A DNA stretch of 32,454 bases. Origin: a virus. A program made the position numbers and the translations under genes. A model generated the notes under the pieces. The model had not been told where the DNA came from. It did not search any database and saw only the letters and a program-made list of their open reading frames with translations. The stretch lies in IMG/VR virus record IMGVR_UViG_3300029448_000204, positions 1-32,454 of that record; one strand, written 5' to 3'. Positions 1 to 32,454 of this stretch are shown here, piece after piece. Numbering within the stretch: position 1 is the stretch's first letter; each line of letters starts with the position of its first letter.

Positions 1-396
1 ATGTTACAGGCTTTAATAGGTCCAGTTACAGGACTGTTAGATAAATTTATTCCTGATGCTGATGAAAAGGCAAGAATTGCACATGAATTGGCTACTATGT
101 CCGAAAAACATGCCCAGCAGCTTGCTCTTTCTCAGATAGAGGTAAACAAAGCAGAAGCCGCAAGTGGCTCTATATTTAAAGGCGGATGGCGCCCAGCTGT
201 TGGGTGGGTCTGTGCGATTGCTTTTGCTTATCACTTTATACTTAAAGATCTAATTATATTTGGTGCATCATTTGCAGGTGCAGAGCTACCAGAATTGCCG
301 GAATTTGATATGGGTACACTTTTAACGGTTCTTGGCGGCATGCTCGGAATTGGCGGCTTGAGGACATATGAAAAGCAAAAAGGATTAACTAAATGA
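1..396 (+). CDS. Holin-like membrane protein, 3-TM holin type
   Basis: A 131-residue protein starting at the first base of the window, so its ribosome binding site is not visible. The N-terminal half is polar and helical (about residues 15-50, rich in Glu, Lys and Ala). A Gly-Gly-Trp-Arg-Pro segment (about 61-65) then leads into hydrophobic stretches at about 66-92 and 105-122, and the tail is basic. This matches the 3-TM holin family of gene transfer agents and marine phages, where the GGWRP motif precedes the membrane segments. Holins open the inner membrane so that endolysin reaches the peptidoglycan, and the lysozyme gene is the next full-size gene. Family assignment is by recognition of the pattern, and the true start could lie upstream of the window. 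Confidence 0.75.
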   Translation: MLQALIGPVTGLLDKFIPDADEKARIAHELATMSEKHAQQLALSQIEVNKAEAASGSIFKGGWRPAVGWVCAIAFAYHFILKDLIIFGASFAGAELPELPEFDMGTLLTVLGGMLGIGGLRTYEKQKGLTK

Positions 397-452
397 GTTT
401 ATATAGAAATATACAAGCTAAGAGAAAAAGAAGTAGTGCAAGACCTATTTAG
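393..452 (+). CDS. Micro-ORF, 19 residues, conserved-looking N terminus
   Basis: An ATG overlaps the holin stop codon (ATGA) and opens a 19-residue basic peptide starting MSLYRNIQAKRKR, ended by TAG. The same frame continues for another 19 codons, rich in Lys, Arg and Ser, to a TAA at 510-512, two bases before the lysozyme ATG. From memory, short basic phage proteins beginning MSLYxNIxAKRKR are common in marine podoviruses and are longer. This copy is therefore either truncated by the TAG or read through it. No function is known to me. Stop-start coupling to the holin supports translation, but there is no clear separate ribosome binding site. Confidence 0.4.
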   Translation: MSLYRNIQAKRKRSSARPI

Positions 453-482
453 ACACTTGAGAATACATACATCAAAAAAAAG

Positions 483-502
483 AAAAGTTCACGTAAAGTT
501 TT
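483..502 (+). promoter_or_regulatory. Copy of the recurrent 20-nt near-palindrome (lysozyme leader)
   Basis: AAAAGTTCACGTAAAGTTTT differs from the consensus AAAAGTTTACGTAAAGTTTT at one base. It ends just before the GGGAG ribosome binding site of the lysozyme gene. The near-palindromic shape suggests a dimeric protein binding site, but a promoter or RNA-level role is equally open. Confidence 0.5.
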
Positions 503-513
503 GGGAGAATAAA

Positions 514-960
514 ATGGATATTGAAAAATTAAGAGAAGAAATAGAGGCTGATGAGGGAAACGTTCCTGAAATATACCTCGATCACTTAAAACTGCCAACT
601 TTTGGGATAGGTCACCTTGTAAAAAAGACAGACCCAGAATACGGTATGCCAGTTGGTACACCAGTAAGTAGAAAGCGTGTAAATAGCTGTTTTAATGAAG
701 ATATAATGGGAACAATAGAAGATTGTGAAAAGTTATATAAAAATTTTTATAAGCTACCAGAAGACGCACAATTAATTTTATGCAATATGATGTACAATTT
801 GGGGTACACAAGACTATCAAAATTTAGTAAACTAAAGGCAAGTCTATCTATAATGGATTTTGGTGAATGTGCAAATCAAATGCACGACTCGAAATGGAGA
901 GTGCAAGTGCCTAATAGAGCGAACAGATTAATTAATCGTATGAAGGCTTTAGGAGAGTAA
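514..960 (+). CDS. Endolysin, T4-type lysozyme (glycoside hydrolase family 24)
   Basis: A 148-residue muramidase that would cleave the MurNAc-GlcNAc bond of peptidoglycan at the end of infection. The N terminus carries DEG with catalytic Glu14, then Asp23, then Thr29 in the TFGIGH motif. These correspond to Glu11, Asp20 and Thr26 of T4 lysozyme. A C-terminal W-x5-PNRANRLI segment matches the T4 pattern around QTPNRAKRVI. Length is close to T4 lysozyme (164). The start at 514 is chosen because GGGAG lies 6 nt upstream. An in-frame ATG-less extension from 436 is rejected because it has no ribosome binding site and runs through the regulatory repeat. No signal peptide is visible, so export would depend on the holin. 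Confidence 0.9.
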   Translation: MDIEKLREEIEADEGNVPEIYLDHLKLPTFGIGHLVKKTDPEYGMPVGTPVSRKRVNSCFNEDIMGTIEDCEKLYKNFYKLPEDAQLILCNMMYNLGYTRLSKFSKLKASLSIMDFGECANQMHDSKWRVQVPNRANRLINRMKALGE

Positions 961-961
961 A

Positions 962-2020
962 ATGTTATCAGCAATATTAAGTTTAGCAGCGCCAGCAATA
1001 CTTGGACCAGCAGGTTTAGCTCTTACATCTAATGCTGCTTTAGCAAGTGCAATAGGCGGTGGTATAGGATCATTGCTTCAAGGTGGTGGTACTGAAGATG
1101 TTTTAAAAGGTGCGGCTTTAGGAGGTCTTGGTGGCATGTTAGGAGGTCAATTAGGAGGAGTTGATCCAAAATTAGCAGCAAATGCAGCGACACCTTTTGC
1201 TCAAGGTGCCGGTCAAGGTTCTGGTGAATTTTTAAGAACAGGACTAGCAAGTTCTGGATCTGCAGCACAATTAGCGACTCCTCAAACTATAGGACAGCAA
1301 GCTGGTATTATGTCTCAGTTAACAAGACCTGAAGCTGTAGGAGCAGGTTTAGGTGGTCTTTTGGCAGATTCTATGATCAAACCACCTGAATATGAGAAAA
1401 AAGAAAAAAGAATTTTTCCTGAAGGAATGGCTCCTGAAGACACTGTTAGATTTCCAAAAGATCGTGATCCAAATGATACTAGTGAATTTGATTATAGATT
1501 CGCACCTAACTACATGGCAGAGGGTGGCGAGATAGAATCTATGATGTCACCTATGGATGCTGGTATTGGTGGTATGATGGCTGATGGGGACATGAACGAT
1601 AAAGAGCTAATCAGTAGCACTATAGATGTTTTACAAGGAGAAATTATTGATACTAATCAACAAAACGTTATATTAGCTCAATTTGTACAACAATTTGGTC
1701 AGGAGGCACTAAAAGATTTAATGCAAAGAGTTCAGTCAGGTGAAATACCCAAAGTTCCAAGTGAAGGAGATGGCATGATAGAGGGCGCTGGTGACGGCAT
1801 GTCTGATATGGTGCCTGCTTCTATGGAAGGAGATCAAGATGTATTACTTTCTGATGGCGAGTTTGTTGTTCCTGCTGATGTTGTTAGCGGCATCGGAAAT
1901 GGCTCCTCAGATGCAGGTTCTAATAAATTAGAAGATATGATGGACAGAGTAAGGCAATTAAGAACTGGTGGTACTACACAGCCACCTGCAATACCTGATG
2001 AGATGATGTTGCCTGCATGA
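962..2020 (+). CDS. Probable virion structural protein, Gly/Ala-rich
   Basis: 352 residues. Residues 1-70 are rich in Gly, Ala and Leu with a hydrophobic, membrane-like character. The middle is low in complexity, with Met-Gly-Gly and acidic stretches. The C-terminal part carries LSDGEFVVPADVVSGIGNGS, followed by a helical LEDMMDRVRQLRTG segment. That GEFVV-x-ADVVS-x-GNGS pattern is one I recognise from structural-region proteins of marine podoviruses; its biochemical role is unknown to me. The start is set by GGAG five bases before the ATG. The gene follows the lysozyme by one base and its stop overlaps the next gene, so all of these genes are probably co-transcribed. Confidence 0.6.
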   Translation: MLSAILSLAAPAILGPAGLALTSNAALASAIGGGIGSLLQGGGTEDVLKGAALGGLGGMLGGQLGGVDPKLAANAATPFAQGAGQGSGEFLRTGLASSGSAAQLATPQTIGQQAGIMSQLTRPEAVGAGLGGLLADSMIKPPEYEKKEKRIFPEGMAPEDTVRFPKDRDPNDTSEFDYRFAPNYMAEGGEIESMMSPMDAGIGGMMADGDMNDKELISSTIDVLQGEIIDTNQQNVILAQFVQQFGQEALKDLMQRVQSGEIPKVPSEGDGMIEGAGDGMSDMVPASMEGDQDVLLSDGEFVVPADVVSGIGNGSSDAGSNKLEDMMDRVRQLRTGGTTQPPAIPDEMMLPA

Positions 2021-2445
2021 TATGCACAGCAGTTCCTCTCGAGGCAACAGACATAGTTTGGGGTGATGTTAGCTCTATGCTAAACAAAGCCATACAAACA
2101 AGTGGTGGTAAGTATCATATAGACGATATTTACAGGCATATAAAAGAAGGATACTACAATTTGTGGTTAATTATAGATGAAAAGAAAGATGAGAAAGTGA
2201 TAGCTGCAATAACAACTAGACTGATAGAGTATCCTAATAGAAGGGCATTAGCTATGGATTGGGTAGGCGGTAAAAGAATGAGTGAATGGCTTCCTATTGC
2301 CTTAGAAAAATTTAATAGTTTTGCAAAAGATTGTGGATGTAGTCATTTAGAGGGCTATGGTAGAAAAGCATGGACTAAGGTATTAAAGAGTTACAACTGG
2401 AAACCTGAGTATATAGCATACAGAATGGAGATAGATAATGGGTAA
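2017..2445 (+). CDS. GNAT-fold-like protein, possible T7 gp13-like internal virion protein
   Basis: 142 residues overlapping the previous gene by 4 bases (ATGA). The layout resembles a short GNAT acetyltransferase-like fold: an N-terminal helix, a strand region around LWLIIDEKKDEKVIAAITTR, a central RALAMDWVGG strand, a helix, then a GYGRKAWTKVLKSYNW segment and a final strand. In T7, gene 13 encodes a small GNAT-like protein just before the internal virion genes 14-16, and this gene has the same position here. No clear acetyl-CoA binding signature is seen, so enzymatic activity is doubtful. The assignment rests on fold impression and gene order. Confidence 0.55.
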   Translation: MICTAVPLEATDIVWGDVSSMLNKAIQTSGGKYHIDDIYRHIKEGYYNLWLIIDEKKDEKVIAAITTRLIEYPNRRALAMDWVGGKRMSEWLPIALEKFNSFAKDCGCSHLEGYGRKAWTKVLKSYNWKPEYIAYRMEIDNG

Positions 2446-3379
2446 AGGTGGATCAAGACCTCCAAGTCAACCAACAGAACAAAATATTACGCAAACATCT
2501 TTGCCTGATTATTATGAGCCATATGCTACTAGGTTAATTCAAAGAGCAGAAGCAGAGTCAAAGAGAGATTATACGCCTTATGAAGGTCAAAGGTTAGCTG
2601 CGGAAAATCAAGATACACAAGCATCAAGAGATTTAGCAAGAAGTGTTGCCGGTTCTCCTATTGCTGGTTTTGATACAGCAACAGCTGGTACTACAGCTGC
2701 AATGAATAGAGCCTTACAAGGAACTCAATATCAATCACAAGATTTTGGTTCTGCACAAGCTCAACAATATATGTCTCCATATTTACAGAACGTATTAGAT
2801 GTACAGAAAAATCAGGCTGTATTAGATTTTCAAAGACAACAAGCAGGAAGAGATGCTTCTGCGGTTGACGCAGGTGCATTTGGAGGCAGTAGGGGTGCAG
2901 TTCAACAAGGAATGGCAAATGAAGCTCTTCAAAGACAGTTAGGAGACATACAGGCAACAGGTCAGCAAAAGGCTTTTGAAGCTGCTCAAAGACAATTTGG
3001 TGCTGACAGAGAGTCAAGAATGGCTGCTGAAAAACTTGGTCTTGGTGCGGCTGATGCTCTTACATCACAAGGAGCGCAGTTAGCTTCATTAGGACAAAAA
3101 GCCAGAGCCGGAGACATTGAGTCTGCGCAGTTATTAGAAAAAATAGCAAAGGATAGGCAAGCTAGAGATCAAGCAGGACTTGATTTAAACTATGAAGATT
3201 TTGTTAGACAAAGAGATTATCCAAGAGAACAGTTACAGTTTTATTCTTCTTTATTAAGAGGTATACCTGTACAGCCATCTACTGAAACAACTAAATTTCA
3301 ACAGTATAATCCTGTAAAAGATTTACTTGGAACAGGAATAGCTGGTTTAGGACTATATAGAGGGATAACAGGAGCATGA
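2438..3379 (+). CDS. Probable internal virion or ejection protein (T7 gp14 position)
   Basis: 313 residues, rich in Gln, Ala, Gly and Arg. Residues about 20-45 include PDYYEPYATRLIQRAEAESKR. The centre contains YMSPYLQNVLDVQKNQA and DAGAFGGSRGAVQQG, followed by long amphipathic helices. The C terminus ends in a short Gly/Leu-rich segment (LLGTGIAGLGLYRG). The centre pattern is one I recognise in internal virion-like proteins of marine podoviruses. It lies between the GNAT-like gene and two larger structural genes, as T7 gene 14 does. GGAG lies 6 nt before the ATG, inside the overlap with the previous gene. A role in DNA ejection is inference from position and composition. Confidence 0.5.
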   Translation: MGKGGSRPPSQPTEQNITQTSLPDYYEPYATRLIQRAEAESKRDYTPYEGQRLAAENQDTQASRDLARSVAGSPIAGFDTATAGTTAAMNRALQGTQYQSQDFGSAQAQQYMSPYLQNVLDVQKNQAVLDFQRQQAGRDASAVDAGAFGGSRGAVQQGMANEALQRQLGDIQATGQQKAFEAAQRQFGADRESRMAAEKLGLGAADALTSQGAQLASLGQKARAGDIESAQLLEKIAKDRQARDQAGLDLNYEDFVRQRDYPREQLQFYSSLLRGIPVQPSTETTKFQQYNPVKDLLGTGIAGLGLYRGITGA

Positions 3380-4707
3380 TGAATTTATTAGAAGTTCAAG
3401 ATGATTTAAAAAACTTTTCTCAAGATCAACTTGTTAAAGAAATGCAACAACCAAGTGGTAATGCTCCACAGTTTCTTGTTTTGTCAGAGTTAAATAGAAG
3501 AAAAAGAGTTAAGGGAGACTTTGAGGCAAGGCAGGCTAAACAACAGCCTACAGTAGCCGAAGAAGCCGTTGCTGCGGCAGGTGTACCTCAACAAGGTATG
3601 ATGGGTATGTCAGAGGCTATGGCTCCTCAGAGCGCAGTATCAGAGGGTGTAGGCACAAACGCACCTATGAAGATGGCTTCTGGTGGATTAGCACAGTTTG
3701 GTAATGAGATAAGAGAGGGCATGGGTCAGGAAATAGATCCTTATCTAGATGGCGTGCAGCAAGAAGCAGAACAAAAATTTAATGTTGATTTAGATAATAA
3801 TCTGCAACAAACACAACCCGGAACAGGAATGGCTAGACCGGGATATAGAGGTCCTCCAGAAATAAGACCTTCTATTGCGTATCCTCATCAAGTAGGTTTT
3901 GGTGGTAAAGGTATGCCTAGACCTTCTGTTGTATCTGATATGAGAGCGAGAATAAGACCTTCAATAGATTTTAGTCCCGCTATAAGTTCTGAGAGATTAA
4001 GCAATACACCTTTTGGTAATCAGACTAGAAGATTTGCAGAAGGTGGTGTTATAAGAGCTGCTAATGGATTTGCAGGATCTGGTAAATCATCAGATGATAT
4101 AATAAAACAAATGGAAGAAAAAGATAAAGCAGTTATTGAAGAAGATGATGATACAGAAAATATATCAGAAGATGTTGAAAATAACACCCCTGTAACAACA
4201 GGTAAGGGTACTCCTAATTATTCTATATTGCCTATGTTAGGATCATCTGGCACTGACACAGTAGAGCAAGATATAATTAATTTACAAAAAGGTTTAGAAA
4301 AAGAGAGAGCTTTAGATAGAAATTTAGCATTGGCACAAGCCGGTCTTGGTATAATGTCATCTACTGCACCTACTCTTGCTCAAGCTATAGGTGAAGGTGG
4401 ATCTAAGGGATTAGAGGCTTTTAGAGATTCAAACAAAAGATATCAAGAAGGTGTTGTAGATTTAATCAATGCAAGAGCTAAAATAGCCGCTGGTAGAAAA
4501 AAAGGTAAACTTACAGCCTCTCAAGTGTTGTCTGCGCTACAAAAGACAAGAGGAGAGTTGTATGGAAAGTTAGGTGACTATAGTCAAATAACACCTGATT
4601 TTACTGGTAACCCTGCTAGAGAAAATCAATTAAAAGCGCAAGAAAAATATTTAGTTCAATTGTTGCAAGAATACGGTGTTAACTTACCTGAGACTGCAGC
4701 TAGTTAA
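3376..4707 (+). CDS. Probable virion structural protein, low complexity N terminus
   Basis: 443 residues overlapping the previous gene by 4 bases. Two adjacent ATG codons (3376 and 3379) follow AGGAG, so the start is uncertain by one codon. Residues 1-55 are helical. The next 200 are rich in Met, Gln, Gly and Pro, with a repeated EIRPSIAYP / RIRPSIDFS unit (about 160-200) and a FAEGGVIRAANGF segment. The C-terminal 150 residues are predicted long helices. The family is familiar in marine phage structural regions, but no function is established to my knowledge. It sits directly before the giant gene, the place of T7 gene 15, and may be part of the ejection machinery. That is inference only. 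Confidence 0.5.
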   Translation: MMNLLEVQDDLKNFSQDQLVKEMQQPSGNAPQFLVLSELNRRKRVKGDFEARQAKQQPTVAEEAVAAAGVPQQGMMGMSEAMAPQSAVSEGVGTNAPMKMASGGLAQFGNEIREGMGQEIDPYLDGVQQEAEQKFNVDLDNNLQQTQPGTGMARPGYRGPPEIRPSIAYPHQVGFGGKGMPRPSVVSDMRARIRPSIDFSPAISSERLSNTPFGNQTRRFAEGGVIRAANGFAGSGKSSDDIIKQMEEKDKAVIEEDDDTENISEDVENNTPVTTGKGTPNYSILPMLGSSGTDTVEQDIINLQKGLEKERALDRNLALAQAGLGIMSSTAPTLAQAIGEGGSKGLEAFRDSNKRYQEGVVDLINARAKIAAGRKKGKLTASQVLSALQKTRGELYGKLGDYSQITPDFTGNPARENQLKAQEKYLVQLLQEYGVNLPETAAS

Positions 4708-4717
4708 AGGTACATAA

Positions 4718-7700
4718 ATGAGTACTATTAATGTAAGAAGTAATCTAACAGGCAGAGTATATCCTATACTTATTGCCGGTGACACTCCTACCGATTCTGA
4801 AGATAAATACATACAAAATTATGTAAATAGTCAAGACGGAGTATTAATAGGAGTTCCCCCTGAAGACAAAGAAGAAGAGACACTTATTGGTAATCCACTT
4901 GATTTTGTACAAAGTGGCATAGGAAGTTTTATAAAAGGGTACACTGACATACCGGGAGGTATAGCTTCTATTGGTGAGGGAGTTGGTGAAAAATTAGGTG
5001 CTGATGTAGCACCGGGTGAAAGTGGAATAGGACAATCTGCACAAGATTTTTCTAAAGGAGCTGCTAAAACATTAAGTGAAACTTTTGACTTTAATGAAAG
5101 TGTTATGAGCAAAGCTGGTCAGGCATTTGGATCTATTGGTTCATTTCTTGCAGGTGGATTCGCTGTAAAAAGTGGTTTATTAGCAGCCAAAGTAGCTCCT
5201 AAGATAGCTCAATATGCTGGTTTTGGTACAGTTGCTGGACAAGGTGCTGCTATTCAATCGCAAGATCAGATGAATAGAATAGCAAACTTTTTAGAAAAAG
5301 GTGGTGTTATAGATGGTTCGCAGAAAGCGGATGCTGTTTTATTAAGCGCTTTATTAGGTACATCAGAGGCTATACCTTTTGTTGCTTTAAGTAAAAGTTT
5401 AGGTGCATCTTTAAGAATATTAAAAAAAGTTGATAAAAAAAATATAGACAAGGCAGTAAAGACTATTGGTGGGCGTATAAAACGATCATTAATAACAGGT
5501 GGTGTTGAAGGTGGGCAAGAAGCAATAGCTGGATATACACAAGATTTAATAGAACAAAATATATATAATCCAAATGTTATACCCGGACAAAGTGCTTATG
5601 ACGATGCTGTATACGGTGGTGGTGCAGCAGGTGCATTAAATTTAATATTAGATAGCATACGCGGTAGAAAGATTAATAATTATGAAAGAAAACAAACACA
5701 GCTAGATGAGGATGCTTTAGAAGAAGGTCGTGAGGGTGCGGAGAAATTAAAAAATGCAGAAGAGTATTTAAAAACACAACAAGCTAAACAAGTAAGTTTA
5801 TTAGAAGGACCGGGATTAGGGTTGCCTGCGCCTGATACAGACATAATCGCACCAACAGGCAATGAAGCAGTAGATGTTGTTAATCAATCTGTGGCAGATG
5901 CACAAACTAATCAAAAAATCAAAGATACAGAAGAAACATTACAGGCGGCAAGAGAAACTAGAACACCTTTTAAGCCTGTAAAAATAGAAGATTTGCCACA
6001 AGACGAAGCGTTTAAAATTAGAAAACAAAGAATAGAACTTGGTAAATCAATACCCGTAGATGATCCTGCTACTTTAGAAGAAATTCAAGAAGTTGTTGGT
6101 GAAGAAGCAGCAACAAGAGAAGCCATTAATCAAAAGCCATCTTTGTATAAACCCGAACCAATGGAAGATCCCGAAGCCAATAAATTATACGAACAATTTG
6201 CAGAAAACTTATTAAAACAAAAAGTTATTAACAGAGCATCTGCTAAAAAAGTTTGGAATAATTTATTCAAAGAAAAGTTACCTGATCTTGGGGCAGACGG
6301 ATCTTTGTTAACCCTTTTAAGTGCAGGCAGATTAAAATATTTAGGTAAGGGCAAATACGCGCCTAAAGATCAAACAGATATTAATTTAGATTTAGTTAAA
6401 CAGGCATCAGCTTTATCAGAACAAGCTAGAAGAATAAGAACGGCAGAAAACCAATTAAGAAAAGAACAAGAAAAATTTACAGATGATCCTGTAAACTTTG
6501 AAACATATAATCAACAATTAGAATTATTACAAAAACAGTATTCAGATTTGCAATTAGAATCATTTGCATTGGAAAATAAAGCCAATAAGTTAGTTGATGG
6601 TCAAGAAACCATACAGGCAAGAAGGATAGCTCCTTCATTAGCTCCAAAGAAAGTCTTTGATGAAGCTCCTAAAGCTAAAGAAACTCCAGAATATAAATTA
6701 AAACAGAAGCGTGTAATAGATGCTCTAAGGTCAGAGCTTAATAGAATAGGATTGTCTGACGTAAGACTTGAAGGAGTTCCTTTATTAGATCAGGCACAGC
6801 TTACTAAAGAACTCCAACAAGGTAATATTGAAGGCATTACCGAAGGGGTTATGGATGTAGATTCATCTGGTAAAAGAGTAATAGCACTAGCTATGGAACT
6901 GTATGATCCTAACATGACAGATGCTGAACTAGAACTAAAACTAGGCAGTGTAATGAACCACGAGATTATACATGCCCTTAGAAGTTTAAATGTTTTTACA
7001 GATGCAGAGTATCAGTCATTAGCTAAAGCAGTTAAAACCAGAAAGTATGTTAAGAGAAGCAGAGGCAAGAATACAACAAGAGATTACACGTATTATGAAA
7101 GAGCTAGTCATGCAAGACGAGAGGATATGTCAGAAGACGAAGTTGTTGAAGAAGCTATTGCTGAAATGTACAGAGACTATACAGATGGAAAACTTAAATT
7201 AGCAGGTAAGCCTAAGAGTTTATTTGATAGAATTATTAAATTTATTAAGTCTATATTTAGCTCTCATAGTCAAGAAGGGTTTACTGAGGTAGATCAAATC
7301 TTTGAAAACATTGGAACAACAGAAACAGAAAATCAAATAAGTAGAAGAGACAGAAAACCAGAAGATGTTTCTGATCAAGCAAAGCCTAAAAGATCACGTA
7401 TAATTATTGATAGATTACCAAGTCTTCATAAAGGATCTATAGGACCGTTACCTATAGCTCATTTTGTAAAAGCTAAATATTTAGCATCTAAAGGCATACC
7501 TAATTTAAGGCCAGATAGATATGTAGAAGTTAATGTTGATTTAGCAAAAAAAATAGCAAGAGACTTTGATCAAGCTATAAACGAACCAGATAACCCCACT
7601 GTTATTGAGTCTTATAAGGCTATGGCTGATGAAACATTTGATCAATGGCAGTTTATTAAAGATACAGGAATTACCATTGAGTTTATTAAACCAGATCAAG

Positions 7701-10700
7701 CTAATCCTTACCCTAAAGGATCAAAAGATTTATTAATTGATATTAATAAAAATCATATGTGGGTATTTGCTACAGACGATGGATTTGGCAGTGACGCTAT
7801 AACAGATCAAGATATTAAAGAAAATCCATTACTACAAAAAACTGGTGAAATAATAGATGGCAGAGATGTACGATATAATGATCTATTTAGAATAGTACAT
7901 GATTATTTTGGTCATGCATTAGAAGGTGCCACATTCTCACCAAGAGGCGAAGAGAACGCATGGCAGGCTCATGTAAGAATGTACTCACCATTAGCAGCTA
8001 AAGCAATGACTACAGAGACTAGAGGTCAAAATTCTTGGTTAAATTATAGTGATGCAGTAGGTGACTTTAATAGAAATAGTACAAATAAGGCAGAGGAAAC
8101 AATATACGCTGATCAAAAGATTACATTGTTATCAGACTTTGTTATGAATGAAGGATTAGCTAATAACATAGAAGGAGCGATAGATGAAAGAACTTTACGA
8201 GCAAATGAACAACTTGGTAAAACAGGAGATGTTGGAAATGACAGAGGAGGAGATGAAGGAGGAGGAAGAAGACGGACAGATGTACCAAGCGCGATTGAAC
8301 AGGCAGAAACAGGGAGGAAACCTAAGTTATCTCCGCAGAAAACAGTCAAGTTAACACACTTCTCTCCTATAGAGGGCCTGCAAAGCATAGACCCTGATAA
8401 ACAAAGATCTAATCTATTTATGCGTGGTGAAGAGAGAAGAAGAACTTTTGAAGGTTATCCAGCAAGAAGTTATTATGCCATAAATATTGAAGATCCTAAT
8501 GGATATAATCCTGAACAAAATGTAGGTGACAATGTTTATGAATTAGATGCTCCATATGAAGGCATGTATGATTGGGAAGCTGATCCAGAAAAGTTTAATG
8601 ATGCAGCAAATATAGAGTTAAACAAAGAAAGACCAGACATACAAGATACAGTAGGTCGAGTTAATTATATTACTACTGCAAAAGAAAGAATGATTAAAGA
8701 ATTTGGGGCTACAGGTTATTGGATTAACTCTCCTTCTCGTGGCCCTATGGCAGCTATGTTCTATGAATTAACTGTACCTGAAACATATCAAGCTAAAAAA
8801 TACAATCAAGCATACAAAGACTCTGTAAATCAAAAGCGTGGTGTTGATGCCAAAAGAACTATGCGATCTGTGACTAGAGTTGTTGGTCAAGAGCATACTG
8901 TTAGCACTAGATTTCCTACTGCAGGATCAAGAGAAGCAGATCCATCTACAAACTTAATGTTTATTAATGGAGAAACAATAAAAAATGATAAAAAATTAGC
9001 TGGTCAAGCAGCTAATATAATAAAGAAATATAACTTATCAGAAAATTCAAAAGATTACGTAAACTTTTCAGATCAAGAAATAATTGAAGATCACATTGAA
9101 GCGATGACAGATAATATTTTATTTGTTCATGACACCTATCAACCTGAATACAGAGAAAGGTCATCTAAATGGTATGATGGGGCAAGAGCTATAGTTGATA
9201 GATTTGCAAAAGAATATAATTATCCTCCAGAGGTAGTGGCTGCGGTAATAGCAATACAATCACCACAAAAAGATTGGTTTATGAATGTGTCTTTAGGAGA
9301 GCGTGTATTAGATATATCTAGAAATCATGGCAATAAAGAGTTTACTCCCGCTATGGTAAAGACTGCTAAAAGAATATATGGCGATAACAAAGCTGCACAA
9401 GCTGCTTTAAAATTTATAATGAGTCCAATGAGAAACTCTAGTAGTTTAGATAGCTTAGAGTTTTCTATGCATAGAGGTATGTGGATAAGAATATTTGATG
9501 AAACTTATAATGACAGAGGTCATAGAATAGTAACTCCAGAAGGTGAGTTTTTAGATTATGCAAGAAAAAAAGATGGTAATCCTAAAGGTACTGGATGGGG
9601 TTCTAATAGAATTTTAGCTAATTCTGCTCAAGCATTAGATTTAACACCTAATACATCTCTTCAAGAAATATCTATTCTATTAGGTGATAGACATAAAGTT
9701 AGAAGTTTTTTTAACAATATGATTACACCCATGTCTCCTGACGGTCATTCTACCATAGATACGCATGCTGTTGCTGTAGCATTTTTTAAGCCTTTAAGTG
9801 GTAAAGCTATTGAAGTTGAGCAAAATTTTGGCATATACACAGGTAGAGGCAAGTCTGAAAAATATGGAGTTATACCTAACTCTTCTGTTACAGGCGCTAG
9901 AGGTATGTACGGATTAATAGCAGACGCTTATGCAAGAGCTGCTGAACGAAGAGGTGTTTTACCAAGACAAATGCAATCAATAACATGGGAGCCAATAAGA
10001 GGTTTATTTCCTGATACATTTAAAAACAAAAGAGAAAACATAGAAAATATAAATCGTATATGGCAATCATATACTGACGGTGGTTTAACATTAGATGAAA
10101 CAAGAGAGGAGATTATAAATGCAACGCCAGCAGGATTTACGGAACCAAGTTGGGCAAGACCCATTGATACAATACCTGAATTCAGTGGAAATTCCAGTTA
10201 CGAGAGAGAGTTATCTAGACCTTATGTACCCGGAAGGAATACCAGAGATGACAGCGGAGTTGGAGGAACAGTTGCCGGAGAGCCTTCGACTAGAAAATCA
10301 AGAATAAGGGCAACACCTTTTAGTGATAGACAGCAACAACAAGTTATTAATGATCGTGACATAGCTGCCGCGCAGCAGAACATAAGATACGATAATTTAT
10401 CAGGTTTAATTGCTAAAGCTCTTAAAATAGCACCTAAGTTTTTATTAAGGGGTAATACAAGGGCGCAAGCTGCTCAGAAAATAGTGCAAAAGTATCAAGA
10501 CTCATTTCAGCCTGTAGGCTCAATGATGGATGAGTTAAGACAAAAAGGTTACACTATAGCCGATGCTATGGACCCCTACCTTAGAGAGTTGAATTCATCA
10601 GGTATAATTGGTTCTAATATAATAGATCAAGAAACAACTATTGTTAAACCAATGTTGGAAGATATAGAAAAACTTGATTTTACAGAAGATCAAATAAATG

Positions 10701-13219
10701 AATTAGAAAGGCTATCTACTAGTGCTTCTTTAGATATACAAGATGGTGGCTTTGTTAAAAAGGCAATTGAAGTTGCTCCAGATCAAAGAATTGCTGTTAT
10801 AGACGCTTATTTGTACGCTATGCATGCCAAAGAAAGAAACTTAGAAATACAAGCTAAACATAAAAGAGGATTGGGTTCCGGTATGTCAGAAGCAGAATCG
10901 AATGCTATACTTGATTGGGTTGATGGATTATCTGATGCTGATAAGAATATAATTAGAAGTGTAGATGCATATGTAAAAAGAATAATAGAAAGTACTAACA
11001 ACATTAGATTCGAGAGTGGTTTAATAACACAAGAAGAATATGATGGAAGAACAAGGTTTCAACACTATGTACCTTTACGTGGTGATTTAGATGCAGATCA
11101 AGAGTTTAAAGATGATGCTAAGAACTCTAAAAGAAGAACTGTTAATTATTTTGGGGCATTAGGAAAAGAAGATAAAGCGGCTCGTGGTCGTGGCCCTAAG
11201 TATGCAGAGAACCTTTTAGCATCAGCTATTTCACAGAATGTAAGAGCTATTGATAGATCAGAAAGAAACAAAGCTGGTCAAGATTTATTAAGATTACTTA
11301 GAGGTCAGGAAGAGCAAGAAGATGGTAGTTTGGCTACAAACGATGCATTAGCTGCTGACTTACAACAAAACTTTGCTGAAATAACAGATGTTCAGGATGT
11401 TAATGATCCTTATCAGTTGGTTGTAAAAGAAAATGGAGAACAAGTTTACGTAAACTTTTACAGAGAGAGTTTAGCCAGAGCGTTCAAGAGCCACTATGAG
11501 CCTAAACAACATATTCCAATTATCCGTGCTTTGGCTAAATTAAATAGGTTTTTATCAAATATTAGCACTACTTATAATCCAGCCTTCGTTATACCTAACT
11601 TTGCAAAAGACTTAGAAACAGCATTGGTAAATATACAACAGCATGATGCAGAGGGTGTTACAAAAGAAATATTAAGAGATGTTGGTAGTGCGATTAATGG
11701 CATAAGAAAAGTATTAAGAACAACTGATGACACTAGCTTTTGGTCAGAAGAATATAAAAAATTTGTTAAAGCAGGTGGTAAAAACGCTACTAACCAAATG
11801 GGTACAGTAGAAGACCAGATGAACAACATGAATGACTTATTAACTAAGATTAGTAAGACGACATCATTAGGTTTAAATAGAAAAAATTTCTTTTATAAAG
11901 GTGGTCAAAGCCTCTTAAAGTTTTTAGATGATTACAACACAATGATTGAAAATGGTGTTCGTGTAGCTACATTTACTAATTTAAAGAAAAGAGGGTTCAC
12001 TGATGCTAGGGCTGCCGAAGCAGCTAGGAACGTTACAGTAAACTTTGCCAAAGGTGGTGAAGATAAAGTCTTTATGAATTCTTTATATTTATTTTATAAT
12101 GCATCTTTACAGGGAAGTATGGCTATATTTAATGCGGCTTATAAGTCATCTAAGGTCAGGAAGTTATTAGGTGGGTTAATAATATATGGCATACTGCAAG
12201 ATCAGTTAATGGCTTTCTTTAGAGACCCTGAAGATGAAGACGAACAAAATCCTTATGATAAATTACAAGATTATCAATTAGAACATAATTTAGTTTTTGG
12301 TAACTTTGGTCTTTCGGATGAAAAGTTTACTACAATACCATTAGCTTATGGACTTAATATGCCATTTAATTTAGGCAGAGCTTTAAGCCGCTATACACGA
12401 GGCGAATATACTTTTGGGCAAATGTCAGACAGTATTTTTGGCACTACTATGGAAACTTTGTCCCCATTTGGTGCGATAGAAAATTGGGAATCTTATCTTG
12501 TTCCGACAGCAGGAAAGCCGTTAGCAGAGATGGCTTTAAATAAAAATTATAGAAATGATCCTATATACAAAGAAACGCCTATGTACGCTTCAAGGTCAGG
12601 TGCAGATGCATATACTCATTGGGGTACTACCGGTCCGGTATCTAAGTTTATAGCACAAACTATAAATGACTACACCGGTGGAGATGAAGTAGAAAGTGGA
12701 TTAATAGATGTTTCTCCGGATACATTAGAATATTTTTACGAGTATGTGATAGGTGGGGCAGGTGCTTTTATTGGAAGATCTGCAAATCTTGGTGCTGAAG
12801 TTATACCAGCCATAGCTACGGGAGACTTTAGCGAGATAAATGCATACAAAATACCATTTGTCAGAAAGGTTATTACTCAGCCATCTGAAAGGGTAGATAC
12901 ATCTAATTATTTAGAGAAGAGAAAAGAGCTATTTACGATATTTGCTAGAATAGATTTAGCTAGAAGACGAGGTGAACCACAAAATATACGTAACTTGATG
13001 TCTAGATACGATGACGAGATAAAGGTGTATGGAAGATTTAAGGCTCTAGACAATGCTAGAAACAGATTACTGAGGCAAATCAGAGAGTTGGAAAGAAACC
13101 TTAGAATACCGGATGACGTTAGAAAAAGGCTAATAAAGCTAAGAACTGAAAGAATACAAGAGATTATGAAGAAAGGTATTCTGTTAATGAGAAGTGTGGG
13201 GATACGAAAGACTGCATGA
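4718..13219 (+). CDS. Giant polyvalent-type internal virion protein (2833 residues)
   Basis: The largest gene, about a quarter of the window; AAAGG lies 7 nt before the ATG. Domains I can see: a Gly/Ala-rich, partly hydrophobic N terminus (about 60-320); coiled coils (about 420-660); an HEIIH zinc-protease motif at 748-752, with further acidic residues downstream; a conserved phage segment around HDYFGHA (1061-1067); a region from about 1212 beginning LTHFSP and ending with GPMAAMFYELTVP, which recalls ADP-ribosyltransferase-like domains of polyvalent proteins; an AAVIAIQSPQKDW block near 1505; and a C-terminal part from about 2270 (YNPAFVIPNFAKDLETAL, hydrophobic helices near 2470-2510) like the LPD38 type of polyvalent phage proteins. 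It occupies the T7 gene 16 position. Such proteins are injected with the genome and protect or remodel the host. Individual domain functions are inference; I see no clear lytic transglycosylase. Confidence 0.75.
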   Translation: MSTINVRSNLTGRVYPILIAGDTPTDSEDKYIQNYVNSQDGVLIGVPPEDKEEETLIGNPLDFVQSGIGSFIKGYTDIPGGIASIGEGVGEKLGADVAPGESGIGQSAQDFSKGAAKTLSETFDFNESVMSKAGQAFGSIGSFLAGGFAVKSGLLAAKVAPKIAQYAGFGTVAGQGAAIQSQDQMNRIANFLEKGGVIDGSQKADAVLLSALLGTSEAIPFVALSKSLGASLRILKKVDKKNIDKAVKTIGGRIKRSLITGGVEGGQEAIAGYTQDLIEQNIYNPNVIPGQSAYDDAVYGGGAAGALNLILDSIRGRKINNYERKQTQLDEDALEEGREGAEKLKNAEEYLKTQQAKQVSLLEGPGLGLPAPDTDIIAPTGNEAVDVVNQSVADAQTNQKIKDTEETLQAARETRTPFKPVKIEDLPQDEAFKIRKQRIELGKSIPVDDPATLEEIQEVVGEEAATREAINQKPSLYKPEPMEDPEANKLYEQFAENLLKQKVINRASAKKVWNNLFKEKLPDLGADGSLLTLLSAGRLKYLGKGKYAPKDQTDINLDLVKQASALSEQARRIRTAENQLRKEQEKFTDDPVNFETYNQQLELLQKQYSDLQLESFALENKANKLVDGQETIQARRIAPSLAPKKVFDEAPKAKETPEYKLKQKRVIDALRSELNRIGLSDVRLEGVPLLDQAQLTKELQQGNIEGITEGVMDVDSSGKRVIALAMELYDPNMTDAELELKLGSVMNHEIIHALRSLNVFTDAEYQSLAKAVKTRKYVKRSRGKNTTRDYTYYERASHARREDMSEDEVVEEAIAEMYRDYTDGKLKLAGKPKSLFDRIIKFIKSIFSSHSQEGFTEVDQIFENIGTTETENQISRRDRKPEDVSDQAKPKRSRIIIDRLPSLHKGSIGPLPIAHFVKAKYLASKGIPNLRPDRYVEVNVDLAKKIARDFDQAINEPDNPTVIESYKAMADETFDQWQFIKDTGITIEFIKPDQANPYPKGSKDLLIDINKNHMWVFATDDGFGSDAITDQDIKENPLLQKTGEIIDGRDVRYNDLFRIVHDYFGHALEGATFSPRGEENAWQAHVRMYSPLAAKAMTTETRGQNSWLNYSDAVGDFNRNSTNKAEETIYADQKITLLSDFVMNEGLANNIEGAIDERTLRANEQLGKTGDVGNDRGGDEGGGRRRTDVPSAIEQAETGRKPKLSPQKTVKLTHFSPIEGLQSIDPDKQRSNLFMRGEERRRTFEGYPARSYYAINIEDPNGYNPEQNVGDNVYELDAPYEGMYDWEADPEKFNDAANIELNKERPDIQDTVGRVNYITTAKERMIKEFGATGYWINSPSRGPMAAMFYELTVPETYQAKKYNQAYKDSVNQKRGVDAKRTMRSVTRVVGQEHTVSTRFPTAGSREADPSTNLMFINGETIKNDKKLAGQAANIIKKYNLSENSKDYVNFSDQEIIEDHIEAMTDNILFVHDTYQPEYRERSSKWYDGARAIVDRFAKEYNYPPEVVAAVIAIQSPQKDWFMNVSLGERVLDISRNHGNKEFTPAMVKTAKRIYGDNKAAQAALKFIMSPMRNSSSLDSLEFSMHRGMWIRIFDETYNDRGHRIVTPEGEFLDYARKKDGNPKGTGWGSNRILANSAQALDLTPNTSLQEISILLGDRHKVRSFFNNMITPMSPDGHSTIDTHAVAVAFFKPLSGKAIEVEQNFGIYTGRGKSEKYGVIPNSSVTGARGMYGLIADAYARAAERRGVLPRQMQSITWEPIRGLFPDTFKNKRENIENINRIWQSYTDGGLTLDETREEIINATPAGFTEPSWARPIDTIPEFSGNSSYERELSRPYVPGRNTRDDSGVGGTVAGEPSTRKSRIRATPFSDRQQQQVINDRDIAAAQQNIRYDNLSGLIAKALKIAPKFLLRGNTRAQAAQKIVQKYQDSFQPVGSMMDELRQKGYTIADAMDPYLRELNSSGIIGSNIIDQETTIVKPMLEDIEKLDFTEDQINELERLSTSASLDIQDGGFVKKAIEVAPDQRIAVIDAYLYAMHAKERNLEIQAKHKRGLGSGMSEAESNAILDWVDGLSDADKNIIRSVDAYVKRIIESTNNIRFESGLITQEEYDGRTRFQHYVPLRGDLDADQEFKDDAKNSKRRTVNYFGALGKEDKAARGRGPKYAENLLASAISQNVRAIDRSERNKAGQDLLRLLRGQEEQEDGSLATNDALAADLQQNFAEITDVQDVNDPYQLVVKENGEQVYVNFYRESLARAFKSHYEPKQHIPIIRALAKLNRFLSNISTTYNPAFVIPNFAKDLETALVNIQQHDAEGVTKEILRDVGSAINGIRKVLRTTDDTSFWSEEYKKFVKAGGKNATNQMGTVEDQMNNMNDLLTKISKTTSLGLNRKNFFYKGGQSLLKFLDDYNTMIENGVRVATFTNLKKRGFTDARAAEAARNVTVNFAKGGEDKVFMNSLYLFYNASLQGSMAIFNAAYKSSKVRKLLGGLIIYGILQDQLMAFFRDPEDEDEQNPYDKLQDYQLEHNLVFGNFGLSDEKFTTIPLAYGLNMPFNLGRALSRYTRGEYTFGQMSDSIFGTTMETLSPFGAIENWESYLVPTAGKPLAEMALNKNYRNDPIYKETPMYASRSGADAYTHWGTTGPVSKFIAQTINDYTGGDEVESGLIDVSPDTLEYFYEYVIGGAGAFIGRSANLGAEVIPAIATGDFSEINAYKIPFVRKVITQPSERVDTSNYLEKRKELFTIFARIDLARRRGEPQNIRNLMSRYDDEIKVYGRFKALDNARNRLLRQIRELERNLRIPDDVRKRLIKLRTERIQEIMKKGILLMRSVGIRKTA
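8184..8354 (+). CDS. Nested small ORF in the +1 frame of the giant gene (56 residues)
   Basis: Starts with ATG 6 nt after AAGGAG (8173-8178), a near-perfect ribosome binding site. It encodes 56 residues beginning MKELYEQMNNLVKQEMLEMT, then a highly acidic helix and a basic tail ending LSYLRRKQSS. The overlapping stretch of the giant protein (about residues 1156-1212) is a low-complexity Gly/Arg/Asp linker between two domains, so that frame is weakly constrained. This looks like a real small gene kept, or born, in a linker of the giant gene. The function is unknown and conservation is untested. Confidence 0.45.
   Translation: MKELYEQMNNLVKQEMLEMTEEEMKEEEEDGQMYQARLNRQKQGGNLSYLRRKQSS
10119..10307 (+). 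CDS. Nested small ORF in the +1 frame of the giant gene (62 residues)
   Basis: Its ATG lies 7 nt after AGAGGAG (10105-10111), a strong ribosome binding site. The 62-residue product contains VTRESYLDLMYPEGIPEMTAELEEQLPESL, which looks like a small acidic helical phage protein. Short proteins with a YLxLxYPxGxPxxxxAELExxLP pattern are familiar to me from phage genomes. The giant protein in this stretch (about residues 1800-1863) is a low-complexity linker rich in Ser, Arg, Gly and Pro. The two observations together support a genuine nested gene. The function is unknown. Confidence 0.5.
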   Translation: MQRQQDLRNQVGQDPLIQYLNSVEIPVTRESYLDLMYPEGIPEMTAELEEQLPESLRLENQE

Positions 13220-13231
13220 TAGTAGTTGATC

Positions 13232-13251
13232 AAAAGTTTACGTAAAGTTTT
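13232..13251 (+). promoter_or_regulatory. Recurrent 20-nt near-palindrome at the convergent gene border
   Basis: An exact AAAAGTTTACGTAAAGTTTT lies in the 70-bp gap between the giant gene (+) and the DUF3310 gene (-). There is no gene start next to it, which argues against a simple ribosome-binding-site-linked role for this copy. It is followed by TTGTCTAG, similar to the CTAG found soon after other copies. Confidence 0.5.
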
Positions 13252-13289
13252 TGTCTAGTATCCACAACCCGGGTAACAACTTGTCGTAG

Positions 13290-13511
13290 TCATTTCTTTT
13301 TTATTTTAATTAATTCTTTAAGATACCACTCAGCTTTCAATAAGTCTTCTAAACTGTTCTTGTTCTTGTGCCTGTATCTCCACATATACTTAATTATATT
13401 ACCTTGTAAATAATACTCGTATCCATTTTCGCATGCAGATTTAATTGCATCGATACATTCCACGTTACCTTTTCTGTAATGATTAGGCTTATTAACTTTA
13501 TCATTCTTCAT
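13290..13511 (-). CDS. DUF3310 protein (T7 gp1.7-related nucleotide-kinase domain type)
   Basis: 73 residues, essentially one DUF3310 domain: KPNHYRKGNVECIDAIKSA near the N terminus, then GNIIKYMWRYRHKN and a C-terminal LEDLLKAEWYLKELI helix. DUF3310 occurs in many phages as a short stand-alone protein and as part of T7 gp1.7, a nucleotide kinase. Whether the short form is catalytic is not clear. GAGGAG lies 8 nt before the ATG and the start overlaps the end of the upstream gene by 11 bases. It is the last gene of the - strand transcription unit. Confidence 0.85.
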   Translation of the reverse strand: MKNDKVNKPNHYRKGNVECIDAIKSACENGYEYYLQGNIIKYMWRYRHKNKNSLEDLLKAEWYLKELIKIKKK

Positions 13512-13752
13512 CTAAATACTCCTCTATATCGCTGATCTTATGTTGATTGATGAATATTGGAGTGTCATCGCCAACCCATGCACCTATGGTATTAAAATCA
13601 AACCACTCCAAAGCCTCTTCCTCACTCCATTTATTGTCATGCATCAATATCATTATGCACTTATCATAATCATATAATGCCACTTGATTTCTACTGAAAG
13701 CACTTATAGTAGTTCCTATAAATGCTTCCTTGTATTCATCGTATAATTTCAT
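13501..13752 (-). CDS. Conserved phage protein of unknown function (83 residues)
   Basis: Contains NQVALYDYDKCIMILMHDNKWSEEEALEWFDFN and then GAWVGDDTPIFI. The pattern of a short helix, WSEEEALEWFDFN and GAWVGxxTPIF is one I recognise as a widespread small phage protein without an assigned role. The start is supported by GGGAG seven bases upstream. It overlaps the DUF3310 gene, so the two are probably translated together. No catalytic or binding motif can be named. Confidence 0.75.
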   Translation of the reverse strand: MKLYDEYKEAFIGTTISAFSRNQVALYDYDKCIMILMHDNKWSEEEALEWFDFNTIGAWVGDDTPIFINQHKISDIEEYLDEE

Positions 13753-13764
13753 TGTTCTCTCCCT

Positions 13765-14208
13765 TTACACCGCTGCGGATAAATCAGAGTGTGCAATTAT
13801 TTTAAAATCTTTTATATCAAAGTGGCATACCGGCTCTTGATCTTGCCAATCTCCTCTGTCAGATCTACCACCTTGCTTTACCTCAAAGTCTGAAAAGAAA
13901 TCTATCCATCCGGTTGCGTCTGACCAACTTACAAATAAAACTGATTTAGTTCCGGTCACGGATGCTAGTCTTCTGGCTTTCATGACCTTAGATAAAGATA
14001 TTATATAAGTTGAAAAGTCATGTATTGAATTAAGTCTGCACTTTACTTCAGCAAAGCCTAACAGATTATCGTTTCTATACATGACGTAATCTAACTTATA
14101 AGTTAAAGGTAACTTTGAATAAGACATATCCCATTTATCTGACATATGTCTTAAAACATTTTTTTCTTTTTCTAGGTTATCTTTGGATTCGTATTTTACC
14201 CTAGTCAT
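13765..14208 (-). CDS. PD-(D/E)XK nuclease-like protein
   Basis: 147 residues from the ATG at 14208. Near residue 40 a strand-like YKLDYVMYR gives a candidate catalytic Asp, and GFAEVKCR follows with the E-x-K pair. This D...E-V-K spacing is typical of the PD-(D/E)XK nuclease core. The next segment is a long helix (STYIISLSKVMKARRLASV) and a strand (TKSVLFVSW), as expected for the fold. It could be a structure-specific or repair nuclease acting on phage or host DNA. A TTG at 14244 extends the frame by 12 residues, but neither start has a good Shine-Dalgarno sequence. I prefer the ATG four bases after the upstream stop. The assignment rests on motif order only. Confidence 0.55.
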   Translation of the reverse strand: MTRVKYESKDNLEKEKNVLRHMSDKWDMSYSKLPLTYKLDYVMYRNDNLLGFAEVKCRLNSIHDFSTYIISLSKVMKARRLASVTGTKSVLFVSWSDATGWIDFFSDFEVKQGGRSDRGDWQDQEPVCHFDIKDFKIIAHSDLSAAV

Positions 14209-14226
14209 AACTTTACGTAACTTTTT
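14209..14226 (-). promoter_or_regulatory. Variant of the recurrent near-palindrome over a gene start
   Basis: On the - strand AAAAAGTTACGTAAAGTT directly precedes the ATG at 14208. It matches the 20-nt consensus with one base missing in the left half. It overlaps the end of the upstream coding region, so part of the match could be coding coincidence. Confidence 0.3.
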
Positions 14227-14452
14227 GGTTTCGCTGTTCCTCAAGCCATTCTTTAACTTCCTTTTTGCTCCAAATATTTTTTTCTCGTTTTTCAGATTTC
14301 ATCAAAGGGAAAGGTTTTGGGAAATTACGTTCATCATTATATATAACTTTATAAATTGATTGTTTTGAAACCATAAGCATTGTAGCTAATCCATCTAATG
14401 TTAGATACTCAGCATTTTCGACAGCATCATGTTTAGACTTGCTTTGTGTCAT
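14213..14452 (-). CDS. Small helix-turn-helix DNA-binding protein (AlpA/excisionase-like)
   Basis: 79 residues. YLTLDGLATMLMVSKQSIYKVI reads as a helix-turn-helix, followed by NFPKPFPL and a WSKKEVKEWLEEQ helix. This is the usual order in AlpA/MerR-like winged-helix proteins of phages (recognition helix, F-P-x-P wing strand, then W-x-x-x-E-V-x-x-W). It is probably a transcription regulator, and no integrase or excision system is present in the window. The start is placed at the third of three consecutive ATGs (14458, 14455, 14452), because GGAG ends directly before the first and only the third has normal spacing. It overlaps the upstream gene by 20 bases. Confidence 0.7.
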   Translation of the reverse strand: MTQSKSKHDAVENAEYLTLDGLATMLMVSKQSIYKVIYNDERNFPKPFPLMKSEKREKNIWSKKEVKEWLEEQRNQKVT

Positions 14453-14657
14453 CATCATCTCCTTTTTCCGGAGTGCCATCTTCGTTTAGCTTGACCATAA
14501 CAACCATGTATCTAGATCCAACCCAATCTTTATGTAATTGTGGTGGAACATCGTTAGGATGTATTGTCAACCTTATGTTAGTGCCATTTTTGTCTTGCAT
14601 CATTGATGTTTTGACAGCCTCAAAATTAACTCCCTCAATTTGCTTTTCTTCTTCCAT
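14433..14657 (-). CDS. Conserved small phage protein of unknown function
   Basis: 74 residues from 14657. The core LTIHPNDVPPQLHKDWVGSRYMVVMVKLNEDG is a pattern I recognise from phage genomes, usually near replication or recombination genes; no function is known to me. The tail is acidic (GDDDDTKQ). The frame opens 12 bases earlier at 14669 with ATGGAGATGAAAATG. Because GGAG sits 6 nt before the ATG at 14657, the later start is preferred. It lies between the helix-turn-helix gene and a DUF736-like gene. Confidence 0.65.
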   Translation of the reverse strand: MEEEKQIEGVNFEAVKTSMMQDKNGTNIRLTIHPNDVPPQLHKDWVGSRYMVVMVKLNEDGTPEKGDDDDTKQV

Positions 14658-14668
14658 TTTCATCTCCA

Positions 14669-14977
14669 TTAGAACTTTATTTCATCAATGTCATCTAATG
14701 CTTTGGCAACATCTGTTGGCAGATCTTCATCCTTTTTAATTGGTGGCTCGTACACATTGCCTCTCACAGATAAAAAAGATGAACCGGTTTTCTCGCTGTA
14801 CTTCTTCCAACCAACCATACTGAATAAAGGTTTCCTAACACCATTCTTCATTTGTTTAGCCAAGTCTTCAACTACCTCATGAGATACTTCAAACTGACCG
14901 GTATAGTCCGGAGATCTTTCTGATCTCTTGTTTTTTGCCACAAATAATGTGCCACTTGGTGGGTAATCATTTTCCAT
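14669..14977 (-). CDS. DUF736-like phage protein, possible ssDNA- or nucleotide-associated
   Basis: 102 residues beginning MENDYPPSGTLFVAKNKRSE, then SPDYTGQFEVSHEVVEDLAKQM, a GWKKYSEKTGSSFLSVRG segment and an acidic C terminus (DIDEIKF). Overall it resembles the small beta-rich proteins with an SGxLFxNxxKxxxxxPDYxG opening found beside recombination genes in many phages. An acidic tail is also seen in phage single-strand-binding proteins, but I cannot identify an OB fold by eye. AGGAG lies 7 nt upstream of the ATG. It is adjacent to the putative annealing protein. Confidence 0.5.
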   Translation of the reverse strand: MENDYPPSGTLFVAKNKRSERSPDYTGQFEVSHEVVEDLAKQMKNGVRKPLFSMVGWKKYSEKTGSSFLSVRGNVYEPPIKKDEDLPTDVAKALDDIDEIKF

Positions 14978-14978
14978 T

Positions 14979-15704
14979 CTATTCTCCTATTTCTTTGGAT
15001 TTGATTTTATCTGCCTTTTTAATAAAGGCTGTTGAAACCTCGCCAAATGCTTTTGCATCTAACTCTTTCAACGTCTTTAAAGCCTCTGCATTTATATTCT
15101 TAAATCTTCGCAGAGCCTCAATATCGTCTTCCGGCATGAAGGTCATGATAACTGTCTTAATAATATCAACTCCCTCTTTTACCGGTACACTCTCAACTTT
15201 ATCTGATTGTGCATCTTTAATTTCCACAGTTTCTTCTTTAGGTGGATCATTCTTTGGTGGATCTTCTTTTGTTTGCTTAGATCCGTTATCCATAGTGCCA
15301 CCTTTGATATCACTAGGTCTTTCTTCTTTAAATGCATCTGCCTCATCTTCTGCATATACATCGCCATGAAGACCTACTAACTTTAATATCACACGATCTT
15401 TGGCTCTCTTTTCAGCCATAGCATATGGATAACTATTTTTATTATTAGATGGAGATGCCTCTCCAATAGACCATTCTGATTTGTCTCCCATGTTACCGGT
15501 GACCAATAAACTGACCACTTTTTTTTCAGAATTACATTCCAAAATACTAGGCTGACTAAATACAATTTTCTTATGAACAGCAACTTTTTCTAATGCCTTA
15601 TGCAAAAGCACATAAGTTCCATGACAATTCCAACCGGCTTGATTTGGTGTCATGCCTATTTCTTTTAAGGTTTCCTTAACCTTATCCGGTACTTCATCTT
15701 TCAT
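14979..15704 (-). CDS. Probable single-strand DNA annealing protein (Rad52/DUF1071-like)
   Basis: 241 residues. The central segment SYPYAMAEKRAKDRVILKLVGLHGDVYAEDEADAF resembles the A-E-x-R-A-x-x-R-A-L...G-x-x-x-Y-x-x-E-D signature of Rad52-like and DUF1071 annealing proteins of phages. A polar linker rich in Lys, Asp and Pro (about 140-175) separates it from a C-terminal helical segment (about 185-235). Such proteins anneal single strands during phage recombination and work with a 5'-3' exonuclease. A Cas4-like nuclease is encoded three genes upstream. GAGG precedes the ATG. The family call rests on one motif region and needs a profile search. Confidence 0.5.
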   Translation of the reverse strand: MKDEVPDKVKETLKEIGMTPNQAGWNCHGTYVLLHKALEKVAVHKKIVFSQPSILECNSEKKVVSLLVTGNMGDKSEWSIGEASPSNNKNSYPYAMAEKRAKDRVILKLVGLHGDVYAEDEADAFKEERPSDIKGGTMDNGSKQTKEDPPKNDPPKEETVEIKDAQSDKVESVPVKEGVDIIKTVIMTFMPEDDIEALRRFKNINAEALKTLKELDAKAFGEVSTAFIKKADKIKSKEIGE

Positions 15705-15879
15705 TTTCTACCTCTTTCTCTTTAATTAAATTTTCCAAGCACAATCCAAACTGATATCCTAACTTGTAGTAATGAGAACTTTTTTTATCTTCGTATAAAT
15801 GTTTGTTAAGGAAAGCATCAACAACTCCCTCTTTAAAAAAACCAAGATAAGTTCCTCTTTTCTTTTCAGTAATATCCAT
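15694..15879 (-). CDS. Hypothetical protein (61 residues)
   Basis: Not recognised. The sequence contains aromatic residues (GTYLGFFKEG, HYYKLGYQFGLCLENLI) and ends with a charged helix. It overlaps the annealing-protein gene by 11 bases and begins 3 bases after the upstream stop, so it sits in a tight gene chain and is probably translated. The ribosome binding site is weak (GGATTAG). No motif suggests a function. Confidence 0.5.
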   Translation of the reverse strand: MDITEKKRGTYLGFFKEGVVDAFLNKHLYEDKKSSHYYKLGYQFGLCLENLIKEKEVENER

Positions 15880-15882
15880 AAT

Positions 15883-16110
15883 CTAATCCACAGATAATAT
15901 TTCTGTTCTTGTGCTGTCGTAGTGACTTTTCTCTAAAAAGTTTCTTTGGAATGTAGTTTTTTTAATACCACCTTTAATTTTCTCATAGGTTATTAACTCT
16001 TGAGTTATGACATTATCTTTTTCTTTTGGGAAAAAACTGTCATCCAAAACATTGTTAATCTTGCACAATTTATTTGTTGGCAAGTAACACAGATCAATTT
16101 TTTCTTTCAT
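15883..16110 (-). CDS. Hypothetical protein (75 residues)
   Basis: Not recognised. Begins MKEKIDLCYLPTNKLCKIN and then reads as alternating strands and loops, with a Lys-rich middle. The start at 16110 is chosen because it follows the upstream stop directly (TAAAATG). The frame also opens at 16158, but that would overlap the upstream gene by 47 bases and has no ribosome binding site. Two cysteines at about positions 8 and 16 are too few to call a zinc site. Confidence 0.5.
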   Translation of the reverse strand: MKEKIDLCYLPTNKLCKINNVLDDSFFPKEKDNVITQELITYEKIKGGIKKTTFQRNFLEKSHYDSTRTEILSVD

Positions 16111-16111
16111 T

Positions 16112-16348
16112 TTACATTCCAAACATTCTATCAACAAATTTGTTGTACTTGTTGCCAATATAATTAAACCACCTAATTAAGAAAAACCTCTTTATTGGTT
16201 TACCTTTACCGGTAGCCTCTACAATATGATCAGCTATTAAAGATGCATCTTTTTTTCTTTCGCCAATTATTTTTGGTTTAAGTTTCACAACACCACTCCT
16301 TTTAATTTTTCTGATTACCTTTTTAGGTTTCTTTGTTTCGTCTTTCAT
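16112..16348 (-). CDS. Hypothetical basic protein (78 residues)
   Basis: Not recognised. The first 40 residues are very basic (about a third Lys or Arg), as in nucleic-acid-binding tails. The C-terminal half carries aromatic and hydrophobic residues (RFFLIRWFNYIGNKYNKFVDRMF) that could form an amphipathic or membrane-surface helix. The ATG overlaps the Cas4-like gene's stop codon by 4 bases, with AGAGGA just upstream, so translation is probably coupled. A DNA-binding accessory role is a guess. Confidence 0.5.
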   Translation of the reverse strand: MKDETKKPKKVIRKIKRSGVVKLKPKIIGERKKDASLIADHIVEATGKGKPIKRFFLIRWFNYIGNKYNKFVDRMFGM

Positions 16349-17271
16349 ATTATCCTCTCTTTATGTTGTTGACAAAAATCAGCAACTGAACAGTAGTTGC
16401 CACAACGTGTGTACTCGCCACCACGAAATTCTAATTCTAAATCTGTTTTTTTGACGTAGGCTTTGTCAGTTTCATTGTGCCAATCCATGTATTTAGTAGC
16501 CTCTTCCTCGCTATCTAAAACTCTTAATGCTCTTTTCTGACCTTTTTTCTTTACTGCCCAAGTATCATTCTTTTTCCACATCTCTTCATCAGAACATAGG
16601 GGCAATACACCATCTAAATCATAACCTATTTGAGCCTCTTGATGTAAGGCAATCCTATCGCAGATATATTTTTCTATTACATCATCATCCCATAAAGGTA
16701 TGTCTACAAAAACTATTGGTGCTTGTGGATATTCTGCTTTTCTTTCTGCATCTCTTCTATTCCAATCTCTAAGTATCGCACATATCTTTAAAGATTTAGG
16801 TCTCCATTTTTTGGATAGGTGGCTTTCTTTAAATAGCCAACCATAGCAGTTTAACTGTTTCTCCCATTCCGGTTTACCATAAATGACAGACCAAACAGAT
16901 GTAACTTTGTAATCTACAATTGTAGCAAGACCATCTTTTATTTCTTGTCTGTCTAAAGCACCGGATATAGTCCAACCATTACGATCAGAATATAATCTTT
17001 CTTCATTAATAATTTTTTGTGATGGATGCCCTACTCTTGGATAGGGATTAGAACTTTCTAATACTGAGTGTACAGCAGTACCAAATAATGCCCACACCAT
17101 ATCAACAGCATCAACTTCTATATCTTCATTGAAAACATCTTTCATGATCCTAACTCTAGGACTATCAATCAACGATGTTATTGAAATATCAGCTTTGCCT
17201 TTACTGTATTTGTCGTTTATGGCAAAATCCACAAATGGTTGTGGCATACCAAACTTGTTGGTAATCTTCAT
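16345..17271 (-). CDS. Cas4/RecB-like PD-(D/E)XK exonuclease with Cys cluster
   Basis: 308 residues. Motifs in order: GTAVH (64-68), the conserved His of RecB-family nucleases; GALD with Asp107; IVDYK (118-122), with the catalytic Asp/Lys core; then helix QLNCYGWLF, the usual Q-x-x-x-Y element. The C terminus has three cysteines, 290, 294 and 300 (C-x3-C-x5-C). This is close to the Fe-S cluster motif of Cas4 and AddB, though I cannot name the fourth ligand. Phage Cas4-like proteins act as single-strand exonucleases in recombination, so a partnership with the annealing protein downstream is likely. AGGAG lies 7 nt before the ATG. There are no CRISPR repeats here. Confidence 0.8.
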   Translation of the reverse strand: MKITNKFGMPQPFVDFAINDKYSKGKADISITSLIDSPRVRIMKDVFNEDIEVDAVDMVWALFGTAVHSVLESSNPYPRVGHPSQKIINEERLYSDRNGWTISGALDRQEIKDGLATIVDYKVTSVWSVIYGKPEWEKQLNCYGWLFKESHLSKKWRPKSLKICAILRDWNRRDAERKAEYPQAPIVFVDIPLWDDDVIEKYICDRIALHQEAQIGYDLDGVLPLCSDEEMWKKNDTWAVKKKGQKRALRVLDSEEEATKYMDWHNETDKAYVKKTDLELEFRGGEYTRCGNYCSVADFCQQHKERII

Positions 17272-17318
17272 GTCATTCTCCTATTATGCTATTTTAAAAT
17301 ATATATATAGGTCAAATA
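17272..17318. promoter_or_regulatory. Divergent promoter region between nuclease and RusA genes
   Basis: The 47-bp gap between divergent genes is almost all A/T (ATTTTAAAATATATATATAG) and contains several -10-like hexamers in both directions. It must hold the start signals of the - strand block and possibly of the RusA gene. Individual promoters cannot be resolved by eye. Confidence 0.45.
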
Positions 17319-17711
17319 ATGTCAATAGAAATAAATAAAAGTTTTAACTTTATAGTTTATGGAGAACCGGCATCCAAAGCAAACTCTAGAAAAATAGTCA
17401 ATTTTGGGAAAAGAATGGCTATTATAAAATCTGCAAAAGCTAGGAATTATGAGAAGAATTTTGCACAGCAATGTCCAATTTTAGAAAATCTTATTGAAAA
17501 TGACGTAAAAGTAGAGTTAATTGTATACTATGCATCTAGGAGACCGGACTTAGACGAGAGTGTTATCTTGGATTGTATGCAAGGAAAGATCTATGTTAAC
17601 GACAGACAAGTCAAAGAAAAAATTGTTTATTGGGGTTTGGACAGAGACACACCACGAACTCACATCAGAGTCTCGCCTTTGGAAACACGTGATTTGCCAA
17701 GCGATTTCTGA
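17319..17711 (+). CDS. RusA-like Holliday junction resolvase
   Basis: 130 residues. The N-terminal VYGEPASKANSRKIV matches the RusA opening strand and basic loop. RRPDLDESVILDCMQGKIYVNDRQV carries the acidic residues Asp77, Asp79 and Asp95, in the positions of the RusA catalytic aspartates. RusA homodimers cut four-way junctions, which in phages resolves recombination intermediates before packaging. Length is close to E. coli RusA (120), so the gene looks intact. The last 40 codons overlap the next gene in another frame. An AGGT lies 7-10 bases upstream of the ATG, a weak ribosome binding site. Confidence 0.85.
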   Translation: MSIEINKSFNFIVYGEPASKANSRKIVNFGKRMAIIKSAKARNYEKNFAQQCPILENLIENDVKVELIVYYASRRPDLDESVILDCMQGKIYVNDRQVKEKIVYWGLDRDTPRTHIRVSPLETRDLPSDF

Positions 17712-17919
17712 TGCATATTTAGGTTCTCCAAAAGAAAAATTGGCTGTTGCAGAATGGATAATGTCAGATGATTTTAACAATGTTTGTGATCTAGCTACTC
17801 TTAATTCTGATAGACTATCAAAGATGATTAAAGAGATACTAACTAGTAAATCAGTTGTTGCTAGATATCTTGGAGAAAGATTAAGAAAGGTAATTCAAAA
17901 CAGAGCATTTGTAATGTAA
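17593..17919 (+). CDS. Conserved phage protein of unknown function overlapping RusA
   Basis: 108 residues in the +1 frame relative to the RusA gene. The start at 17593 has AAGGA 7 nt upstream, although this gives a 119-base overlap. The part after the overlap, SRLWKHVICQAISDAYLG to AEWIMSDDFNNVCDLATLN, matches a pattern I recognise in alphaproteobacterial phages (LWxAVIxQAxxDA, then a WxxSDDFxxVCxLAxL helix); no role is known to me. The first 30 residues look less conserved. A GTG at 17688 with GGA upstream is an alternative start. Position before the primase suggests a replication or recombination context. Confidence 0.65.
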   Translation: MLTTDKSKKKLFIGVWTETHHELTSESRLWKHVICQAISDAYLGSPKEKLAVAEWIMSDDFNNVCDLATLNSDRLSKMIKEILTSKSVVARYLGERLRKVIQNRAFVM

Positions 17920-17951
17920 TATATATAAATATATAATATATATAACTTACA

Positions 17952-17979
17952 TATATAAACTTCTATAGAATATTTATAA
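17952..17979. promoter_or_regulatory. 28-nt AT-rich element centred on TTCTATAGAA (copy A)
   Basis: The reverse complement of this segment matches 29335-29362 at 26 of 28 positions. The core TTCTATAGAA (17961-17970) is a perfect palindrome. It lies in the 124-bp AT-rich gap before the primase-helicase gene. A regulator binding site is the simplest reading. Confidence 0.5.
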
Positions 17980-17989
17980 ATATTATTTG

Positions 17990-18018
17990 TTGACGATTTG
18001 TTTTTTTTAAAATATCTA
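17990..18018 (+). promoter_or_regulatory. Candidate sigma-70-type promoter for primase-helicase
   Basis: TTGACG (17990-17995) is separated by 17 bp from TATCTA (18013-18018), and the ribosome binding site of the primase gene follows about 20 bp later. The -35 match is 5 of 6 and the -10 match is 4 of 6. In AT-rich DNA such matches arise by chance, so this is only a candidate. Confidence 0.4.
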
Positions 18019-18043
18019 TTGGTTGTGTAGCTAGGAGATTATT

Positions 18044-19870
18044 ATGGAGATTAAACACTCAATTAGAAGTGTTGCCTTGAAATTAGGAGATGGGCAACAT
18101 AAGGCAATATGCCCATTCTGTTCCCATACAAGAAAAAAGAAAGACCAAAAAACATTGTCGCTAAAAATTAGCAACGATGTCGTTATGTATTATTGTTGGC
18201 ATTGTGGGGAAGATGGTGGTGTTAAATTTAACGATGACAATAAAAGAATGAGGAGACAGCCAATGGAAGAGGATAATGTTGTTAAAATTAGCGAGAGAAT
18301 GACTAGCAATTGGTACGACATTGAAGAGAATAATGGCAGTTTACAATATCTTTTAAGCAGAGGGATATCGAAAGATACAGCAGACAAAGCCGGTGTAAAA
18401 TTTACTAGGCAGTACATAGGTTCAGTTAAAAAAGATATGACATGTTTGGTTTTCCCATATCAAAATCAAAAGGGATTATATCAATTTGCAAAGGTACGAT
18501 CTTTTCCGGATAAAGGTTTCTCAAGTTTTGGTAAGGCATCTAAGTTCTACAACATTGACAACCTTGATAAAGAAGAAGAAATAATTATTTGCGAGGGGGA
18601 AATGGATTGCCTTTCGTTTATGGAGATAGGTTTTAACAACAGCATATCAATTCCTCATGGTGCTGTTATGAAAGTTATTGATGGCAAGATAGATCCAAGA
18701 GAAGACAGTAAATTTAAATTTATTTGGAACTCAAAAGAAAAGCTAGATACGTGTAAAAAAGTAATTATAGCTATGGACAATGATCAAGCCGGTCAAGCTA
18801 TGGAAGAAGAGATTGCTAGAAGAATTGGCAAGGATAAATGTTTTAAAATAGTTTATCCAAAGGATTGTAAAGATGCCAACGAAATACTTATCAAACATGG
18901 CAAAGAAAAATTAAAAGAAATAATAAATAATCCTATCCCTTATCCGGTTTCAGGTCTTTATGATGCTAATCATTTTTATGATCAAGTTGATGAGATTTAT
19001 GAGAATGGTGTAGGTAGTGGGGTAAGCACCGGATACAAAGATGTAGATGAGTTGTACACTATTGTAGAGGGGCAGTTAACAGTAGTGACCGGTCATCCAT
19101 CATCCGGTAAATCAGAGTTTGTTGATCAGATAATGATAAACATTGCAAAAGAAAAGGGATGGAAATTTGGTGTTTGTTCTTTCGAGAATGAGCCAAGAAT
19201 ACACATAGCCAAGTTAATAAGTAAATATATTGGCAAACCCTTTTTTAGTGGTATGACACCAAGAATTTCTACACACGATCTAGAAATAGGAAAAAAGTTT
19301 GTTTCTAACAATTTTTGTTTCTTGTATCAAGCAGACGGATCTCTATCCACGTTGGACAGCATTTTAGAAAGATTAAAAACTGCTGTGCTTAGATTTGGAA
19401 TAAGAGGCTGTGTAATAGATCCTTACAACTATATAGCAAAAGACCTAACGACATCAGAGACAGATTGGATTTCTGATATGCTCACTAAGTTAAGAGTTTT
19501 TGCACAAGCACATGGGATACATATTTGGTTTGTTGCCCATCCTACTAAAATGATGAGAAGAGATGACGGCACAGTACCACCACCAAAAGGATATGACATA
19601 GCCGGATCTGCAAGTTTCTTTAGTAAATCAGATGTTGGATTAACTGTTCATAGACCAAAACCATCAGAAAGTAATGTTAGCCAAATACTAATTTGGAAAT
19701 GTAGGTTTTCTTGGGTTGGTGCTATTGGGGATTGTGAAATAGAATACGATAAGATAACATCTAGATACGTTGCTGTGTCAGAGGCATCAAGTATGTTAAA
19801 ACCTAAACCAAAGCAAAAAACATTTAAAAGTTATTATGAACCACAAGAATACAAAGACATCGATTTCTAA
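18044..19870 (+). CDS. Primase-helicase, T7 gp4 type
   Basis: 608 residues with the full primase-helicase layout. The zinc-binding domain has Cys23, Cys26, Cys51 and Cys54 (ICPFCSH and YYCWHCGEDG). The TOPRIM core has EGEMD (184-188) and DNDQAG (245-250). The RecA-like hexameric helicase has Walker A GHPSSGKS (350-357) and a downstream IWFVAHPTKM strand with the sensor-type His. This bifunctional enzyme unwinds the fork and lays RNA primers for the phage polymerase, which is not in the window. GGAG lies 8-9 nt before the ATG. Length is close to T7 gp4 (566), with a short basic tail (KPKPKQKTFKSYYEP). The gene overlaps the next gene by 35 bases. Confidence 0.93.
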   Translation: MEIKHSIRSVALKLGDGQHKAICPFCSHTRKKKDQKTLSLKISNDVVMYYCWHCGEDGGVKFNDDNKRMRRQPMEEDNVVKISERMTSNWYDIEENNGSLQYLLSRGISKDTADKAGVKFTRQYIGSVKKDMTCLVFPYQNQKGLYQFAKVRSFPDKGFSSFGKASKFYNIDNLDKEEEIIICEGEMDCLSFMEIGFNNSISIPHGAVMKVIDGKIDPREDSKFKFIWNSKEKLDTCKKVIIAMDNDQAGQAMEEEIARRIGKDKCFKIVYPKDCKDANEILIKHGKEKLKEIINNPIPYPVSGLYDANHFYDQVDEIYENGVGSGVSTGYKDVDELYTIVEGQLTVVTGHPSSGKSEFVDQIMINIAKEKGWKFGVCSFENEPRIHIAKLISKYIGKPFFSGMTPRISTHDLEIGKKFVSNNFCFLYQADGSLSTLDSILERLKTAVLRFGIRGCVIDPYNYIAKDLTTSETDWISDMLTKLRVFAQAHGIHIWFVAHPTKMMRRDDGTVPPPKGYDIAGSASFFSKSDVGLTVHRPKPSESNVSQILIWKCRFSWVGAIGDCEIEYDKITSRYVAVSEASSMLKPKPKQKTFKSYYEPQEYKDIDF

Positions 19871-20345
19871 AAAAAGTGAAAAAAAAGAGAATGAGATAGG
19901 GGTATACTGTGGACACCATACTGCTAAAGCAGAGTTTATAGGCAATACCAACAAGGCAAGAATTAAGATATTGGATCAAACTTGCCTAGATAGGTTATTG
20001 ATGCATGATAGTATATCATTAGATAATTATAAAATATTGGATAGATTTTACTCTGACTTTTGCAAGGCTGGTTTCGTAGGGATTAAAGCATCTAATTATA
20101 ATCCTAGAATTACGGCTACACACGATGGCTCTAGCGACAGCAGTATGATTTTAAGAAGAAAAGTTTTGGATTGTTTCTCATACGTAAAAGATACTGGTAA
20201 CAAAACGGCAGACATAATTCTGAAAAAAATTATCAACGATAAAGAAATCACGAAATGGGAAAGTAGTTGGATTGAGATTGAGGACAATTTTGATTTTATA
20301 TGCCGTCACGTAGAAAAGTTTTATAAATTTTGGGGAAATAGTTGA
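19836..20345 (+). CDS. Phage protein of unknown function after primase
   Basis: 169 residues, overlapping the primase gene in another frame. The first 20 residues are Lys/Ser-rich and probably disordered. The rest is mostly helical, with AEFIGNTNKARIKILDQTCLDRLLMHDSI, then FCKAGFVGIKASNYNPRI and a Leu/Ile-rich C terminus. The A-G-x-x-G-x-x-A-x-x-Y-x-P-R part recalls a protein type seen beside replication genes in alphaproteobacterial phages, possibly DUF6456-like, but I am not sure. ATG 19836 is the only plausible start and no good ribosome binding site is seen, so coupling to the primase is likely. It is the last gene before a strong terminator. Confidence 0.6.
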   Translation: MNHKNTKTSISKKSEKKENEIGVYCGHHTAKAEFIGNTNKARIKILDQTCLDRLLMHDSISLDNYKILDRFYSDFCKAGFVGIKASNYNPRITATHDGSSDSSMILRRKVLDCFSYVKDTGNKTADIILKKIINDKEITKWESSWIEIEDNFDFICRHVEKFYKFWGNS

Positions 20346-20414
20346 CTATTAGTTAAGGTGGGATTAGTAATTGATTAAGAGTTATTCATAATTTCTCTTG
20401 TTATGCTACACATT

Positions 20415-20450
20415 AAGAGCCGGTTGTCTCCTCATCCGGCTCTTTTCTTT
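20415..20450 (+). terminator. Rho-independent terminator of the primase block
   Basis: Perfect 9-bp stem AAGAGCCGG / CCGGCTCTT with a 12-nt loop, followed by TTTTCTTT. It lies 70 bp after the last + strand gene of the block. The other strand has no T run after the stem, so it acts on + transcripts. Confidence 0.9.
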
Positions 20451-20451
20451 T

Positions 20452-20471
20452 AAAAGTTTACGTAAAGTTTT
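20452..20471 (+). promoter_or_regulatory. Recurrent 20-nt near-palindrome after the terminator
   Basis: Exact AAAAGTTTACGTAAAGTTTT directly after the T run of the terminator, between the end of the + strand block and the convergent - strand gene at 20597. No gene start lies nearby on the + strand. Confidence 0.5.
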
Positions 20472-20560
20472 ACTCTGTGGTTTGTTTCGGATTAAAATAA
20501 CTATTTAAATCCGTTTTTATTTTACCATCTATTTATTGAGAAAAGTTTTACTCTATGGTT
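20464..20560. repeat. Two 19-nt direct repeats, AAAGTTTTACTCTRTGGTT
   Basis: Copies at 20464-20482 and 20542-20560 differ at one base (CTGTGG versus CTATGG) and lie 78 bp apart. The first copy extends out of the 20-nt near-palindrome. The intervening DNA is AT-rich with no ORF. They may be duplicated regulatory sites. Confidence 0.5.
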
Positions 20561-20596
20561 CTATGACGGCTGTGGATAACTTTAACAATATTTAAT

Positions 20597-20836
20597 TTAT
20601 TCGCCATTATTTGTATTGTATATAGAATTTACAGATCCTTTAAGTATCTCAGTAGGTTTTTTAAATACTCTACCATAATCTTTATCTCTTTCTGAAAGTT
20701 CAGTTGAAACATCTTCAAATCTCTCATCCATACCAAGTTCTTTTGGTGTTTTAAGTTTGTTTTGCTTTTGTATTTCTAGATGCAAATCCTTGAGGCTGTC
20801 TCGAATTCTTAGTTGATCGTGCTTTTTCTTCTGCAT
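20597..20836 (-). CDS. Hypothetical protein (79 residues), coiled-coil-like
   Basis: Not recognised. Residues 1-35 are charged and helical (QLRIRDSLKDLHLEIQKQNKLK), followed by ERFEDVSTELSERDKDYGRVF and a Ser/Asn-rich tail. The composition is that of a real phage protein. The ribosome binding site is poor (AGGA about 12 nt from the ATG). It is separated from the rest of the - strand block by 288 bp of structured non-coding sequence and is the last gene of that block. Confidence 0.5.
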   Translation of the reverse strand: MQKKKHDQLRIRDSLKDLHLEIQKQNKLKTPKELGMDERFEDVSTELSERDKDYGRVFKKPTEILKGSVNSIYNTNNGE

Positions 20837-20904
20837 AATGTTACTTGTCCTTTAATCAGCGAATACCCTTGATACAGAGCATCTAGGTTAATTTGTTAGT
20901 ATTC

Positions 20905-20954
20905 GTACAGAGAGGTCTGCCAACCCCTCTGTACAAGGCTTATACAGCCTTTTT
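20905..20954 (+). terminator. Two consecutive stem-loops with a T run on the + strand
   Basis: GTACAGAG / CTCTGTAC (20905-20912 with 20927-20934) is followed at once by AAGGCT / AGCCTT (20935-20940 with 20946-20951) and TTT. The second looks like a weak intrinsic terminator on the + strand. All nearby genes are on the - strand, so this may end transcription entering from the left, or end a short RNA antisense to the 20597-20836 gene. Confidence 0.4.
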
Positions 20955-21040
20955 GTGTGGCTTTCCGTACATTAACTTACCATAATTTAAAAGAGACTTT
21001 AGTTTTGCCCATGATAACTGTTTAAACAAAAAGAGTTTTT

Positions 21041-21125
21041 GGGGGAACAGCTATTTAGGGATGTACAGCATTTCGGACTAAGAGGCATCCACTTTTGCCC
21101 ACCGGAAAGGAGTATCTCTTCCCCC
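21041..21125. ncRNA. Candidate structured RNA closed by GGGGGAA / TTCCCCC
   Basis: A 7-bp GC-rich pairing joins 21041-21047 to 21119-21125 in an otherwise AT-rich genome. Inside are GGATG / CATCC (21059-21063 with 21086-21090) and TTTCGG with CCGGAAA (21071-21076 with 21102-21108), which would cross and suggest a pseudoknot. The element ends at the stop codon of the 21125 gene. It lacks a T-arm motif, so it is not a tRNA. Strand and class are unknown. Confidence 0.35.
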
Positions 21126-21322
21126 TATTCTTTTTTATTAAAAATCATTTTCGTAACTCCAATTAAGATCATAGTTAATCCTAAAGATCCTATTACTAGA
21201 GTAAAGAAAATTCTCTCCACAGTTTGCATGTAATATCCATTAGGATCTGCCAATGTAACAATAGCCATCATTATTACACACATACCTAAAGTAAATAATA
21301 AAAAGGCATCTATTCTATCCAT
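21125..21322 (-). CDS. Small two-TM membrane protein (65 residues)
   Basis: Starts MDRIDAFLLFTLGMCVIMMAIVTL, giving one hydrophobic helix (about 6-26). A polar turn (DPNGYYMQTVER) leads to a second helix (about 38-59), and the tail is basic. It is probably an inner-membrane protein with both ends on one side. The start at 21322 is chosen because GAGGAG lies 7 nt upstream; in-frame ATGs at 21337 and 21328 lie in or before that site. It overlaps the upstream gene by 8 bases. The function is unknown; it does not lie in the lysis cassette. Confidence 0.65.
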   Translation of the reverse strand: MDRIDAFLLFTLGMCVIMMAIVTLADPNGYYMQTVERIFFTLVIGSLGLTMILIGVTKMIFNKKE

Positions 21323-21500
21323 CTTCATGCTCCTCATTATAAAATATTACAACACACTTGATCCTATCACTATTTGGATGATCGCCATTTCTCTTGGACA
21401 TTATTTTTTCTACCAAAGGTTTATCTGCAAATGCCCAATTAGTGTGACCAACAATTGCATTACAGCAATCATCAATATCGTCAGTAAAATCTCTACTCAT
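21315..21500 (-). CDS. Hypothetical protein (61 residues)
   Basis: Not recognised. Begins MSRDFTDDIDDCCNAIVGHTNWAF, then has a Lys/Arg-rich centre and a strand-like IKCVVIFYNEE end. The start at 21500 has GGGAG 8 nt upstream; an ATG two codons earlier is too close to it. It overlaps the upstream gene by 8 bases and the downstream gene by 8 bases, so it is translated in a tight chain. Confidence 0.55.
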   Translation of the reverse strand: MSRDFTDDIDDCCNAIVGHTNWAFADKPLVEKIMSKRNGDHPNSDRIKCVVIFYNEEHEDG

Positions 21501-21693
21501 AATCATTCTCCCATTTTTTTATTTGAGTAATTAAGGATCTAGCACATTCGTATCTGCCATCAAGAATACCTAGTTCTCTGCTATCAACATCAGCATCTTG
21601 ATCATTGGTATGCACATCAGATATTTCTTCTTTGAGCCACTTTTTAATTTTATTGACTAATTGATTAGCCATATCATCCGGATTACCTCTCAT
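21493..21693 (-). CDS. Hypothetical protein (66 residues)
   Basis: Not recognised. A helical N-terminal part (MANQLVNKIKKWLKEEI) is followed by an acidic loop rich in Asp and then a helix, LDGRYECARSLITQIKKWEND. The start at 21693 is favoured by GGGAG 7 nt upstream; the ATG at 21711 lies before that site. It overlaps both neighbours by about ten bases. No functional motif is seen. Confidence 0.55.
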   Translation of the reverse strand: MRGNPDDMANQLVNKIKKWLKEEISDVHTNDQDADVDSRELGILDGRYECARSLITQIKKWENDYE

Positions 21694-21910
21694 TAAATTT
21701 CTCCCTTTCATTTAGTTCTTGGAATATTTTAAAAAATATTAAGTAATTAAGTTCAGAAATGTTAGGTGCATTTCTATTTATAAATGCACCTACCTCATCC
21801 AATTGATGAAATAATATTTCGTCAGTTTGCTCTTGAGGTGTAACTCCATATTTTTCTTCATAAGCATCTAGACCAAACATTTTTTCAATATTAAAATTTT
21901 TATTAAGCAT
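21683..21910 (-). CDS. Hypothetical protein (75 residues)
   Basis: Not recognised. Acidic and mostly helical, with EKMFGLDAYEEKYGVTPQEQTDEILFHQLDEVGAFINR and a C-terminal LNYLIFFKIFQELNERE helix. The start at 21910 has GGGAG 7 nt upstream and lies one base after the upstream stop codon. A frame opening at 21928 lies before the ribosome binding site and is rejected. It belongs to the - strand chain below the 332-residue gene. Confidence 0.55.
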   Translation of the reverse strand: MLNKNFNIEKMFGLDAYEEKYGVTPQEQTDEILFHQLDEVGAFINRNAPNISELNYLIFFKIFQELNEREKFNER

Positions 21911-21911
21911 A

Positions 21912-22910
21912 TTAAACTCCCATTGCATCTAGTAAGGTTTTCTGAACTCTACCATTCATGACATTCTCTGCTCTTCTAAAATTAGAGGATGCACAGTTGA
22001 TAGTCTCAGCCGGTGTGTACTTTATGTTATTCTGAACCTTTGCTTTTTCTTCAGCATTATGACCTCTGTATGGGATGTTTCCTCCCCAATCATCGTGGGC
22101 AGTAACAATGGACAAAGGCTTACTTTCATAAACTAGGTAATAAAGATCCTTTTCCAAATCTATGATACCATCATGACAAGTAACTAAATCAATAGTATAG
22201 GCAACCAAACCATTAGCTGTGATCCTATCTGCAACTTGCAGAGGCTTGGCACTAACAACAAAAGCTGTCTTACTTTTGTAAACAGTAGTAGCTAAACCTT
22301 TCATAAATACATTTTTAAACCACGATGGGGAAATGGATAATTCATTATGACATTCGTAATAATTCCAATTGCCCCCTCTTCCTTGAGGTGCTTGTTGTAT
22401 GGATGTTTCAGATCTTAAAGCATCAGAACTAATTTTTATGTTAGTCCTTTGCTGTTTGTCATCCCACCATTTTCTAGCAAACAATTCTGTCAGAGTGCTG
22501 TATTTAGAATTAACAGTTTGACCATTAAAAAATCCATGATCATAAACACGTTCTTTACGAAATACTTTTTTGCCATCTTCCCTATTGCTGTAAATAGCAC
22601 TTTTGTATTTACGTTCTTTTCTAAAATCTTTAACAGCTTGATGACAATTAATAATGCTGTCTAATCCATGATTAACGTAATGCTTTTTATGATTTACAAT
22701 CATAGTAATCTGATCAGCATCCTTTTGACTAAGATCTTTTGGTTTAAAAGACCGGTAGTTATAGCTGTCAAGAATACTAGCTTTTTGTTTTACGTTAAAT
22801 CCAAAAGATTTATATCCCTCGTTTAAAAAGTTTAAATAACTTTCTAATATTTTCTGATCCTTAACATCTTGGCTTTTAGGATCGTATTTTTTACCTAATG
22901 TATATATCAT
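21912..22910 (-). CDS. Protein of unknown function (332 residues)
   Basis: Not recognised. Mixed alpha/beta and rather basic, with long charged helices at the N terminus (DQKILESYLNFLNEGYKSFGF). Two His-rich spots occur near the middle (VNHKKHYVNHGL and YDHGFFNGQT). From about residue 200 there is a beta-rich region with TAFVVSAKPLQVADRITANGLVAYTIDLVTCHDG and SIVTAHDDWGGNIPYRGH. The start at 22910 has GGAG 6 nt upstream. The preceding micro-gene's stop overlaps it. Adjacency to the VWA/MoxR genes suggests it could be a substrate or partner of that pair; this is inference. Confidence 0.65.
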   Translation of the reverse strand: MIYTLGKKYDPKSQDVKDQKILESYLNFLNEGYKSFGFNVKQKASILDSYNYRSFKPKDLSQKDADQITMIVNHKKHYVNHGLDSIINCHQAVKDFRKERKYKSAIYSNREDGKKVFRKERVYDHGFFNGQTVNSKYSTLTELFARKWWDDKQQRTNIKISSDALRSETSIQQAPQGRGGNWNYYECHNELSISPSWFKNVFMKGLATTVYKSKTAFVVSAKPLQVADRITANGLVAYTIDLVTCHDGIIDLEKDLYYLVYESKPLSIVTAHDDWGGNIPYRGHNAEEKAKVQNNIKYTPAETINCASSNFRRAENVMNGRVQKTLLDAMGV

Positions 22911-23086
22911 ATGTAACTCCATAAATGATGATAGTAGTTAGCTGATTTCATGCTTTCGCAATCATCAGTAGGAATACACATTCCTATATCAGCAATGTCG
23001 AAATCACTAGGTACAATCACACATGGGCATGTCGTTTCGCCTCTGTGTGACCATCCTAGAGCCTCGTATTTATCCAAAAGTAGCAC
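22907..23086 (-). CDS. Micro-gene, 59 residues, GTG start, chained between two genes
   Basis: GTG starts on the last base of the VWA gene's stop codon (TAGTG) and the TGA stop overlaps the next gene's ATG (ATGA), so the frame fills the gap exactly. The product, beginning LLLDKYEALGWSHRG, has TTCPCVIVPSDFDIADIGMCIPTDDC with five cysteines overall in a compact region, and ends HHLWSYI. That could be a small metal-binding or disulfide-rich fold, but I do not recognise it. Translation would rely on coupling, as there is no clear ribosome binding site. Perfect stop-start junctions on both sides are the main support. Confidence 0.55.
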   Translation of the reverse strand: MLLLDKYEALGWSHRGETTCPCVIVPSDFDIADIGMCIPTDDCESMKSANYYHHLWSYI

Positions 23087-24297
23087 TAAGCCACTTTCAG
23101 ATAGGTTGTTTGACCAATTGGTGCTTTGTCAGCATTTAGGTCTGTGCTTACCCATAATACCGGATAAGGCATCTCTTCTTTTGGAAAGTCGAAGATCCCC
23201 ATATCAGTAAAATAAATAAAGCTGTCTACCTCAAGATCATTATCTTTGATGTATTCAAACACCGGCATGACACATGTGCCACCTCGACCATTACATCTGA
23301 TCTTGGTTATCTCATCCCCTTGCTCATGCTTGTAGACATTTTGTACTTTGCTGTCGCAAGTGATCACAGTAATTGATTTAGGTTTAAGTTCTAATGACAA
23401 AGCATTTAAACCGCCTAAGAAATACTGTAATTCTTTATCTGATACAGATCCGGAACTATCTACACCAACAACAACATGACCAACACCATAACTTTCTATG
23501 GTAGGGGCAACTATGCCATGACTATAATAGAACTTTCTATGCATCTTCCTAAAAGAAAAGTCGTGAGGATTATCGCCCTCGACATGTCTTTCCACAATGT
23601 CTTGCCAATTGATCTCTGCTCTTTTCATAACATCGATCATCTGTTTTACCTCTGCCGGAACAGTTCCCCTTTCTTTAGCTTGTCTTACAGCTTGGAAGAT
23701 CTCTTCTTTAACGTCTGCCTCTTCCTCTTTTAGTTCAGCCGGAGACATGCCGTCAGTAACATTGTTATCGATGTTGCCCCATGATTGAGGCTGTAACCAA
23801 GTAGGATCTCCATCATCTGATGGCTGTCCATCGCCACTTTGACCTTGTTGCTGTTGCTGTTTTTTCTTAGCTTGGATCTGTGGGGCAATAACATTGTAGA
23901 TCTTTTCAGCCATCCAACCATCAAATTGAGGATCAAATAAACCACCATCCGGCAAAGTTAAACCGGATCTCTCTATTATTGGGTTCATAGATAGATCACA
24001 AGCTATGTTCCATGTCTCAGCATCTCTTTCTTGCTGTCTTAAATGATGCATTAATCCACGATGTTTTACCTCGTGAACAATAACACCTTTTAGCTTTTCA
24101 AACGTGAGGCTTTCAGCATATGCTCTGTTAAAGAATATATCTCTGCCATCAGTTGCAAAGGTTGGGATCTCATTTTTCTCAATGATCTTCATCTTTACTA
24201 GGATAATTCCATAATAAGCATGACCTTGATTACCTATATCCCAATTTAACTGTATCCTAATCTTTGCGAACTTATCTTCTAATTTTAATTCTTTCAT
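23086..24297 (-). CDS. VWA-like / DUF2201 putative metallopeptidase, MoxR partner
   Basis: 403 residues. The N-terminal domain carries VIVHEVKHRGLMHHLRQ with HEVKH at about 75-79, the HExxH signature of the DUF2201 putative metallopeptidase domain. A Gln/Gly/Asp-rich linker follows (about 145-185). The C-terminal domain is VWA-like with VVGVDSSGSVSD; DSSGS at about 280-284 supplies the metal-binding MIDAS residues. These VWA proteins are typically encoded next to a MoxR-type AAA+ ATPase, as here (24378-25451), and work as a remodelling chaperone pair. The phage target is unknown. The start at 24297 has GGAG 6 nt upstream; the ATG at 24309 is part of that site. Confidence 0.85.
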   Translation of the reverse strand: MKELKLEDKFAKIRIQLNWDIGNQGHAYYGIILVKMKIIEKNEIPTFATDGRDIFFNRAYAESLTFEKLKGVIVHEVKHRGLMHHLRQQERDAETWNIACDLSMNPIIERSGLTLPDGGLFDPQFDGWMAEKIYNVIAPQIQAKKKQQQQQGQSGDGQPSDDGDPTWLQPQSWGNIDNNVTDGMSPAELKEEEADVKEEIFQAVRQAKERGTVPAEVKQMIDVMKRAEINWQDIVERHVEGDNPHDFSFRKMHRKFYYSHGIVAPTIESYGVGHVVVGVDSSGSVSDKELQYFLGGLNALSLELKPKSITVITCDSKVQNVYKHEQGDEITKIRCNGRGGTCVMPVFEYIKDNDLEVDSFIYFTDMGIFDFPKEEMPYPVLWVSTDLNADKAPIGQTTYLKVA

Positions 24298-24310
24298 AAT
24301 GGTCTCCAAA

Positions 24311-24330
24311 AAAAGTTTACGTAAAGTTTT
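24311..24330 (+). promoter_or_regulatory. Recurrent 20-nt near-palindrome before the VWA gene
   Basis: Exact AAAAGTTTACGTAAAGTTTT between the MoxR and VWA genes. Read in the direction of the genes (- strand) it is followed by a T run and then the GGAG of the VWA gene, so it sits immediately upstream of that ribosome binding site. Confidence 0.5.
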
Positions 24331-24332
24331 GA

Positions 24333-24369
24333 TCTAGGATAAAGCACAAATACTGCACTCTATCCTAGA
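24333..24369. terminator. Hairpin TCTAGGATA / TATCCTAGA with flanking T runs
   Basis: A 9-bp perfect stem (24333-24341 with 24361-24369) encloses a 19-nt loop, right beside the 20-nt near-palindrome. On the + strand a run of seven T follows within 4 bases. On the - strand (gene direction) the seven-T run comes only after the near-palindrome. It may attenuate transcription between the MoxR and VWA genes or protect an mRNA end. Confidence 0.45.
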
Positions 24370-24377
24370 GTATTTTT

Positions 24378-25451
24378 TTAAAGTAATAGGTCTTTCAAGT
24401 TACCTTGAGATCCTAAAACTTGTTTCATAGCTTGATGAGTAACTAATGTTTTATTCCTAGTAACAGCATCTTTAAGCATGAAAGCCATGAACTCTTGCTC
24501 CGGTAGTCTCTGCATATACGTGAGAATACTTGCACAGTTTGTCATGTTCATCTTACTAGCTAAAGATCCACATAAAGCATACAGAACACCACGATCTTCC
24601 GGTATAGCTGTATTAGTTGGATCATTAACAATGCTGTCAAAAGCCGGTAGCTTGTCATACAGCTTTATATGAGCCATCAGACTAGCAGAGGCTGTCTCGC
24701 CAATTTGCCCCTCTAAAACACCTCTTAAAGTAGTGTTGTCGAAACCTAAGTTTAAAAGAACTCCGGCTCTTTCTACTGATCTAGGTGTACAGTTGCTGTT
24801 AGCTGAAACATCAAACTTATAAAGATATTGATCATCAAACTTTAACCATGAACTCAATCTGTGATCTACATTGTGAGATGCATAATAATGCAGTAAATCA
24901 TCTAGGTTAATTTCTAGGCTAAGATATGTAACTCTATCTCTAAGCTGTGATGGCAACTTGTTAGATCCGGCTCTGTCTTTAAGACGATTACCGGCACAGA
25001 CAATCATCCATCCATCCGGTAGATAATGATCCCCTAGTCTACGTTCATCGACTAGCTGTCCAAAGATGTTGTGAGACATTAATGTAGCTTGGGCAACCTC
25101 ATCAACAAAGATAATACCGCATCCCTCAGTAGGCATAAAAGTAGGTCTTAGTCTGATCATACTTTCTCCATCCTTAGATGCTACAAGCCATCCGGCAATC
25201 TCTGATGGATCATACTGTGGCAAACCAAAGTTAATAAATCCTAGCTTATCTTCTTTGTAGTCAAATATTTCTCTACAAACTTTTAAGATAAGGCTGTCAG
25301 TAGTTAATGAATTGACACATGTGGTTTTACCCTCGCCAACACCGCCCTCAACATAAGGGATAACAAGCTGATCCTTACGACCACCTTGAACAGTTTTAAA
25401 GTTATGGATTAACATGCCTTGAATAGCATTTCTTATATCTGTAATACGCAT
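24378..25451 (-). CDS. MoxR-type AAA+ ATPase
   Basis: 357 residues. Walker A GGVGEGKTT (36-44); Walker B IIFVDEV (about 113-119); a sensor-like IVCAGNRLKDRAG (about 150-162) and the LPSQLRDRV arginine-finger region follow in the expected order. The C-terminal 150 residues are helical, as in the lid of this family. MoxR ATPases act with VWA-domain partners to insert metals or remodel protein complexes, and the partner gene is next in the operon. The ribosome binding site AAGGAGACTATTAA precedes the ATG. The target in the infected cell cannot be told from sequence. Confidence 0.85.
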   Translation of the reverse strand: MRITDIRNAIQGMLIHNFKTVQGGRKDQLVIPYVEGGVGEGKTTCVNSLTTDSLILKVCREIFDYKEDKLGFINFGLPQYDPSEIAGWLVASKDGESMIRLRPTFMPTEGCGIIFVDEVAQATLMSHNIFGQLVDERRLGDHYLPDGWMIVCAGNRLKDRAGSNKLPSQLRDRVTYLSLEINLDDLLHYYASHNVDHRLSSWLKFDDQYLYKFDVSANSNCTPRSVERAGVLLNLGFDNTTLRGVLEGQIGETASASLMAHIKLYDKLPAFDSIVNDPTNTAIPEDRGVLYALCGSLASKMNMTNCASILTYMQRLPEQEFMAFMLKDAVTRNKTLVTHQAMKQVLGSQGNLKDLLL

Positions 25452-25463
25452 TTAATAGTCTCC

Positions 25464-25754
25464 TTATTTAGATTGTTGTTTAAATTTATTTAGTATTTTC
25501 TTAGCTTGTTTTTCATGCTCTGCACCTAGATATTCAATAACCTTTTCGATAACTTGGTCATTGGTTAAATCTTGTAAGTGTACAAGCATAAATTTTTCAA
25601 TAGCTTGATCAAACTTATTCTCAGCTACTTTTTTCTCATACACAGCCTTTACAAGCTGTGTACTATTTTGGTGCAGATCCCATTTAAGTTCTCTGACTTT
25701 ATTGTACATATGTACTAATTTAGATGTTCGTTCTGTGATTATCTTTTCTGACAT
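25464..25754 (-). CDS. Hypothetical helical protein (96 residues)
   Basis: Not recognised. Almost entirely helical and charged: TERTSKLVHMYNKVRELKWDLHQNSTQLVKAVYEKK, then EKFMLVHLQDLTNDQVIEKVIEYLG, ending in a Lys/Gln-rich tail. The start at 25754 is set by AAGGAG six bases upstream of the ATG. The same frame is open for another 45 codons upstream, including a hydrophobic segment, but no ribosome binding site precedes those starts. It is co-oriented with MoxR and the SprT-like gene and may belong to that module. Confidence 0.6.
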   Translation of the reverse strand: MSEKIITERTSKLVHMYNKVRELKWDLHQNSTQLVKAVYEKKVAENKFDQAIEKFMLVHLQDLTNDQVIEKVIEYLGAEHEKQAKKILNKFKQQSK

Positions 25755-25857
25755 ATAGTCTCCTTTGTTTAGATTGTCGTTGTAGTCCATGATGATAGTA
25801 CATCCAATGAACAAGCAGACACAGACCATATAGATCTGTGTCAATTTGTGCATTAGT
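25755..25857 (-). other. Intergenic leader with 8-bp inverted repeat
   Basis: The 103-bp gap holds GACACAGA / TCTGTGTC (25818-25825 with 25835-25842, loop of 9). On the - strand the hairpin lies 64 nt before the start of the 96-residue gene. The frame of that gene stays open through the gap and would encode a hydrophobic peptide (YMVCVCLFIGCTIIM). A leader hairpin or an in-frame membrane extension are both possible. Confidence 0.4.
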
Positions 25858-26490
25858 TTAGGCAAGTAAAGCCTCAGTAACATCGTCAACTACTGACTGC
25901 TCTTCCTCTGCCTCATCGATTGCCTTTCTGCCCTTTTCTGCAATCTCAAACCTATTGATTAATCTAACCTTGAAATCATCTAGTTCAGATTGTGTCATGA
26001 TAAGACCATCTCTTTGCTTACCGGTTTTAGTCTTTAGACCTACCAACTTATCGATGATTGTATCCAAAGGTGTTTTAACATCATCGCCCTTATTATGTGC
26101 GAGGATCTTAGCTTGAGATTTAAGATCTAACTTAGCAAACAAATCTAACACGAAAGTTTTTGTCAGATTGCTAGACGGCATATCAGCCTTATGCTTGTTT
26201 GAGAAAAGAGTTATATTTCTCTTAAACAATTCTGCTTGAGTTCTAGACATACCAATTTCTGCCTCAAGTATAGTTAAGATCTCGTTTGAATGATCCTCTA
26301 GAAGATTGCCGGTGTCAGTTCTAGGTAATGCATGGACTATTACTACTCCCTCTGCATACTGATCAACTCTTATGGCACTCATAGCCTCAGATTGTGCTTT
26401 GTTAGATCCCTTTAGCAACGTGTGCTGTGCCTCTTGAGATGCCATTTGTTTTTTAATATCGCTAGATATAGTTACTTTATTTTTCTGCAT
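25858..26490 (-). CDS. Probable internal translation product of the SprT-like gene (210 residues)
   Basis: In-frame ATG at 26490 preceded by GAGGAGACTATA. This is the same ribosome binding sequence, AGGAGACTAT, as before the neighbouring 96-residue gene and the MoxR gene. It would yield only the C-terminal region (MQKNKVTISSDIKKQMASQ onward), without the HEVSH protease site. Either two proteins are made from one frame, or two once-separate genes have fused after loss of a stop codon. The product is not recognised. Confidence 0.5.
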   Translation of the reverse strand: MQKNKVTISSDIKKQMASQEAQHTLLKGSNKAQSEAMSAIRVDQYAEGVVIVHALPRTDTGNLLEDHSNEILTILEAEIGMSRTQAELFKRNITLFSNKHKADMPSSNLTKTFVLDLFAKLDLKSQAKILAHNKGDDVKTPLDTIIDKLVGLKTKTGKQRDGLIMTQSELDDFKVRLINRFEIAEKGRKAIDEAEEEQSVVDDVTEALLA

Positions 26491-27051
26491 TATAGTCTCC
26501 TCTATTACAGATTGTTTAGGTTGGTTTTTTTCTAGTATGTCCTTTTCAATAATAGGATTAACTAGGTCTCTTCTTAAATACCTATAGATTGCCTTAAAAC
26601 AATCTCCATGTGGCTTTCTATAAGTGGTCTTAAATCTATTCACATACTTGGCTCTTGCGAATTGAACATGATGGCTGACCTCATGACTAACACTCATCAG
26701 ATAAGCATGATCTAGGTTAAGGCATTTTCTGCCCCCTATTTGTGGATCATTATTGTAGCTTTTATATTCTGTATGAAAATGTTCTTCATCTAGGTGTTGC
26801 CAATAACTAAGATTAATTTGAATACTACTAGCACAAGCATTAGTTGCTCCGGCACTTTTGTAGTTAACAACTTTAGTGACAGCTACTGCTCTATCTACAT
26901 CCTTAGATGTAATATTTAATTCGTATTCTTTTTTCTTGAGATGGTTCATACATTTACGAACCATTTTTTTGATTGTATTTGCATGGGCGGTATTCTCTTT
27001 TTTAGAATAATCATACTTATGATATGATAAATTTATGTCTTTATTAGGCAT
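25858..27051 (-). CDS. SprT-like zinc metalloprotease with helical C-terminal region
   Basis: 397 residues. The N-terminal domain contains SVSHEVSHHVQFA with HEVSH at about 123-127, then KPHGDCFKAIYRYLR, the distal His-Gly-x-x-F element. Together these are the pattern of SprT/Spartan-type zinc metalloproteases, which in cells cut DNA-protein crosslinks. From about residue 190 the protein changes to a helical charged region ending in an acidic tail (DEAEEEQSVVDDV). At the junction, GAGGAGACTATA precedes an in-frame ATG (26490), so the C-terminal half could also be made alone. The start at 27051 is chosen because GGAG lies 6 nt upstream. A hammerhead ribozyme lies in its 5' leader. Confidence 0.8.
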   Translation of the reverse strand: MPNKDINLSYHKYDYSKKENTAHANTIKKMVRKCMNHLKKKEYELNITSKDVDRAVAVTKVVNYKSAGATNACASSIQINLSYWQHLDEEHFHTEYKSYNNDPQIGGRKCLNLDHAYLMSVSHEVSHHVQFARAKYVNRFKTTYRKPHGDCFKAIYRYLRRDLVNPIIEKDILEKNQPKQSVIEETIMQKNKVTISSDIKKQMASQEAQHTLLKGSNKAQSEAMSAIRVDQYAEGVVIVHALPRTDTGNLLEDHSNEILTILEAEIGMSRTQAELFKRNITLFSNKHKADMPSSNLTKTFVLDLFAKLDLKSQAKILAHNKGDDVKTPLDTIIDKLVGLKTKTGKQRDGLIMTQSELDDFKVRLINRFEIAEKGRKAIDEAEEEQSVVDDVTEALLA

Positions 27052-27069
27052 ATGGCACTCCATTAAATT

Positions 27070-27122
27070 AACTGTTTCGACCTTTTGGTCTCATCAGATC
27101 AAGCACACACTTGATGACAGTT
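27070..27122 (-). ncRNA. Hammerhead ribozyme, stem III open (type III)
   Basis: All core elements are present on the - strand, 5' to 3'. Stem III strand AACUGU (27122-27117); cleavage base C (27116), giving the triplet GUC; stem I AUCAAG / CUUGAU (27115-27110, 27103-27098) closed by UGUGUG; core CUGAUGA (27097-27091); stem II GACC / GGUC (27090-27087, 27082-27079) closed by AAAA; core GAAA (27078-27075); stem III strand CAGUU (27074-27070), with the last A of GAAA pairing to U of GUC. Every conserved nucleotide and closing pair fits the consensus. Predicted cleavage is between 27116 and 27115, in the 5' leader of the SprT-like gene. Known hammerheads self-cleave to a 2',3'-cyclic phosphate and a 5'-OH. 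Confidence 0.93.
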
Positions 27123-27124
27123 GA

Positions 27125-27142
27125 GGGCAGTAATAACTGCCC
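27125..27142 (-). other. Hairpin next to the ribozyme, GGGCAGT / ACTGCCC
   Basis: A 7-bp perfect stem with a 4-nt loop begins 7 bases after the zinc-finger gene's stop codon and ends 2 bases before the ribozyme. After cleavage it would cap the 3' end of the upstream message. There is no T run, so it is not an intrinsic terminator. Confidence 0.65.
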
Positions 27143-27149
27143 CCATTTA

Positions 27150-27875
27150 TTATGTGATAGGTGTTAGCTGTGATTGTTTCCAAGTTTGCCATCTCTTTTT
27201 TATTCGAGGCTGAACATGATTTACAATCTCGTCATATTCTTCTCTAAGTTTTTTGACGTTAAAAACTGTTGTGCTTTCTGATGCCAAGATCTGCTTAGAT
27301 ATTTCTCTACATCTTTCGTCTAACAAAAGAGAATAATCTATTAAATAAGCATTGCTGATCTCATAAGGATCTTTTCTTGATCCCATGCACTCGCCCATAT
27401 GAAAGCTATAACCTTTAGTGTATCCATGAGATGCTAGTTTACCGGTATCTCTGTTTACCTTATGGACAGATCCACAAATCTGACATGTACCTAAATGAGT
27501 GGCTTGTTTCTCAGTAGGTTTGTATTCTTTTTTCTCAGCCACTTTCTTAACAACCTCAAAAGATTTTAAGTGAACTCTGTCCATTGCTAACAGCAAAACA
27601 AGCTGTGCATTAATTCCAAATGCTTGGAAGATATCAACATGTTTAGCTTTTACTTGGTGCAAATTAGATGGCACATCCCAATAATTAAAACCTTTAGATT
27701 TACCTAGATGATAATCTTTATTCTCTTTAACAAGATTTTCGTAGGCTCTGTTTAAAGTTTCGAGGGCATCTTTCTTAGCTGTTTTAGTGTGGAAACATTT
27801 GTCTGTTTCTACCTTTGTTTTGATTTCAGATACTTGGTTTTTATAATCGATATATGTTCTCAATTGGATCTCCAT
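27150..27875 (-). CDS. Zinc-finger-like phage protein of unknown function (241 residues)
   Basis: N-terminal half is helical and charged. At about residue 129, GTCQICGSVHKVN gives a C-x2-C pair, followed by GKLASHGYTKG and HMGECMGSRKDPYEIS, which offer His and Cys for a treble-clef-like zinc site. This C-x-x-C-G...HGY...C-x-G arrangement is one I recognise from phage proteins without an assigned function. The C terminus is a charged helical region. The ATG at 27875 has no ribosome binding site, but its own GGAG lies 6 nt before an in-frame TTG at 27863, which may be the true start. It is the first gene of the - strand block, and the ribozyme follows its stop. Confidence 0.7.
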   Translation of the reverse strand: MEIQLRTYIDYKNQVSEIKTKVETDKCFHTKTAKKDALETLNRAYENLVKENKDYHLGKSKGFNYWDVPSNLHQVKAKHVDIFQAFGINAQLVLLLAMDRVHLKSFEVVKKVAEKKEYKPTEKQATHLGTCQICGSVHKVNRDTGKLASHGYTKGYSFHMGECMGSRKDPYEISNAYLIDYSLLLDERCREISKQILASESTTVFNVKKLREEYDEIVNHVQPRIKKRWQTWKQSQLTPIT

Positions 27876-28180
27876 TGGTTGATATTAATAATAAGATTGG
27901 TTGATGTATTTTCTTGGAAATAATATTACAGCATCTGCTTGGAAACTCGTATGAAACTTATGCCCATATCGCTGTCTTCATCAGACTGAATTGTGGGGGC
28001 TGTGTCACTCTTGCCTTTCTAAATCTCTTGCCTAGTTTCCCATGTAGGTCAGAAAGGGATGTTTGTTCTACAGTTCAAACAAGTTGCCAAACAGAGGCTG
28101 TAATCTTAAAAATTTTTTAAAAAAAAAATCTACCTCTTGTTACCACGTAGGGATTTAGCTGTCAAACCCTAAGTTGTTAT

Positions 28181-28220
28181 TATATTACTTAGAGAGATAT
28201 TATTTTACTTAGAGAGACAA
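28181..28220. repeat. Tandem repeat, two 20-bp units
   Basis: TATATTACTTAGAGAGATAT is followed directly by TATTTTACTTAGAGAGACAA, with 16 of 20 identical including TTACTTAGAGAGA. The 20-bp period is close to two helical turns, as for adjacent operator sites. Confidence 0.6.
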
Positions 28221-28392
28221 TATCTTCTGTAACTCAAGGTAGACAACAAAAACGCTGAAACTAAAGTTTTTGATATATCATAGCTTAATGTGTTACATGT
28301 GCTGTATGGCTCTTAAATCGACAGCAATTAATATTTCACTAAATGAGACTACAATCAAAGATATTAAAATGTTATGATGGCTATAGGTCGCA

Positions 28393-28412
28393 GGTATTTT
28401 AAATCAAATACC
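28393..28412. promoter_or_regulatory. Inverted repeat GGTATTT / AAATACC next to the near-palindrome
   Basis: 7-bp arms (28393-28399 and 28406-28412) with a 6-nt spacer, abutting the near-palindrome at 28413. It lies 31 bp upstream of the small terminase start. It could be an operator or an mRNA leader hairpin. Confidence 0.4.
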
Positions 28413-28432
28413 AAAACTTTACGTATAATTTT
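28413..28432 (+). promoter_or_regulatory. Near-palindrome variant before the small terminase gene
   Basis: AAAACTTTACGTATAATTTT matches the recurrent 20-mer at 17 of 20 positions and is followed at once by the GAGG ribosome binding site of the terminase gene. It is the most diverged of the intergenic + strand copies. Confidence 0.4.
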
Positions 28433-28443
28433 GAGGATTAAAA

Positions 28444-28977
28444 ATGACAGATAAAAATAAAGATAAACCTAAATTAAAATTGGTTAGTGATAACGACAGC
28501 CATAATAACAAGAGTAAAAAATCTAATGTTATTGGTGGGGATCTGACAGAAAAGATGCGAGGTTTTTGTTATGACATTGTAGGTAAAAATGGAGAGAAAG
28601 GTATGACATTAATTGAGGCATATCGTAACAACTATAATGTTAGTAAAGATATTAAACCAAATACTCTTAGAATGTTGGCAAGTAGACTAAGGGCAAAGGA
28701 TAACATTAGAATATTTGTGGATCACTTATTAGCCAATAAAATGTCACTTACTAGGATGCAAGAGGTCAAACGAACTGATGTTATATTAAACAAGATTGAG
28801 GCAATGGCAGACGATGTAACTATTAATGAGGCAACAAGATTAAAGGCTCTTGAGATGCTTGGAAAAAATCTTGGCTTATTTACTGACGTTCTAAAGGTGG
28901 ATGACAATAGAGACAGATCTTCTGTAGAAATAGAAAGCGAATTATTAAAGAGGCTTAACAGTATAATATCCAAGTAA
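28444..28977 (+). CDS. terS: Terminase small subunit
   Basis: 177 residues. A basic, disordered N terminus (1-35) is followed by MRGFCYDIVGKNGEKGMTLIEAYRNNYN, a helix-turn-helix-like DNA-binding segment. The C-terminal ATRLKALEMLGKNLGLFTD motif is characteristic of small terminase proteins, and a helical end follows. The small subunit recognises the packaging site on phage DNA and hands it to the large subunit, encoded 650 bp downstream. GAGG lies 7 nt before the ATG. The large non-coding spacer between the two terminase genes is unusual and may include the packaging site. Confidence 0.85.
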   Translation: MTDKNKDKPKLKLVSDNDSHNNKSKKSNVIGGDLTEKMRGFCYDIVGKNGEKGMTLIEAYRNNYNVSKDIKPNTLRMLASRLRAKDNIRIFVDHLLANKMSLTRMQEVKRTDVILNKIEAMADDVTINEATRLKALEMLGKNLGLFTDVLKVDDNRDRSSVEIESELLKRLNSIISK

Positions 28978-28995
28978 AAATTTACGTAAAGTTTT
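28976..28995 (+). promoter_or_regulatory. Recurrent near-palindrome after the small terminase gene
   Basis: AAAAATTTACGTAAAGTTTT, one mismatch to the consensus, begins in the stop codon of the small terminase gene. It is followed by ACACCTAG, similar to the CTAG downstream of other copies. Confidence 0.5.
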
Positions 28996-29016
28996 ACACC
29001 TAGCTACGATATATTA

Positions 29017-29044
29017 TTGACAGCTATGAACGATAGATTATTTA
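29017..29044 (+). promoter_or_regulatory. Candidate sigma-70-type promoter
   Basis: A perfect TTGACA (29017-29022) is followed after 16 bp by TATTTA (29039-29044). The -10 box is weak. It could serve the large terminase block, but the distance to the first gene (about 370 bp) is long. Confidence 0.3.
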
Positions 29045-29172
29045 ATCAGAGTGGTTGGTCTAATTTTTTTTCTAGCCTATCTTAACCCCACCTACCCCCA
29101 ACCACCGGTGTATGCGTAGTGGCTACACATGCTAGTATGTTGGTTTTGCACACTAGAATAATAAATTTTAAC

Positions 29173-29189
29173 AAGGGGTCACCCCTTTT
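29173..29189 (+). terminator. Compact GC hairpin with short T run
   Basis: AAGGGG / CCCCTT with a 3-nt loop and four T in all at the end of the second arm. It may weakly terminate transcripts from the small terminase gene; the T run is short. Confidence 0.4.
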
Positions 29190-29315
29190 AAATATCTGTA
29201 GAGGTTCCTGTAAGTAATATAATATAAACTTTAAAAAATATTGCCTATATGATTCTTTTGCTATTGCAATTTATATTCAAATAATATATAAAAAATTATA
29301 TTTGTTAGTATATAT

Positions 29316-29362
29316 ATAAATATTCGATAGAAGGTTATAGATATTCTATAGAAGTATATATA
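29316..29362. promoter_or_regulatory. Two TTCTATAGAA-type elements 21 bp apart (copies B and C)
   Basis: Copy B (29316-29339) has core TTCGATAGAA; copy C (29335-29362) has the perfect TTCTATAGAA palindrome. The cores start 21 bp apart, two helical turns. Both match the element before the primase gene, with two differences each. They lie 50-100 bp upstream of the TTG-start gene of the terminase block. Confidence 0.5.
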
Positions 29363-29412
29363 TATGAGTTATATATATTATATGTTTATATATATTGTGA
29401 AGGAACAATTAA

Positions 29413-29640
29413 TTGTCGGACAATATTATAAATTTAGATGCTTACAGGCAGTCTCTTGAAATTTTAGATGATTATGAATTACAGGACTCTCTTATAATTG
29501 GTTGGGCCATGGACAGTAATGGCGATAAAATATTACATGTTTCGTCTTCTACCGATACTAAAGAATCCTTATGGATGATTGAGTTGGCAAAGAAGATAAT
29601 TGAGAGCAGGCCTCCTGATTGCAGGAACAGTAATGAATGA
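29413..29640 (+). CDS. Hypothetical protein (75 residues), TTG start
   Basis: Not recognised. Begins MSDNIINLDAYRQSLEILDDYELQDSLIIGWAMDSNGDKILHVSSS and ends with helix LWMIELAKKIIESR. It reads as a small alpha/beta protein. The TTG start is chosen because GAAGGA lies 8 nt upstream and no ATG fits. Its end overlaps the large terminase start by 8 bases, so translation of the two is probably coupled. A similar small gene before the large terminase is common in marine podoviruses, without a known role. Confidence 0.6.
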   Translation: MSDNIINLDAYRQSLEILDDYELQDSLIIGWAMDSNGDKILHVSSSTDTKESLWMIELAKKIIESRPPDCRNSNE

Positions 29641-31153
29641 GCTTTCTCATATTTTAAAAAACAATCTTGATAAGATTGGTCAGTTACCCCCGGAACAACA
29701 AAAAGAAATACTTTCTCTTGTAGAAGAGTATGAAAAAGTAAAGCAGAGAGAAGAGGCAAGAGATGAGTTTCTTCCTTTCGTTAAACTTATGTGGCCTAGT
29801 TTTATTCATGGCAAACATCATGAGATTATGGCAGAGGCATTTGAAAGGGTAGCCCGGGGTGATTTAAAAAGATTGATTATCAATATGCCACCCCGTCATA
29901 CCAAGTCAGAGTTTGCAAGTTATCTTTTTCCTGCATGGTTCTTGGGTAGGTATCCAGAAAAGAAAGTTATACAGACAGCACACACCGCAGAGCTATCAGT
30001 TGGCTTTGGTCGTAAGGTTCGTAACCTAATACAGAATCAAGACTTCCAGAATGTATTCCCCGGCATAGAATTATCCACAGACAGTAAAGCAGCAGGCAGA
30101 TGGAACACAAATAAGCGTGGTGATTACTTCGCGATAGGTGTAGGCGGTGCCGTGACAGGTAAAGGCGCTGATATTCTTATCATTGATGATCCACATTCAG
30201 AGCAGGAAGCTACAATGGGTGAGTATAACCCTGAAGTTTATAACAAAGTTTACGAATGGTACACTTCTGGACCTCGTCAGAGACTGCAACCGGGTGGTGC
30301 AATCATACTTGTGATGACCAGATGGTCTAAAAGGGATCTTACAGGGCAGATTGTTAACAAATCTATTGAAAGAGAAGGCTCAAATGAGTGGGAAGTCATA
30401 CAATTACCTGCAATATTACCCTCAAATAAGACTTTGTGGCCTGAATTCTGGAAAAGATCTGAGTTAGACGCTCTAAAAGCTGAATTACCAGTGGCAAAAT
30501 GGAACGCACAGTACCAACAGGACCCTACATCAGAGGAAGGCGCTCTAATTAAGAGAGAATGGTGGCAGGAATGGGAGGGAGAAGACCTTCCCGCTTGTGA
30601 TTCCATCATACAATCGTGGGATACAGCGTTTTTAAAGACACAAAGAGCAGATTATAGTGCATGTACTACTTGGGGTATCTTTTACCACCCTGACGATGAG
30701 GGAAATGAGCGACCAAACCTAATTTTAATAGATGCATACAAAGAAAAACTGGAATTTCCTGATTTAAAACGTGCAGCCTATGATAAATACTGGGAATTTG
30801 AGCCAGATCAGATGATTGTTGAGGCAAAAGCTGCAGGGTCACCCTTGATTTTTGAACTTAGAGCTATGGGAATACCAGTTACAGAGTTTACACCGAGCCG
30901 TGGACAGGATAAGATAGCTAGGGTAAATAGTGTTACTGATTTATTTGCAAGTGGTGTAGTTTGGTGTCCACCAACAAGATGGGCAGAAGAAGTTGTGGAA
31001 GAATGTGCAGCATTTCCTGCAGGTGACCATGATGACTTGGTTGACTCAACGACACAAGCACTGTTAAGATTCAGACAAGGTGGTTGGATTAGGACCACAA
31101 TGGATGATTGGGATGATGAACCCAAATACAGAAGACCAGTGGAGTATTATTAA
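29633..31153 (+). CDS. terL: Terminase large subunit
   Basis: 506 residues. ATPase domain: Walker A-like PPRHTKSE (86-93) and Walker B ILIIDD (about 180), followed by a VMTRW coupling segment. Nuclease domain: SWDTAF (about 328) with the first catalytic Asp, and DHDDLVDS (about 465) with the last acidic cluster. This is the motor that packages DNA into the capsid and cuts it. The start at 29633 is chosen for AGGA 7 nt upstream; an open frame from 29600 lacks a ribosome binding site. Length and motif order are normal for the family. Confidence 0.95.
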   Translation: MNELSHILKNNLDKIGQLPPEQQKEILSLVEEYEKVKQREEARDEFLPFVKLMWPSFIHGKHHEIMAEAFERVARGDLKRLIINMPPRHTKSEFASYLFPAWFLGRYPEKKVIQTAHTAELSVGFGRKVRNLIQNQDFQNVFPGIELSTDSKAAGRWNTNKRGDYFAIGVGGAVTGKGADILIIDDPHSEQEATMGEYNPEVYNKVYEWYTSGPRQRLQPGGAIILVMTRWSKRDLTGQIVNKSIEREGSNEWEVIQLPAILPSNKTLWPEFWKRSELDALKAELPVAKWNAQYQQDPTSEEGALIKREWWQEWEGEDLPACDSIIQSWDTAFLKTQRADYSACTTWGIFYHPDDEGNERPNLILIDAYKEKLEFPDLKRAAYDKYWEFEPDQMIVEAKAAGSPLIFELRAMGIPVTEFTPSRGQDKIARVNSVTDLFASGVVWCPPTRWAEEVVEECAAFPAGDHDDLVDSTTQALLRFRQGGWIRTTMDDWDDEPKYRRPVEYY

Positions 31154-31437
31154 TGGCTATTCAAACAGAAGAGTATATGGGCAGGAATCAATTGATTGAT
31201 AGATTGTCAGCACAAGTGGGAAACAGAAAAATAGCTATAAAAATTTTACAGGATCGTGGTATGTTGTATCCGGGAACTGAAACTCTTACAAAAAAAGGTA
31301 TGGCAAGAAATTCTATGACTGCAGAAGAAAGAGCTATTGATAGAGCTGTTATACGATCAGGTAAACATAAGTCTGAATATATTTATAACCCTAAAAACAA
31401 TTGCGCTACTTTAAATAGGAGCATTAAATGGCAGTAG
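31153..31437 (+). CDS. Small conserved phage protein between terminase and portal
   Basis: 94 residues. GRNQLIDRLSAQVGNRKIAIKILQDRGML is a helical N-terminal half, followed by ARNSMTAEERAIDRAVIRSGK and a YNPKNNCATL end. I recognise the MTAEERAxDRA...SG...YxYNPKTNxATL pattern from the same position in marine phage genomes, where it has no assigned function. The ATG overlaps the terminase stop (TAATG) and its end overlaps the portal start by 10 bases. Position suggests a head-assembly or packaging accessory role, which is inference. Confidence 0.7.
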   Translation: MAIQTEEYMGRNQLIDRLSAQVGNRKIAIKILQDRGMLYPGTETLTKKGMARNSMTAEERAIDRAVIRSGKHKSEYIYNPKNNCATLNRSIKWQ

Positions 31438-32454
31438 AAAAAATTATGACACCCGGACCTTCATTTAAGGAAATGTCAGAACCTCAACCTGATATCAGCA
31501 TTGAAGTTGAAAATCCTGATTCTGTATCAGTTGAAACAGAAGATGGGGGAATGATTATTGATTTTACTGGAGATCAAGTTGAAGAGATAATGGGCGATGA
31601 TTTTGATAGAAACCTTGCTGAAGAGATAGAAGAAAACGATTTAGATGAAATATCAGCAGAGCTTATATCAAATTTTAATTCAGACCGGCAATCAAGGAGC
31701 GAGTGGGCTAAGAGTTATGTTAAAGGACTTGACCTTCTTGGAATGAAGATAGAAGAAAGACAACAGCCGTGGGCAGGTTCCTCTGGTGTGTTTCACCCAA
31801 TACTTACAGAATCAATAGTTAGATTCCAAGCGCAGGCTATGGGTGAGATATACCCTGCTTCCGGGCCAGTAAGAACAAAGATACTTGGTAAGTTATCTGT
31901 AGAAAAAACAGAGCAGGCACTCAGAGTTGAAAACGAAATGAATTATCTCCTAACAGAAGAGATGACAGAGTATCGTGATGAAACAGAACAGATGTTATTC
32001 AAGCTACCATTAGCAGGATCTGCATTTAAGAAGGTTTACTATGACCCAATAATGGAAAGACCGTGTGCAATGTTTGTACCGGCAGAAGACTTTGTAGTCT
32101 CATACGGTGCATCTGATCTTATGACATGTGAAAGATACACACATGTAATGAAAAAGACATCAAATGATATTGTAAAACTACAGAATAATGGCTTTTATCG
32201 TGACATAGAGCTACCAGATCCAGAGCCTGATATGTCAGATATAAAAGAAAAATATGATGAATTAGATGGTGAAACAGCCACCATTGAAGATGATGATAGA
32301 CATACACTCCTCGAAATGCATGTAGATATGGAGATGCCAGAACCATTTAACGAAGAAGACGGTGTAGCAAGACCATATGTAATTACCATAGATAAATCAT
32401 CAAGAGAGATATTATCAATCAGAAGGAATTACTACGAAGATGACAAAAAGAAAA
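31428..32454 (+). CDS. Portal protein, 5' part only
   Basis: Starts at ATG 31428 (AGGA 6-9 nt upstream) and stays open to the window end, giving 342 codons. The first 90 residues are acidic. Then come WAKSYVKGLDLLGMKIEERQQPWAGSS and GVFHPILTESIVRFQAQAMGEIYPASGPV, followed by ALRVENEMNYLLTEEM and LPLAGSAFKKVYYDPIM. This is the typical opening of podovirus-type portal proteins, including the PAEDFVVSYGA segment. The portal forms the dodecameric ring through which DNA is packaged and ejected. Synteny with the large terminase supports the call. The C-terminal half lies outside the window. Confidence 0.9.
   Translation, partial: MAVEKIMTPGPSFKEMSEPQPDISIEVENPDSVSVETEDGGMIIDFTGDQVEEIMGDDFDRNLAEEIEENDLDEISAELISNFNSDRQSRSEWAKSYVKGLDLLGMKIEERQQPWAGSSGVFHPILTESIVRFQAQAMGEIYPASGPVRTKILGKLSVEKTEQALRVENEMNYLLTEEMTEYRDETEQMLFKLPLAGSAFKKVYYDPIMERPCAMFVPAEDFVVSYGASDLMTCERYTHVMKKTSNDIVKLQNNGFYRDIELPDPEPDMSDIKEKYDELDGETATIEDDDRHTLLEMHVDMEMPEPFNEEDGVARPYVITIDKSSREILSIRRNYYEDDKKK

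Follow-up and report, generated by a model that had tools for sequence, protein, structure and literature searches.

Positions 27070-27122 on the minus strand of a marine phage sequence form a complete type III hammerhead ribozyme (HHR1), which lies between two co-directional genes and is abutted on its 5' side by a 9-bp hairpin, a layout that recurs in many phages. We consider it very likely that HHR1 acts in cis on a polycistronic message, cutting it into an upstream RNA with a hairpin-capped 3' end and a downstream mRNA with a 5'-OH. The window analysed is a whole 32,454-base IMG/VR virus record; its terminase shares 53-55% identity with the terminases of Pelagibacter phage HTVC027P and phage 023Pt_psg01, and its source is a marine phage, distantly related to the pelagiphages.

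The hammerhead and its genomic setting

27150-27875, minus strand: upstream co-directional gene (ORF), 241 aa, CxxC..H..C zinc-finger-like motif; kept upstream of either ribozyme type in relatives
27123-27144, minus strand: hairpin GGGGGCAGU-UAUU-ACUGCCCUC, 9 bp, 0 nt from stem III (folds; conserved, with an altered loop, in L009/L010)
27070-27122, minus strand: HHR1, type III hammerhead ribozyme (sequence, fold, descriptor and shuffles, covariation, model R1), reading 5' to 3' AACUGU C AUCAAG UGUGUG CUUGAU CUGAUGA GACC AAAA GGUC GAA ACAGUU
27117-27122/27070-27075, minus strand: stem III, AACUGU/ACAGUU, 6 bp
27116, minus strand: C17 of the GUC triplet
27115-27116, minus strand: predicted cleavage site (GUC triplet; analogy with the hammerhead mechanism)
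27110-27115/27098-27103, minus strand: stem I, AUCAAG/CUUGAU, 6 bp, or 7 with a U-G pair
27104-27109, minus strand: loop I, UGUGUG
27091-27097, minus strand: CUGAUGA
27087-27090/27079-27082, minus strand: stem II, GACC/GGUC
27083-27086, minus strand: loop II, AAAA
27076-27078, minus strand: GAA
25858-27051, minus strand: downstream SprT-like metalloprotease candidate, HEVSH..HGDCF motif (ORF, relatives' alignment and upstream sequences)
25464-25889, minus strand: 141-aa ORF, in the predicted excised message
24378-25451, minus strand: ATPase gene (family match), in the predicted excised message
23086-24309, minus strand: DUF2201/VWA protein gene (family match), in the predicted excised message
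22987-27115, minus strand: predicted excised message (gene order, family matches, two flanking hammerheads)

Every hammerhead element that the original prediction had placed on this strand is there: the CUGANGA...GAAA core, the A15.1-U16.1 pair, an NUH cleavage triplet (GUC) and stems I and III of 6 bp each. The unconstrained minimum-energy fold of the segment is the hammerhead exactly, with stem III open and stems I and II as hairpins around the core, and this fold, together with covariation in all three stems, upholds the type III assignment. The predicted cut at 27116/27115 agrees with the placement of the GUC triplet. A descriptor search for the core plus three stems in all topologies gave one match in the window, with 17 stem pairs, and 300 dinucleotide shuffles (19.5 Mb of strand) gave none above 15, which, with an E-value of 5e-21 for the covariance model R1 described below, justifies the earlier view that a chance match is very unlikely. 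The remaining CUGANGA...GAAA matches in the window were rejected for want of stems, except one at 22946, which belongs to a second ribozyme (HHR2). The word 'complete' needs qualifying: all elements are present, but the unit is larger than was described, as the abutting 5' hairpin appears to be part of it and HHR2 lies 4.1 kb downstream.

The position between two co-directional genes of the same strand was also correctly predicted, and the gap measures 98 bp as claimed when the ATG at 27051 is taken as the start of the SprT-like gene, a choice that relatives support. This start codon stands 18 nt past HHR1 and has a Shine-Dalgarno sequence, GGAG; the longer reading frame that opens at 27063 is probably artefactual. 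The mechanically called starts at 27063 and 22922 are both probably wrong, an ATG 12 nt inward following GGAG in each case; of these two inner ATGs, the one at 27051 is kept in relatives. The SprT-like protein had no significant match in Pfam or the PDB, so that its label rests on the motif. Neither a protein search with this gene nor a distant nucleotide search found a match in named phages. The descriptor found no hammerhead in the first 50 kb of each of the nearest named phages (023Pt_psg01, HTVC027P, HTVC023P and DSL-LC04), where model matches were weak and at chance level only.

The hammerhead of sTRSV is of type III, with a GUC triplet, a 6-bp stem I whose loop starts with UGUG, and a 4-bp stem II with a tetraloop. 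HHR1 shares its topology, triplet, stem I and II lengths and loop types with this type (RF00008, plant satellite RNAs), but its place is the leader of an mRNA in a DNA phage operon and not a circular RNA replicon.

Compensatory change and a second ribozyme

The family alignment, with 13 members drawn from both HHR sites, keeps the hammerhead core throughout, and 94.7% of its pair cells are standard, although the members are related, some as paralogues, and pair cells are not independent events. Relatives had been proposed as a source of compensatory changes, and the stems are indeed conserved in this way: in 12 of the 16 pairs both partners change and still pair, and covariation, seen in stems III, I and II, reaches 0.874 against 0.249 in shuffled alignments and about 0.12 or less in slid controls. 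Loop I, UGUGU(R), and loop II, NAAA, stay constant while the stems vary, as a putative tertiary loop contact would require.

A covariance-model check gave opposite answers with general and phage-specific models. With Rfam, RF00008 scored HHR1 at only 21.9 bits, below its gathering score of 48.5, and at gathering score nothing was found in the window, nor in nine other contigs with well-formed hammerheads. As Rfam misses all comparable phage hammerheads checked, its silence on HHR1 is no counter-evidence, and it was set aside as an uninformative detector. R1 derives from 39 unrelated phage type III hammerheads (alignment A4, itself strongly covarying) with the window's phage family left out; it scored HHR1 at 72.6 bits (E 5e-21) and positions 22941-22993 of the minus strand, HHR2, at 62.9 bits (E 7e-18), the E-values being rough and the bit scores unaffected. 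A third, weak R1 match (31520-31541, plus strand, E 0.09) has no core and was rejected.

23007-23059, minus strand: long hairpin with imperfect pairing, separated from HHR2 by 13 nt on its upstream side (fold)
22941-22993, minus strand: HHR2, type III, U10.1-U11.1 mismatch, AUA triplet (R1, stem II covariation in relatives)
22986-22987, minus strand: predicted HHR2 cut, between 22987 and 22986
21912-22910, minus strand: 336-aa gene downstream of HHR2, which lies about 30 nt before its start

HHR2 (GCUGAU A UAGGAA UGUGUA UUCCUA CUGAUGA U-UGC-GAAA-GCA-U GAA AUCAGC) has no abutting hairpin. Its stem II reads UGC/GCA, CAC/GUG or CUC/GAG in relatives, a compensatory series, and HHR1 and HHR2 together bracket the SprT-like, ATPase and VWA genes. 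The U10.1-U11.1 mismatch is a known active hammerhead variant (PMC3088659), and it is present in 46 of the 101 phage type III clusters among the matches listed, which were fetched with a pattern blind to these positions. A rarer A10.1-A11.1 mismatch was seen in the type III variants of L111, L180, L188, L359 and L365.

The abutting hairpin and the exchange of topologies

The HHR1 hairpin ends 7 nt upstream of the predicted cut, and its counterpart is found before most phage type III hammerheads surveyed (from IMG/VR scans, clustered at 80% similarity so that shared ancestry partly remains, with fetch patterns blind to the sequence upstream of the ribozyme). Among the matches listed, a hairpin of at least 6 bp ending at most 2 nt from the ribozyme precedes 113 of 157 type III but only 34 of 216 type I hammerheads (p 7e-29, type III versus type I, 60-nt windows), the same measure giving about one third at background offsets. 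The 35 nt before the phage type III ribozymes listed have a median folding energy of -12.4 kcal/mol; at offsets of at least 10 nt the value is about -4, and before the listed type I the median is -3.4 kcal/mol. Type I has a hairpin of its own: its stem III folds as a stable hairpin, which stops 1 nt short of the cut in 201 of the 207 matches listed. The spacing is tight, the hairpin standing 0 nt (69 cases) or 1 nt (16 cases) from stem III in 85 of the 102 listed matches with a fold below -7 kcal/mol, and the distance from hairpin to cut keeps within a narrow band, mostly 5-8 nt, among the matches listed. Bacterial genome bins behave similarly: in 64% of 74 clusters a fold below -7 kcal/mol ends at most 3 nt from the ribozyme, and the upstream fold has a median of -8.8 kcal/mol versus -5.3 at a control offset (p 2e-6).

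Flanking genes, with ORFs called mechanically, are placed regularly as well. Among the matches listed, an ATG ORF begins at most 80 nt downstream of 140 of 147 type III and 183 of 198 type I ribozymes, the median distance to the ATG being 22 and 21 nt, respectively; the stop of the upstream ORF precedes type III by a median of 35.5 nt and type I by one of 0.5 nt, a difference of about the room that the hairpin occupies. This comparison suggests that phage hammerheads share a fixed design by which the upstream message ends in a hairpin.

Two further observations concern the surveyed sequences. Type III hammerheads in L102, L175, L190, L191 and L195 follow long hairpins whose AT-rich top is UUUACUGGUAAA-like; some of these hairpins resemble intrinsic terminators. 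The phage-type type III pattern is also matched by 75 bacterial-genome stretches (L329-L403), and those with a named lineage come mostly from Patescibacteria (CPR) bins, as the bacteria's own or phage DNA.

The SprT-like gap itself does not always hold the same topology. It contains an HHR1-type type III ribozyme in the window, L001, L009/L016, L010 and L015, and in L002-L008 and L011-L013 a type I ribozyme instead (CCUAG-CUGAYGA-GACCUAAUGAGGUC-GAAAC..GAGCAGU..ACUGCUC-UUUGUM-CUAGG), whose stem I covaries as well; L143-L146, L150-L152 and L091 have type I in the gap and type III one ORF or more upstream. L009 (type III) and L011 (type I) share the upstream gene and closely resemble each other in the SprT-like N-terminus. 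In several type I cases the stop codon of the upstream gene lies inside or beside the ribozyme. Up to four ribozymes can occur in one phage operon, as in L145 (3336-8649; type III, III-UU, I and III-UU in this order), where each of the first two stands before a single ORF and the SprT-like block lies between the third and the fourth.

All SprT-like relatives with a readable gap have a hammerhead of type III or I, except L147-L149 and L154. In these four, the GAGCAGUA..UACUGCUC hairpin is kept and no hammerhead is recognisable, so that the ribozyme is dispensable there; a hidden ribozyme of another class was sought in the L147 gap (L147:2780-3040), where Rfam gave no credible match. The SprT-like leader of L147, L148, L149 and L154 possibly holds another processing element.

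A passage from type III to type I through recombination between the shared cores predicts a hybrid, which was absent. Loss of one of two tandem ribozymes would fit better, and this we infer only, because the neighbouring genes differ between relatives.

Proposed message processing and its alternatives

We propose that a minus-strand polycistronic transcript would run through the zinc-finger gene, the GC-rich hairpin folding before the hammerhead, which would then sever its own backbone at 27116/27115. Upstream of the cut, the message would end with the hairpin, 7 further nt and a 2',3'-cyclic phosphate, resembling in geometry the end made by an intrinsic terminator. The SprT-like gene would become the first of a new 5'-OH message, with stems I and II as leader and the start codon 18 nt on, and HHR2 would end this message after the VWA gene, leaving SprT-like, ATPase and VWA genes as one 4.1-kb unit. 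Cleavage in the cell would serve message processing with a protected 3' end.

Precedents exist. According to Perreault et al. (2011, PMC3088659), hammerheads of types I-III occur in phages and prophages and were proposed to cut long phage transcripts; tandem phage hammerheads cut such transcripts in vitro, and in the Agrobacterium tumefaciens case also in E. coli. HHR1 as a kind is therefore less surprising than it was first rated. The core, topologies and intergenic operon position of those hammerheads are like those of HHR1 and HHR2, and clusters flanking single genes and the U10.1-U11.1 variant were already reported in the same text. The HHR1 family, unlike that set, belongs to uncultured marine phages, and the available text mentions neither a hairpin directly next to type III ribozymes nor a case in which type I takes the place of type III within a single syntenic gap. 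It also describes HHphage of haloviruses HF1/HF2, a variant of the hammerhead located 13 nt ahead of a phage helicase start codon, with a major transcript end mapped at most three nucleotides from the cut; as given there, the HHphage core is altered, with atypical insertions (the analogue HHmeta needs high Mg2+), whereas the HHR1 core is consensus. Transcript processing by phage hammerheads was thus already proposed in 2011 (PMC3088659), and the hairpin rule and the topology exchange appear to be new: no mention of either was found in the literature searched, with subscription papers mostly outside it, which is weak evidence of newness. A 2017 review (PMC6155905) still called the role of hammerheads in phages an open question.

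Several points weigh against message processing as proposed: the sub-threshold RF00008 score, the core-adjacent mismatch, AUA triplet and lack of an abutting hairpin in HHR2, the gap of L147-L149 and L154 with a hairpin and no recognisable hammerhead, and the fact that the hairpin could aid folding of the ribozyme instead of protecting the upstream RNA. This last reading, in which HHR1 cuts and the hairpin stacks coaxially on the open stem III and blocks upstream invasion, is a serious possibility to which we give somewhat less than even weight. The 0-1 nt gap is tighter than a cap would need, and type I, whose closed stem III would make such a hairpin needless, lacks one; yet the distance from hairpin to cut is likewise narrow, and in some AT-rich phages the hairpins are long or terminator-like. 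Folding aid and 3' cap are compatible and not exclusive. As for the low RF00008 score, a decayed or inactive hammerhead would explain it, but we find this scarcely credible given that the core matches the consensus throughout and is retained by every relative, that stems III, I and II covary and that the R1 score is far above noise.

The exchange of types I and III between very similar flanks (L009 and L011) and the four ribozymes of L145 would also be expected of hitch-hiking cassettes spread by recombination at gene boundaries with little benefit to the phage. This is unlikely in our view: the stems are maintained by compensatory change, the distance to the start codon varies little and the neighbouring genes remain in place while the topology changes, all of which argues that something is selected at the site. 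Joining of the 5'-OH and cyclic-phosphate ends released by HHR1 and HHR2 into a retrozyme-like circle is very improbable, even though a defined 4.1-kb segment should have ends of the right chemistry at either side; the segment is protein-coding, no RNA ligase was found among the window proteins scanned and, according to PMC3088659, neither circular nor spliced products of tandem phage hammerheads were detectable.

Returning to message processing, we tentatively extend it to phage hammerheads at large, as a conjecture that could well prove wrong: they may be 3'-end-forming modules obeying the rule that a stable hairpin stands between the upstream stop and the cut, provided in type I by its own stem III and in type III by the abutting hairpin. 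The two types would hence be interchangeable at a given site, and at gene boundaries the ribozyme would replace a terminator plus promoter and set the dose of each gene. Current Rfam models overlook such phage hammerheads at gathering scores. The exchange of types I and III and the type III-specific hairpin now make possible a cheap and concrete test of whether the hairpin governs cleavage or the life of the upstream message.
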